DNA of 48,474 nucleotides from an uncultured Bacteroidota bacterium (GTDB lineage: Bacteria > Bacteroidota > Bacteroidia > Chitinophagales > Saprospiraceae): contig CAIVGO010000488.1 of assembly GCA_903905445.1 (NCBI GenBank), positions 1 through 48,474 on the forward strand. Reading direction: 5' to 3'. Shown piece by piece: positions 1 to 48,474 of the stretch (positions within the stretch are counted from its first letter, which is position 1; each line of letters opens with the position of its first letter). The position numbers were made by a program, and so were the translations under genes. The notes below the pieces were generated by a model that saw nothing but the letters and a program-made list of their open reading frames with translations, searched no databases and was not told the DNA's origin.

Positions 1-1103
1 CCGATCGAATAATTCACGTCCTGTGTAAAAAAGAAGGATGTATCGCCCACGCTGTAGGTCATGATGAGCTGGTCGGCCGGATTTTTACTTAAAATGGGCA
101 AATCCCCATTTACATCGGCCGTTGTCAGGATCAGATCGGCATCATTCACCACAATGTTTTCCAGCTTATCGATATACGGTAACACCATTTTCAGGCGCAA
201 ACCATTCATGCCCTGCAAGTACATCAGGTTGTCTGCGGGCTTATCGATCAATTGTCCAGCCTGGGTGCCGGTATAATTATGATCGAAGTGTACAAACTTG
301 TTACAACCTTCAAAGAAGTAGTCGAAAAAGGTTTTCAGGGTATCGTCTTGGGTGTAATACATCCGGAGACGGCTATAAACGGGATCATTCAGGTTAAAAG
401 CCAATACTGCACCAGGTGCCGAGCCGCCAACCGGAGCAACCTCAATTTTGATTCCACGCAATGCCTTATAAAACAAGGTGTCATCTGTAAGCGCCAAGCT
501 ATCCATGTACAACAGGGTATCACCAAAACTTTGATCGAGTTTTACCCGCAAGAACGCCGCTTTAGTTGTAGTCGAAAACAAACTGTCGAGGGTACGTGGG
601 CGTGGCAAAAACTGATCGATCCGGCCAATTTCAGTAGTAGCTGGGATGGATTGGGTGGAATAGTAATTGCCGTCATACGCAAGCGCTTCGTCTAGCCGAG
701 ATACTTTTAAGGAGAGCGGTTGCATGGTATCGCCATATACGCCCTCCGCTTTGTAGTGCAGGTAAAGCACCACGGAGTCGATTTTATGGCGGTTTTTATC
801 AAATCCGGGATCCAGCACACCCAATTGGAGCAAAGAATAAATTTGCGCCCCGGCATCGCCTACAATTGGATCTTTCAATGCGCCACAAAGAAAATAGGAT
901 GTAGTGGAAGAGCGGTCGGAAGTAAGGAGGCTATCTTCCCGTTCAAGGGTAAATTGAACGGTCAGGGTATCCGTATAATCGTAATCGGCTGTTTCATCAC
1001 CCAATAAATCGGAGCCAAAAGCAGTTGGTCGAGAACAGGCAGTCCACAGGCCAAACAAAGAAAGAATAACAAGTACGGCTAAAACCGAGCGTTTTTGCAT
1101 CAT
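1..1103 (-). CDS. DUF4270 family lipoprotein, 3' end outside window
   Basis: The frame is open from the ATG at 1103 to the left edge, giving 367 codons without a stop, so the C-terminus is missing. Residues 1-23 form a lipoprotein signal peptide: positive MMQKRS, a hydrophobic stretch, then LWTAC with the lipid-carrying Cys at 23. The rest is beta-rich with many Asp-Thr/Asp-Ser pairs. The pattern and the position directly after a short glycogen/starch synthase match the Bacteroidota DUF4270 family, which has no established function. A second ATG at 1100 is equally possible. It is separated from the upstream synthase gene by about 185 bases that hold a large stem-loop. Assignment is by family resemblance and gene context, not by a domain search. 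Confidence 0.8.
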   Translation of the reverse strand, partial: MMQKRSVLAVLVILSLFGLWTACSRPTAFGSDLLGDETADYDYTDTLTVQFTLEREDSLLTSDRSSTTSYFLCGALKDPIVGDAGAQIYSLLQLGVLDPGFDKNRHKIDSVVLYLHYKAEGVYGDTMQPLSLKVSRLDEALAYDGNYYSTQSIPATTEIGRIDQFLPRPRTLDSLFSTTTKAAFLRVKLDQSFGDTLLYMDSLALTDDTLFYKALRGIKIEVAPVGGSAPGAVLAFNLNDPVYSRLRMYYTQDDTLKTFFDYFFEGCNKFVHFDHNYTGTQAGQLIDKPADNLMYLQGMNGLRLKMVLPYIDKLENIVVNDADLILTTADVNGDLPILSKNPADQLIMTYSVGDTSFFFTQDVNYSI

Positions 1104-1167
1104 GATTTGAATAAATCGTAAAATTTCTGTTTGGGTATCGTTATAATAAAACCCATGCAAATAAGAC

Positions 1168-1252
1168 GCAGCAGGCAACGGCCGGGTTGGTTTCCGATTG
1201 GATATTTATGAATATACCCAACCTTTACTTTATCCGGTCATTTGCCTGCTGC
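1168..1252 (-). promoter_or_regulatory. Large stem-loop between glycogen synthase gene and DUF4270 gene
   Basis: Outer arms GCAGCAGGCAA (1168-1178) and TTGCCTGCTGC (1242-1252) are perfectly complementary. Inside, GGCC pairs with GGTC, GGGTTGG (1184-1190) pairs with CCCAACC, and the tip is ATATT-TATG-AATAT. There is no T-tract, so a simple intrinsic terminator is unlikely. It may be an mRNA-processing or stability element between the two genes, or an intergenic repeat. Confidence 0.55.
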
Positions 1253-1288
1253 TTTCAACCAATTGGAAGTAGGGAAAAGTCAACAATG

Positions 1289-2107
1289 TTATTGTGGCAC
1301 TTCCGCTTCCAGTAAATTACGGAGAAACTCGCTGGTAGACGGTAACAACTCGGCATCAGATTTCCAAGGCATCACCACTTTGTCTTCTGCGTTCAGGTAA
1401 TCAACGCTGGTGTCAAAGTTTTCGCTGCCTATCATGACGCCATCCGAATAAGCCACGGCGCCCTTGTGCATTGAAATGCCATCGCCGTCTATGTAGGCTG
1501 CGAGGTCTTCTTTGGTCAGGTTGTTAATGGCTGCTTTTTGCATAAACCGCTCGCCCCCAATATGTTCGTGCGGCGTATCAAAAGCGCCATACACAATTTG
1601 TGCGTTGATAAAGATCGGTTCAGTTTTGTAAGCGGTGCGCAGGTAAAGCGGAATCAAACTGGTCATCCAACCGTGGCACATGACCACATCGGGTGCCCAT
1701 CCGAATTTTTTCACCGTTTCAATGGCGCCCTTACAAAAGAAGGCAGCACGATCCGGATTGTCTTCAAATGGGACTTCATCGCCGTCTTCGAAGACAAACT
1801 TGCGTTTGAAAAAATCCTCATTGTCCAAGAAATAAACCTGAAGGCGGGAACCCGGCAAAGAGGCCACTTTGATAATGAGCGGATAGTCATCGTCGTCGAC
1901 AATGATGTTCATACCAGAAAGTCGTACAACTTCATGCAGGCGGTGCCGGCGCTCATTGACCACGCCATAACGCGGCATCAAAATGCGCAATTCGTACCCG
2001 TTATCCTGTAAATATTTGGGGAGTTTGCCTACTAAGGCGGAGATGTCATTGCCTTCTGTGTAAGGCTCCATTTCCTGTGTTACGATTAACAATCGCTTCT
2101 TTTCCAT
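1289..2107 (-). CDS. Glycogen/starch synthase, GT5 N-terminal domain only
   Basis: This 272-residue protein matches the short Bacteroidota glycogen/starch synthases. It begins with the GT5-type strand KKRLLIVTQEMEPY, followed by a region with PRYGVVNERRHRLHEV and the conserved stretch PDVVMCHGWMTSLIPLYLR (about residues 139-157). Classical GlgA is about 480 residues and uses a KTGGL motif plus a C-terminal Rossmann domain for ADP-glucose; both are absent here (the KTGGL site reads YTEGND). Such one-domain proteins are regular in this phylum, so this is not a truncation, but catalytic activity is uncertain. A TACTTTTG promoter element lies at 2185-2192, and DUF4270 follows downstream. Confidence 0.8.
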   Translation of the reverse strand: MEKKRLLIVTQEMEPYTEGNDISALVGKLPKYLQDNGYELRILMPRYGVVNERRHRLHEVVRLSGMNIIVDDDDYPLIIKVASLPGSRLQVYFLDNEDFFKRKFVFEDGDEVPFEDNPDRAAFFCKGAIETVKKFGWAPDVVMCHGWMTSLIPLYLRTAYKTEPIFINAQIVYGAFDTPHEHIGGERFMQKAAINNLTKEDLAAYIDGDGISMHKGAVAYSDGVMIGSENFDTSVDYLNAEDKVVMPWKSDAELLPSTSEFLRNLLEAEVPQ

Positions 2108-2184
2108 GTATCAGATAACCAGACTTTATGTGTGTAATATCCTGATTAAGTTCCGCAAAACCGTTTGTCTTACGAAACCGCACG

Positions 2185-2192
2185 CAAAAGTA
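2185..2192 (-). promoter_or_regulatory. Bacteroidota -7 promoter element (TACTTTTG)
   Basis: On the minus strand the sequence reads TACTTTTG, matching TAnnTTTG, 78 bases before the synthase ATG. A clear -33 box at the usual distance was not seen. Confidence 0.5.
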
Positions 2193-2236
2193 TAAAAAAA
2201 ACCGGGTTCTTTTGCACCAATTAGGCCACTAAAAAT

Positions 2237-2545
2237 TTAGTTCATCGAAAACGAGGGGATAAATGGATGCGCGGCGTTGTAAAAAGTGAGTTCACTGACC
2301 CGTTTTTTCATATAATGAGAAAGGGGCAGGCGGTTAATCAGTTCGGTGAGTTCTTCTTCTGATTGGACACAAAAAACGGCCCAAAGCTTAGAGTTTTCGA
2401 GCGAAAGCGCATAAGTAAGAATCTTGCCTTCGTTTAACAGGCGGTTGACAGCGGCACGTTGTTCCGGGATAAGGTGTACAAAATCATCTGGAAGGTCCTG
2501 CGGCATGGTGAAATCCACCATATATTGCACAAAGTGATTGTCCAT
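2237..2545 (-). CDS. Small protein, muconolactone isomerase/YciI-like fold (putative)
   Basis: A 102-residue soluble protein without a signal peptide. The pattern of a short strand (FVQYMVDFTM), a helix with PEQRAAVNRLLNEGKI, a strand (LWAVFCVQSEEEL), then helix INRLPLSHYM and a last strand resembles dimeric alpha+beta-barrel proteins such as muconolactone isomerase-like or YciI-related families. Similar small proteins are often annotated as such in Bacteroidota. No catalytic role can be assigned. It is transcribed alone: 129 bases separate it from the next gene downstream, and a 435-base gap lies upstream. Confidence 0.55.
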   Translation of the reverse strand: MDNHFVQYMVDFTMPQDLPDDFVHLIPEQRAAVNRLLNEGKILTYALSLENSKLWAVFCVQSEEELTELINRLPLSHYMKKRVSELTFYNAAHPFIPSFSMN

Positions 2546-2869
2546 GGAAGTTATGTTGTAAAACGGCTTTTTTGTTAGACTGTAAACATATACGCTGGAT
2601 ACACAAAAAATGTTTTATCCGCGTACACATATTTGATTGGTATATGATTACTATCAAATATTATGCAAATTTTCGGAAAAAAAATTGACAAACTGCAATA
2701 TGATGATTGGGTTTAACATATTTATAATCTATAATTTAGACTAAATACGTTTTGCCTCAAACAAAACAACCTTGATTGTTAGATGTTTACACCTAAAATA
2801 ATTTTAGCATAAAAGTGGATTTGCCAATCAGCGTAGTTTTCCTTTCTTAATGTTAAATTAACAGTGGGT

Positions 2870-2901
2870 GACAAAATAGCAGGCGCGACTGCGCTTTTGT
2901 C
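2870..2901. other. Hairpin GACAAAA/TTTTGTC in the 2546-2980 gap
   Basis: The 435-base gene-free stretch 2546-2980 is AT-rich. It holds this hairpin (GACAAAA 2870-2876 with TTTTGTC 2895-2901, GC-rich inside) and the terminator at 2913-2954. I see nothing else in it that I can name. Confidence 0.4.
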
Positions 2902-2912
2902 ATATCGTTACT

Positions 2913-2954
2913 AAAAAAGGCAGCGGCCACCCTGCTGATGCAAGATGGCCGCTG
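2913..2954 (-). terminator. Intrinsic terminator of the 14-repeat protein gene
   Basis: On the minus strand, arms CAGCGGCCA and TGGCCGCTG (plus-strand 2946-2954 and 2921-2929) flank a 16-base loop and are followed by CC and TTTTTT, 27 bases after the stop of the gene ending at 2981. This is a textbook Rho-independent terminator. Confidence 0.85.
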
Positions 2955-2980
2955 TGCGCCTGAAAGGGTAATAATCGGGT

Positions 2981-4354
2981 TTAGTAATTTACACCCAATG
3001 CTTTCAAGGTTTCGAAATCGAGGTTACCCACAGGCAAGCCTTTATCTTTCTGATACTTTGTAAGGGCTGCTTTCGTGCGTGCGCCCATGATATTGTCCGA
3101 TGGGCCTGGATCGTAACCTGCTTTAGTCAAAGCAGCCTGGATCTGACGTACGGTGTAGCCTGTTACTTTTTCGCCACACAATACTTCGCGCCATTCTGTG
3201 AAGCCACCTGGTTTCACCAATTTGCGTTTAGTGATGGTTGCATATTCCGCAGGGATTGGCTCTGTACGGGTTGTTGCCGCAGTTTTAACCACCTTGTTGC
3301 TGATGGTTTTGAATTCAGCAGGAATTGCTTCCTCACGGCTGGTAGCAGGTGATTTCAATACCTGTTTGGTTACAGAAGCGTATTCAGCAGGAATTGCTTC
3401 TTCTTTTACAGAAGCAGGTGTTTTCAACACTTGTTTCTTAACCGTTTGGTATTCAGCAGGAATTACTTCCTCACGTGTAGTTGCAGGTGTTTTCACCTTG
3501 CGGACAGACATGGTTTTGTATTCAGCAGGAATTACTTCTTCGCGGCTGTTAGCAGGTGTTTTTACTTTACGAACGGTGCGAGTGCCCATTTTAGCAGCCA
3601 CTTCGATCGTTTTAGTGCAACCAGCATCTGCAACACCCGTACCGTCGCAACCTTTGTTTACGCGTTTTGTAACCGTTTGGTAATCAGCAGGCACTTCCAC
3701 CAAGCACCATACCAAACAATCTTCCGGGTTTGCGCTCAAGCAGTTTGCATCCGCTTTTTTCTTTACCCATTTGGTCGTAGCAGGTTTTACTTCGATCCGC
3801 TCTGTTACGGTTTCGAATTTTGGCTGTAAAACCTCAACGCGGGTCGTAGCAGGCTCGATCACGTAAGATTCAGTAACGGTTTCGTACACAGCAGGCACTT
3901 CAATTACGCGCTTGCTTTCTGCTTTCACCATGACGCGGTCGGTTACGGTTTCGTATTCAGCAGGCACGTTGATTACACGCTTGCTTTCTGGTTTTACCAT
4001 TACGCGCTCTTCTACAGTTTCGTAGGTAGCAGGTACTGGAGTCAGGCGCTTGCTGGCTGCTTTCACTTCAACTTGTTCAGTTTTAGTTTCATACACCGCA
4101 GGAACGGGGATAATACGCTTGCTAGCTGCTTTCACTTCAACTTGTTCAGTTTTAGTTTCGTAGGTAGCAGGAACGGCAATTGTTTTAGCGCCAACTGGTT
4201 TTACAACCACTTGCTCTGTAACCGTTTCGTATTGATCAGGAATGTGACATTTTGCATAGCATTTGCCGATTTGTGCATTTGGTGGTGCATCCTGCGCGGA
4301 TACTGCAGCAGCAAATCCTACCATAAAGAGGAGGAACAGTTTAATTTTTCTCAT
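2981..4354 (-). CDS. Exported 14-repeat protein with C-terminal peptidoglycan-binding domain
   Basis: The chosen start at 4354 gives a typical signal peptide, MRKIKLFLLFMVGFAAAVSA, and a 457-residue protein; an ATG at 4432 would bury that signal. The mature protein begins with GKCYAKCHIP and then carries about 14 tandem units of roughly 28-30 residues built on PAxYETVxxxVxVKxxxxR, interrupted in the middle by a Cys-rich insert with the spacing CLSANPEDCLVWC. The last 60 residues (VRQIQAALTKAGYDPGP... TKAALTKYQKDKG) are a PG_binding_1 type domain. It probably sits in the periplasm or outer membrane and contacts the wall. The gene at 29946-31052 has the same repeats and insert but ends in an OmpA domain. 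Function is unknown. Confidence 0.75.
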   Translation of the reverse strand: MRKIKLFLLFMVGFAAAVSAQDAPPNAQIGKCYAKCHIPDQYETVTEQVVVKPVGAKTIAVPATYETKTEQVEVKAASKRIIPVPAVYETKTEQVEVKAASKRLTPVPATYETVEERVMVKPESKRVINVPAEYETVTDRVMVKAESKRVIEVPAVYETVTESYVIEPATTRVEVLQPKFETVTERIEVKPATTKWVKKKADANCLSANPEDCLVWCLVEVPADYQTVTKRVNKGCDGTGVADAGCTKTIEVAAKMGTRTVRKVKTPANSREEVIPAEYKTMSVRKVKTPATTREEVIPAEYQTVKKQVLKTPASVKEEAIPAEYASVTKQVLKSPATSREEAIPAEFKTISNKVVKTAATTRTEPIPAEYATITKRKLVKPGGFTEWREVLCGEKVTGYTVRQIQAALTKAGYDPGPSDNIMGARTKAALTKYQKDKGLPVGNLDFETLKALGVNY

Positions 4355-4475
4355 AACGAGAGTAAGATTGGTTAAAAATGTTTGATTTGAATGCAAATAG
4401 TGTTTGTCGTGGTGTAAAAGTAGCATACACATCTACTTCTAAACCAGTTTCTTGTTTGAAATTTAAGTTACCTTT

Positions 4476-5690
4476 TTACCCGTTCCCCAAAATTTTAGGG
4501 TAGCAAATGAAATGTTTGGTAACAATTTGCGTAAACAAAGGCACGTCCGAACAGGCGGTAATGGGCAACACCTTTCCGCTTTTAAACAGAATTTTGATCT
4601 GGTCCTTCGCATCGTCATAAGCCCGGTTGCTTTCCTTTCCCACGTACACCAGCGAATCGAGCGGCGCATCGGCCCCAAAATGAGCCAAGGCCCGTGCTTT
4701 CATCTCCGCCTCATAAGTAGGATCAATCGGGTCCAAATGCCATTCCAACCGAAATAGCTTGCGCTCCAAAAGGCCTTTAGACAAATACGACAGCACAAAG
4801 TCACGATCTTCTGACCAATATTTTATAGCAGCCGTGATGTCATTATCATCTAAAAATGAAAAATGTTGTAAAACGGCCACCGGCTCTATGGCTTCTTCCG
4901 GTTTTCGGTACAAAAACCAGCGCAGATGACGGGGGGCTTCCAAATCTACGCCCTGCAAGGCCAAACTGCGCGCCCGCTGTAGCAAATGAATGAGCATTTG
5001 CTCGGCCGCAACGCCTGTTTTGTGCAAATACACCTGCCAATACATCAGGCGGCGCGCCATCAGGAATTTTTCGATGCTGTAAATGCCTTTTTCTTCTACC
5101 ACCAATTCACCCTCATGTACCGCCAACATCTTGATGATGCGATCATAGCCAATCACGCCCTCGCTCACGCCTGTAAAAAAACTGTCGCGGTTGAGGTAAT
5201 CCATTCGGTCCATATCCAACTGCCCGGAAACCAATTGATGCAGGAATTTTTTGGGATATTGATCGGTAAATATATCAATCGCTAAGCGCAACGTGCCCCC
5301 AAACTCCCGATCAAGGTCTTCCATAAACAGGCGCGACAATTCCTCATGGTGCAAATCAATTAAGGTGTGCTCCAGGGCATGTGAGAACGGACCATGCCCA
5401 ATATCGTGCAATAAAATAGCGATCCCGACCGCCTCTGCTTCTTCCGGGGAGATTTCCGTACCCTTGGTGCGCAACACTTCCACCGATTGCTGCACGAGGT
5501 GCAAGGCACCCATGGCATGGTGGAAACGGGTGTGTAAAGCGCCGGGATATACATACGGCGCTAATCCGAGTTGACGAATTCGGCGCAGCCGCTGAAAATA
5601 TGGATGGTCGATCAGGCTCAACAGCGGTCCGTATGGCACTGAAACAAACCCATAAACCGGGTCGTTGAAAATTTTAGTTTTACTTTTCAT
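4476..5690 (-). CDS. HD-domain phosphohydrolase (SAMHD1/dGTPase-like)
   Basis: A cytoplasmic metal-dependent phosphohydrolase of 404 residues. The family opening KIFNDPVYGFVSVP is at the N-terminus. Metal ligands are visible as RFHHAMG (about 55-61) and LLHDIGHGPFSH (94-105), with His95-Asp96 as the HD pair; the DMDRMDYLNRDS stretch further on is also typical. The family includes dNTP triphosphohydrolases and is broadly called HD superfamily phosphohydrolase; the exact substrate cannot be read from sequence. Start alternatives are the ATGs at 5696 and 5717; 5690 fits the family start best. It is divergent from porX, with a 192-base spacer. Confidence 0.85.
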   Translation of the reverse strand: MKSKTKIFNDPVYGFVSVPYGPLLSLIDHPYFQRLRRIRQLGLAPYVYPGALHTRFHHAMGALHLVQQSVEVLRTKGTEISPEEAEAVGIAILLHDIGHGPFSHALEHTLIDLHHEELSRLFMEDLDREFGGTLRLAIDIFTDQYPKKFLHQLVSGQLDMDRMDYLNRDSFFTGVSEGVIGYDRIIKMLAVHEGELVVEEKGIYSIEKFLMARRLMYWQVYLHKTGVAAEQMLIHLLQRARSLALQGVDLEAPRHLRWFLYRKPEEAIEPVAVLQHFSFLDDNDITAAIKYWSEDRDFVLSYLSKGLLERKLFRLEWHLDPIDPTYEAEMKARALAHFGADAPLDSLVYVGKESNRAYDDAKDQIKILFKSGKVLPITACSDVPLFTQIVTKHFICYPKILGNG

Positions 5691-5838
5691 GCGCATTTGA
5701 CAGACAAAGATCAGCATTTATTATCATTTAACCAAAAACAGGGCCGTTCGCTGGATGAATATTAGGTTAAATCTGTTTTTAATTGAAATAGAAAATATTT
5801 AGCACCCAACAATCGTTCTGGCCTGCCGCTTTCACGCC

Positions 5839-5846
5839 TATATTTG
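5839..5846 (+). promoter_or_regulatory. -7 promoter element upstream of porX (TATATTTG)
   Basis: An exact TAnnTTTG match 36 bases before the porX ATG. The short leader and the position within the divergent spacer support its use. Confidence 0.6.
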
Positions 5847-5882
5847 CACGTATTTTACAGCGGTTACACGCAAACTCAAGTT

Positions 5883-7445
5883 ATGGATAAAATTAAAATT
5901 CTTTGGGCCGATGATGAAATTGATCTGCTCAAACCCCACCTGATGTTTTTGCAAACAAAAGGATATGATGTGGTGACAGCGACCAACGGCCACGATGCCG
6001 TGGATATATACCTGGAACAAGGCTCGGACATCGATGTCATTTTCCTGGATGAAAGTATGCCTGGATTGACGGGCCTGGAAGCATTGCCCAAACTCAAGGA
6101 AATCAATCCGCTGGTGCCCGTGGTGATGATTACCAAAAATGAGGCGGAACACGTGATGGAAGAAGCCATTGGCTCCCAAATTGCCGATTACCTGATCAAA
6201 CCGGTGAATCCTAACCAAATCCTGCTGACCCTCAAAAAAATCATCGACAATAAACGGCTGGTGCGTGAAAGAACGGCGATGGAATACCAACAGGAATTCC
6301 GCCAGATTTTTATGCAAATTACGGGCGGACTGAACCATACAGAATGGGTGGATGCCTACCGCAAAATTGTGGGCTGGGAATTGCGTCTCGATGCCAATCA
6401 GGCAGAAGTGGGCGATATTTTGGCCCAACAAAAAGAACAGGCCAACACGGAGTTCAGCAAATTTGTGGTGAAAAACTACTTCGACTGGGTAGACAAAAAC
6501 AAAGAAGTGGGCCCGATTATGTCGCACTCACTCATGCGCAAACACATTTTCCCGCATGTGAGCAACGGCGTTCCTACCATCGTGCTGCTGCTCGACAACC
6601 TGCGCTACGACCAATGGAAGGTGATTGAACCTTTTATCAATGAGCAGTTTAAGACGGAAAACGAAAGCTATTTCTTTAGTATTCTGCCTACCGCTACGCA
6701 GTATAGCCGCAACGCGATTTTTGCGGGCATGATGCCAGCCGATATTGAAACGAATTTTCCAGACAAATGGAAAAACGACGTGGATGAAGGCGGTAAAAAC
6801 CTGTTTGAAGACTTTTTCCTGGGCAAACAAATTGAGCGTTCTTTCCGCAAGCCCGTGAAATGGGATTACATCAAAGTAACCAATGTGGCGGCGGCTAAAG
6901 ACTTGAATGACAATATTTTAAAGTGCCTGAACAACGACCTGACGGTGATTGTGTACAATTTCATTGATATGCTCTCGCATGCGCGCACGGAAATGGAAGT
7001 ACTCAAGGAACTGGCGGGCGACGAACGCGCTTATCGCTCCCTTACCCGCTCCTGGTTTTTACACAGTCCGCTGTGGACGGCTTTGCAACGCTTGCAAGGA
7101 AAAGATATTCAGTTGTTTGTGACCACCGATCATGGTACGATTCGGGTGCAAACGCCTTCCAAAGTGGTGGGCGACCGGGAAACAACCACCAACCTGCGTT
7201 ATAAAGTAGGTCGAAACCTGCAATACGAACGCAAGGACGTGCTGGAAATTCGCGACCCGAAACAGGCAGGATTGCCCCGGCCGAATTTGAGTTCTACGTT
7301 TATCTTTGCCAAGGAAGACTATTTTTTCTTGTACCCGAACAACTACAACCACTTTTACAATTACTACCGCAACACGTTCCAACACGGCGGTATTTCGCTG
7401 GAGGAAATGATTTGTCCGATTATTCGCTTGCGGAGTAAAACGTAG
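5883..7445 (+). CDS. porX: PorX-type response regulator with PglZ phosphatase domain
   Basis: A 520-residue regulator of type IX secretion. Residues 1-120 are a receiver domain: acidic pair D10-D11, phospho-acceptor D56 in VIFLDESMPG, and Lys106 in DYLIKPVNP. A linker leads to a PglZ/alkaline-phosphatase-like domain (about 200-520) with VLLLDNLRYDQW and VTTDHGT carrying likely metal ligands. In Porphyromonas, PorX works with the kinase PorY and the sigma factor SigP to control T9SS genes and can hydrolyse (oligo)nucleotides. The start at 5883 places the receiver at the N-terminus; an upstream ATG at 5844 lies at the promoter. At least three T9SS cargo genes lie in this window. No PorY is seen here. 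Confidence 0.93.
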   Translation: MDKIKILWADDEIDLLKPHLMFLQTKGYDVVTATNGHDAVDIYLEQGSDIDVIFLDESMPGLTGLEALPKLKEINPLVPVVMITKNEAEHVMEEAIGSQIADYLIKPVNPNQILLTLKKIIDNKRLVRERTAMEYQQEFRQIFMQITGGLNHTEWVDAYRKIVGWELRLDANQAEVGDILAQQKEQANTEFSKFVVKNYFDWVDKNKEVGPIMSHSLMRKHIFPHVSNGVPTIVLLLDNLRYDQWKVIEPFINEQFKTENESYFFSILPTATQYSRNAIFAGMMPADIETNFPDKWKNDVDEGGKNLFEDFFLGKQIERSFRKPVKWDYIKVTNVAAAKDLNDNILKCLNNDLTVIVYNFIDMLSHARTEMEVLKELAGDERAYRSLTRSWFLHSPLWTALQRLQGKDIQLFVTTDHGTIRVQTPSKVVGDRETTTNLRYKVGRNLQYERKDVLEIRDPKQAGLPRPNLSSTFIFAKEDYFFLYPNNYNHFYNYYRNTFQHGGISLEEMICPIIRLRSKT

Positions 7446-7502
7446 TATTTTTTGCCCTAAACCAATACATTTGCTGTTCGAATTCACCAACTTTGATGCC
7501 TT

Positions 7503-8021
7503 ATGCCAATTGCCAAACCATTCAATCTCCAGGCCTGGATCGACGAAAACCGTCATTTGTTGAAGCCCCCGGTGGGCAACAAGCAGATTTATATTGATAA
7601 TGCCGATTTTATCGTGATGATTGTGGGGGGACCTAATGGTCGCAAAGACTACCACTGGGAAGATGGCGAAGAACTGTTTTACCAGTTGGAAGGCGATATT
7701 CAGGTAAAAATCATCAATGAGCAGGGGCAGCCGGAAACCATTGACATCCGCGAGGGCGAGATGTTTTTGTTGCCAGCGCGTGTGCCGCATTCGCCGCAAC
7801 GTCCGGCCGGTACGGTGGGTTTGGTGCTGGAGCGCCCGCGCAACCCAGGTGAAATGGATAAATTGATGTGGTTTTGCGAAAAATGCGGCAATCCGCTGCA
7901 CGAGGCAAGTTTTCCTTTAAAAGATATTGGCACCCAGATTAAAGAAGCGATCGGCACCTATATGGCGGATGAAGCGCTGCGGACTTGCGGGAAGTGCGGG
8001 ACGGTGATGGAAGTGGTGTAG
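7503..8021 (+). CDS. nbaC: 3-hydroxyanthranilate 3,4-dioxygenase
   Basis: A 172-residue cupin enzyme of the kynurenine route that opens the ring of 3-hydroxyanthranilate, giving the precursor of quinolinate and NAD. Iron ligands fit H51, E57 and H96 (motifs KDYHWEDGEE and ARVPHSPQRP), and the substrate-binding R99 and E110 are present. A rubredoxin-like second iron site of the bacterial enzyme is seen as C125xxC128 and C162xxC165. It lies 57 bases after porX on the same strand, possibly co-transcribed. No other kynurenine-pathway genes are in the window. HAAO is the eukaryotic name. Confidence 0.92.
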   Translation: MPIAKPFNLQAWIDENRHLLKPPVGNKQIYIDNADFIVMIVGGPNGRKDYHWEDGEELFYQLEGDIQVKIINEQGQPETIDIREGEMFLLPARVPHSPQRPAGTVGLVLERPRNPGEMDKLMWFCEKCGNPLHEASFPLKDIGTQIKEAIGTYMADEALRTCGKCGTVMEVV

Positions 8022-8131
8022 AATATCGAATATCGAACACGGAATTTCGAAATTTAAAGGTTTGGGTTCTACTGGCTTGTGTGGGGATTCCAGGCTAGAG
8101 CAGGGTTTCAATTCTTTAGGTTTACCACCTC

Positions 8132-8307
8132 GCTAGCGCGGGGTTCCACCCCGTGTTCCTATCTTTGGGGTTCTACCCCTAAAATTTCTGGCTATTTTTA
8201 CAGCGTCAGTATTGCTGCTATATAATTGATAATCTTACGATTATGTGTTTTTGTTGGCTCGGGTAGAGCCCGAATGATCGGAGCACGGGGTGGAACCCCG
8301 CGCTAGC
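8132..8307. repeat. 24-bp inverted repeat pair in the 8022-8338 spacer
   Basis: A perfect 24-base inverted repeat at 8132-8155 and 8284-8307 (core GGGGTTCCACCCC, flanked by GCTAGCGC) is separated by 128 bases. Between the arms are GGGGTTCTACCCC and CGGGTAGAGCCCG, two smaller imperfect palindromes of similar style. It looks like an intergenic REP-type element. The 317-base spacer holds no gene that I can see. Confidence 0.75.
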
Positions 8308-8338
8308 AATTGGAACCGCGCGCCAGCGGTGATTAAAA

Positions 8339-8923
8339 TCAACGAATTACCCAATTAAAGCGCTCCAACCAAATCGCCGCGCCCACGCCGAGGATCAAAA
8401 GCGTAGCCAATGCAATATGTACGGCTTCTTTTTGGGTTTTAAAGCGCATCAAGCCAAGTAACAATGCCAGGAAAACCGCGAGTGGCCATTGTTCGATTAA
8501 TGAAAGTTTCAATAAATAGGCATTGAACAAAATAGACAACAATACGCTCCCGCCCATCAGGCCAAAGATGGTAGGATAACGTCGGTAATAATAGGCCTTC
8601 AAATCCGTACGGTCTACATCATCTTCCTGGGGCGTAATTACCTTGGAAAGCACAAATAATACCACGGGATAAGACAAAATGAAAAATAATTCGGGCAAAT
8701 ACCAAACCGGAATGTCTTTCAATTTATAGGTAATAAACCAATCCTGGATGTGTAAAAACAGGAGGAATACTATCCAAACCGTGTGTGGGAAGTAAAATTT
8801 TACCTTTGGGGTGTCAAATACCAAATCAGATACCACGGACAGGATTTGGGTGATGCCCAAGCCTAAAATGATGGAAACCAGGATTGAAACGTATTCAAAG
8901 GCACTGATTTGGTTGGATAACAT
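8339..8923 (-). CDS. Integral membrane protein of unknown function
   Basis: A 194-residue protein with about five or six predicted membrane segments: EYVSILVSIILGLGITQIL near the start, then HTVWIVFLLFLHIQDW, LFFILSYPVVLFVLSKVI, FGLMGGSVLLSILFNAYLL, WPLAVFLALLLGLM and a last one, IALATLLILGVGAAIWL. A charged cytoplasmic loop (PQEDDVDRTDLKAYYYRRYP) lies in the middle. The opening resembles small membrane proteins found scattered across Bacteroidota and Proteobacteria, but I do not recognise a functional family. It follows the lipoprotein gene by 9 bases and is probably in one operon with it. Confidence 0.65.
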   Translation of the reverse strand: MLSNQISAFEYVSILVSIILGLGITQILSVVSDLVFDTPKVKFYFPHTVWIVFLLFLHIQDWFITYKLKDIPVWYLPELFFILSYPVVLFVLSKVITPQEDDVDRTDLKAYYYRRYPTIFGLMGGSVLLSILFNAYLLKLSLIEQWPLAVFLALLLGLMRFKTQKEAVHIALATLLILGVGAAIWLERFNWVIR

Positions 8924-8932
8924 AAGTGGGTT

Positions 8933-9547
8933 CTAATTTTTCTTACCCACAAAATTACACGTTTCGACGGCATTTGCGGTGCCCCATTGTTGATACACGT
9001 ACAGAGTATCGCTATTAAAACCCATATAATACATGAAATAGCCATTCAGGGGGGCAAAAGCGTATGTTCCATTGAGGTCGACCGGGACAATATCGTCTTG
9101 TACTTTTAGTTCATAAGGACCAGGGCCCTTCGTAATGGTGACGGTCATATTTTGGTCGGGATGATCCTGGGGGACGTTTAGGGTGGAGCAATCGCGGTAT
9201 CCGGTGTAGATTCCAATCCATTTATTCCTAAAATCGGGCAGTTTTAAGACTGCATTTACTTCGATTTGACAGGTTGCTGAATTGCCGCAACTATCGGTTG
9301 CGAGGTAGTTGAGCGTGTTTTTACCCAATCCAATAACAGGATAATCGCCTAAACTGTACCAGTACCCATTTAATTCACAATTGCCAGCAATGTAGGGCGC
9401 TTGAAAATCCGTTTCGCTCAGGATATACGTGGAGTCTGGAATTTCAATGGTTTGCGGCGGTGGGCAAGTGATGGACAGGTTATACTGTTTCGAACAATGG
9501 CAAAACAGTAATAAAATGGCGAGGGATAGCGAATAAAGTGGCTTCAT
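8933..9547 (-). CDS. Lipoprotein with HYR-like domain, unknown function
   Basis: A 204-residue predicted lipoprotein: signal MKPLYSLSLAILLLFCHC with the likely lipid Cys at 18. Residues about 28-100 start with ITCPPPQTIEI and end in NYLATDSCGNSATCQIEVNAV, the typical end of HYR (hyalin repeat) beta-sandwich domains, which are used for adhesion or as spacers in exported Bacteroidota proteins. The last 100 residues show no recognised domain. It is probably co-transcribed with the membrane protein 9 bases downstream. Confidence 0.65.
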   Translation of the reverse strand: MKPLYSLSLAILLLFCHCSKQYNLSITCPPPQTIEIPDSTYILSETDFQAPYIAGNCELNGYWYSLGDYPVIGLGKNTLNYLATDSCGNSATCQIEVNAVLKLPDFRNKWIGIYTGYRDCSTLNVPQDHPDQNMTVTITKGPGPYELKVQDDIVPVDLNGTYAFAPLNGYFMYYMGFNSDTLYVYQQWGTANAVETCNFVGKKN

Positions 9548-9579
9548 GATGGAGCGGTTATAGTTTTAAGGATACTTAG

Positions 9580-9740
9580 AGCCTGTAAAAATTTATATTT
9601 TTCGCTAATATGACAGTCTTTTTTTGCCATACGTCGTTCCTTTTTTTCGCCGTAACTAGTCCCATTACGCCTGCAAAAAGCGCCTAGTCTGGCTAAAAAA
9701 CCCTTGTCATATTAATCGAAAATATAATTTTTTACAGGCT
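9580..9740. mobile_element. MITE-like element with 38-bp terminal inverted repeats
   Basis: A 161-base element bounded by AGCCTGTAAAAA and TTTTTTACAGGCT. The arms pair over about 38 bases with few mismatches (left 9580-9616, right 9703-9740, both reaching TAATATGACA). CTTAG occurs directly on both sides (9575-9579 and 9741-9745), consistent with a 5-bp target-site duplication, although the GAGCC/GGCTC symmetry also permits a 3-bp TTA reading. It has no coding capacity. The gene-free stretch 9548-9848 holds only this element. Confidence 0.65.
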
Positions 9741-9848
9741 CTTAGGTAAAAATACGGGTTTGAGTGCAATCCTGAATAACGGATAGCCTGTATGCCAACA
9801 TTTTACAATTTTAACAACCGTTTTCCAGATACGGATTTAGCGCCCCCT

Positions 9849-10823
9849 TTAATTCACCCGCTTATCCTTTTCCCAATAATTTTGGGATTCTACCTCATCC
9901 AGAATGCCTAAATAATTGCTAAAGCGCAGTTCGCTCACTTCGCCGTTGCGCAGCGCTTCATGTACGGCGCAACCGGGTTCGTTGCGGTGCAGGCAGGAAC
10001 TACTGAAGCGGCATTTGCTGGAAAGGGCAAAAAACTCCCGGAAGCTGTGGGCGATGTTGTGCGAATCTTTATCATTGAAACCCAAGGTTTTAATACCCGG
10101 TGTGTCGATAATACGGCCGCCAAAATCGAGTTCGAACATTTCGGCGAAGGTGGTGGTGTGCTGGCCTTTGCCCGAATAATCGCTGATTTCGTTGGTACGC
10201 AGGTCCATTTGCGGCTGAATGGCATTGACGAGGCTGCTTTTACCTACGCCCGACTGGCCGCTGACGAGGGTGGTTTTGCCCACGAGGGTGTCGCGCAAGG
10301 CCTGCAATCCGCGTTGCTCCAACACGGAGGTGGCCAATACCTGATAGCCGATTTTTTCATACACCTCCCGCATTTCCATGAAAAGGGCCAGATCCTCCTC
10401 ATCGCATAAGTCCATTTTATTGAATACGATGGTCACGGGGATTTCGTGGCGCTCGGTCATGATGAGGAAACGATCGATGAATCCGGGTTTTACGGTGGGG
10501 TTTACGATGGTTACAATGAGTACCGCCTGGTCGATGTTGGCTGCCAGCAGGTGCAGGTCGTGTTTGCGGCGCGGGGAGGCGCGCACGACATAATTGACGC
10601 GGGGCAGTATTTTTTTGATCAGTCCTTCTCCGGCATCATCGTTGGTTTCAACGGATACCCGATCTCCGACTGCTACCGGGTTGGTGAGTTGGATATTGTC
10701 GAGGCGGAATTTGCCGATAATGCGGCATTTGTACACGATACCAGGGCCCGTTTCGGGAGCAATTGCATCCATGCGTACATCGTACCAACTTCCGGTAGAT
10801 TTTATAACGGTTCCAGTTTGCAT
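9849..10823 (-). CDS. rsgA: Ribosome small-subunit GTPase RsgA
   Basis: A circularly permuted GTPase that acts in late 30S ribosome maturation. The 324-residue protein has an N-terminal OB-fold (about 1-75), then G4 FNKMD (134-138), G1 GQSGVGKS (189-196) and G3 DTPG (240-243) in the permuted order that defines the family, and a C-terminal zinc site C271, C277, H279, C285. The ATG at 10823 gives the usual length; an upstream in-frame ATG at 10916 lies inside an intergenic repeat and would add 31 unusual residues. A possible -7 element (TATTTTTG, minus strand) is at 10985-10992. Confidence 0.95.
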   Translation of the reverse strand: MQTGTVIKSTGSWYDVRMDAIAPETGPGIVYKCRIIGKFRLDNIQLTNPVAVGDRVSVETNDDAGEGLIKKILPRVNYVVRASPRRKHDLHLLAANIDQAVLIVTIVNPTVKPGFIDRFLIMTERHEIPVTIVFNKMDLCDEEDLALFMEMREVYEKIGYQVLATSVLEQRGLQALRDTLVGKTTLVSGQSGVGKSSLVNAIQPQMDLRTNEISDYSGKGQHTTTFAEMFELDFGGRIIDTPGIKTLGFNDKDSHNIAHSFREFFALSSKCRFSSSCLHRNEPGCAVHEALRNGEVSELRFSNYLGILDEVESQNYWEKDKRVN

Positions 10824-10881
10824 ATTCAATTCTTCTACTTCTAAACTTGGATTTTGGGAGAAAGGTTCCGCGTAGAGGGGA

Positions 10882-11104
10882 GTTCCACGGAGGATCTCGG
10901 AGGTATGGAGTTGCACAGAGTTTTTTTGATTTGTTTTAACTTATTGATTTTTAGTGAATTGTACTAAAAATCGCTAACTCAACACAAAAATAATCCCCTC
11001 CTAAAAATGAAAACCTCCGCGTAACTCCATACCTCCGAGATTCTCCGTGGAACCCCTTTTCTCCGCGCAACTCCATACCTCCGAGCTCCTCCGTGGAACC
11101 CTTC
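10882..11104. repeat. Three copies of a ~45-bp intergenic repeat upstream of rsgA
   Basis: Two direct copies start at 11015 and 11061, exactly 46 bases apart, each reading CTCCGCG-YAACTCCATACCTCCGAG and ending CTCCGTGGAACC. A third, inverted copy occupies 10882-10914 and runs into the first bases of the longest rsgA frame. The inverted copies can form a large stem-loop in the rsgA leader. Confidence 0.8.
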
Positions 11105-11125
11105 CCTCTACATGGCTCCAAAAAT

Positions 11126-12535
11126 TTAACACTCCGCCAAATTCACCGAAATATGCAAGGCCAAGCCTCCATCGGCGGTTTCTTTGTATTTGGTATTCAT
11201 ATCTGCTGCCGTCTCTTTCATGGTACGAATGACGGTATCCAGGCTCACTTTTGCTTTACTTGGGTCGCTTTCCAGGGCGATCTGACTGGCTGTAATCGCC
11301 TTGATTGCGCCCATGGTATTGCGTTCGATACATGGAATTTGCACTAAACCGCCGATGGGGTCGCAGGTCATGCCGAGGTGATGTTCCATGGCAATTTCGG
11401 CGGCCATTTGTACTTGTTCGGGGGTTCCGCCGAGGCATTCGGTGAGCGCCGCTGCCGCCATGGCCGACGAAACGCCAATTTCAGCCTGACAGCCACCCAT
11501 TGCGGCAGAAATGGTAGCGCCTTTTTTAAATAAGCTACCCAATTCGCCCGCTGTCAATAAAAAACGAACGATATCGTCATCGCCGTTAAAATTTTCGCTG
11601 AAACAAACGTGATACATCAGTACTGCAGGAATGACCCCTGCCGCGCCATTGGTTGGTGCTGTCACCACCCGACTAAACGCCGCATTTTCTTCGTTGACTG
11701 CCAGTGCAAAACAACTCACCCATTTTAAGATCTGTTGGAAGGTATGTCCACCTCGACTAATTTGCATCATCCAATCATCCACATTGCGGTAAGTTCGGGT
11801 GCCCAACAACTTGGAACTCATCGGATGTGCCCGGCGTGTAACCTCCAAGCCTCCTGGTAAGGTGCCGGTGGTGTGGCAGCCCTTGTAAATACACAATTTC
11901 ATCACCTCCCAAATATTGAGCAGCCCCATCCGAATTGCTTCCGGCGAGCGCCACATCAATTCGTTGGCAAACACAATCTCTGGGATGGTTTTATTCAATT
12001 TTGAACAGAAAGCAGACAAATCCTCGGCTTTTTCAATCGGATAAGGCAGGTTAATTTCCGATGATAAATGCTCATCCCCTTCCTTTACCACAAATCCGCC
12101 ACCAATCGAATAATAAGTATGGGAAGCACCCGTACCATCGTGGTAAAAGGCCCGAAAGGTAAGGCCGTTGGCATGATACGGCAACGCATAATCCATGTGG
12201 AACACAATATGGTGTTCTGGATTAAAATCAATTTCTTTTTTACCCGCCAGCCGTATTTTGCAAGTCTTTTGAATTTTTTCGATGGTGGGCGTTACTTCAT
12301 CTACCGGAATACTCACCGGATCATCGCCATTCAGGCCCAATTGCACGGCAATATCGGTACCATGGCCGCGTCCTGTTTTGGCCAAAGAACCGTACAGTTC
12401 TACTTGCACGGATTCGACCTGGTCTAGTTTAATTTCATTTAAAAAACGTTGGGCAGCCCGCCATGGCCCCATTGTATGCGAACTAGACGGGCCAATACCA
12501 ATTTTAAATATATCAAAAACACTAATTCGTTCCAT
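11126..12535 (-). CDS. sdaA: L-serine ammonia-lyase (L-serine dehydratase)
   Basis: A single-chain iron-sulfur enzyme that converts L-serine to pyruvate and ammonia. The 469 residues hold both parts of the family: the N-terminal beta domain begins [24 protein letters not shown], and the alpha domain has [31 protein letters not shown] and [18 protein letters not shown] with Cys residues expected to hold the 4Fe-4S cluster. The length fits E. coli SdaA (about 454). glyA at 40633 is the other serine-metabolism gene in the window but is unlinked. It stands alone, with the helicase gene 176 bases upstream. Confidence 0.95.
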
Positions 12536-12711
12536 GATTTGGTTGACAATTGACAGTTGATCATTGACATTTTGAACGTGCCCAATTCATTAGGCCTGTT
12601 GCAAAACAAGGTTAAGGTGAGACAAAGTTGATAATTTTCGGTTGATTCCGTGTTATCGAACAAGTGATATTCAACTGAAAAATTTTCAACGGTCCATTTT
12701 CAACCAGTCAA

Positions 12712-14037
12712 TTACTTCGCCACGCCAATTTTGTATTTTTTTCCTTTCATTTTTTCCATTTGCACCAACTTTACGACTGCATCGGCCTTTTCAGCGGCTA
12801 CCGCTACGAAAGACATGAAATCCATGAGTTCGATTTTGCCAATCTCGGCTTTATCGAGTTGGCCTTTTTGGCACAGGAAGCCTACGATATCTATTTTGCT
12901 TAGTTTGTCTTTTTTGCCGCCACTGATGTACAAGGTAGCAAAATGGGGGGCTGGCGGTCGGGGATTGTTGGCCGGAATATCGAAAAATTCGAGTTTTTCG
13001 GTCAGATAGGGTGGTAATTCGGCTCCTTCGGAAAGCAGCAAAAAGGCAGTGCCTTCGGCAAACATGCGTGCGGTGCGGCCATTACGGTGGATAAAATCGT
13101 CTTTCTTGGACGGCAACTCGTAATGGATCACATATTTAACGTCCGGAATATCCAGTCCGCGGGCGGCCAAATCGGAGGCGACTAAAAACACGGTACTGCC
13201 ATTTCGGAATCGAATCAGGGCTTTTTCGCGTTCAATTTGCTCCATACCGCCGTGAAAAAACGCACTGGCAATACCTTTACTGTTGAGAAACGCATTGGTT
13301 TGCTCGGAGGATTCGCGGGTATTACAAAAAATGAGGGTGGCATTGTCGCCAATATAGCACAGCAATTCAAGCAGGCGCTGGTCTTTTTCTTCGAGGGTAG
13401 CCGTAATGCGTTTCAGCAACAATCCGTCGGTCGATTTCGCCTGTGCGCCTGTGAAATTGAGGATATAGGGCGCTGTAATGCCCATAAATTTAGGAATCAC
13501 CAGTTTGTTGGTAGCGGAGGCCAGGATACGTTTTTCGAGGGCGGGCAAATGCTTGATGATATCGCCCATTTGTTCCTGAAAGCCGAGGGCCAGCGATTTA
13601 TCGAACTCATCGAGCACCAGGCTGGTGATGCTTGTCAGGTCAAAGGTTTGTCGGGTAATATGGTCGAGGATACGTCCGGGCGTACCAATGAGCAGGGCTG
13701 GTGGCTGGCTCAGGTTTTTGATTTCCGTGGGCATGGAGTGGCCGCCATAACAGGTATTTACCTTAAAACCGGTGGCCATTTGTTGCCAAACCTTTTCAAT
13801 TTGAATGGCTAATTCGCGGGTGGGGGACAAAATGAGGCATTGCACCCCAGCCACATCCGTACGCATGCGCAGTAAAACGGGCAATAGAAAGGCCAGTGTT
13901 TTGCCCGAACCTGTGGGCGACAACAAAAGCGTATCTCGTTGGTTTTCAATTACTTCTAATGCTTTTTCCTGCATTTCATTCAAGGCAGGGATACCCAGGT
14001 TGGTCAGGGCTTTGGTGCGCAACGCGTTCGATTCCAT
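12712..14037 (-). CDS. dbpA: DEAD-box RNA helicase, DbpA-like
   Basis: An ATP-dependent RNA helicase of 441 residues. Motif I SPTGSGKT (40-47), Ia SPTRELA, Ib GTPGR, motif II DEFD (143-146, where most family members have DEAD), SAT (174-176), and motif VI HRNGRTAR are in order. The last 75 residues (TLYISGGKKDKLSKIDIVGFLCQ... KKYKIG) match the DbpA RNA-binding domain that recognises 23S rRNA hairpin 92, so a role in 50S assembly is likely. The DbpA name is inferred from that C-terminal domain. A TACCTTTA sequence directly upstream (14042-14049) may be its promoter. Confidence 0.88.
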   Translation of the reverse strand: MESNALRTKALTNLGIPALNEMQEKALEVIENQRDTLLLSPTGSGKTLAFLLPVLLRMRTDVAGVQCLILSPTRELAIQIEKVWQQMATGFKVNTCYGGHSMPTEIKNLSQPPALLIGTPGRILDHITRQTFDLTSITSLVLDEFDKSLALGFQEQMGDIIKHLPALEKRILASATNKLVIPKFMGITAPYILNFTGAQAKSTDGLLLKRITATLEEKDQRLLELLCYIGDNATLIFCNTRESSEQTNAFLNSKGIASAFFHGGMEQIEREKALIRFRNGSTVFLVASDLAARGLDIPDVKYVIHYELPSKKDDFIHRNGRTARMFAEGTAFLLLSEGAELPPYLTEKLEFFDIPANNPRPPAPHFATLYISGGKKDKLSKIDIVGFLCQKGQLDKAEIGKIELMDFMSFVAVAAEKADAVVKLVQMEKMKGKKYKIGVAK

Positions 14038-14099
14038 CCTGTAAAGGTACGATGGAATCTGGTGCCTGTGCGCTTTTATCGGGTAACAGCCGCGCGGAA

Positions 14100-14687
14100 T
14101 TACTTATTTCCGAAAAAATAGGTCACTACATAGGTAACCTCTTCTGCCGTTTTATTCAGTGGTACGTGTGGAATATTGCCATCAAAAAACAGCGATTCGC
14201 CTTCTTTCAGCAGCAGGCTTTCATCGTTCAGGTAAAAGTGCATTTCCCCTTTGATTACATACAGGAGTTCAAAAGCATCGGTACAAACTTTCGGACGCGT
14301 GTTGCCCGGTTGCAGGGTAATATGCGAAACCTGAAATGAAAAGCCGTCGAGGGTTCTTTCTAAAATAGACTGGTAGTAGAATCCGATGGCCGTTTCTTCT
14401 TTTACATAATGCTTATAATCGCCCTTTTTCAAATGCAGAAAGCTGGAAAACTCCGGTTCGCCGTTAATTTCGGCAAAAAACACTTCAGGTTCAACTTCCA
14501 ATACATTGAGCAGGCTCAGTAAGGATTGTAAAGTCGGTACAACCCGGCCATTTTCAATTTTGGAAACCATCGGGGAACTGATGCCGGTCGCTTCTGACAC
14601 ATCGGATAACAGGATGCCTTTTTCTTTGCGCAGGTCTCTGATTTTCGGCCCGATTCGGTGAATCAGGTAACTCGGTTCAATTTTCAT
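14100..14687 (-). CDS. XRE-family regulator with C-terminal cupin
   Basis: A 195-residue transcription factor. Residues 10-65 form a helix-turn-helix (IRDLRKEKGILLSDVSEATG, then SPMVSKIENGRVVPTLQSLL). Residues about 110-190 form a cupin with LQPGNTRPK, FELLYVIKGEMHFYL and GNIPHVPLN, which would bind a small ligand. This HTH-cupin design is common in regulators of uptake and amino-acid or polyamine metabolism. It is divergent from the SusC gene with a 452-base spacer and may control it, but that is inference. Its own promoter is seen at 14712-14743. Confidence 0.88.
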   Translation of the reverse strand: MKIEPSYLIHRIGPKIRDLRKEKGILLSDVSEATGISSPMVSKIENGRVVPTLQSLLSLLNVLEVEPEVFFAEINGEPEFSSFLHLKKGDYKHYVKEETAIGFYYQSILERTLDGFSFQVSHITLQPGNTRPKVCTDAFELLYVIKGEMHFYLNDESLLLKEGESLFFDGNIPHVPLNKTAEEVTYVVTYFFGNK

Positions 14688-14711
14688 GTGTTGTATTTAC
14701 GTAAAACGCCA

Positions 14712-14743
14712 CAAAGGTAATTCCAAAAGACAGGCTTTGCCAA
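14712..14743 (-). promoter_or_regulatory. Promoter of the XRE-cupin regulator gene
   Basis: Minus-strand TACCTTTG (14712-14719) with TTG (14741-14743) 21 bases upstream fits the Bacteroidota -33/-7 layout; the ATG lies 24 bases downstream. The rest of the gene-free stretch 14688-15139 is AT-rich leader before SusC, where I see no exact TAnnTTTG on the plus strand. Confidence 0.6.
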
Positions 14744-15139
14744 TGGATACCATTAAGTTATGTTTAGGAAACACAGATTTTATAAAATAGGGCATGCCAA
14801 CCAAGCTGCGGCAGGGTTTTACAGGCAGATCATATCCCATAAATTAAAAATATAAAACCACATAAAAATTTCCCTTAAAGAAAATTTCAAAAGAATTGTG
14901 TTTAAATTTTATGTAAACCCAATTTTTTGCCTAAAATCTATGGAATGAGGCACATTAAGGCATTGAAGCATCTTGTTAACAATAACTTAACAACAACTAT
15001 GTCTTTCATTTGCAATAGTAAACTTTCTTTGCATTCAATAATGTATAAATTTCAAAGAACTACGTTCGCTCCCCGCTATTCGGCCATTTCATTTGTATCC
15101 TTTCACCCGTTTCTTATTTTAAATCATTGCTCTTTCATT

Positions 15140-18100
15140 ATGAATAGAATACTTACAATGCGCAATCTATGCCTGACATTGCTTGTTTGCTTTGCTTCAG
15201 CCACGGTTGCATTTGCACAAATCACGGTAAAAGGCACCGTTACCGACGGCACAACCAAGGAGCCTTTGGTAGGCGCTACCGTTCAGGTAGCCGAAACTAA
15301 AAAAGGCGCGATTACCGACAACACGGGCGCATTTACCGTAGAAGTACCTTCCGAGGCTGCTACCCTTGAATGCAGTTATTTGGGTTACCAAGCCCAAAGC
15401 ATCGGTGTGGGCACCCAGCGTTCTATCGACTTTTCCATGGTTTCCAATGCGCTTGGTTTGACGCAGGTGGTCGTGGTAGGTTACGGTACACAAAGCAAAA
15501 GTGAAGTAACCGGTTCCATTTCTTCCGTAAAAGGATCTGATTTGCAAAACTTGCCGGTTGCTGGTGCATCGCAGTCCCTTCAGGGTCGTGCCGCTGGCGT
15601 TACGGTGGTGCGCAATGGTGGTGCGCCTGGCGATGGCGGTTCTATCCGGGTACGCGGTACTGGTACCGTCAACAATGCTGACCCGTTGGTGGTTATTGAC
15701 GGGGTGCCTTCTGGTGGCATCAACGACGTGAACCCCAATGACATCGAATCTATTGAGGTGTTGAAAGACGCTTCTACGGCTGCGATTTATGGTTTGCGCG
15801 CTGCCAATGGTGTGGTGATCATCACCACTAAACGCGGTAAATTCAATGAAAAACTGGCGGTAACCCTCAATTCATTTACCGGTACTTCCAGCCCTGTGAA
15901 AACCATCGACGTTTTGACTGCGCCACAATTGGCCGAATTGAAACGCGAACGCTACACAAACGACGGTATCGCCGTAAACCCAATCTGGGAAGATGCGCAA
16001 TATCAAACGCAAAAGACCGACTGGCAGGACGAACTGCTGGGCAAAGGCCGCACGAGCAACATTGACCTGACCATCCGCGGCGGTAGCCAGCGTTCTGCAT
16101 TTGCCATTTCCGGCGGTTACTTCCGGGAAGAAGGTATGATGAAAAACACCAACTACAACCGTTATTATGTGCGCATCAATTCCGACCACAAAATCAATAA
16201 GTGGTTGACCATTGGCGAAAACTTGCAATTGACCCGCCAATCGGGCAATTTCTTGAATACTTCTTCTGCACAAAGCGGTATTTTGTGGAGTGCGATCCGT
16301 TTCCACCCGGGTTTGCCTGTTAAATTGGCCGATGGCAATTACAGCACTTCTCAAGTGAGCGGCGAATTTGGCGACATCAACAACCCGGTTTTCACTGCCG
16401 ATACGGAAGATGATGAAGAAACCCGCCACCGCGTACTCGGCAATATTTTTGCTGAAATCCGCATCCTGGACGGCTTGAAATTCAAAGCCAATTTCGCGAT
16501 AGACGGAACGGTATATGACCGCGACGAATACTCGGTGAAAGTAACCAACCAAATCCGTCAAAATACCGTAAACGACCTTACCCGTACCTATTCTGAAAAC
16601 TACTCCCTCCTGAGCGAGTACTTCCTGAATTACGAAAAGACGTTTGCTAAATTGCATAAAGTGAAATTGTTGGGCGGTCTTACCGCACAGTCTTTCCGCA
16701 CTGATGGTTTTGCTGCCGGTAAAGATGATTATGCAAATGAAGACAACCAACAGCGTGTATTCGACTCTGGCCGTACGCTTGATTTTGTGAGCGGTACCAA
16801 GCAAAACGTAAACCTGCAATCGTATTTCGCGCGTTTGAATTACGCTTATGACGACAAATACCTGTTGTCTGCAACCATCCGCCGTGATGGAACCTCCCGT
16901 TTTGCTGCCGGCAACCGCTGGGGCAACTTCCCGGCCTTCTCTGCAGGCTGGAAAATTTCGCGCGAATCTTGGTTCAACGACAAAGGCTTGGTAAGTTTCT
17001 TGAAAGTAAATGCGGGCTGGGGCCGTTTGGGCAACCAGGAAGTATCGCCTTTCCAATACCTCGCCCTTATCAACAGCACGCGTCGTTATTCATTTGGCAA
17101 CACCCAAGCAACTGGCGCAAGTCTTTCTCGTATCCCCAACCAGGATATTTCATGGGAAACAGCTGATATGACCGATTTCGGGTTCGATTTGGGTTTGTTT
17201 GAAAACCGCGTACTGGCAACGGTGGGCTATTTTATCAAGAACACAGAAAATATGTTGCTCGCGCCGCCAACCCTGGGTACCATCGGCCGCGCGACCATTC
17301 CCGACCAAAACATCGGTTCGGTACGCAACAAAGGTTTGGAAATTGAATTGTCTTACCAGAAAACAACCGGCGACTTTACCTATCGCATCGGGGGTAATGC
17401 TTCTTTCATCCAAAATGAAGTAGTAAGCCTCGGTGACCGCAAATTCCTGTCTTCTACGTTCTATGGCCGTCCAAACCAGGAGATCGCGCGCTCGTATGTA
17501 GGCGAAGCAATCGGTACCTTCTATGGCTACGAGACCAATGGTTTGTACCAGACTGCGGAAGAAGTGGCCGGTGATGCCAACATCAAAAACGATCCAAGAA
17601 GAGAACAAGGTTTGATCCAGCCTGGTGATGTGCGTTTTGTCGATTTGAATGGCGATGGCGTAATTAACAGCGACGACCGCAAGATCCTAGGTAGCCCGTT
17701 CCCGAAAATCACATATGGTGTAAATGCGACTGCTGCTTATAAAGGATTTGACTTTACCCTGTTTTTCGTGGGTGTAGGCGGTGTGGATATCTACAATGCC
17801 GACCGCATGCAGGGTATCGACCCAACCTACCCGTTCAATATGTATGCAGAAACCATGAACCGTTGGAATGGCGCGGGTACCAGCAATGAAATTCCGCGTA
17901 TGACTACCAAACGCAACAACCTGAACCACCGCACTTCCGATTTGTTCCTGGAAAAAGGCGATTTCCTGCGTTTGAAAAACCTGACCATCGGCTACACTTT
18001 GCCAGCAGCACTGACCGACAGAATGCAAGTGGCTAAATGGCGCTTCTACATCACCGGCCAAAACGTATTTACCTTTACTTCTTACTCGGGCATCGACCCA

Positions 18101-18199
18101 GAGTTGGGTTATGTAGACGGTAACCGCCAGGCAAATGTAGATTACGCACAATACCCACAGGCGCGTACCTTCATTTTCGGCACTTCGGTTACTTTCTAA
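15140..18199 (+). CDS. SusC/RagA-type TonB-linked outer-membrane transporter
   Basis: A large TonB-dependent importer of 1019 residues that works with a SusD lipoprotein as a lidded outer-membrane channel for glycans or peptides. The signal peptide ends VAFAQ; then a carboxypeptidase-regulatory-like domain (VKGTVTDGTTKEPLVGATVQV), a TonB box region with QVVVVGYGTQSKSEVTGSIS, the plug (LQNLPVAGASQSLQGRAAGV), and a 22-strand barrel ending in aromatic TFIFGTSVTF. The ATG at 15140 directly precedes the signal peptide (15158 also possible); the open frame further upstream is leader. SusD follows after 42 bases. The substrate is unknown because no glycoside hydrolase or peptidase is adjacent. Confidence 0.95.
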   Translation: MNRILTMRNLCLTLLVCFASATVAFAQITVKGTVTDGTTKEPLVGATVQVAETKKGAITDNTGAFTVEVPSEAATLECSYLGYQAQSIGVGTQRSIDFSMVSNALGLTQVVVVGYGTQSKSEVTGSISSVKGSDLQNLPVAGASQSLQGRAAGVTVVRNGGAPGDGGSIRVRGTGTVNNADPLVVIDGVPSGGINDVNPNDIESIEVLKDASTAAIYGLRAANGVVIITTKRGKFNEKLAVTLNSFTGTSSPVKTIDVLTAPQLAELKRERYTNDGIAVNPIWEDAQYQTQKTDWQDELLGKGRTSNIDLTIRGGSQRSAFAISGGYFREEGMMKNTNYNRYYVRINSDHKINKWLTIGENLQLTRQSGNFLNTSSAQSGILWSAIRFHPGLPVKLADGNYSTSQVSGEFGDINNPVFTADTEDDEETRHRVLGNIFAEIRILDGLKFKANFAIDGTVYDRDEYSVKVTNQIRQNTVNDLTRTYSENYSLLSEYFLNYEKTFAKLHKVKLLGGLTAQSFRTDGFAAGKDDYANEDNQQRVFDSGRTLDFVSGTKQNVNLQSYFARLNYAYDDKYLLSATIRRDGTSRFAAGNRWGNFPAFSAGWKISRESWFNDKGLVSFLKVNAGWGRLGNQEVSPFQYLALINSTRRYSFGNTQATGASLSRIPNQDISWETADMTDFGFDLGLFENRVLATVGYFIKNTENMLLAPPTLGTIGRATIPDQNIGSVRNKGLEIELSYQKTTGDFTYRIGGNASFIQNEVVSLGDRKFLSSTFYGRPNQEIARSYVGEAIGTFYGYETNGLYQTAEEVAGDANIKNDPRREQGLIQPGDVRFVDLNGDGVINSDDRKILGSPFPKITYGVNATAAYKGFDFTLFFVGVGGVDIYNADRMQGIDPTYPFNMYAETMNRWNGAGTSNEIPRMTTKRNNLNHRTSDLFLEKGDFLRLKNLTIGYTLPAALTDRMQVAKWRFYITGQNVFTFTSYSGIDPELGYVDGNRQANVDYAQYPQARTFIFGTSVTF

Positions 18200-18241
18200 T
18201 TAACACGTAAACCTAACTTTTACATAAAAATTGATCAAACA

Positions 18242-19675
18242 ATGAGATCATTCTTGTCTATTTTGGTAGTTTTTGGAATATTCCTGACTGCCTGCTCCAA
18301 AGATTTTTTGGAAACTGCCCCTTTCGGTCAGCCTACTTCTGACCAATTCTGGCGCAATGCCGACGATGCCGTTGCTGCTGCCAATGCCTTGTATGAGCCA
18401 CTCGACGACGAAGACTACTTCGGCCACAACGAGCAAACTTTTGATATTTGCTCGGATGACTTCTGGCGCGCTGGTGACCACGGCGAAGACCAGGCCATCG
18501 AAGAATTCACGTTTGACGCAAGCAACGACCAGTTGTCTTTCAGTTACACCCGCAAATACGAAATCATCAACCGCGCCAACGCGATCTTGTTGAATGTGCC
18601 GAACATCGATATGGACGCTGCCTTGAAAAGCCGCATCCTGGGCGAAGCACACTTCATGCGCGCATTTGCGATGTGGACACAACACGTGGTGTACGGTGCA
18701 TTGCCGATCATCACCGAAACGGACTACCGCGACAACAACTTCAACAAGCCTAAACCGACGGTTGACGAGTTCCGCGCATTTATGGAAGCCGATTGGAAAG
18801 AAGCAGCGCGCGTATTGCCTGCTACGTATGATGCAGCAAACATTGGTCGCCCAACAAGCGGTGCTGCCAATGGTTTCCTGGCTAAATTGTATGTACACTG
18901 GGAGAAATTTGCCGACGCCATCACTGCCGGTCAGAAAGTAATCAGCGGACCCTATCCTTTGGCTGCCAATTTTTCCGATAACTTCACCATTGCTACCGAA
19001 AACAACCCGGAAATGTTGTTCGCGGTGCAGTCTTTGGAAGGCTGGAACGTATGCGAATACGAAATCTACACCACGCCACGTCCATGGGGCGGTTGGGATT
19101 TCCATGAGCCGATCCAGGATTTGGTTGATGAATTCGAGCCGAATGACCCACGTTTGAACGCTACGGTATTCAAACTCGGTGATATTGTTGATTTGGGTGG
19201 TTCTGACGGTCCAACAGAATATGTAGCGGGTTTGTCACAAACCAATTACCACTTCCGCAAATTTGCCTCTTGGCGCCCAAGCGGCGGTTTGGATGAAAAC
19301 CAAAACGTGCCTTTGTTGCGTGCTGCCGATGTGTATTTGTTGGTCGCAGAAGCAAAAATCCGTTCGAATCAAAACGGTGATACTGAAATCAATGCCGTAC
19401 GCGCACGTGCCGGATTGGCTGCAAAAAGCAATTGCAAAATGAGCGATTTGATCCACGAGCGTCGTGTAGAATTGGCGGGTGAAATTCAGCGCCACATCGA
19501 CTTGATGCGTTGGGACAAAGCGGGTATCATCGACTTGGTTGCACACTACGCCAAAGACCGTGGCCAATTCAAGCCAGCGCGTACTTTCCAGCGTCCAAAA
19601 CACTACTTCTTTGCCATTCCACAAGCACAAATCGACCTGTCCAATGGCGTTTTGACCCAAAATTCGGGCTACTAA
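18242..19675 (+). CDS. SusD/RagB-type substrate-binding lipoprotein
   Basis: The surface lipoprotein partner of the SusC transporter just upstream. The signal MRSFLSILVVFGIFLTAC puts the lipid Cys at 18, followed by the family opening KDFLETAPFGQPTSDQFW. The TPR-containing helical core includes RILGEAHFMRAFAMWTQHVVYGALPIIT and the C-terminal part has LLRAADVYLLVAEAKIR, INAVRARAGL and ERRVELAGEIQRHIDLMRW, all typical of RagB/SusD. At 477 residues the length is normal. It is the second gene of the operon. Confidence 0.95.
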   Translation: MRSFLSILVVFGIFLTACSKDFLETAPFGQPTSDQFWRNADDAVAAANALYEPLDDEDYFGHNEQTFDICSDDFWRAGDHGEDQAIEEFTFDASNDQLSFSYTRKYEIINRANAILLNVPNIDMDAALKSRILGEAHFMRAFAMWTQHVVYGALPIITETDYRDNNFNKPKPTVDEFRAFMEADWKEAARVLPATYDAANIGRPTSGAANGFLAKLYVHWEKFADAITAGQKVISGPYPLAANFSDNFTIATENNPEMLFAVQSLEGWNVCEYEIYTTPRPWGGWDFHEPIQDLVDEFEPNDPRLNATVFKLGDIVDLGGSDGPTEYVAGLSQTNYHFRKFASWRPSGGLDENQNVPLLRAADVYLLVAEAKIRSNQNGDTEINAVRARAGLAAKSNCKMSDLIHERRVELAGEIQRHIDLMRWDKAGIIDLVAHYAKDRGQFKPARTFQRPKHYFFAIPQAQIDLSNGVLTQNSGY

Positions 19676-19775
19676 ACGGCGTTTGTTGTTGATTTTTCAT
19701 AAAATGCTATTACAGTAACGGTTTCAGGCGTATCTTCGGATGTGCCTGAAACTGTTGCTTTTAACCCAATGCGTT

Positions 19776-20225
19776 ATGCGATTTTTTGTACTTGCCACCT
19801 TCGTCTTTATTGGTCTGAGCAGTTGTAAAAAGGAATTTAAACAACAGGATTTGATCGGCGCCTGGAAAGTCGATTCGACGTATAGTTATTACAACGGTTT
19901 TGATTACAACCAAACCCAGGAAGGGCGCGATTGGGCTACGTATGTGTACACGCAGGACGGCCTGATGAAGGAAATTAAACACGGTTCTTTTCGAAGTTAT
20001 TTTTTTGTGTTTCATCCGGTAGATTCCTTGAGCATGCGTTCGACCCAGGGTGGCGACGAATTTGGCTTTAAAATTTTGGAACTCAACCAACGGCGCATGG
20101 TGCTTAAAAAGATCAAATCACCCATTTTCGGCGGCGCAAATCAATCCCGTTATGAAATTCGTTACCTGTCCCGCACCGAAATACCCAAAGACGAAGCCTT
20201 GCCGTTTAATGATCCGCGGAAATAG
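19776..20225 (+). CDS. Small lipoprotein, lipocalin-like (putative)
   Basis: A 149-residue predicted lipoprotein: MRFFVLATFVFIGLSSC with the lipid Cys at 17. The text after it, DLIGAWKVDSTYSYYNG, resembles the opening of lipocalin-like or DUF4488-type beta-barrel proteins (short 'LxGxWxxxS' start), but similarity is only in pattern. The ATG at 19776 is chosen for the signal; another lies at 19740. The 3' end overlaps the next gene by 17 bases, so the two are likely translated together. It lies 100 bases after the SusD gene and could be part of that locus. Confidence 0.6.
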   Translation: MRFFVLATFVFIGLSSCKKEFKQQDLIGAWKVDSTYSYYNGFDYNQTQEGRDWATYVYTQDGLMKEIKHGSFRSYFFVFHPVDSLSMRSTQGGDEFGFKILELNQRRMVLKKIKSPIFGGANQSRYEIRYLSRTEIPKDEALPFNDPRK

Positions 20226-21396
20226 GTTCCTGATCTTGATTTGGGTGCTTTGTTTGCCTTTTTTGTCTTTAAATGCGCAAAATTTGGCACCTAACCCCGG
20301 ATTCGAGGCTTATCACAATTGCCCACCTTACCCCGGACAAATTCAACAAACGGTTGCCTGGGACTCACCCAACAACAATTCGACCGATTATTTCCATCGC
20401 TGCGCGGAACCAGATCATGGCGCAGGTGTGCCCATCAATGACCTGGGCGAACAAATTCCGGCTTCGGGCAATGCTTATACCGGTATTCGGCTCTGGATAC
20501 CCATTATTCCCGGCAATCCGGTGTACCGCGAGTACTTGGCCGCGCCCCTTTTGGCCCCTTTGGAAGCGGATGTTGTGTATGAAGTCAAATTCAAGGTGAG
20601 TTTGGCCGAAAGTTCCAGCCATGCCACGGATGGATTGGGGCTATATTTTTCTACCCTTCCTTTTATCAATGAGCGCTTGTACCAGGTTACGTCTCATATT
20701 CAAAACCCGGTGGGGAATATCCTCAAAAATCAGACTGAATGGACGACCATTTCAGGTACTTACCGCGCCAAGGGCGGAGAACAATACATCCTGATCGGCA
20801 ATTTTCAGGACGATGCAGCCATGACCCGTATTTTGGTCGACGAGCAAGATGCGCCCAAAGTGTACTATTATATTGACGATGTGGAGGTGACACCTTGCGC
20901 GGTTCCATCGGTTGTCTCCAGCAGCCTGGATACCGCTTTTTGTATCGGAATGAGCCTGCTTTTGGGTGGAATGTCTGAGGCGAAGGGCTATGTTTGGAAT
21001 AATCAACAGCAAAACAGCACACAAACCATTTCCCAGGCTGGGACGTATTCCGTGGTGAGTCAATTTGCCTGTTATGATTTTACCCAACATTTTTCGGTAA
21101 AAACGACGGATTGTGCCTGTGATGTAAGTCTGCCCAATCCGCAATTGATTGCGGAGACCACCCCGTTTAGTCCGATCCAAATCCTGCCTAACGCAGGGAT
21201 TACCTTGCAAAAACTTGAAATTTTTGATTTTTCGGGCCGTTCCCTAGTAGTGCTTTCGGGGGCGGATCAAATAGGTTCGGATGTCCTGCATTTGCCGGCG
21301 GGCATGTATTTTTATCAGTTGCAGTTTCAGTGTGTGGATGCTTTGGGGAAGGCTACTGCGGGTAAACAATCGGGTAAGTTGGTGTTGGTGCGGTAG
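20209..21396 (+). CDS. T9SS-exported protein of unknown function
   Basis: A 395-residue exported protein. The ATG at 20209, overlapping the previous gene by 17 bases, gives the signal MIRGNRFLILIWVLCLPFLSLNAQ; a frame running further up is spurious. The mature start NLAPNPGFEAYHNCPPYPGQI and following beta-rich 200 residues resemble the carbohydrate-binding-like N-domain seen in many Bacteroidota surface proteins. The final 80 residues (IQILPNAGITLQKLEIFDFSG, then LPAGMYFYQLQFQ, then GKLVLVR) form a T9SS type A sorting domain. It is predicted to reach the cell surface or medium through the secretion system that PorX controls. Confidence 0.75.
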   Translation: MIRGNRFLILIWVLCLPFLSLNAQNLAPNPGFEAYHNCPPYPGQIQQTVAWDSPNNNSTDYFHRCAEPDHGAGVPINDLGEQIPASGNAYTGIRLWIPIIPGNPVYREYLAAPLLAPLEADVVYEVKFKVSLAESSSHATDGLGLYFSTLPFINERLYQVTSHIQNPVGNILKNQTEWTTISGTYRAKGGEQYILIGNFQDDAAMTRILVDEQDAPKVYYYIDDVEVTPCAVPSVVSSSLDTAFCIGMSLLLGGMSEAKGYVWNNQQQNSTQTISQAGTYSVVSQFACYDFTQHFSVKTTDCACDVSLPNPQLIAETTPFSPIQILPNAGITLQKLEIFDFSGRSLVVLSGADQIGSDVLHLPAGMYFYQLQFQCVDALGKATAGKQSGKLVLVR

Positions 21397-21536
21397 GTAA
21401 GGACAAATAACAATAGGATACCGATTGATATCAAAAATAAAAGGATTTAAAATACGGGCGGAATCCTCGCGGAAATGTCAAAAAGACCAATAAACAATAA
21501 ACATTGCGTACATCAGATGCGCGCCGATGTCTCCCG

Positions 21537-24500
21537 TTACTTCCGCGTTTTAAAACACAACAAAGGCCTATTATTCTGCCCAGCCAAAATCAACATCTCC
21601 TGCCGCCCGGTCTTAACTTTCGCCAAATCCCGCCCCTCACCAGGCACATAAAAACCGCTTTCGCGTATTGTTTTGGGTAAAAAAGTGTGCGCCGGGCCAC
21701 CCATCAGCAATAAACCGTTCAGGGCGTCTATTTGTCCGGCATTCGAATTAGGGGCGGTAGTATTGCCCGTCAGCAACAAATCCGGAAAACCATCGGCGTT
21801 AAAATCCTCGGCTAATATGCCAAAAATGGGCGCCATTTGTGCCTCGATGGGCAAGGCATGCAGGATAAACCGACCTTGCCCGCTGTTTTCAACCCAGCAA
21901 CTCGCAAAGGTTTGGGCTGCTATTTCCTGGGTAGGTTTTCCTGGAAAAAAATCCGGCCAATCGGCTTTGGCATATGCGGCATAATCGGTGAATTGTTTTT
22001 TGAGCGGCGCGATCCAGCCCAACAGGTCATTGCGAAAAGCCATGGGCGCCCTGCGGTTTTGTAAATAGGACACCACCACGGGATCAGGCTGGCCGTTTCC
22101 GTCGAAATCGCCAAAAAACAGGGAAATGGGTTGCGTCGGGCTGGTGCGATACACCGAATTGAATCCCCAATTGCCCGCTACCATATCTAAGTCCCCATCG
22201 CGGTCTAAATCGTTTATAATCAAGCGGTTCCACCAGCCGGTGCTTTGTTCTAAGCCGTTGTTGGTCGGTTGGTTTTTAAGTTTACCTGCCTGGTTCTTGA
22301 AAAAACAAATCGGCATCCACTCGCCTAATACAACCAAGTCCTGCCAGCCATCCGCATCCAAATCAGCCCATTGTGCATCGGTGACCATGCCAATTCGGGC
22401 CAATTCTGGCGCTTTTTGGGCGGTTATATCTCTAAATTGGCCGCCCGTATTTTCCAGCAAATAACTCGGTGGCGCTTCTGGATAACGCCCGGGCGTACAC
22501 CGGCCCCCCACAAACAAATCCTGGTCCCCATCCCGGTCGAAATCGGCAGCGGTGACGCAGGATTTGCTGGTGTGCAGTTCGGGTAAGGCAGCAGTGTTTA
22601 AGTTGAAATTGCCGCGCCCATCGTTGGTGTACAGCCGATCCTGATAGTATGCAGCATTTGCCGGAAACTCATTGCTCCCGCTACAAACGTATAAATCCTG
22701 ATCGCCATCCCCATCCGCATCGAAAAAAAGACTGCCCAGGTCTTCTTCCAACGACGCGCCCATATCAATAGGCTGTCCAGAAAAATGCCCGTCTTTTTGT
22801 TGTATAAAAACCTGCCCCGATTGCTGAAATGCCCCGCCAATGAAAAAATCATCCAGGCCATCTCCATTCACATCGGCCACGGAGAGCAACGGACCATCTT
22901 GCGACTGCTTGTTCGGCAACAAGGGCTGCACCGCAAAATCATTGTAATGTGGGTCCTGGTGCACAAAATCAGCACTTTGGGCGGCCGAAAGAGGTTCGAA
23001 CAAGGCATTTGACGCTTTGGGCAGGACGCTTGCCGTTTTGTCGGCGGTGTAGTTTATTTTAAGTAATTGATCTGCCGCCACTTGACGCAAAACCTGCACG
23101 GCCCCATCGGGCCATTGAATCCGCAAGGAATCCACTTGATCGTTTTTGCCCAAACCAAAATGCACCAAGGGCTCGATGGTCGATTGGTAGCCCCGCACTG
23201 GATAAAATTCCTGGTATTGAACGTTTGAGGCTTGGTACAGCCAGATTTTTGCCCCCAGCCCTTGTGTATTCGCGCCCGGACCAACGAGTTGCAGCCTCAA
23301 AAAGTGGTTTTTACGCTGTTGTTGCGCCTTGTTTTCATAAATAAAGGCCTTGTCGTAGGAATTATTCACCACATAATCCAGGTCGCCATCATTGTCCAAA
23401 TCGGCTAAGGCAGCGCCATGCGAAAAGGAGTTTTGGGTAAATCCCCACGCCGCCGATTGATCCGTAAATTGTAAATTTCCCTGGTTTTGAAACACCACAT
23501 TGGGCAAATAGGCGCCTTCCAAGGTTTTGAGTTTTTGCACCATCTCCCGCACCTGCGCATCGCCCGCACCTGTACCCGCGCTCGGACTTGCGCGATACGA
23601 GGCAAAATCCAGGTTGGTAATATCCCTGGGGTAGCCATTGGTAATTACCAGGTCTTTAAGTCCATCATTATCAAGGTCTTGTAGCAAGGGACTCCAACTC
23701 CAATCGGTCGCATCCACCCCGGATAATTGCCCGATTTCACTAAAAATGGGCAAACCATCGGGCGAAAGTCCCTGCTGCTGTTGCAAGGTGTTGCGCATGT
23801 ACTGAGGAAAATAACCGCTCAATACTTCCGATCGAAAACGGTTGTAATTGATCGAGCCCACCATCATTTTCCGCCGGTAGTGGTCGGGCGGCAACATATC
23901 CATGGCGACAAGATCCAGCAACCCGTCGTTGTTAAAATCGGCCAAATCACACCCCATCGAATTGTAACTGCTGTGTCGCAAACAATCCGCAGCACGGTCG
24001 GTAAAGGTGCCGTCGTGGTTATTCAAATACAGCACATCGTTCGATATATAATCGTTTGAAACATAGATATCTGGCCAGCCATCCTGGTTGATATCGCCGA
24101 TGGCCACCCCCAATCCGTACCCTTCGTGCAGGATGCCTGCCGTTTTCGAAACATCGGTAAAATGCCCCCCATCATTGCGGTACAGGCGGTCGGTATTGGC
24201 TATTTCGCCGTTGTTGCGCTTCGGACGAATCACATTTGGCCCCAGCGCGTCGGTGATGTTGTTCAGGAAAAATACATCCAGGTCGCCATCGCGGTCATAA
24301 TCGATCCAGGCAGCCTGGGTTGTATGGTCATGGTCGGTAAATCCATATTGTTGGGCTGCTTCCGTAAAGGTCAAGTCGCCGTTGTTCAGGTACAATTTTT
24401 TTTGCCGGGTTTCGGGCGCGTACGGTCCGGCAAAACAAAGGAGTAAATCCAATCGGCCATCCCCATTCACATCGGCCATGCTCACGCCTGTACCCCACTG

Positions 24501-24836
24501 GTTTTTGGTGGAAATGCCCGCTTTTGCGGTAATATCTTCAAATTGGAAATTGCCTTTATTGAGGTACAGTTTGCCCTCCACCATATTGCCCGAAAAATAA
24601 ATATCCTGCAACCCATCGCCATTGATATCGCCTACGGCCACTCCGGCGCCATTGTAAAAATACTCGAAGGTGACGATATTGAGACTGGTCGTTTCAAACA
24701 GCGTATTGGAAAATTGCACGCCGGTCGCTTCAGGGGAACGCAATACAAACAGGGTTTCAGCATCCTTTCCGTGCCGACAATTATTGCACAAAAGGAAATA
24801 AAAACCTAAAAACAAATACAAACTGACCTTTTTCAT
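21537..24836 (-). CDS. Large FG-GAP/VCBS and ASPIC-UnbV lipoprotein
   Basis: A 1099-residue cell-surface lipoprotein. The start at 24836 gives MKKVSLYLFLGFYFLLCNNC with a lipid Cys at 20. At least 14 calcium-binding units of the type D-x-D/N-x-D-G-x-x-D are seen (for example DINGDGLQDIYFSGN, DYDRDGDLDVFFL, DFDRDGDQDLFVGG), arranged as two beta-propeller-like blocks. Between them lies an ASPIC/UnbV domain (LVGPGANTQGLGAKIWLY... RIQWPDGAVQ). CRTAC1-like proteins of this build often accompany SusC/SusD pairs in Bacteroidota, and here it faces the SusCD locus convergently. Role inferred: binding or adhesion to polymers. Confidence 0.88.
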   Translation of the reverse strand: MKKVSLYLFLGFYFLLCNNCRHGKDAETLFVLRSPEATGVQFSNTLFETTSLNIVTFEYFYNGAGVAVGDINGDGLQDIYFSGNMVEGKLYLNKGNFQFEDITAKAGISTKNQWGTGVSMADVNGDGRLDLLLCFAGPYAPETRQKKLYLNNGDLTFTEAAQQYGFTDHDHTTQAAWIDYDRDGDLDVFFLNNITDALGPNVIRPKRNNGEIANTDRLYRNDGGHFTDVSKTAGILHEGYGLGVAIGDINQDGWPDIYVSNDYISNDVLYLNNHDGTFTDRAADCLRHSSYNSMGCDLADFNNDGLLDLVAMDMLPPDHYRRKMMVGSINYNRFRSEVLSGYFPQYMRNTLQQQQGLSPDGLPIFSEIGQLSGVDATDWSWSPLLQDLDNDGLKDLVITNGYPRDITNLDFASYRASPSAGTGAGDAQVREMVQKLKTLEGAYLPNVVFQNQGNLQFTDQSAAWGFTQNSFSHGAALADLDNDGDLDYVVNNSYDKAFIYENKAQQQRKNHFLRLQLVGPGANTQGLGAKIWLYQASNVQYQEFYPVRGYQSTIEPLVHFGLGKNDQVDSLRIQWPDGAVQVLRQVAADQLLKINYTADKTASVLPKASNALFEPLSAAQSADFVHQDPHYNDFAVQPLLPNKQSQDGPLLSVADVNGDGLDDFFIGGAFQQSGQVFIQQKDGHFSGQPIDMGASLEEDLGSLFFDADGDGDQDLYVCSGSNEFPANAAYYQDRLYTNDGRGNFNLNTAALPELHTSKSCVTAADFDRDGDQDLFVGGRCTPGRYPEAPPSYLLENTGGQFRDITAQKAPELARIGMVTDAQWADLDADGWQDLVVLGEWMPICFFKNQAGKLKNQPTNNGLEQSTGWWNRLIINDLDRDGDLDMVAGNWGFNSVYRTSPTQPISLFFGDFDGNGQPDPVVVSYLQNRRAPMAFRNDLLGWIAPLKKQFTDYAAYAKADWPDFFPGKPTQEIAAQTFASCWVENSGQGRFILHALPIEAQMAPIFGILAEDFNADGFPDLLLTGNTTAPNSNAGQIDALNGLLLMGGPAHTFLPKTIRESGFYVPGEGRDLAKVKTGRQEMLILAGQNNRPLLCFKTRK

Positions 24837-24866
24837 ATACCGGGCTGGCTGCGGATGAGCAGCAGT

Positions 24867-24874
24867 CAAAAGTA
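24867..24874 (-). promoter_or_regulatory. -7 promoter element of the FG-GAP gene (TACTTTTG)
   Basis: Minus-strand TACTTTTG, 30 bases before the ATG at 24836, matches TAnnTTTG. No convincing -33 box was found. Confidence 0.5.
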
Positions 24875-24952
24875 CAGTGTCTGTTCGGTTGGTGCATTAA
24901 TTTATTGTTAGATTTATGGCTGGATAAAATGGCGCTGCTTTAGCTATCTAAG

Positions 24953-25038
24953 ACAAATTTTATTTCTAAACAGATAAATATTCGTATCAATACATTTATT
25001 TTAAAAGGTAAATCATGTTTTTTTAAAATAAAATTTGT
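24953..25038. repeat. 13-bp inverted repeat in the 24837-25197 gap
   Basis: ACAAATTTTATTT (24953-24965) and AAATAAAATTTGT (25026-25038) are perfectly inverted, 60 bases apart, in a divergent AT-rich spacer. Possibly an operator or structural element. The rest of the 361-base gap holds only the two promoter elements listed. Confidence 0.45.
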
Positions 25039-25098
25039 GCCTTTTAGGGGCTTTGAAGCCGCTTGAACAGAGACAAACAGGTAACGCGGGTGTGTCTG

Positions 25099-25106
25099 TA
25101 TATTTG
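25099..25106 (+). promoter_or_regulatory. -7 promoter element of the PhoD-like gene (TATATTTG)
   Basis: An exact TAnnTTTG match, 92 bases before the ATG at 25198, in the divergent spacer. Confidence 0.45.
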
Positions 25107-25197
25107 TGTGCATAAAAAGCGTCGTGCCATTTTTTACACAAGTATAGTCCTGTAACATGGTGCGCCTGTTTGCCATTTTTTCCTTAAAAGAAATAAA

Positions 25198-26904
25198 ATG
25201 ATGTCTCAGTCGATTCGTTTGTCCATTTTGATCGCTGGTTTGGTGTTGCTTGCATACCAGGGATTTGCCCAAATTCCGGCCACCCCTGCAGGTACTTACC
25301 GCATTGCAGTGTTGGCTTGTCACCGGCAGTTTGAGCCATCGCCCGCCCTCACGCATTATATCTCGGCCAAACCCGATTTAACCCTCTGGATTGGCGACAA
25401 TGTGTACGCAGATGCACCGAACGACCCGGCATTTATTCAATTGTGCTATGATACTTTGGCCGCAAAACCCGCCTTTCAACAACTGCTGAAAAGTTGCGAT
25501 TACATGGCCACCTGGGATGATCATGATTATGGCCTCAATGATGCGGGCAAAGAATACCGTTTTAAAAAGGAAAGTAAGGCCATGTTCCGCAAATTCTGGA
25601 AATTGGAAAAAACGATACCGGCCAATCAGGAAGGTATTTATTATGCGCGTTCATTTCCGGTGGGCAAACATTCGGTGCAAATTATTATGCTCGATGGCCG
25701 TTACAACCGGGATGAACAAGACGGCTCTGGTGATGTGTTGGGCGAAACACAATGGCAGTGGCTCGAACAACAATTGCGCCTTCCTGCCGATTTGCGCATC
25801 CTCGTTTCCGGTTTTCAAATTTTGCTGGATCAAGATGCCGGTTCTGAAACTTGGGATAAATTCCCAAAATCGAAAGCGCGTTTGTTCGAAACCATTCGGA
25901 AAACGGGGGCCGAACAGACGGTTTTTCTCACGGGCGACCAGCATTACGGGGAAGTATGTCGCCTGCGCAACGTACTCGATTATGATGCCATCGAACTGCA
26001 ATTTGCAGGCATCAACCAAATAGAAAAAGCCGAATTCAACCCGTTGCGGGTGTCGCCGGTTATAAAATCCAAACACAGCGCCGCCTTTATCGATGTGCAA
26101 ATGGACTCCTCCAAAACGGATGTGCCGCACCTGATGTTTCATATTTATGATGCCACCAACGATCGTTTGGAACTGATTTATCGGGTAAATCTGGAAGAAA
26201 TCAGCCTGCACCTCGATTTTACTGAAAAACAACAGTTTACCGATCAGCATCAGGTCATGCTAAACCACGGCTATACCGGATTGCAATTGCGGTACACGCT
26301 GGATGGAAAAACGCCCGACGACCACGCACCGCTTTATACTGGCCCAATCACTTTGCGCAAAACCACCAATGTGAAAGCCCGCTTTTATACCCGCGATGGG
26401 ATGCCGCGCAGTCGGGTTTTTGAAAAAACGTATGAAAAATTGCGGCCCCTTCCAGCGTTTAAGCCCGCTAAATCCTTGCAGCCCGGGGTAACATACGCTT
26501 ATTACGAAGGCAATTTTGAAGATTTGCCCGATTTTAAAACACTTACTGCGCAAAAAACAGGTGTTACCACGACAATCGACCTTGAAAAACAAGCGTTACG
26601 TTCCGATCATTTTGCCTTGGTTTATCAAGGGTTTTATGAAATGCCTGCTACTGGCGCTTACGACTTTTTTACCTTGTCCGACGACGGCTCCCGGCTTTAC
26701 ATTGATGATCGTTTGGTGGTAGACAATGGCGGATCGCACAGTTTGCGCCGTCGGACAGGCTTAGTCGCGCTTGAAAAAGGGTTACATCGCTTCAGAATTG
26801 AATATTTTGATGATTACAGCGGAGAAAAGTTGGAATTTGGGTACCTCGGAGCAGCCAATGTCGTACAGGCGATTAAAGCAGGTCAAATGTTTTATATAAA
26901 ATAG
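25198..26904 (+). CDS. PhoD-like phosphatase fused to hexosaminidase-C-type and PA14 domains
   Basis: A 568-residue exported hydrolase. After a signal peptide ending QGFAQ comes a PhoD-like metallophosphatase core: LACHRQFEPS, WIGDNVYADAPND (64-76), WDDHDYGLND (106-115) and FLTGDQHYGEV, which hold the metal-binding Asp, Asn and His residues. A beta-sandwich of the chitobiase C-terminal type follows (LRYTLDGKTPDDHAPLYTGP), then a PA14 domain at the C-terminus (YDFFTLSDDGSRLYIDDRLV... DYSGEKLEFGYLG), which usually binds sugars. It may release phosphate or sulfate-like groups from surface glycans or phospholipids; the substrate is unknown. A second ATG at 25201 is possible. Confidence 0.85.
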   Translation: MMSQSIRLSILIAGLVLLAYQGFAQIPATPAGTYRIAVLACHRQFEPSPALTHYISAKPDLTLWIGDNVYADAPNDPAFIQLCYDTLAAKPAFQQLLKSCDYMATWDDHDYGLNDAGKEYRFKKESKAMFRKFWKLEKTIPANQEGIYYARSFPVGKHSVQIIMLDGRYNRDEQDGSGDVLGETQWQWLEQQLRLPADLRILVSGFQILLDQDAGSETWDKFPKSKARLFETIRKTGAEQTVFLTGDQHYGEVCRLRNVLDYDAIELQFAGINQIEKAEFNPLRVSPVIKSKHSAAFIDVQMDSSKTDVPHLMFHIYDATNDRLELIYRVNLEEISLHLDFTEKQQFTDQHQVMLNHGYTGLQLRYTLDGKTPDDHAPLYTGPITLRKTTNVKARFYTRDGMPRSRVFEKTYEKLRPLPAFKPAKSLQPGVTYAYYEGNFEDLPDFKTLTAQKTGVTTTIDLEKQALRSDHFALVYQGFYEMPATGAYDFFTLSDDGSRLYIDDRLVVDNGGSHSLRRRTGLVALEKGLHRFRIEYFDDYSGEKLEFGYLGAANVVQAIKAGQMFYIK

Positions 26905-27018
26905 GTACATGGAAACTGCACCGAAGGGCGTGTTTTTGTAAAGTTTGCGCACAAAGGCCATTCTTATGTTGCCCTTTTGCAGGCGAACCTGCATTTTTGC
27001 AAAAAAATAAACCATCCG

Positions 27019-29061
27019 ATGAAATACCAACTGCTACTTAGTTTTTTGCTGTTCGGCCAAATACTCAAAGCCCAATATGCGCCCTTTCCGGCACCCAACA
27101 TGGAATATGGGACCATTTATGTTTGTAATATATATGATTGTATCGGGTCTGGTTATTTCAACACCAGCATGCGCTACGAGGGCCCAGAGTTGCTTTGTGG
27201 CTTGAAATGGTCGCGTTTTGTTGATATACAGACCCCAGCGATCAAGTATTTTATACGTGTCGACGAAGGAAAGTATTATAACCTGGTGAACTGCAGCAAT
27301 CAGGTATTGATGTATGATTTTTCTAAAAACCTGGGAGACACCATCCTTACGAGCGACCTCGGAAATTTAAAGGTCACCGAAGTAGGCGTTTACACGTTGT
27401 TGGATGGCAGTACCCGCAAAAAAATGACCCTCACTGCGTTAGCGCCTTCTTATCCTTATACATACATCTGGGTAGATGGCATTGGTGATTTGAAGGCTGG
27501 TTTTTTCCGGTATGGCGATTTTGAGGGCGGGCACTGTGAATTGATTTGTTTACGCGATAGTTCAGGGATTTATTACCACGATGCGAATAGTTACAAGGAT
27601 TGCGATTCCTTGCTTTGCCCGGAGCCAACATCCAAATTTGATTTTTCTTGTGATGGCAAGACGTTTCAGTTTCTAAACCAATCCTTAGACGCCACCAGTT
27701 ATTTGTGGGAATTTGGTGATGGAACCACCAGTACAGAAGAGAATCCTGTACATAACTATACCACTGCGGGCTGTTTCAAGGTAACACTTGCTGCGAAAAG
27801 CGATTGTTTGCCCCAATCTTATATATTTAGTAAATACGTTGCGGTAGATGCGCCGCACTTCTGGAAACCTATGACGCTTCCGGCTCCACCTTTATTTCAA
27901 CAAATCCAATATTTGGATAGTACACAAGCCTGGGCATTTGAAGGAAATTACTTGTATAAAAGTGTCGATGGCGGCAGTCATTGGGATACCGTTTCTTATC
28001 CCGGACCACCACGCTCCATTTCGGCCCTATCCTTTAGCGATGCCCAGCACGGTATGGTGGTTGTCAAGATAGCAGGTTCGCCCTATTACAAAGAAATCTT
28101 GTGGACCAATGATGGCGGTGTTCAATGGACGGCCCATCCGCTGGAACCGAGTTCCGATATAACCGCCGTTGAACGCCTCAATGATAGCACAGGGGTGGCC
28201 TCCGCTCATTATCAGGGCGTTTTTGTCACAAAAAACGGCGGATTAACCTGGACCAACAACTATAGCTTGAATGTAACCCTGATTACCGACTTTTTTCCCG
28301 CCGGTAATGGCAGCGTTTATTTTACCGGGATTAATCAACTAGGCACGCCGACTACTAAATTTCGATTTGGAAAAAGTACAGACCTGCTGAATTGGGAAGT
28401 AAATCAATATACCGATACCTTATTGGTGCCCGGTTTCACCAGCATGTTTTTTACCAGTCCGCAAAAAGGCTTTGTTTGTGGCAAAAAAGGACTGATTAAA
28501 ACCCTGGATGGTGGAATAAAGTGGCTACCAGTACCGGAAGTAGAAGGCAATTTTGGGTTTATTCAATTTGCCGATTCCCTCCATGGTTGGACCTGCGGGT
28601 ATTCGGGCGGCATTTATGGCACCTCCGATGGCGGCCAAACTTGGCAACAACAAAACTGCGGCCAAATTGCCGAAAACACGGTAGGCTTAGGTGTTCGATC
28701 TGCAACCCAGGCCCAGGCAGTAATCGGGCAAACCTGGCACGTTTTCCACCCCACCCCTACCCCCTTTAATAATTGCAGTGTATCTGATATTGATATTCCA
28801 GGTGGTAAAAACCTGGTTTTGACCCTTTTCCCCAACCCAACCAACACGTCTTTTTACCTGACCTGGCCCGGCGATCCCGGCGAATTGTTGGAATGCACGC
28901 TGTTGAATGCACAAGGAAGGCTTGTTAAATACCAAAAAAGCAGCGCATCCTCAGCAGTATCTGTATCGGACTTACCCGCAGGCATGTATTACGTGCAGGT
29001 GCGTGTACCCAATACCCCGCAAATTTATTGGGGTAAAATTGTGGTGTTTAAGCATCTCTAA
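27019..29061 (+). CDS. T9SS-exported PKD/Ycf48-like repeat protein
   Basis: A 680-residue secreted protein. The start at 27019 gives the signal MKYQLLLSFLLFGQILKAQ. Residues about 205-275 are a PKD domain (SYLWEFGDGTTSTEENPVHNY). The middle carries BNR/Ycf48-like propeller repeats (YLYKSVDGGSHWDTV, ILWTNDGGVQWTA, VFVTKNGGLTWTN, LIKTLDGGIKWLPV, IYGTSDGGQTWQQ). The end, LFPNPTNTSFYLTW to LPAGMYYVQVRV to GKIVVF, is a T9SS type A sorting domain. Function is probably adhesion or surface display; no catalytic motif is seen. It follows the PhoD-like gene by 114 bases, on the same strand. Confidence 0.82.
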   Translation: MKYQLLLSFLLFGQILKAQYAPFPAPNMEYGTIYVCNIYDCIGSGYFNTSMRYEGPELLCGLKWSRFVDIQTPAIKYFIRVDEGKYYNLVNCSNQVLMYDFSKNLGDTILTSDLGNLKVTEVGVYTLLDGSTRKKMTLTALAPSYPYTYIWVDGIGDLKAGFFRYGDFEGGHCELICLRDSSGIYYHDANSYKDCDSLLCPEPTSKFDFSCDGKTFQFLNQSLDATSYLWEFGDGTTSTEENPVHNYTTAGCFKVTLAAKSDCLPQSYIFSKYVAVDAPHFWKPMTLPAPPLFQQIQYLDSTQAWAFEGNYLYKSVDGGSHWDTVSYPGPPRSISALSFSDAQHGMVVVKIAGSPYYKEILWTNDGGVQWTAHPLEPSSDITAVERLNDSTGVASAHYQGVFVTKNGGLTWTNNYSLNVTLITDFFPAGNGSVYFTGINQLGTPTTKFRFGKSTDLLNWEVNQYTDTLLVPGFTSMFFTSPQKGFVCGKKGLIKTLDGGIKWLPVPEVEGNFGFIQFADSLHGWTCGYSGGIYGTSDGGQTWQQQNCGQIAENTVGLGVRSATQAQAVIGQTWHVFHPTPTPFNNCSVSDIDIPGGKNLVLTLFPNPTNTSFYLTWPGDPGELLECTLLNAQGRLVKYQKSSASSAVSVSDLPAGMYYVQVRVPNTPQIYWGKIVVFKHL

Positions 29062-29138
29062 GTGTACGTCCTGAAGGCATGCCCCTATGCTGCTGTTTTA
29101 GCGTTGGCTCATTTTTGCCTGTTACGAAAAACTAAAAT

Positions 29139-29903
29139 ATGTTACACGAAATCCTATTTCACCTGCTTTTCGCCTTGGCCATTGCTTTGTTAGCCCGTTA
29201 TGCGCCAGCAAAAACAAGACACATTGACACGCACTTAGACGAAGAAACACTGCATCGCCTAAACAATAAAGGTACCGTTTGGCTGTTAGTCGGCCTTTTT
29301 ACCTGGCTCCCACTGTGTACAATCGTCCTTGGATATGCTTTTAACGCTTTATCGCAGACTTATAACGACTATTTTAGTCCAACGCCATACCGCGTGGTAG
29401 CCGATTTGCCGATTTGGTGTTCTGTAGCCCTTATTTTCGCTTTCGCCACGGCGCAGGGCCCCATGGAAGCATTCGTACGTCGCATGGTCGGCCAAGACAC
29501 CCTTGAAGCCATCAATATCATGGCTGCGCGACAATACCATTACGACCCGGAGCGCGGCTGGGTTGGTGTGCGCAACATTTTCCTGGTCCTTGGATTCGTT
29601 GCTTTTGTACTCGTAAGCGATTATGGTATTTTCGTGTACAACGATCGGGTGGTATTCAACGACATGATTACCCCTTTTCAGGAGCGCAGTTATCCGCTTA
29701 CCGAGGTGGCGCAGTTGGAGCATGCTGGTCGCTTACTGAATAGAAATGGCAGTACCACCGATTTCCCGGTATACATCCTGACCCTAAGAGACGGAACCGA
29801 CTGGAAATCCAATTTCAACAGTTACCCACAGACAGACAAGGCAATGCAATATTTGTCCGAAATCGCTGGCGTGCAAGTGGATTCGGTGCGGGTTTGGCAG
29901 TAA
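29139..29903 (+). CDS. Membrane protein of unknown function
   Basis: A 254-residue protein with about four membrane segments: LFHLLFALAIALLARYA at the N-terminus, TVWLLVGLFTWLPLCTIVLGYAF, DLPIWCSVALIFAFATA and FLVLGFVAFVLVSDYGIFVY. The last 90 residues (FQERSYPLTEVAQLEHAG... VYILTLRDGTDWKSNF) look like the soluble PH-like tail found in several small bacterial membrane proteins. No recognised family. It converges on the OmpA-type gene, 42 bases away. Confidence 0.65.
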   Translation: MLHEILFHLLFALAIALLARYAPAKTRHIDTHLDEETLHRLNNKGTVWLLVGLFTWLPLCTIVLGYAFNALSQTYNDYFSPTPYRVVADLPIWCSVALIFAFATAQGPMEAFVRRMVGQDTLEAINIMAARQYHYDPERGWVGVRNIFLVLGFVAFVLVSDYGIFVYNDRVVFNDMITPFQERSYPLTEVAQLEHAGRLLNRNGSTTDFPVYILTLRDGTDWKSNFNSYPQTDKAMQYLSEIAGVQVDSVRVWQ

Positions 29904-29945
29904 ACGGATTGCCGAATCTGATTACATGATTTCCGATTTCCGATT

Positions 29946-31052
29946 TTAATGAGGCAGCACCCGGAATTCTGTTCTCCGGTTTTTTGCGTGCATTGCATCC
30001 GAGCAATTTACGCCGTTGCCGCAGTGGTTGACCAGTTGGGTTTCGCCATATCCGTGGTATTCCATGCGCGAGCGCTTGATGCCTTTCGATACCAGGTAAT
30101 CAACCACGGCTTTGGCGCGGCGCTTGGAAAGTTCGAGGTTGAAATCGTCGGAAGAGCGCGCATCGGTGTGCGAATTGATCTCTACCCGAATTTCGGGCAT
30201 TTTTACCATCAGGGCCAGCAACTTCTCATCAATCACGGCTTTTGCTTTGCCACTCAGTTGATCGCTGTTGAGGTTATAGTAAATGGGTAAAATATTGTAA
30301 TCGAGTAGTTTACACTCAATTTTGCGCCACTCATAAGGTTCTGCATTTGCACTGTTGTCGCGCACCAGGAACACTTCCTCTCGGGTTTGCGGGGCTACCA
30401 AGGTAGAATCGACCGTTTCGTCTTTTACCAATACCCGTTTTTGAACGGTGGCATATTCGGCGGGAATATCGTACTCGCGCACCGTAGCCGGTGTTTGGAT
30501 CACTTGGCGGCGTACGGTTTTGAAGCGCCCGATTTGTTTTTGGCGGGTATAATTTGGTTGAGAAATGATCTTTTTGACCGGGATTGTTTTGGTTACTGCC
30601 GGGTGTGACACGTAACAAATCACCTGACAATCGGCAGGATTCGGGGAAGTACAGCCCGCAATAGGTGGCCGCGCTTCAAAGCGGGAATAGGCAGGCTCAA
30701 TCTCAAATACCTCAAAGGTATCCAGGGTAACGACCGGATGAATGGTGATTTTGCTGATTGGTTCTTCCACTAATAGGGTGTCTACCACTTCCCGGTATAC
30801 TGCAGGCACATATTCGAAGCGTTTGGATGCTTCTTTTACCAGAATGCGCTCTTCAACGGTTTTATATACAGGTGGAACCACCTTTAATTGGTGGTAGGCA
30901 GGTGTGGTGACTACCTTTTCGATTTCTTTCACTTCTTCAATGGGGCAGCGAATGTAGCAGGCGCCGGGCTCCGGGTTGGCAGGGTAATCTTGTGCAGCAA
31001 GCACAACAGGAAGGCTCAGGGTTAAAGGCAACAAAAAGTAAAAATACCGCAT
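29946..31052 (-). CDS. OmpA-family outer-membrane protein with Tyr/Val repeats
   Basis: A 368-residue exported protein; the ATG at 31052 gives the signal MRYFYFLLPLTLSLPVVLAA. The N-terminal 230 residues carry degenerate repeats of the PAxYxxVxxxxLV type (PPVYKTVEERILVKEASKRF, PAVYREVVDTLLV, PAEYATVQKRVLV), an opening GACYIRCPI and a Cys insert CTSPNPADCQVICYV. All are shared with the gene at 2981-4354. The C-terminal 120 residues are an OmpA domain that binds peptidoglycan (PIYYNLNSDQLSGKAKAVI, NSHTDARSSDDFNLELSKRRA, YGETQLV). Likely an outer-membrane-to-wall tether. A longer upstream start at 31172 would hide the signal. Confidence 0.85.
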   Translation of the reverse strand: MRYFYFLLPLTLSLPVVLAAQDYPANPEPGACYIRCPIEEVKEIEKVVTTPAYHQLKVVPPVYKTVEERILVKEASKRFEYVPAVYREVVDTLLVEEPISKITIHPVVTLDTFEVFEIEPAYSRFEARPPIAGCTSPNPADCQVICYVSHPAVTKTIPVKKIISQPNYTRQKQIGRFKTVRRQVIQTPATVREYDIPAEYATVQKRVLVKDETVDSTLVAPQTREEVFLVRDNSANAEPYEWRKIECKLLDYNILPIYYNLNSDQLSGKAKAVIDEKLLALMVKMPEIRVEINSHTDARSSDDFNLELSKRRAKAVVDYLVSKGIKRSRMEYHGYGETQLVNHCGNGVNCSDAMHAKNRRTEFRVLPH

Positions 31053-31144
31053 GGTGAGTTTTGTAACTTGATTATAATGCTTGTCAGATGTAGGTAGTTT
31101 CGGCTTTTTGAGTGCTGTGGATTGTCGGAGTGTTTTTGAGCGCA

Positions 31145-31152
31145 CAAATCTA
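31145..31152 (-). promoter_or_regulatory. -7 promoter element of the OmpA-type gene (TAGATTTG)
   Basis: Minus-strand TAGATTTG, 92 bases before the ATG at 31052. It fits TAnnTTTG but has no clear -33 partner. Confidence 0.4.
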
Positions 31153-31197
31153 CAAATATTGTGGAACGCCACCTATGATGTCGTTTTTTTTTCCGCG

Positions 31198-31280
31198 GTA
31201 GGGACAGGTCGCGACCTGTCCCTACACCCCGCGACCTGTCCCTACGATCCCCCGCAGACAGGTCGCGACCTGTCCCTACC
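31198..31280. repeat. GC-rich palindromic repeat, GGTCGCGACC core (copy 1)
   Basis: A perfect 28-base palindrome at 31198-31225 (inner GGACAGGTCGCGACCTGTCC) is followed by a half copy at 31231-31245 and a further palindrome at 31258-31280. It lies in the divergent spacer between the OmpA-type gene and the TonB receptor. Related arrays occur at 41987-42040 and 43901-44018. The 335-base spacer otherwise contains only the two promoter elements. Confidence 0.85.
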
Positions 31281-31340
31281 CGGCCGCGAAATTAATATAA
31301 GCTTAAACCCCCACCCACCAACCACGCCCCCGCCACAGCG

Positions 31341-31348
31341 TACATTTG
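31341..31348 (+). promoter_or_regulatory. -7 promoter element of the TonB receptor gene (TACATTTG)
   Basis: An exact TAnnTTTG match 40 bases before the ATG at 31388. Confidence 0.55.
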
Positions 31349-31387
31349 CCAAATTTTCCGGTTTAACGGCTCTTCGACTTCTTGCTT

Positions 31388-34342
31388 ATGCGCATTTTGC
31401 TACTCGCCCTGATTTTATTTTGTTCTTTTTCCCACATCAAGGCCCAGCAAGGGGGCGTACGTGGTACGGTACTAAATTCATTAAATGAACAACTTCCTGG
31501 TGCTACCCTGCATTTTGAACTCCTTAAAATGCGCACCGTTACCGAATTAGACGGCCGTTTTTTAATGACCGGTTTGCCATCGGGACCACAAAAATTGGTG
31601 GTACGTTGCCTGGGTTTTGCCGACCTTGAACAAATCGTACAGGTTCCCGCTGAAGGGATGCTGGATTTGGGCATGTTGGTGTTGCAAGACAATGCTGCAA
31701 CCCTCGGTGGCGTGACCGTGAGTGGAAAACTTACGACTGGCAGCGAATTCAAGGCCAATAACCTAATGAAATCGTCCAATTCGTACCTCACCGTTATTTC
31801 AGCCGAAACGATGGAAAAACTCCCGGATCGTAACATCGCCGAAATTGTGCGGCGCTCGGCCGGGGTAGCCATGCAACGCAGTTATGGGGAAGGTAGCCTC
31901 ATCAACCTGCGTGGTACGCCCGTCGATTGGACTTCTGTGACGCTCAATGGCGACCGACTCCCGGTAGCAGACGAAAATGACCCGCGGCGGGTATTTCAAT
32001 TTGAGGTGATGCCATCCGATTTGTTGAGTTATGTGACCATCAATCGCACCATTACGCCCGATTTGGAAGGGGATAACATTGGTGGGGTGGTCAATTTTTT
32101 GAACCGCTCTTCTGTTGATCGCAATACCATGAAACTCTCGATGGGCCTGGGCTACAGTGCTTTGGCGGGCAAACCCATCGGCAGTGGCAGTGCGCTTTTG
32201 GGTTTTGTCAACAAATCAAAAACGCTCAGCGCGGTCATAAACGGCTCCTATTTTGGTCGTAACTGGGCCGAACACGCCTACGAACTGGAATACGAAAGCC
32301 CTTTTAACCACGGTATTTCTGAATTAAAACTCAAACAATACGACGGATTTCGCCAAACAACCGGCCTAAATGCGGCCTTGGAATTCAAACCCAACAATAA
32401 ACTCACGCTGGGTGCCGTATTTATCATGGGCCTCAATGTGAATGATAAATACCAATACCGAACCAATTATAACTGGTCGGAAGGATCAGGATCCCGCGTG
32501 CGCCTGCACAACCTCCATGGCAAATTGCGCAGCCGTTTCTTAGGCGCCAACCTGAACATGAACTACCGCATCAGCGACCGGTTGCAAACAAAGTTCAAGC
32601 TGGCATCCTACGATAATAAGTTCGAATACGGCAATGTGCCCTACAGCCAGAACGACCCACGCAACGGCTATTTTTCAGTCGTGTATATCAGTCCGCTGCT
32701 CCAGTTTTATGACCGCGACTTTATCGACTTGTATGGCAATCCGGCCGAGGCAGATGATCCAAATGCGTTTTTGACCAAATTGATTGGTAAGGATAATCCG
32801 TACGGTCGTGGCGACCATTACCGCAATGTGCAACCGCGTTATGGCAAGTTTGTAGATGGCAGCCCGCTTACCCCCGCTGATTTTAGTTTTTACCAGGCCA
32901 TTTCAGAATTAAATACCACCCATGAGCAAGACCCCATCGTGGTGCAGAATGACTGGACTTACACGCTAAACAGCCACCTAAAACTCATTGGCGGCCTTAA
33001 ATACCGTTATAAAATAGGTGGCCGGGAACTCAGTGTGCACAAATGGCAGGTTGATTTTCAGAATTTTCCAACTAAGCCGCGTTTGCTCACCCAATCCAAA
33101 ACCAATTATCCTGATCCCGACGATAATTTCCTGGCAGAACTGGGTACACCGTATTCCGGCACCTTTATGCCTTTTTTGACCCACGATCAGTTGAATAATT
33201 TTATTCAGCCTTTGGGTGACACCCTGCGCAATATCCCGATGAACAAACTCAACCAGGAATATGTGTTGTGGGCTGGCTCCAAATACCAATATACCGAACA
33301 TGCCACCGCAGCATATGCGATGACGGAAGCCAAATTAGGCAAACATGTTTCCTTGGTGGGTGGTGTGCGCTTTGAACATACCCGCCTGTATCAAACCTCT
33401 GACACGCTTTCGCCCGTGGCTATCTTGGACACGGCCAGCAGTACCTATTTTTATCCGCCTTTGGAGCGCACCACCGACCAGGCCTATTTGGCAATTTTAC
33501 CCTCGCTTAACCTGACCTGGTCGCCACGGCCTTTTGATAATATCCGTTTTGCAGTTTCGCGCACCTTCCATCGGCCTAATTTTGCCGAAACAAAGCCTGG
33601 TTTTGCCAATATTTCCTACGAAGACCTGGATTTTACCTTTGGCAATGCGCAGTTGAGACCTACCTATTCTGTCAATTTTGACCTGGCCTGGGAGCATTTC
33701 TGGGGCAATAAAGGCATGGTATCCATCGGCACCTATTATAAGTATGTAACCGACCATATTTTCCTGAAAACGACCGAGGAGTACGACCCCATTCAGGATA
33801 TTGGTTTTAAACGGTATGTAAATGCAGAAACGTCTTATGTGTTGGGCTTAGAGTTCACGATTAACCGGCGTTTTGAAACATTGCCGGGCTTTTTAAGCGG
33901 ATTTGGAGTCAATACCAACCTGGCTTTATCGCTCTCGCGTATGCAGGTGCCCGGGCGCCCCAGCGAACAGGCGATGAGTGGACAAACGCCACTGCTTTAC
34001 AACCTGGGCATTTTTTACGAAAAATACGGCATTACCACCCGGGTCGCGCTCAATTATACCGGGCCATTTTTGAAGGAATTGAACCTGGCTTCCATTGTAC
34101 CTATTGGCGGCACCAAGCCCGAATTAGTACATAAAGGCACTGATTTTGATTTGTACCAGGACCAGTTTTATTCGCTCGACCTCAGTGTTGGGTACTTATT
34201 CAATGCGCATTTTTCTTTGTTTGTAGAAGTCTCCAATTTGTTAGATGCGCCTTCCACCGAATATGTCGGCGTACGTGAGCGACCGCACCGCACCGGTTAT
34301 TATCGCCAGCGCGGTCAATTGGTGGCTAAATACGCGTTTTAA
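31388..34342 (+). CDS. TonB-dependent receptor, non-SusC type
   Basis: An outer-membrane importer of 984 residues. The ATG at 31388 begins MRILLLALILFCSFSHIKAQ; a TTG at 31382 is less likely. A carboxypeptidase-regulatory-like domain (GVRGTVLNSLNEQLPGATLHF), a TonB-box-like stretch (LGGVTVSGKL), and a plug (EKLPDRNIAEIVRRSAGVAM) come first. The pattern ITPDLEGDNIGGVVNFLNRS resembles the TonB-Xanth-Caul receptor group. The barrel ends with RQRGQLVAKYAF. The phosphodiesterase gene starts 38 bases downstream, so the pair probably imports a product released by that enzyme. No SusD partner is present. Confidence 0.9.
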   Translation: MRILLLALILFCSFSHIKAQQGGVRGTVLNSLNEQLPGATLHFELLKMRTVTELDGRFLMTGLPSGPQKLVVRCLGFADLEQIVQVPAEGMLDLGMLVLQDNAATLGGVTVSGKLTTGSEFKANNLMKSSNSYLTVISAETMEKLPDRNIAEIVRRSAGVAMQRSYGEGSLINLRGTPVDWTSVTLNGDRLPVADENDPRRVFQFEVMPSDLLSYVTINRTITPDLEGDNIGGVVNFLNRSSVDRNTMKLSMGLGYSALAGKPIGSGSALLGFVNKSKTLSAVINGSYFGRNWAEHAYELEYESPFNHGISELKLKQYDGFRQTTGLNAALEFKPNNKLTLGAVFIMGLNVNDKYQYRTNYNWSEGSGSRVRLHNLHGKLRSRFLGANLNMNYRISDRLQTKFKLASYDNKFEYGNVPYSQNDPRNGYFSVVYISPLLQFYDRDFIDLYGNPAEADDPNAFLTKLIGKDNPYGRGDHYRNVQPRYGKFVDGSPLTPADFSFYQAISELNTTHEQDPIVVQNDWTYTLNSHLKLIGGLKYRYKIGGRELSVHKWQVDFQNFPTKPRLLTQSKTNYPDPDDNFLAELGTPYSGTFMPFLTHDQLNNFIQPLGDTLRNIPMNKLNQEYVLWAGSKYQYTEHATAAYAMTEAKLGKHVSLVGGVRFEHTRLYQTSDTLSPVAILDTASSTYFYPPLERTTDQAYLAILPSLNLTWSPRPFDNIRFAVSRTFHRPNFAETKPGFANISYEDLDFTFGNAQLRPTYSVNFDLAWEHFWGNKGMVSIGTYYKYVTDHIFLKTTEEYDPIQDIGFKRYVNAETSYVLGLEFTINRRFETLPGFLSGFGVNTNLALSLSRMQVPGRPSEQAMSGQTPLLYNLGIFYEKYGITTRVALNYTGPFLKELNLASIVPIGGTKPELVHKGTDFDLYQDQFYSLDLSVGYLFNAHFSLFVEVSNLLDAPSTEYVGVRERPHRTGYYRQRGQLVAKYAF

Positions 34343-34380
34343 ATACGAACATGATCATTTCAACCTTCTTACCTTTTCTC

Positions 34381-35604
34381 ATGAAAAAAATTTACAGCAC
34401 CCTGGTTATCACTTTGTTTGCCCTGGCGATTGCCACCGCGACACAACCCCGCAAAGTATTGGTAATCGGCATCGACGGTGCCCGTTTTGATGCTTTGCAA
34501 ACAGCCAAGACACCTAACATTGATGCATTGTTGGAAAATGCGTTTTACACTTTCGACTCTTGGCATCTGGACATCACGGTTTCTGGTCCATCCTGGTCGA
34601 GCATCATGACTGGTGTGTACCACCAGAAACACGGTGTTACCAATAACTCCTATTCCGGCAGCAATTACTTCGATTACCCTTATTTCCCCACCCGTGCGAA
34701 AGAGTACAAACCCAATTTGTACTGTGTGCAAATCGCAGAATGGGCCCCAATGTCGGACGATGTGTACAACGACGGCTGGAACCTGAAACTCAAAGTACCC
34801 GATGGTCAAGGCGGGCCAACAGAGAACGCTGCGGTAACCCAATTGGCCAATCCAAATCTGGACGTTCTGTTCGTTTATTTCGATGCGGTGGATCTTGCTG
34901 GCCACGCTTCTGGGTTCAATCCTAGCAATCCGGCTTATATTTCTGCCATAGAAAAAACAGATGGTCATCTTGGTGGCGTGCTGAATGCTTTATACAGCCG
35001 CCCGAATTACGCCAATGAAGACTGGTTGATCCTCATCACCACCGACCACGGCGGCATTGGTACTGGCCACGGCGGCAACTCCAACCAAGAGCGTCATATT
35101 TGGTGGATCGCCAGCGGTAACAACATTTCACCGCGCAAATTGGAGAACCGCCCGGATCCAGGCAGCTACCAAATTAGCGGTGTAAACCAACCGCTTCGCC
35201 GCCAATCGCCCGTACAGGCGGATATTGCAGTAACCGCTTTGCACCATTTGTTGTATGATTTGAATTTCAAACCGGATACCGTAAAAGCATGGAACTTGGA
35301 TGGAATTTCCTGGTTGGATTCAATTTACGCAACTTCACCTACCCGCGAGTTGTCCAATTCGATCGGCATCAGCAGCTATCCTATTCCAGCGCACACCGGA
35401 CTTGTATTCGATTTTAACCGTTCGTTGGAGGCAGTGACCCACTTCGAACTGCTGGATTTGAGCGGCCGTATTTGTCGCCAGGAAGATTTGTTATCGGGCA
35501 GTACCCGCTTCGAAATGAGCGTTGCCAACCTCGAAAAAGGCATGTATTTGGCGCGTTTTAATTCGGAAAAAGGCAGTGCGGTTTTGAAAGTCGTGGTAGA
35601 TTAG
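34381..35604 (+). CDS. T9SS-exported alkaline-phosphatase-superfamily phosphodiesterase
   Basis: A 407-residue secreted enzyme. After the signal MKKIYSTLVITLFALAIATA the catalytic core shows VLVIGIDGARFDAL with a metal-binding Asp, the nucleophile region SGPSWSSIMTGVYHQKHGV (Ser or Thr), FVYFDAVDLAGHASGFNP (Asp and His ligands) and LILITTDHGGIGTGHGG (Asp-His ligands). This fits the type I phosphodiesterase/nucleotide pyrophosphatase group. The C-terminal 70 residues (HFELLDLSGRICRQ... LEKGMYLARFNSE... VLKVVVD) form a T9SS sorting domain. With the TonB receptor directly upstream it likely releases nucleosides, phosphate or similar compounds outside the cell. Confidence 0.85.
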   Translation: MKKIYSTLVITLFALAIATATQPRKVLVIGIDGARFDALQTAKTPNIDALLENAFYTFDSWHLDITVSGPSWSSIMTGVYHQKHGVTNNSYSGSNYFDYPYFPTRAKEYKPNLYCVQIAEWAPMSDDVYNDGWNLKLKVPDGQGGPTENAAVTQLANPNLDVLFVYFDAVDLAGHASGFNPSNPAYISAIEKTDGHLGGVLNALYSRPNYANEDWLILITTDHGGIGTGHGGNSNQERHIWWIASGNNISPRKLENRPDPGSYQISGVNQPLRRQSPVQADIAVTALHHLLYDLNFKPDTVKAWNLDGISWLDSIYATSPTRELSNSIGISSYPIPAHTGLVFDFNRSLEAVTHFELLDLSGRICRQEDLLSGSTRFEMSVANLEKGMYLARFNSEKGSAVLKVVVD

Positions 35605-35625
35605 GGGGGATTCGTTGTAAAAGGG

Positions 35626-35858
35626 GCACCGCAGATTACATAGATTCACACAGATTTTATTCTAAAATCACACTAATGGACATTTTTATTTCGCGCAGAT
35701 GTTACGCAGAAAAAAAGCGCAGATGTTACGCAGAAAAATCCGTGTAACATCTGCGAAAATGCATCTGTGTAACATCTGCGCGAAACATGTCCGAGTAGTG
35801 TGTCCTAAAATATAAAATCTGTGTGAATCTGGGGAATCTGTGGTCTGCCAAATGGTGC
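35626..35858. repeat. ~230-bp imperfect inverted repeat
   Basis: Arms of roughly 110 bases (35626-35738 and 35750-35858) match in inverted orientation with small changes: GCAGATTACATAGATTCACA against the complement of TGTGAATCTGGGGAATCTG, and CGCGCAGATGTTACGCAG against TGTGTAACATCTGCGCG. The unit GCGCAGATGTTACGCAGAAA is doubled within the left arm (35694-35736). The 349-base spacer 35605-35953 holds only this element. Confidence 0.8.
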
Positions 35859-35953
35859 GTTTTTAATAAAGGGAAGAAAATTCAATAAAAATTTACAACT
35901 TTTGCACTGAGTATTCAAAAGCCACGCGTCTTTACCAGTCTTTTCATCCCGAT

Positions 35954-36400
35954 ATGAACAAACACGACGATTTTTTGCACACCAACCCAGCGGCCACACA
36001 GTTACATATCACCGATGAGGCCGAAGCCTGCGCCGCGGTGCTTTTTGCCTGTCGTCGGGCCGATGAAATTGATGGCGCACGCGGCAATGCTGCGTTTCGT
36101 ACAACGCTGGAAACCCGCAATATTTTTATTGGTTATGATCCGTCGGTGTTAATTGAAACCGTCACGCGATATTTTGAAACGGCGGGCAGTCCGGCGGCGC
36201 TGATCAATGCCGCCATTGGAGCGATTCGCGAACAAACCCGTTTGCCCCTGTTTTATCAATGCCTGGATGTCATTTTAGCCGATGGCGTCGTTACCCCCCG
36301 CGAAGATAAAGTCGTACAATACCTCAAAGGAAAATTTAAAGTCGAAGACGAAATGGTCTTTGAAGCGATGGATGTACTGGTTGTGAAAAATTTGTTGTGA
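35954..36400 (+). CDS. TerB-like protein
   Basis: A 148-residue soluble helical protein. The C-terminal half, LPLFYQCLDVILADGVVTPREDKVVQYLKGKFKVEDE, carries the conserved acidic segment of TerB/DjlA-type domains (ADGxxxxxE). TerB proteins belong to tellurite/stress-response Ter systems and are thought to act as membrane- or metal-linked scaffolds. No other Ter genes are seen at this locus. It lies 293 bases upstream of the TROVE gene on the same strand and may be functionally tied to it, but this is inference. Confidence 0.75.
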   Translation: MNKHDDFLHTNPAATQLHITDEAEACAAVLFACRRADEIDGARGNAAFRTTLETRNIFIGYDPSVLIETVTRYFETAGSPAALINAAIGAIREQTRLPLFYQCLDVILADGVVTPREDKVVQYLKGKFKVEDEMVFEAMDVLVVKNLL

Positions 36401-36550
36401 TTAGAAGCCAGCTATTTCCATAACCACGTTGCGTTAGTATAGCCTCAATAGCGCTAAGTATGATTTTTTATTTTTAAATATTTAATTGATAATCAACGTT
36501 TTAGTTCTTAGTAAAAAAATATTTTCAAAAAATTATCTCAAATTTTTCTA

Positions 36551-36636
36551 CTACGCAAGTCTATTGCGCAGCACCCTCGCCATCTTTGTTTCATCAAACG
36601 AAGCAATTAAGCAGTACATCGTTTAGCGTGATGCTT
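36551..36636 (+). promoter_or_regulatory. Leader of the TROVE gene: hairpin, promoter-like box, second hairpin
   Basis: CTACGCAA-GTCTA-TTGCGCAG (36551-36571) is a near-perfect palindrome just before CATCTTTG (36584-36591), one base away from the TAnnTTTG consensus. Downstream, AAG-CATC (36609-36620) can pair with GATG-CTT (36630-36636), looping out GTTTAGCGT. The first palindrome could be an operator and the second lies in the expected mRNA leader. Confidence 0.4.
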
Positions 36637-36693
36637 GGTTTGTCCTAAATGTTAAAAGTAACCACCAACTCCTCACTCATCACTACTTCACGC

Positions 36694-38220
36694 ATGTTTT
36701 TCAACAAAAAAGTAAAATCGCCAACAAAAACAATCAACCATGCCGGAGCGTCCGCTTATAAAATGACGCCAGCGCAGGAATTGTACGCTGCGGTCGTTAC
36801 GGCTACCTTGAGCGACAAGTTTTATGAAACGGGGAATAAGCGCTTGTTGCGTTTGCGTGCGTTGGTGGCCCAAAATGATCCAATATTTGTAGCCAAACTG
36901 GCCATTTATGCCCGTGAGCGCATGCACTTGCGTTCTGTTCCGCTGGTGTTGGCCATAGAGTTGGCAAAAATACACCGTGGGGATGATCTGTTGAGCCGTT
37001 TGATCGGCCGCGTGATTCAGCGTGCGGATGAAATTACCGAAATGTTGGCTTTTTACGCACAAGCAAATGAGCGCGATGGGGCCAAACAATTGAATCGGTT
37101 GTCGAAGCAGGTACAGAAAGGCATTGTGATGGCTTTCAATAAATTTGATGCGTTCCAATTTGCCAAATATGACCGCGATGGCACTGCTGTAAAATTGCGT
37201 GATGCTTTGTTTTTGACGCACCCGGTGGCAAAAGATGCAGCCCAACAAGCGATCTTTAATCAAATTGCGACGGGTACTTTGGAAACGCCGTACACCTGGG
37301 AAACCGAGTTATCGGCCCTGGGGCAGCAAAAATTTGCTAACGAGGCAGAAAAAAAAGCGGCTTTTCGTGCAAAATGGCAGGAATTGATCGACTCCGGCAA
37401 ATTAGGCTATATGGCCCTGATGCGTAACCTGCGCAATATGCTGGAAGCGCAAATTTCCGGTGCGCACGTGAACAAAGTATGTAAGCAGTTGGCCGATCCG
37501 AAACAGGTAGCGCAATCCAAACAATTGCCTTTCCGATTCCTGGCGGCTTACCGCGAGTTATTTCAAGTAGATTCGCCTAAAACAGCGGCTGTTATGCAGG
37601 CATTGGAAGATGCCGTAATGGCGAGTACCGCGAATTTGCGCGGATTTGATATGGATACGACCGTGGTGGTTGCCTGCGACGTTTCGGGTTCGATGCAAAA
37701 GTCAATTTCGGCTAAAAGCAAGGTATTGAATTATGATATCGGCTTGATGCTGGGGATGTTGTTGAAATCGAAATGCCGGAATGTGATCGCGGGGATGTTT
37801 GGCGATACCTGGAAAGTGATTCAATTGCCAGGACGTAATGTGTTATCGAATGTGCAGGAATTTTACCGTCGTGAAGGAGAAGTTGGGTACAGCACGAATG
37901 GGCATTTGGTGATCGCAGATTTGTTGAAACGCCAGGTTGCAGTGGATAAAGTAATGTTGTTTACCGATTGTCAATTGTGGAACAGCCAGGGAACCAATGA
38001 AACCTTGATGGGGTTATGGATGGACTACCGCAAGAAAGTTGCGCCCGATGCGAAATTGTATTTGTTTGACCTGGCTGGTTTGGGGAATACGCCTTTCGAC
38101 CTGCGTCAAGACCAGGGTGTGGCACTTATTGCGGGATGGTCAGATAAAGTATTTGAAGTACTGGACGCGCTGGAAAACGGCGAAACAGCCGTAGCGCTGA
38201 TTGATGCGATAGAATTATAG
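36694..38220 (+). CDS. rsr: TROVE-vWA protein, bacterial Ro60 orthologue (Rsr)
   Basis: A 508-residue orthologue of the Ro60 autoantigen, a ring-shaped RNA-binding protein that holds Y RNAs and the 3' ends of misfolded RNAs and, in studied bacteria, works with exoribonucleases in rRNA maturation and stress RNA decay. Residues about 20-310 are the HEAT-like TROVE ring, including LGYMALMRNLRNML (238-251). Residues 322-508 are a vWA domain with an intact MIDAS start DVSGS (329-333) and FTDCQLW later. The ATG at 36694 fits the family; 36649 would add 15 residues. Three Y-RNA-like units follow immediately downstream. The neighbours RtcB and RtcA, found with Ro60 in other bacteria, are not here. 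Confidence 0.93.
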   Translation: MFFNKKVKSPTKTINHAGASAYKMTPAQELYAAVVTATLSDKFYETGNKRLLRLRALVAQNDPIFVAKLAIYARERMHLRSVPLVLAIELAKIHRGDDLLSRLIGRVIQRADEITEMLAFYAQANERDGAKQLNRLSKQVQKGIVMAFNKFDAFQFAKYDRDGTAVKLRDALFLTHPVAKDAAQQAIFNQIATGTLETPYTWETELSALGQQKFANEAEKKAAFRAKWQELIDSGKLGYMALMRNLRNMLEAQISGAHVNKVCKQLADPKQVAQSKQLPFRFLAAYRELFQVDSPKTAAVMQALEDAVMASTANLRGFDMDTTVVVACDVSGSMQKSISAKSKVLNYDIGLMLGMLLKSKCRNVIAGMFGDTWKVIQLPGRNVLSNVQEFYRREGEVGYSTNGHLVIADLLKRQVAVDKVMLFTDCQLWNSQGTNETLMGLWMDYRKKVAPDAKLYLFDLAGLGNTPFDLRQDQGVALIAGWSDKVFEVLDALENGETAVALIDAIEL

Positions 38221-38221
38221 A

Positions 38222-38269
38222 CTTTATAGTGCAGGAAGCCGGCGTGGATAGGCCACGCCGGCTATAAAG
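38222..38269 (+). terminator. Strong stem-loop directly after the TROVE stop codon
   Basis: An 11-bp helix AGCCGGCGTGG (38237-38247) with CCACGCCGGCT (38253-38263) and loop ATAGG, extended by CTTTAT/ATAAAG around a 9-base bulge. It begins two bases after the stop. It is followed by A-rich, not T-rich, sequence, so it may protect or process the mRNA rather than terminate it; RNA unit A begins 8 bases later. Confidence 0.6.
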
Positions 38270-38276
38270 AAAAAAA

Positions 38277-38324
38277 GGTGCCGTAATGCAGTGTTACTTC
38301 TACACAAAAAATACACTGCATGCC
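38277..38324 (+). ncRNA. Y-RNA-like unit A (short stem-loop, no tRNA module)
   Basis: The first of three copies of a 24-base motif, GRTGYCGTAR-N7-WTACTTC (here 38277-38300). GGTG at its start can pair with TGCC (38321-38324), and TGCAGTGT (38287-38294) pairs perfectly with ACACTGCA (38313-38320), leaving CCGTAA as an asymmetric 5' bulge. An asymmetric bulge above a short closing helix is the general layout of the Ro60-binding end of Y RNAs. There is no T-arm or D-arm. Expression as a separate RNA is not shown by the sequence; it could be part of the TROVE transcript. Confidence 0.5.
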
Positions 38325-38351
38325 AATTGCCCTTGAAATTTGCCCAAATAA

Positions 38352-38509
38352 AGATGCCGTAGTTAAGCGTTACTTCGGTCTAGTGCAGCCCCGACCAGGG
38401 TTGGGGAAGGAGCAGGTTCGAATCCTGTCACACTGACAATTTTTAATCGAACAAAACAGTGTGTAGCACATGTCATTACAACGTTTAGCGTTATTTGCTC
38501 TTTGCATTT
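38352..38509 (+). ncRNA. YrlA-like Y RNA candidate B with permuted tRNA mimic
   Basis: It opens with motif copy 2 (38353-38376). Closing helix AGATGC (38352-38357) with GCATTT (38504-38509). A hairpin CCCCGAC-CAGG-GTTGGGG (38389-38406) precedes a T-arm GCAGG-TTCGAAT-CCTGT (38412-38428). Directly after it comes the 3' acceptor strand CACACTG (38429-38435), a 21-nt cap, then CAGTGTG (38457-38463), a perfect 7-bp complement, followed by TA (positions 8 and 9 of a tRNA). The D-arm is degenerate: AGCA/TGCT enclosing AACG-TTTAG-CGTT. The order of parts is a tRNA cut open in the anticodon region and sealed at the acceptor, as in YrlA RNAs. Confidence 0.72.
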
Positions 38510-38532
38510 GGGTATTAAAAGTTTGAACAAAT

Positions 38533-38656
38533 GGTGTCGTAGAAAAGAGATACTTCATTCGGATGACGGGGTCGTGGGTTCGAGTCCCACCGCGCTGACG
38601 CAAGTAACATAACTTTCGGCGCGTAGCTCAGACGGTAGAGCACGATATTCTTTTTT
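38533..38656 (+). ncRNA. YrlA-like Y RNA candidate C with permuted tRNA mimic
   Basis: It opens with motif copy 3 (38533-38556). The 5' end GGTGTCGT (38533-38540) pairs with ACGATATT (38642-38649) over 8 bp including G-U pairs, directly before CTTTTTT. A small hairpin TCAT-TCGG-ATGA follows the motif. T-arm GTGGG-TTCGAGT-CCCAC (38574-38590) runs into the 3' acceptor strand CGCGCTG (38591-38597), then a 19-nt cap, then CGGCGCG (38617-38623), complementary over 7 bp with one G-U, then TA and a canonical D-arm GCTC-AGACGGTA-GAGC (38626-38641). There is no anticodon loop. The 124-nt length and layout fit the YrlA class of Y RNA that binds Ro60/Rsr. Confidence 0.8.
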
Positions 38657-38678
38657 CGCTTTTTACCCGTTTGTTTTT

Positions 38679-38715
38679 AAAAAAGCCTCCTTTCGTTTGA
38701 TTGGGGGCTTTTTTT
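38679..38715 (+). terminator. Bidirectional intrinsic terminator after the RNA array
   Basis: AAAAAAGCCTCC (38679-38690) pairs with GGGGGCTTTTTT (38703-38714), a 12-bp stem with one G-U, ending in a run of seven T. It closes the TROVE-Y RNA transcription unit. Confidence 0.9.
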
Positions 38716-38744
38716 GTGAACCAACTTTCCTTGCGTCATGCCCC

Positions 38745-38776
38745 TTGATTTTTACCGAAACCAAACCGTATCTTTG
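38745..38776 (+). promoter_or_regulatory. Promoter of the antitoxin-toxin pair
   Basis: TATCTTTG (38769-38776) with TTG (38745-38747) 21 bases upstream; the antitoxin ATG follows 20 bases later. It shows that the pair is transcribed independently of the terminated RNA array. Confidence 0.6.
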
Positions 38777-38796
38777 TTGCTCATACATTTTGGATT

Positions 38797-39042
38797 ATGA
38801 ATACTAAACTAACATTAAGCCTGGACAAGGCAATTATTGAGCGCGCTAAAATCTACGCAAGGGAACACAATGTAAGTCTCTCCCACTTAATCGAACACCT
38901 TCTGCTTAGAATCATGCCAGATTTTAAGGAGCCTGTGGAGGATAAAACCAGCATTGTAAAGGAGTTGAGCGGGATTATAAACTTAGAAGGCATAGATTAT
39001 AAAGAGGAACAAGCTCAATATTTCGAAGAAAAATACAGATGA
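38797..39042 (+). CDS. Antitoxin, DUF6364/ribbon-helix-helix type
   Basis: An 81-residue small protein. The N-terminal MNTKLTLSLDKAIIERAKIYAREHNVSLSHLIEHLL has the strand-helix-helix look of ribbon-helix-helix (CopG/DUF6364) DNA-binding domains; the acidic tail EEQAQYFEEKYR would wrap the partner toxin. Its stop overlaps the start of the PIN gene by four bases (ATGA), the usual translational coupling of type II toxin-antitoxin pairs. It likely represses its own promoter at 38745-38776. Codon use is more A-rich than in its neighbours, which hints at horizontal gain. Confidence 0.82.
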   Translation: MNTKLTLSLDKAIIERAKIYAREHNVSLSHLIEHLLLRIMPDFKEPVEDKTSIVKELSGIINLEGIDYKEEQAQYFEEKYR

Positions 39043-39464
39043 ATAAGGATACCGTTTTCGTAGACACGAATATTATTTTAGATTGGCTAGGGGAAAGAGC
39101 GCCTTTTTTTAAATTTGCAAAAGCCTTGTTTTTAAAGGCAGAAAAAGGCGAAATTGAGATTTTAATAAGCACAATGAGTTATATTTCTACTGAATATATA
39201 TTACGCAAACAACTAGGCAAAGAGAAAACAATACAAGCCCTAAACAAATTAAGATCAATAAGTACAGTATGCATGTCTGGTGGCGAAGAGATAGACCTTG
39301 CATTAATTTCTGACATGAAGGACTTTGAAGATTCCTTCCAGTATCATACGGCAATTAACAATTCAGCATGTGTAATCATTACCCGGAATTTGAAAGACTT
39401 TATAAATGTGCAGATACCTATAATGAGTGCAGAAGACTACATAAATTCAACTCAAAAAGAATAG
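39039..39464 (+). CDS. vapC: PIN-domain toxin (VapC-like RNase)
   Basis: A 141-residue PIN nuclease. Acidic catalytic residues are in place: D9 in FVDTNIILDWL, E52 in STEYILR, and D98 in DFEDSFQYHTA, with ITRNLKDF (113-120) giving the usual last acidic residue. Many VapC toxins cut tRNA anticodon loops or the 23S rRNA sarcin-ricin loop. It overlaps the antitoxin gene by four bases. The gene lies directly after RNAs that mimic tRNA and a Ro60 homologue; whether this is more than chance is unknown. Base composition is clearly A+T-richer than the housekeeping genes around it. Confidence 0.87.
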   Translation: MNKDTVFVDTNIILDWLGERAPFFKFAKALFLKAEKGEIEILISTMSYISTEYILRKQLGKEKTIQALNKLRSISTVCMSGGEEIDLALISDMKDFEDSFQYHTAINNSACVIITRNLKDFINVQIPIMSAEDYINSTQKE

Positions 39465-39490
39465 ATAAGCCATTTCTGCCAAGATAAACC

Positions 39491-39498
39491 TACCTTTG
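39491..39498 (+). promoter_or_regulatory. -7 promoter element of ruvX (TACCTTTG)
   Basis: An exact TAnnTTTG match ending only 7 bases before the ruvX ATG, so the transcript would be leaderless or nearly so. Confidence 0.55.
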
Positions 39499-39505
39499 CA
39501 CCCTT

Positions 39506-39922
39506 ATGGCGCGCATCCTGGCAATTGATTACGGATTAAAACGGACAGGTATTGCTGTCACCGACCCGCTAAAAATTATAGCGAGTGGCCTGACAACTGT
39601 GCCGACCCCGGAACTGTTTGATTTTTTGCTGCAATACTGCAAAAATGAAGACGTGGAGTGTTTGGTGGTGGGTTTGCCGTTGTATCCAGACGGAAATCCG
39701 GCCCAAATTGCGCCTGCGGTGGACAAATTTGCCGAGCAATTGCGCAAACTTTTTCCGGAAATACCCGTTGTGCGACAGGATGAACGCAATACGTCGAATG
39801 ATGCCAAAAAGATTATTTTGAACAGTGGTGTCAAGAAACAAAAACGTCGGGATAAGGCGCTGGTGGACAAAGTTGCCGCTGCTCTGATTCTCGAACAATA
39901 CATGGAGGAACATTTTTGGTAA
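39506..39922 (+). CDS. ruvX: RuvX/YqgF, putative Holliday-junction resolvase or pre-16S rRNA nuclease
   Basis: A 138-residue RNase H-fold nuclease of the YqgF family, implicated in 16S rRNA 5'-end maturation. The opening ARILAIDYGLKRTGIAVTD carries the first catalytic Asp (D8), VECLVVGLPLYPDGNPAQ holds the conserved VGLP motif, and VRQDERNTSNDAKK contains the E/D and T-S residues; the last Asp lies in KALVDKVAAALILEQY. The length is normal. def follows 54 bases later and may share its transcript. Confidence 0.93.
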   Translation: MARILAIDYGLKRTGIAVTDPLKIIASGLTTVPTPELFDFLLQYCKNEDVECLVVGLPLYPDGNPAQIAPAVDKFAEQLRKLFPEIPVVRQDERNTSNDAKKIILNSGVKKQKRRDKALVDKVAAALILEQYMEEHFW

Positions 39923-39976
39923 GATAACGGGCCGCTTGTTTGCACCACAGCCCGGCAACACGCAAGGAGTCGATTT

Positions 39977-40537
39977 ATGATATTACCTATTTTTGCCTAC
40001 GGGCAACCTGTTTTAAAAAAGATATCGGCGCCGATTACGCCGGATTACCCCGAACTCGAAACCCTCATCGCCAATATGTGGGAAACGATGTACCATGCAG
40101 ATGGTGTGGGCATTGCGGCACCCCAAATTGGGTTGGCGATTCGCCTGTTTGTCATTGATACAGAGCAAATTGACCGCAAAAACGACGAGCAAAAAGGCTT
40201 CAAGCGTGTGTTTATCAATGCCCAGATGGTAGAAGAAAGCGGTCAGCCCTGGAATTATGAGGAAGGTTGCCTGAGTGTGCCCCATATCCGCGGCGATGTG
40301 GAGCGCCCCGATACCATTCGCCTGCGCTGGCAGGATGAAAACTTTGTGGAATACGAAGAAACATTCAATGGTATTAATGCCCGTGTGATTCAACACGAGT
40401 ACGACCATATTCAAGGTGTGCTGTTTACGGAATTGCTGAAGCCACTTAAAAAACGCCTGGTCCAACGCAAACTGGAAGATATTCGGGTTGGAAGGGTGAA
40501 TACGGATTATAAAATGCGGTTTTTCGTGTCGCGTTAA
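39977..40537 (+). CDS. def: Peptide deformylase
   Basis: This metal enzyme removes the formyl group from new proteins. All three family motifs are present in 186 residues: GVGIAAPQ (43-50), EGCLSVP (96-102, Cys98 as ligand) and HEYDH (140-144, His140, catalytic Glu141, His144). AAGGAG a few bases before the ATG is one of the few clear Shine-Dalgarno-like sequences in the window. It follows ruvX and converges on glyA, with a shared terminator hairpin between them. Confidence 0.97.
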   Translation: MILPIFAYGQPVLKKISAPITPDYPELETLIANMWETMYHADGVGIAAPQIGLAIRLFVIDTEQIDRKNDEQKGFKRVFINAQMVEESGQPWNYEEGCLSVPHIRGDVERPDTIRLRWQDENFVEYEETFNGINARVIQHEYDHIQGVLFTELLKPLKKRLVQRKLEDIRVGRVNTDYKMRFFVSR

Positions 40538-40565
40538 TGCGGATTTGGTGGGTATAAAATTAAAA

Positions 40566-40603
40566 CACCCTTCCTGTGCAGTATACACTTTGCAGGAAGG
40601 GTG
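40566..40603. terminator. Stem-loop between convergent def and glyA
   Basis: CACCCTTCCTG (40566-40576) and CAGGAAGGGTG (40593-40603) pair perfectly over 11 bp. AAAA lies on the def side (reads TTTT for glyA), so it is best as a glyA terminator but may serve both genes. Confidence 0.75.
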
Positions 40604-40632
40604 ATACGATATGCCTAATAAAGCAGGCAGAA

Positions 40633-41898
40633 CTACCCGTACAGCGGGAATCGCTCCATATACAGGTTAATTTCTTTGCGTACGTTGAGAATCCGCGCTG
40701 CATCAGTGGGGTTACTCAATACGGTGTCAATCCATTCCACAACCTGGCGGCAATCCTGTTCCTTAAAGCCACGGGTGGTGATGGCCGCTGCGCCTACCCG
40801 GATGCCGGAGGTGGTCATCGGCGGCTGCGGATCGAACGGAATCATGTTTTTATTGACCGTGATATCGGCTTCCCCGAGGGCGTGATCGGCTACTTTTCCC
40901 GTTACATTTTTTGAGCGCAAATCCAGGAGCATCATGTGGTTATCGGTACCGCCTGAAATGATGTCATAGCCGCGTTGCATAAATTCATGCGCCATGGCCT
41001 GTGCATTGCGAATCACTTGCTGGCCGTACGTTTTGAAGGAAGGATCGAGCGCTTCGCCAAATGCAATGGCTTTGGCCGCAATGACATGCTCCAAGGGGCC
41101 GCCCTGCATACCTGGGAATACACCGCTGTCGAGGATGGCCGACATCATGATCGGGGCGCCTTTTTTGGTGGTACGTCCCCAAGGGTTTTCAAAATCTTTA
41201 CCCATTAAAATAACGCCACCGCGTGGGCCGCGCAGGGTTTTGTGGGTAGTGCTCGTTATGATATGTGCGTGCGGAATCGGGTCGTTGAGCAATTTGGCGG
41301 CAATCAAACCGGCAGGATGGGCAATATCGGCCAGCAACAAAGCGCCTACCTGATCGGCAATCTGGCGGAAACGCGCAAAATCCCAGTCGCGCGCATACGC
41401 GGAAGCACCGCAAATGATCAATTTAGGTTGTTCGTGCAAGGCAATTGCCTCCACTTTATCCATGTCGATCAAGCCGGTTTCCTGTTCTACGCCATAAAAC
41501 GTGGGCGTGTACACTTTTCCGGAAAAATTGACAGAGGAGCCGTGCGATAAGTGGCCACCATGCGCTAAGTCAAAACCCAATATCTTATCTCCTGGTTGCA
41601 GGCAGGCGATGAAAACAGCGGCATTGGCTTGTGCGCCGGAGTGGGGTTGTACATTGGCATAAGCCGCACCAAACAGGGCTTTAATGCGGTCGATGGCGAT
41701 TTGTTCCACCTGGTCGACAATTTCGCAGCCGCCGTAGTAACGTTTGCCGGGATAGCCCTCGGCGTATTTGTTGGTCAGGCAAGTGCCCATGGCCGCCATT
41801 ACTTGTGGGCTGGTGAAATTTTCGGAAGCAATGAGTTCGATGCCGCGTTGTTGGCGCTGCAATTCTTGTTGAATGAGGTCGAATATTGGATCTTGCAT
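40633..41898 (-). CDS. glyA: Serine hydroxymethyltransferase
   Basis: This PLP enzyme interconverts serine and glycine and supplies one-carbon units. The 421-residue protein shows [59 protein letters not shown] with the PLP-binding Asp191 and His194, and the lysine that carries PLP in [13 protein letters not shown] (Lys220). The ATG at 41898 gives the usual N-terminus; the frame is open to 41973 but that extension crosses the promoter element at 41941-41948. Confidence 0.97.
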
Positions 41899-41940
41899 GG
41901 TATGGAAAGACAGGTGAAAAAGTAGCCCGGAAGGCGGCCG

Positions 41941-41948
41941 CAAAAGTA
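41941..41948 (-). promoter_or_regulatory. -7 promoter element of glyA (TACTTTTG)
   Basis: Minus-strand TACTTTTG, 42 bases before the glyA ATG; this also argues against the longer glyA frame. Confidence 0.55.
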
Positions 41949-41986
41949 GCCAATTCGGCTGGAAATATTTCATGGGAAAAAATCGC

Positions 41987-42040
41987 GGTAGGGACGGGTC
42001 GCGACCCGTCCGTACGTGGGTGGTCGCGACCCGTCCCCAC
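41987..42040. repeat. GC-rich palindromic repeat, GGTCGCGACC core (copy 2)
   Basis: Two units of the GGTCGCGACC family: GGGACGGGTCGCGACCCGTCC followed by a second centred on GGTCGCGACCCGTCCCCAC. It lies in the divergent glyA/kinase spacer, within bases that precede the kinase promoter. Confidence 0.8.
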
Positions 42041-42101
42041 GATTCATCGGGACATTTTCATGATTTACCGAGATCCAAATGCTACACAAGGTTTACACGT
42101 T

Positions 42102-42109
42102 TATATTTG
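42102..42109 (+). promoter_or_regulatory. -7 promoter element of the LytS-type kinase gene (TATATTTG)
   Basis: An exact TAnnTTTG match ending 4 bases before the ATG at 42114; transcription would begin near the start codon, giving a leaderless mRNA. It also supports the 42114 start. Confidence 0.6.
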
Positions 42110-42113
42110 CACG

Positions 42114-43160
42114 ATGCGTCAAATATGGATCAAAATAGTTGCCCACATTGCTGTTTGGCTTATTTTTTTAAGTTTGCCTGCGGTGATTTTACCGCCACCT
42201 GGTCCGCCGGAGATGGTTCAGGGCTTTGAGCCGCCACCGGAGCGGGTTCTTTTTTTTGTACTCTTAAACTTGTTGTTGGTTGCCAGTTTTTACTTTAATT
42301 ATTACTTTTTGATCCCCCGTTTTTTGTTGAAAGGCCAACGTTTGCAGTATTTTTTAGCGGTATTGGGCGGATATGTTTTTTTGCTTTCGAATATTATAGG
42401 ACTGCAATACTGGATGATTCAGCGCAATCCACAAATTCCGGCTGTTGAATTCCAGATTTTTCAGCGCCTGGGTTGGTTTGCATCTATGATTATGTACTGT
42501 TTGGTATGGGCTTCGAGTAGCGGGATGCGGCTCAATGCCGAATGGATTCGCTCGGAGGCGCGCCGTACAGAAAGTGATCGCGCGCGCTTGCAGGCGGAGT
42601 TGAGTGAGTTGAAAAGCCAGTTGAATCCGCATTTTTTATTTAACACACTCAATGGTATTTATACCCTTAGTTTGGCAAAAAGCGATTTAGCACCGGGCGC
42701 TGTTTTGCAATTGAGCCAATTGTTGCGTTATGTGATGTCGGAAGCGAATGCCGATTTTGTACCATTCGAGAAAGATCTGGAACATATCCGGCATTTTATT
42801 CAGCTGCATCAATTGCGTTTAACGGATAAAACGACGCTCTCTTTTGAGGTGAATGGTCATGTCGGGGGCAAGCGAATTGCGCCGATGTTATTGCTGCCGT
42901 TTGTTGAAAATGCATTCAAATACGGTATCAGTACCCAGGAAATGACGCCAATATTGATTCGTGTGGATTTGGATGCACACCAATTGATTTTTCACTGTAC
43001 CAATAAAGTAGTGCGTCGCCAATCCATGGAAGGCGAACAAACGGGCATCGGAATTGCCAATACCCGAAAACGCCTCCAACTTTTGTACCCCGACCGGCAT
43101 CAGCTTGATATTTGGGAAAAAGACGATTTTTATTACGTCCGTTTGGCCCTGGTATGGTAG
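42114..43160 (+). CDS. LytS-type sensor histidine kinase
   Basis: A 348-residue membrane kinase. Four membrane segments fill residues about 8-135 (WIKIVAHIAVWLIFLSL, VLFFVLLNLLLVASFYFNYY, YFLAVLGGYVFLLSNIIGL, WFASMIMYCLVWASSSG), with no large outside domain. A short coiled region leads to the His_kinase motif LKSQLNPHFLFNTLNGI with phospho-accepting His173. ATP-binding parts are PFVENAFKYGI (N box) and QTGIGIANTRKRLQLLY (G box). The start at 42114 is set by the first membrane segment and promoter. The LytTR regulator gene starts 45 bases downstream. Signal and target genes are unknown. Confidence 0.92.
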   Translation: MRQIWIKIVAHIAVWLIFLSLPAVILPPPGPPEMVQGFEPPPERVLFFVLLNLLLVASFYFNYYFLIPRFLLKGQRLQYFLAVLGGYVFLLSNIIGLQYWMIQRNPQIPAVEFQIFQRLGWFASMIMYCLVWASSSGMRLNAEWIRSEARRTESDRARLQAELSELKSQLNPHFLFNTLNGIYTLSLAKSDLAPGAVLQLSQLLRYVMSEANADFVPFEKDLEHIRHFIQLHQLRLTDKTTLSFEVNGHVGGKRIAPMLLLPFVENAFKYGISTQEMTPILIRVDLDAHQLIFHCTNKVVRRQSMEGEQTGIGIANTRKRLQLLYPDRHQLDIWEKDDFYYVRLALVW

Positions 43161-43205
43161 CCTCTATTTTGTTTTCATGTTTTTTTGTCAACCAAAACTT
43201 GTGCT

Positions 43206-43904
43206 ATGTTGACCGCAATTGCGCTTGATGATGAACCTTTGGCGCTGCAACTCTTGCAGGCGTACGGCAACCAAACGCCGGCACTGGCATCCATAGAAAC
43301 TTTCTCCGATGCAGGACAAGCCGCCAAACGCTTACAAGCGGGTGAAGTGGATTTGTTGTTTTTAGATATACAAATGCCGGATATCAGTGGCCTGCAATTT
43401 TTCAACAGCCTGTCAACGCCGCCAATGGTTATTTTTACCACGGCCTTTGCCGAATACGCCGCCGAGGGCTTCAACCTGGATGCGGTAGATTACTTGGTCA
43501 AACCATTTGAATTGGAACGTTTTCAAAAGGCGGTGCAAAAAGCGGCCGATTACCAGCGGTTTTTGCAAATGGATCCACAAGATTCGAATCAAAAGGGCGA
43601 TAGTTTGTTTGTTAAGGCGGAATACAGTGTGGTTAAAATCCCGTTCGATGATATTGTGCTGATTGAGGGTTTTGACGATTATATTAAAATACACGCTGGC
43701 GGCAAACCGGTGCTTACCTTGATGTCGCTCAAGGGGGTTTTTGAAAAATTGCCCCAAGGGAAGTTTTTACGGGTGCATCGCTCTTATATAATCGCCTTGG
43801 ATCGGGCTGAAAGTTTGCGGCGCGGTCAAATTAGCATTGCCGGGCGACAGGTGCCGGTGGGTGATCGGTATTTGGCAGAGGTGCGGGCCGCGTTTGGTAC
43901 GTAG
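43206..43904 (+). CDS. LytTR-family response regulator
   Basis: A 232-residue DNA-binding regulator paired with the kinase just upstream. Receiver domain: acidic pair in ALDDEPLA (D8, D9), phospho-acceptor D54 in LLFLDIQMPDI, and Lys99 in DYLVKPFE. LytTR domain about 130-232: LFVKAEYSVVKIPFDDIVLIEGFDDYIKI, then MSLKGVFEKLPQGKFLRVHRSYII. The stop codon TAG (43902-43904) is formed by the first bases of a GTAGGGAC-type repeat, so this repeat may have reset the C-terminus. Start at 43206 follows the kinase closely; 43185 is an alternative. Confidence 0.93.
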   Translation: MLTAIALDDEPLALQLLQAYGNQTPALASIETFSDAGQAAKRLQAGEVDLLFLDIQMPDISGLQFFNSLSTPPMVIFTTAFAEYAAEGFNLDAVDYLVKPFELERFQKAVQKAADYQRFLQMDPQDSNQKGDSLFVKAEYSVVKIPFDDIVLIEGFDDYIKIHAGGKPVLTLMSLKGVFEKLPQGKFLRVHRSYIIALDRAESLRRGQISIAGRQVPVGDRYLAEVRAAFGT

Positions 43905-44018
43905 GGACAGGTCGCGACCTGTCCGCGCGTGGGTGGACGGGGCGCGCCTGTCCGTGCGTGGGTGGACGGGTCGCGACCCGTCCGTACGCGACCCGTCCGT
44001 ACGCGACCCGTCCGTACA
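43901..44018. repeat. GC-rich palindromic repeat array, GGTCGCGACC core (copy 3)
   Basis: Starts with GTAGGGACAGGTCGCGACC and continues through variant units (GGACGGGGCGCGCCTGTCC, GGACGGGTCGCGACCCGTCC) separated by GCGTGGGTG, ending with three direct copies of CGCGACCCGTCCGTA. It overlaps the stop of the LytTR gene. Confidence 0.85.
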
Positions 44019-44074
44019 TTTCAGCGGTGAAGTGTTAAATTATAAGAAAACGCCGCATTCCCCCCAAACTGAAT

Positions 44075-44082
44075 TATTTTTG
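44075..44082 (+). promoter_or_regulatory. -7 promoter element of the unknown-pair operon (TATTTTTG)
   Basis: A TAnnTTTG match ending 4 bases before the ATG at 44087, again suggesting a leaderless mRNA. Confidence 0.45.
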
Positions 44083-44086
44083 GGCG

Positions 44087-45202
44087 ATGAAACACCCACT
44101 CCTCCTTTTTGCCGCCCTGGTACTTACCCTGCACTGCCATTCGAGCGCAGGCCCTACACCCATCATCCCGGCTTTTTATATTTGGCAAACCGAGCCCGAT
44201 TATTATAGCTACAATCTGGTGAAAAAACTCGGCGTCCAAAAAATCTTCCTGCGCCTGTTTGATGTGGCCTGGGATGGACAAAAACCGATTCCCGCCGGAC
44301 CGTATCGCGGTGATTTTGGCTATCCTGATACTGAAATGATCCCCGTGGTATTTATCACCAACGAAACCATGCAGCACCTCGATTCTTCGGGTTGTGTGGA
44401 TTTGGCAACGCGCATTTCCCGAAAATCGAAGGCCATGTTGCGCCGGATGGAAAGTTCTATGCGCACGAGCAACCGTTGGGATTTGATGTATGCCGATTCC
44501 GCCCTTAGTGAAGCGCATCGGGAAGATAGCCTCTTGAAATTAGGAAATGCCTGGCTTCAAAACATCCACCATTTTCAAATAGATTGCGACTGGACGGCCT
44601 CCACCCGTGCCCGGTATTTTTACCTGCTTGAACAACTACAGGCGCTCAATCCGGAGTGGACATTTTCCTGCACCATTCGCTTGCATCAATATAAAAACCC
44701 GGAAAAAACAGGGGTTCCGCCGGTAAAAAGCGGCATACTCATGTGTTACAATGTGGATGACTTGAAAGATCCCGCCACTGAAAATTCTATTTTCAATTAT
44801 AACGAGACCCGCAAATACCTGCAAAACGCGCCGAAATACCCCATGCCGCTCGATGTGGCTTTACCCGCCTTTCGTTGGGGCGTATTGTTCCATCTCAATC
44901 AGTTTCAATGCATTATCCCGGACAATGCCCTGGGGCCTGCTACGATGGAGCGCCTGGAAGCGATTGATAAAACGCATTTCCGTGCGCGCATGGATTTTAC
45001 CCTCAACGACCATTTTATCCGGGAAGGCGATATCGTACGGATGGAAGAAGCGGACGATCAGGAACTTTTACAAACCATCCAATTGTTGCGCACACAAAGC
45101 CTCGCCCAACCCCTCACCGTGTCCTTTTTTCATTTGAATTCCAGCCTCAACGAAGATGAAACAATTCCGAAATTTCAAAAAATACTTGCTGCTTTTAATT
45201 AG
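44087..45202 (+). CDS. Lipoprotein of unknown function, TIM-barrel-like
   Basis: A 371-residue predicted lipoprotein (MKHPLLLFAALVLTLHC, Cys at 17). Its ordered alternation of strands and helices (PIIPAFYIWQTEPDYYSY, KIFLRLFDVAWDG, HHFQIDCDWTASTRARYFYL, TFSCTIRLHQYKN, SGILMCYNVDDL, PLDVALPAFRW) reads like a glycosidase-type TIM barrel, with acidic residues in QIDCDWT and CYNVDD. I do not recognise a named family. Its 3' end overlaps the next gene by 47 bases in another frame, so the two are tightly linked and probably work together. Confidence 0.65.
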   Translation: MKHPLLLFAALVLTLHCHSSAGPTPIIPAFYIWQTEPDYYSYNLVKKLGVQKIFLRLFDVAWDGQKPIPAGPYRGDFGYPDTEMIPVVFITNETMQHLDSSGCVDLATRISRKSKAMLRRMESSMRTSNRWDLMYADSALSEAHREDSLLKLGNAWLQNIHHFQIDCDWTASTRARYFYLLEQLQALNPEWTFSCTIRLHQYKNPEKTGVPPVKSGILMCYNVDDLKDPATENSIFNYNETRKYLQNAPKYPMPLDVALPAFRWGVLFHLNQFQCIIPDNALGPATMERLEAIDKTHFRARMDFTLNDHFIREGDIVRMEEADDQELLQTIQLLRTQSLAQPLTVSFFHLNSSLNEDETIPKFQKILAAFN

Positions 45203-47549
45203 CATTCCGCTGCTCTGTAACCAGCCAGAACCTGCTTCGGCTTGTTGGTATGATGGCAGCGAAGGGGATGACATTCGTTTTGTGCTGTTTCGGCCCGATT
45301 TGGGTGAAAACCAGGCCTGGACGCCTTTTTATTACACCTATTTTTATTACTATGGGCAAAATAGCTTCGACTGGCCCAAAGACGCGCCCAAATTCACCGA
45401 TGTTTCCAAGGATGAACAACAGATCATCGCGCAATGGAAGGCAGCCGTAAATGAGCCTGCTGTGCGGGACACCGATTTGTACAACATTCTTTTCAATACC
45501 AGTCCCGATATCCTGCTCAATGCCCAAACCGCTCCCGAAAAGGCATTTCCCGGCAATACGTTTATCCAGGCTTTGCAAAAATCAGCACATCAGGCACTTT
45601 GGGAATATTTGTTGGACCTGAAGGAAGCCGAAAAATACACCATGCTCAATGTAGATTGGGATATGTCGGAAACACAACAAACGGACTATAATGCGCAGGC
45701 CGAAAGTTTGGTGCAGCGGCTTTCCCGCAAACTCGAAAAACAAGACCTTAGCGACTTTCTGAAACCGCGCTATGCTTTTACGTTGTTGCGGCTCAAGTTT
45801 TACAATACTTCAGACAAGACAGAAGGGATTGCCCAAATAAAGGATTTGTACAACCGTTATTTGGCACCCTTGCCCAAAACGGATATCCTGCAGGCCTGGG
45901 GCCTCCATTATTTAGCCCAAATAGAACCCGACGAAGGCCGTTGCGCCTACTTGAATGCCCTGGTATTCGATCGTAGCGACAGCAAAAAAGTGCGCTCCCA
46001 CCAATTGTTTGTAAGCGCAAATGCCCATAAAGCCCTGCCTTTTGCTAAAAATGCCAGCGAACGCAGCGTCATCCGCACCTTGAAAGAACTGAATAATCCG
46101 GGAAAATCGCTCGACAACATCCGAAAAATACTGGAGGATGAACCGGATAGTAAATACCTAGCGCTGTTGGTAAGTCGGGAAATTAATAAATTGGAAAACT
46201 GGATTTTTACGCCCGAGTATTTGCAAACCAGCGGATCAGTACATCACTCGTCGATCGGTGTCGAAGATTGGGACCAACGGGAGGCCTATTCCCGATATCC
46301 CCAAAAATGGCGCGCCCGTGACCTTGAATACCTGCGCACGCTGCGAAAAACACTGCAAACCGCCCTTCCCAAGACCAAAGTAAATGCCGATTTGCTCAAT
46401 TTGGCGGTAGCGCATTTGTATTTATTGGACCACCAGGCCGCGGCGGCGCTTCCGTTTATCACGGCTGTTCAACGCAACACACCCGTTTATGCCTTGCAAA
46501 AACGACTCCTGGAATTTTCCTATTTAATGCAAACGGCCAACCTGAATGCGCCCGAAACCCAACAGAAAATGGTGGAGGTGTTGCGCTGGCTGGAAAAAAA
46601 CCAGGCTAAAATCCTCACCGGGCCGCGCACGTTCAGCATGGCCATGGCGCTGCTGGCCAATACCTACAAAAAAACGGGGCAGGCAGATATGGTAGCATTG
46701 TTGCAAAACCGCGGCGAACTCAAAACCTTTTTTGGCGGCTATTGCACGGCGTTTTACAGCCATATTCACTATCTTGATCAATATGGCGATCTGGAATCGG
46801 TGCAATCGGTGATTAATCGGATTGAAAAGAAAAACAAAACCCCGTTTGAGGCTTTTCTCACCGAACAATACGCCAACGCAAATCCGTTTTACGACCTCCT
46901 GGGCACCATGTACCTGCGGCGCGGCCAAACGGAAAAGGCTTTGAGCATTTTTGAAAAAGTACCCGATACGTACTGGAATTCCGCTTATGAATACGCCTAT
47001 TATTTAGACGACGATCCCTTTCACCGGATCAAAATGCTTGCCATGCCCGAAACCTTCGATGTGTACAACAAAAAGACCATGGCGGCACGACTTTTGACCC
47101 TCGAAAAAACGGTACAGGCACTTCCAGCGCAAAGCGATACCAGTTACCTCGAATTGGGTAATGCCTGGTACAATTTTTCGAAGTACGGTAATTCCTGGAT
47201 GTTTATGACGTACGGATGGAGCGAGCATGGATTGTTCCCGACCTTCATAAGTGGCGAATTACCCGATGTGTTGCAGCCGGAAGCCCTGTTCAAAGCCAAT
47301 TATTACCGCATGGAAAAAGCGGAATATTATTACAAAAAAGCCCTCGAAACCAGCCAAAACACAGAGTTGAAGGCCCTCGCGGCTTTTATGCTGGCAGAAA
47401 TTGATCAAACCCGTTATTTCCAGCAACCAACCGCAAAATCAATTTATGTGGGCGAATTTGGGAAGCAATATTATGTGCAATTTCAGCAGACCAAGTTTTT
47501 TAAAGATCACCCTTGCCCCATGATTGAAAATTTTATGCAAAAAAAATAA
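45156..47549 (+). CDS. Large exported helical-repeat protein of unknown function
   Basis: A 797-residue protein with signal peptide FKKYLLLLISIPLLC and a mature start ACWYDGSEGDDIRFVLFRPDL. Most of it is alpha-helical with TPR-like pairs (for example FYDLLGTMYLRRGQTEKALSIFEKVP and YYRMEKAEYYYKKALETSQNTELKALAAFMLAEI). Tyr and Trp are abundant near the N-terminus. It overlaps the TIM-barrel-like lipoprotein gene by 47 bases. Together they form a two-gene unit; a surface complex is a fair guess, but no function is known to me. Confidence 0.65.
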   Translation: MKQFRNFKKYLLLLISIPLLCNQPEPASACWYDGSEGDDIRFVLFRPDLGENQAWTPFYYTYFYYYGQNSFDWPKDAPKFTDVSKDEQQIIAQWKAAVNEPAVRDTDLYNILFNTSPDILLNAQTAPEKAFPGNTFIQALQKSAHQALWEYLLDLKEAEKYTMLNVDWDMSETQQTDYNAQAESLVQRLSRKLEKQDLSDFLKPRYAFTLLRLKFYNTSDKTEGIAQIKDLYNRYLAPLPKTDILQAWGLHYLAQIEPDEGRCAYLNALVFDRSDSKKVRSHQLFVSANAHKALPFAKNASERSVIRTLKELNNPGKSLDNIRKILEDEPDSKYLALLVSREINKLENWIFTPEYLQTSGSVHHSSIGVEDWDQREAYSRYPQKWRARDLEYLRTLRKTLQTALPKTKVNADLLNLAVAHLYLLDHQAAAALPFITAVQRNTPVYALQKRLLEFSYLMQTANLNAPETQQKMVEVLRWLEKNQAKILTGPRTFSMAMALLANTYKKTGQADMVALLQNRGELKTFFGGYCTAFYSHIHYLDQYGDLESVQSVINRIEKKNKTPFEAFLTEQYANANPFYDLLGTMYLRRGQTEKALSIFEKVPDTYWNSAYEYAYYLDDDPFHRIKMLAMPETFDVYNKKTMAARLLTLEKTVQALPAQSDTSYLELGNAWYNFSKYGNSWMFMTYGWSEHGLFPTFISGELPDVLQPEALFKANYYRMEKAEYYYKKALETSQNTELKALAAFMLAEIDQTRYFQQPTAKSIYVGEFGKQYYVQFQQTKFFKDHPCPMIENFMQKK

Positions 47550-47558
47550 GCGCACCTC

Positions 47559-47590
47559 TTGACAAGCATTCGAAAAGCCTTTACATTTGT
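47559..47590 (+). promoter_or_regulatory. Promoter of the J-domain gene
   Basis: TTGACA (47559-47564) and TACATTTG (47583-47590) with an 18-base spacer; the ATG follows 22 bases later. Confidence 0.6.
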
Positions 47591-47612
47591 GTCATAAATA
47601 CGCAAATTCAAA

Positions 47613-48474
47613 TGGACGCCACGAATCTTATTGTAAAATTACAATCCAGCCACAGGCCAGAGGACATTTTTACCCGTCGTAATTTTAAAAAAGAATACCT
47701 GGCCTACATCAAATTGCTGCATCCCGATGTTTGTTCGGAACCCGGGGCTTCAGATGCTACCAGCAAACTAAATGATTTGCGGGAAGTCATGGAATCGCGG
47801 TTTTTGCTCCGCGATGACGCCGGAGAAATTCGGGTGGCCGATGAAAAGACTTTATTGTTTCAAGGAGATAAAACCTTGTTAAACAAATCTTTACAGCAAT
47901 ACCGGCGCTTAATGGCATTTAAGGATGACGCAGCCCGGCATTTTCAAAAATATTTACCCGAATCCATGGAATGGCAGGGCGATGCCTTGTGCGTACGCAG
48001 CGCACATGCGATGGTTCCGCTTTCGGGCTTACAATTGCCGCGCGAACACGTTACCTGGGTGACCAGCCGAATGCTCGAATGGGTGTCGTGGTTGCATCAG
48101 GTCGGGTACAGCCACAACGGCATCAATCCTGAAAGTGTGTGCCTGGTACCCGAATCGCATGGCATTGTCATCACCTCTTTTTACCACCAGGCCCCTTTGA
48201 ACAGCAAATTGAGCACCATTTCGGGCGCTTACCTGCCCTGGTATGCTCCGAGTGTGTTTGATCAGAAAAAGGCCGTTTCAGGAATTGACCTCGGATTATT
48301 ACAACGCACGGCCTTGTACTTGCTGGGCGACCCATCCGGGCATGGGGTTAAGCTAAAAATGACCGAACCTGCCCCTTTGATTGATTTTTTAATTGCCAGC
48401 CATACCGAAGCCGTGCCCACTTATGAGCAATACCGCACGATGTTGCGCACGGTATTCGGCAAACCAGTCTTTCA
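47613..48474 (+). CDS. J-domain protein with kinase-like (pseudokinase) region, 3' end outside window
   Basis: The frame is open from the ATG at 47613 to the right edge (287 codons). The start forms a J-like domain: FTRRNFKKEYLAYIKLLHPDV with the HPD motif at 37-39, followed by SKLNDLREVME, which matches helix IV of DnaJ domains. From about residue 80 the sequence resembles a protein kinase fold: LCVRSAHAMVPLSGL as a hinge, then WLHQVGYSHNGINPESVCLV (160-179), where a kinase would have HRDxKPEN. The catalytic Asp, Lys and Asn are replaced by Gly, Asn and Ser, and the expected DFG region is absent (ITSFYH). It is therefore likely a pseudokinase. The partner genes lie outside. Confidence 0.7.

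What the first reader, a model, noticed from the sequence alone, without database searches (positions are those of the whole stretch)
38277..38556. Three tandem copies of a 24-base motif downstream of a Ro60/TROVE gene
Copies at 38277-38300, 38353-38376 and 38533-38556 align without gaps to GRTGYCGTAR-N7-WTACTTC. In each, the first 4-8 bases can pair with a different downstream segment (GGTG/TGCC, AGATGC/GCATTT, GGTGTCGT/ACGATATT), so the closing helix is kept while the sequence changes. Ro60-bound Y RNAs are known to use a short closing helix next to a conserved asymmetric bulge. I infer that the motif is the Ro60-binding end of a small RNA family. I know of no earlier description of this exact motif.
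Basis: partly seen in the sequence, partly recalled or inferred. Interest (0 to 1): 0.92.

Follow-up and report, generated by a model that had tools for sequence, protein, structure and literature searches.

The report
Ro60-bound Y RNA array, tRNA mimics
Next to a bacterial version of the human lupus antigen Ro60 lies a small cluster of RNA genes that appear to share a Ro60-binding stem, and in related bacteria the rest of these RNAs imitates tRNAs, tRNA anticodon arms or a piece of ribosomal RNA, which suggests an unexpected toolkit for handling RNA.

Summary
The motif is real and specific: its core occurs three times in a 5.86-Mb genome, all here. It is the 5' strand of a two-helix stem: closing helix with one bulged U, internal loop CGUA/7 nt, 8-bp helix, then UACUUC. 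258 of 260 copies near 77 of 80 related TROVE genes and in the window fit it, with covariation. A covariance model made without the window finds copy 3 (108.7 bits) and copy 2 (46.6), not copy 1; over 296 genomes its hits of 53 bits or more lie in 21 of 24 TROVE genomes and 0 of 272 others. These are divergent YrlA-type Y RNAs: copy 3 carries a circularly permuted tRNA body, copy 2 a partial one, copy 1 none. New, in relatives: arrays of up to seven copies; exact tRNA anticodon loops on stems in 57 of 342 modules against 5.9 in shuffles; a 23S-rRNA-like module in three copies. Ro60 binding, expression and function are inferred; the key Y RNA papers were not held.

The parts
36649..38220 (+). 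Ro60/TROVE protein (Rsr-like), 523 aa, with C-terminal vWA domain and a DVSGSM motif
   Evidence: Pfam TROVE 4e-29 and vWA_Ro60 9.2e-8; motif seen; profile of it and 12 relatives matches solved Ro60/Rsr chains 9l5y, 9kop, 1yvp, 9nen, 2nvo
38237..38263 (+). 11-bp perfect hairpin between the TROVE stop codon and copy 1; possible processing or stabilising element (inferred)
   Evidence: read from the sequence; L003 has it with one G-C pair changed to G-U
38275..38334 (+). Y RNA copy 1, about 60 nt, minimal: Ro60-type stem capped by a short loop, no tRNA-like module; inner helix 38286-38293 with 38314-38321
   Evidence: structure score 32; MFE fold shows the inner helix and the 7-nt 3' loop, closing with GGU/GCC; L003 keeps the inner helix with two pairs changed to G-U; not found by model R1
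38350..38503 (+). Y RNA copy 2, about 154 nt: Ro60-type stem plus partly tRNA-like module (extra hairpin, T arm 38412-38428, acceptor-like stem 38429-38435 with 38457-38463, no standard D arm)
   Evidence: score 35; R1 46.6 bits, E 1.2e-11; fold of 38347-38496
38529..38672 (+). Y RNA copy 3, about 144 nt: Ro60-type stem plus circularly permuted tRNA body: T arm 38574-38590, acceptor stem 38591-38598 with 38616-38623, D arm 38625-38641
   Evidence: R1 108.7 bits, E 9.9e-30, window and L003 left out of the model; Rfam YrlA RF02553 40 bits, below gathering 69, E 2.5e-7 for the 651 bases searched; fold
38277..38300 (+). motif copy 1 (5' strand of the Ro60-type stem)
   Evidence: exact match
38353..38376 (+). 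motif copy 2
   Evidence: exact match
38533..38556 (+). motif copy 3
   Evidence: exact match
38679..38714 (+). inverted repeat with T run, intrinsic-terminator-like, after the array
   Evidence: the repeat finder I4, 12-nt arms, 92% complementary, 12 nt between; the terminator scan allows loops of 3-8 only and did not list it

Best explanation
The three motif copies are the 5' strands of three small RNAs of the bacterial Y RNA (YrlA-like) kind, encoded just downstream of their Ro60 protein. Shown by comparison: each RNA ends in a stem made of a closing helix with one bulged U, an asymmetric internal loop (CGUA opposite 7 nt whose sixth base is nearly always U) and an 8-bp helix followed by UACUUC; the stem is kept by compensatory changes and occurs with TROVE genes. 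Inferred: Ro60 binds this stem, as it binds the basal stem of known Y RNAs. The other end is the effector module, which differs from copy to copy. In copy 3 it is a tRNA body opened between D arm and anticodon position and closed at the acceptor end (circular permutation), in copy 2 a partial one, in copy 1 almost nothing. Most likely mechanism (inferred): the array is transcribed together, perhaps with the TROVE gene, and cut into single RNAs; the modules present tRNA-like surfaces on Ro60 and tether or gate tRNA-handling enzymes (a PNPase-type exonuclease, RtcB-type ligase, modification enzymes), so that one Ro60 ring serves several RNA-quality-control jobs depending on which Y RNA is bound. 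The confidence given is for the identity as Y RNAs with this stem; for the tethering mechanism it is about 0.45.
For: Genome-wide specificity. 260 strict copies in 78 of 81 loci (77 of 80 relatives plus the window); U at -1 is present in 260 of 260 although not in the search pattern. Both helices form in 258 of 260 at score 22 or more (28% of swapped pairs do) and in 245 of 260 at 28 or more (5.3% of swapped). Held out: 134 of 260 copies had exactly one site for the inner helix alone; the closing helix then pairs at 6.84 of 8 positions against 4.97 (sd 0.08, maximum 5.20 in 1000 swaps), and a 7-nt loop is the best of 3-12. Alignment of 37 of 45 candidate copies, none from the window or L003: RNAalifold returns this fold; 97.5% of cells paired against 69.9% shuffled, covariation score 0.766 against 0.205, slid versions 0.169 or less; all 7 pairs of the acceptor helix, which was not used for selection, have compensatory changes. 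Model R1: 21 of 24 TROVE genomes and 0 of 272 others at 53 bits or more. Of 27 genomes with a motif hit in the class search, the 13 with structurally valid copies all have TROVE and the 14 others have none (7 of the 14 were not fetched for scoring). T arm precedes D arm in 81 of 81 copies with both, and an acceptor-like stem lies between in 69 of 81. Interleaved tRNA genes in some loci and no excess of TAnnTTTG upstream of copies (6 against 6 of 260) fit a processed polycistron. A protein cluster whose tested representative is RtcB occurs in 20 of 81 loci. [quoted passage not shown] YrlA mimics D, T and acceptor arms and tethers PNPase (PMC4726728, PMC8394870, passages); Y RNAs were co-precipitated with Ro60 from Bacteroides thetaiotaomicron (PMC11277228, passages).
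Against: No expression or binding data. Copy 1 has no tRNA-like module, and R1 does not find it. Rfam's YrlA model stays below its gathering score for copy 3 (40 of 69), finds no YrlA at that score in the window plus 13 of the 80 loci and passes it in 1 of 296 genomes. MFE z-scores of the single window RNAs are modest: -2.04, -1.86 (copy 2 cut to 150 nt), -1.47. In the held-out test 29 of 134 copies pair at 5 or fewer of 8 closing positions. 3 of 24 TROVE genomes have no R1 hit of 53 bits or more, and for G283 the hit is two tRNA genes. Partner enzymes are guesses: none of the seven proteins of the window that I tested is RtcB, and the RtcB loci are a minority.
Confidence: 0.9

Rival explanations
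1. Decoys: the RNAs sit on Ro60 as baits for nucleases or toxins that cut tRNA anticodon loops or rRNA, sparing or sensing damage to the real targets, while RtcB repairs cut tRNAs.
For: Exact anticodon loops with stems in 57 of 342 modules, a 23S-like module in three copies, RtcB-type cluster in 20 of 81 loci. PMC7790460 (passages) suggests that YrlA could be a competitive inhibitor of an anticodon nuclease. A PIN-domain gene follows the window array; PIN toxins of the VapC type can cut tRNA or rRNA (recalled).
Against: None of the three window copies has a stem-closed exact anticodon loop. In Salmonella, YrlA fragments were not detected when tRNAs were cut (PMC7790460), so it is at least not a substrate there. 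No nuclease partner was identified.
Confidence: 0.3
2. Circularly permuted tRNA genes: the long copies are processed into working tRNAs, as in some algae and archaea, and the Ro60 link is secondary.
For: T arm before D arm in 81 of 81 copies with both arms; tRNA genes interleave in some loci; permuted tRNA genes exist (PMC3978253 and PMC3218864, seen in the search listing only).
Against: The conserved part is the Ro60-type stem, present also in 28 short copies without a tRNA body. The acceptor strand is followed by NCCA in only 4 of 69 copies. The break is between D arm and anticodon position, not in the anticodon loop.
Confidence: 0.04
3. Ordinary YrlA: nothing beyond known bacterial Y RNAs with a locally divergent basal stem; the anticodon-like arms are relics of tRNA origin without function.
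For: Copy 3 fits RF02553 with E 2.5e-7; R1 also finds canonical-looking YrlA copies in G212 and G231, four of them at 53-65.5 bits. These too have an inner helix followed by UAC before the module. One G212 copy has an Asn-type anticodon-like hairpin, so such arms may be older than this branch.
Against: Asp-type loops recur 17 times, 15 of them with a stem of at least 2 bp, in 8 stem forms, some nested in one another, and make up the module of many short copies, which relics would not explain easily. A 23S-like module is not a tRNA relic.
Confidence: 0.35
4. Chance or a non-RNA role of the motif, such as DNA repeats or protein-binding sites.
For: Short motif; strict hits away from TROVE in the phylum are at chance level.
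Against: Covariation in both helices and the association with TROVE.
Confidence: 0.01

Closest known systems
YrlA, Y RNA-like A (Rfam RF02553; Salmonella, Mycobacterium smegmatis; crystal structure 6CU1)
   Same: Basal stem from the two ends; module of T, acceptor and D arms in circularly permuted order (PMC8394870, PMC11472068, passages); gene beside Rsr/Ro60
   Different: Different basal-stem sequence (UGYCGUAR...WUACUUC), below the Rfam gathering score, long arrays, modules without a tRNA body, and in relatives anticodon arms and a 23S-like module; whether the unread papers describe any of these is not known
Vertebrate Y RNA Ro60-binding site
   Same: Closing helix of about 7-8 bp with a single bulged pyrimidine and an asymmetric loop next to it
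   Different: Bulged C and a 3-nt bulge opposite in vertebrates (PMC4726728); here a bulged U and a CGUA/7-nt internal loop; no sequence homology claimed
rsr-yrlBA-rtcBA RNA repair operon (Salmonella; PMC7790460, passages)
   Same: Ro60 orthologue and Y RNAs with an RtcB-type ligase in 20 of 81 loci
   Different: No RtcB among the seven window proteins tested; WYL-type cluster in 18 and Band_7 cluster in 12 of 81 loci (one representative of each tested); RtcR not looked for
Circularly permuted tRNA genes
   Same: Order 3' half then 5' half
   Different: Ro60-type stem at the break, closed acceptor end, NCCA in only 4 of 69

Membership tests
YrlA (RF02553) | Score at or above the Rfam gathering score (69 bits) | tested here: not met
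   Copy 3 40.0 bits, E 2.5e-7; no YrlA match listed for copies 1 and 2 up to E 10; 1 of 296 genomes passes
YrlA (RF02553) | T, acceptor and D arms in circularly permuted order | tested here: met
   Met by copy 3; partly by copy 2 (T arm and acceptor only); not by copy 1; 81 of 81 copies with both arms have T before D
YrlA (RF02553) | Length 90-150 nt (PMC8394870) | tested here: inconclusive
   From predicted ends: copy 3 144 nt, copy 2 154 nt, copy 1 60 nt; real ends unknown
Bacterial Y RNA (general) | 5' and 3' ends form the basal stem, conserved by covariation | tested here: met
Bacterial Y RNA (general) | Encoded with a Ro60 orthologue | tested here: met
   21 of 24 TROVE genomes and 0 of 272 others; 13 of 13 and 0 of 14
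Bacterial Y RNA (general) | Bound and stabilised by Ro60 | not testable with these tools
   needs pull-down or an in vitro binding test
Vertebrate-type Ro60 site | Seven-bp helix, single bulged C, 3-nt bulge on the opposite strand | tested here: not met
   bulged U and a 4/7 internal loop instead; definition from PMC4726728
Circularly permuted tRNA gene | Mature tRNA with CCA end | tested here: not met
   encoded NCCA after the acceptor strand in 4 of 69 copies; copy 3 has none by sequence; CCA added after transcription cannot be excluded from sequence

The most novel reading that the evidence does not exclude
Across Bacteroidota, Ro60 is supplied with a gallery of interchangeable RNA mimics: one stem for Ro60, and modules that copy whole tRNAs with a chosen anticodon arm (circularly permuted, acceptor end closed), single anticodon arms (Asp loop CUGUCAC above all; also Asn, Lys, Phe, Tyr, Cys, Met, Glu, Pro), and a domain IV piece of 23S rRNA. 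The set works as substrate look-alikes that bring specific tRNA- and rRNA-handling enzymes or nucleases to Ro60, or keep them off their targets. The window array is a small member that has the stem and the tRNA body but no anticodon arm.
Probability: 0.5. Interest if true: 0.88.

Novelty: new variant of a known kind. Interest (0 to 1): 0.78.

Why it matters
What bacterial Ro60-Y RNA particles do is largely open. This family gives a precise consensus for the presumed Ro60 site in a phylum that Rfam's YrlA model nearly misses (over its gathering score in 1 of the 24 TROVE genomes sampled), names cultured relatives with up to seven copies of the RNA, and turns effector modules into testable hypotheses: an anticodon arm or a 23S piece on a Y RNA points to enzymes that read those parts. 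Ro60 RNPs of gut Bacteroides are recognised by lupus antibodies (PMC11277228, passages), so the RNA part of Bacteroidota Ro60 RNPs has medical interest too.

Tried and rejected
Rfam at gathering score: nothing in the window and no YrlA in the window plus 13 of the 80 loci. ARAGORN on the window: no tRNA; several of its tRNA calls in relatives overlap Y RNAs and look false. Promoter per copy (TAnnTTTG): no excess, so independent transcription of each copy is not supported; the sigma-70-type scan of 36400-38800 is at shuffle level. Assigning long modules to a tRNA isotype by BLAST: inconclusive, partly because some reference tRNAs were probably unrecognised Y RNAs; its crude tally of half order was 77 to 74, because hits that begin in the anticodon arm were counted as 5' halves, so the order claim rests on the arm patterns instead. 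7-nt loops as such are not the commonest first hairpin (stem of at least 4 bp: 76 with loop 7, 92 with loop 9), and over whole modules the excess of anticodon-like loops is smaller (61 against 34.5 in shuffles, stem of at least 4 bp); the claim rests on loop sequence at one place. R1 hits below about 52 bits were not counted; many cover only about model positions 30-113, as a pair of tRNA genes would, but only the G283 one was read (two tandem tRNA genes). The 187 reference tRNAs are ARAGORN calls, a few doubtful. Eight of 45 candidate rows were left out of the alignment (37 used). Distances to TROVE and the control sums for searches were counted by hand from the listings.

Full report
What was claimed and what is there. 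Three 24-base copies at 38277, 38353 and 38533 match GRTGYCGTAR-N7-WTACTTC without a mismatch, and the core pattern has no other match in the 5.86-Mb genome. The gene upstream, 36649-38220, is a TROVE/Ro60 protein (Pfam TROVE 4e-29, vWA_Ro60 9.2e-8); a profile of it and 12 relatives matches solved Ro60 and Rsr chains. The nearest relative found is a Saprospiraceae MAG locus, L003, 97% identical in the best protein segment.

The structure. In 80 related TROVE loci (the best 80 of 130 confirmed) plus the window, a slightly wider pattern gave 260 copies in 78 of 81 loci. Every copy has U just before the pattern although the pattern did not ask for it. The 5' strand pairs with a downstream strand in two helices: closing helix, bulged U, G-C, Y-R | CGUA opposite 7 nt | 8-bp inner helix | WUACUU. 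258 of 260 copies reach score 22 against 28% of swapped pairs, 245 reach 28 against 5.3%. Of the 203 copies (score 22 or more) with a 7-nt loop, position 1 and its partner read C-G 128, U-A 63, U-G 9, G-C 2, mismatch 1, and the sixth loop base is U in 203 of 203; 55 others were placed with 6- or 8-nt loops. Because that search used both helices, I repeated it with the inner helix alone: 134 of 260 copies had exactly one site; the closing helix then paired at 6.84 of 8 positions against 4.97 in 1000 swaps (maximum 5.20), with 8 of 8 in 84 of 134 and 5 or fewer in 29 of 134; in this set the sixth loop base is U in 117 of 134 and position 1 pairs in 105 of 134.

Alignment and model. 37 of 45 candidate copies with T and D arms, one per locus, none from the window or L003, gave the same fold by RNAalifold, with changes on both sides in 26 of 32 pairs; the four D-arm pairs do not vary and say nothing. 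The rows were chosen for good helices 1 and 2 and for T and D arms, so the fair test is the acceptor helix: 94.1% of cells paired, 7 of 7 pairs compensatory. The model R1 finds copy 3 with 108.7 bits and copy 2 with 46.6 bits in the window, and nothing else there up to E 10. Over 296 genomes of the phylum, hits of 53 bits or more lie in 21 genomes, all among the 24 with TROVE. The best hits in TROVE-free genomes reach 51.3 bits; many of the weaker hits cover only about model positions 30-113, as a pair of tRNA genes would. The 3 TROVE genomes without a strong hit are G034 (48.1 bits near TROVE), G272 and G283 (47.4 bits, two tRNA genes). At least four of the genomes look like records already among the loci (equal contig lengths); only one of those four, L015, was in the model.

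Linkage by motif alone. The strict pattern had 98 matches in 71 of 296 genomes; by hand count 25 of them lie within 5 kb downstream of TROVE on its strand, in 13 of the 24 TROVE genomes. The other 73 are scattered and no more frequent than the backward control (about 140, hand-summed). In four more TROVE genomes near variants stand close to TROVE: G054 with G in place of W, and G077, G139, G191 with UGYUGUA. In 395 genomes of the class a longer pattern had 60 matches in 32 genomes against 8 for the control. I fetched 20 of these places: 13 have at least one copy scoring 29 or more, and 11 of those show TROVE in the stretch; 7 have no score above 23, and none shows TROVE. Genome-wide, of the 27 genomes not already known to have TROVE, 13 of 13 array genomes and 0 of 14 others have it; seven of those 14 were not fetched or scored. 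In G362 the array is about 26 kb from TROVE, in G614 on another contig.

Effector modules. Of 255 copies scoring 26 or more in the 81 loci, 28 modules are short (32 nt or less), 27 are 33-68 nt, 197 are 69-120 nt and 3 are longer. A T arm is found in 185, a D arm by a strict pattern in 83, both in 81, always T before D; shuffled modules gave 1 T arm in 258. This is the circularly permuted tRNA body known from YrlA (6CU1 against tRNA, PMC11472068, passages). Window copy 3 has it complete, copy 2 lacks a standard D arm, copy 1 has none. The loci hold 1 to 7 such copies. In some loci tRNA genes interleave, for example L030 and L043.

Anticodon arms. In 342 modules (from the 81 loci and the 40 regions), a hairpin right after UACUU with a 7-nt loop and at least 3 bp was found in 170; 63 of these loops fit the anticodon-loop form YUNNNRN against 7.4 in shuffles (maximum 17 of 200). 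Against 90 distinct anticodon loops taken from 187 ARAGORN tRNAs of the same loci, 57 of 342 modules in 43 loci hold an exact loop closed by at least 2 bp (shuffled 5.9, maximum 12; reversed-loop control 12); with at least 3 bp 41 (2.4, maximum 7; control 1). The commonest is CUGUCAC, the Asp loop: 17 occurrences, 15 with a stem of at least 2 bp, in 8 stem forms, some nested. Many of these stand in short copies without a tRNA body. Copies from congeners and a few repeated genomes are included, so independent origins are fewer. None of the three window copies has such a loop.

Ribosomal RNA. Three copies (L028 at 6004, L039 at 6564, L058 at 6623) carry 169-174-nt modules that are alike; 34 nt of the L058 RNA are identical to E. 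coli 23S rRNA; the label domain IV is recalled. For L058 the MFE fold keeps the Ro60-type stem around the module; for the other two it does not.

Neighbours. Clusters whose one tested representative is RtcB (20 of 81 loci), a WYL/WCX regulator (18) or Band_7 (12) recur within 3 kb. The window array itself is followed by a DUF6364/PIN gene pair.

What is known. Y RNAs bind Ro60 through the lower stem (PMC4726728, passages); YrlA mimics D, T and acceptor arms and tethers PNPase (PMC8394870, passages); YrlA was proposed as a possible competitive inhibitor of an anticodon nuclease (PMC7790460, passages); Y RNAs were found with Ro60 of Bacteroides thetaiotaomicron (PMC11277228, passages). I saw no mention of anticodon arms on Y RNAs, rRNA-like modules or long Y RNA arrays in the listings of the searches or in the passages read, but the main papers on bacterial Y RNAs were not held, so novelty of these parts is provisional.

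Verdict. Identity as Y RNAs: very likely. Ro60 binding: likely, inferred. Function of the modules: open; tethering of tRNA-handling enzymes is my first choice, decoys my second.

Noticed in passing
window 38797-39464: DUF6364 and PIN_3 domain gene pair directly after the Y RNA array, of the layout of a VapBC-type toxin-antitoxin pair (recalled); VapC toxins often cut tRNA or rRNA (recalled).
   Followed up: no
window 38237-38263: Perfect 11-bp hairpin between the TROVE stop codon and copy 1, without a T run; nearly the same in L003.
   Followed up: no
L028:6004, L039:6564, L058:6623: Y RNA modules of 169-174 nt that contain a 23S rRNA-like sequence; 34 nt identical to E. coli 23S for L058.
   Followed up: partly
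L024, L026:4593, L035, L055, L068: Modules with a T-arm-like hairpin whose loop reads TGCAAAT instead of TTCRANY.
   Followed up: no
L039:6157, L052:6942, L053:7119, L058:6210, L061:6548, L062:6226, L065:6020: A Chryseobacterium module class with GTGCAATTTCC and a second GTGCATGTCT (or ATGCATGTCT), not tRNA-like by my patterns.
   Followed up: no
L030, L043, L071, L072, L074, L081: Y RNAs interleaved with tRNA genes, often only a few bases apart, as in one processed tRNA operon beside TROVE.
   Followed up: partly
L157 (G212) and L156 (G231): Canonical-looking YrlA arrays (GAAUGC...ACUAC) in other lineages of the phylum; one G212 copy also has a GCA-CUGUUAA-UGC (Asn-type) anticodon-like hairpin.
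   Followed up: partly
81 TROVE loci: Recurrent neighbours besides RtcB: WYL/WCX regulator, Band_7, glyoxalase, microbial PARG, by one tested representative each.
   Followed up: no
L158 (G096) and L161/L135 (G280): Y RNA-like copies in TROVE genomes with different basal-stem sequences, for example GCAGCAAGAA in G280 and GGCAGTGAGG in G096; in G096 they lie on the upstream side of TROVE.
   Followed up: no
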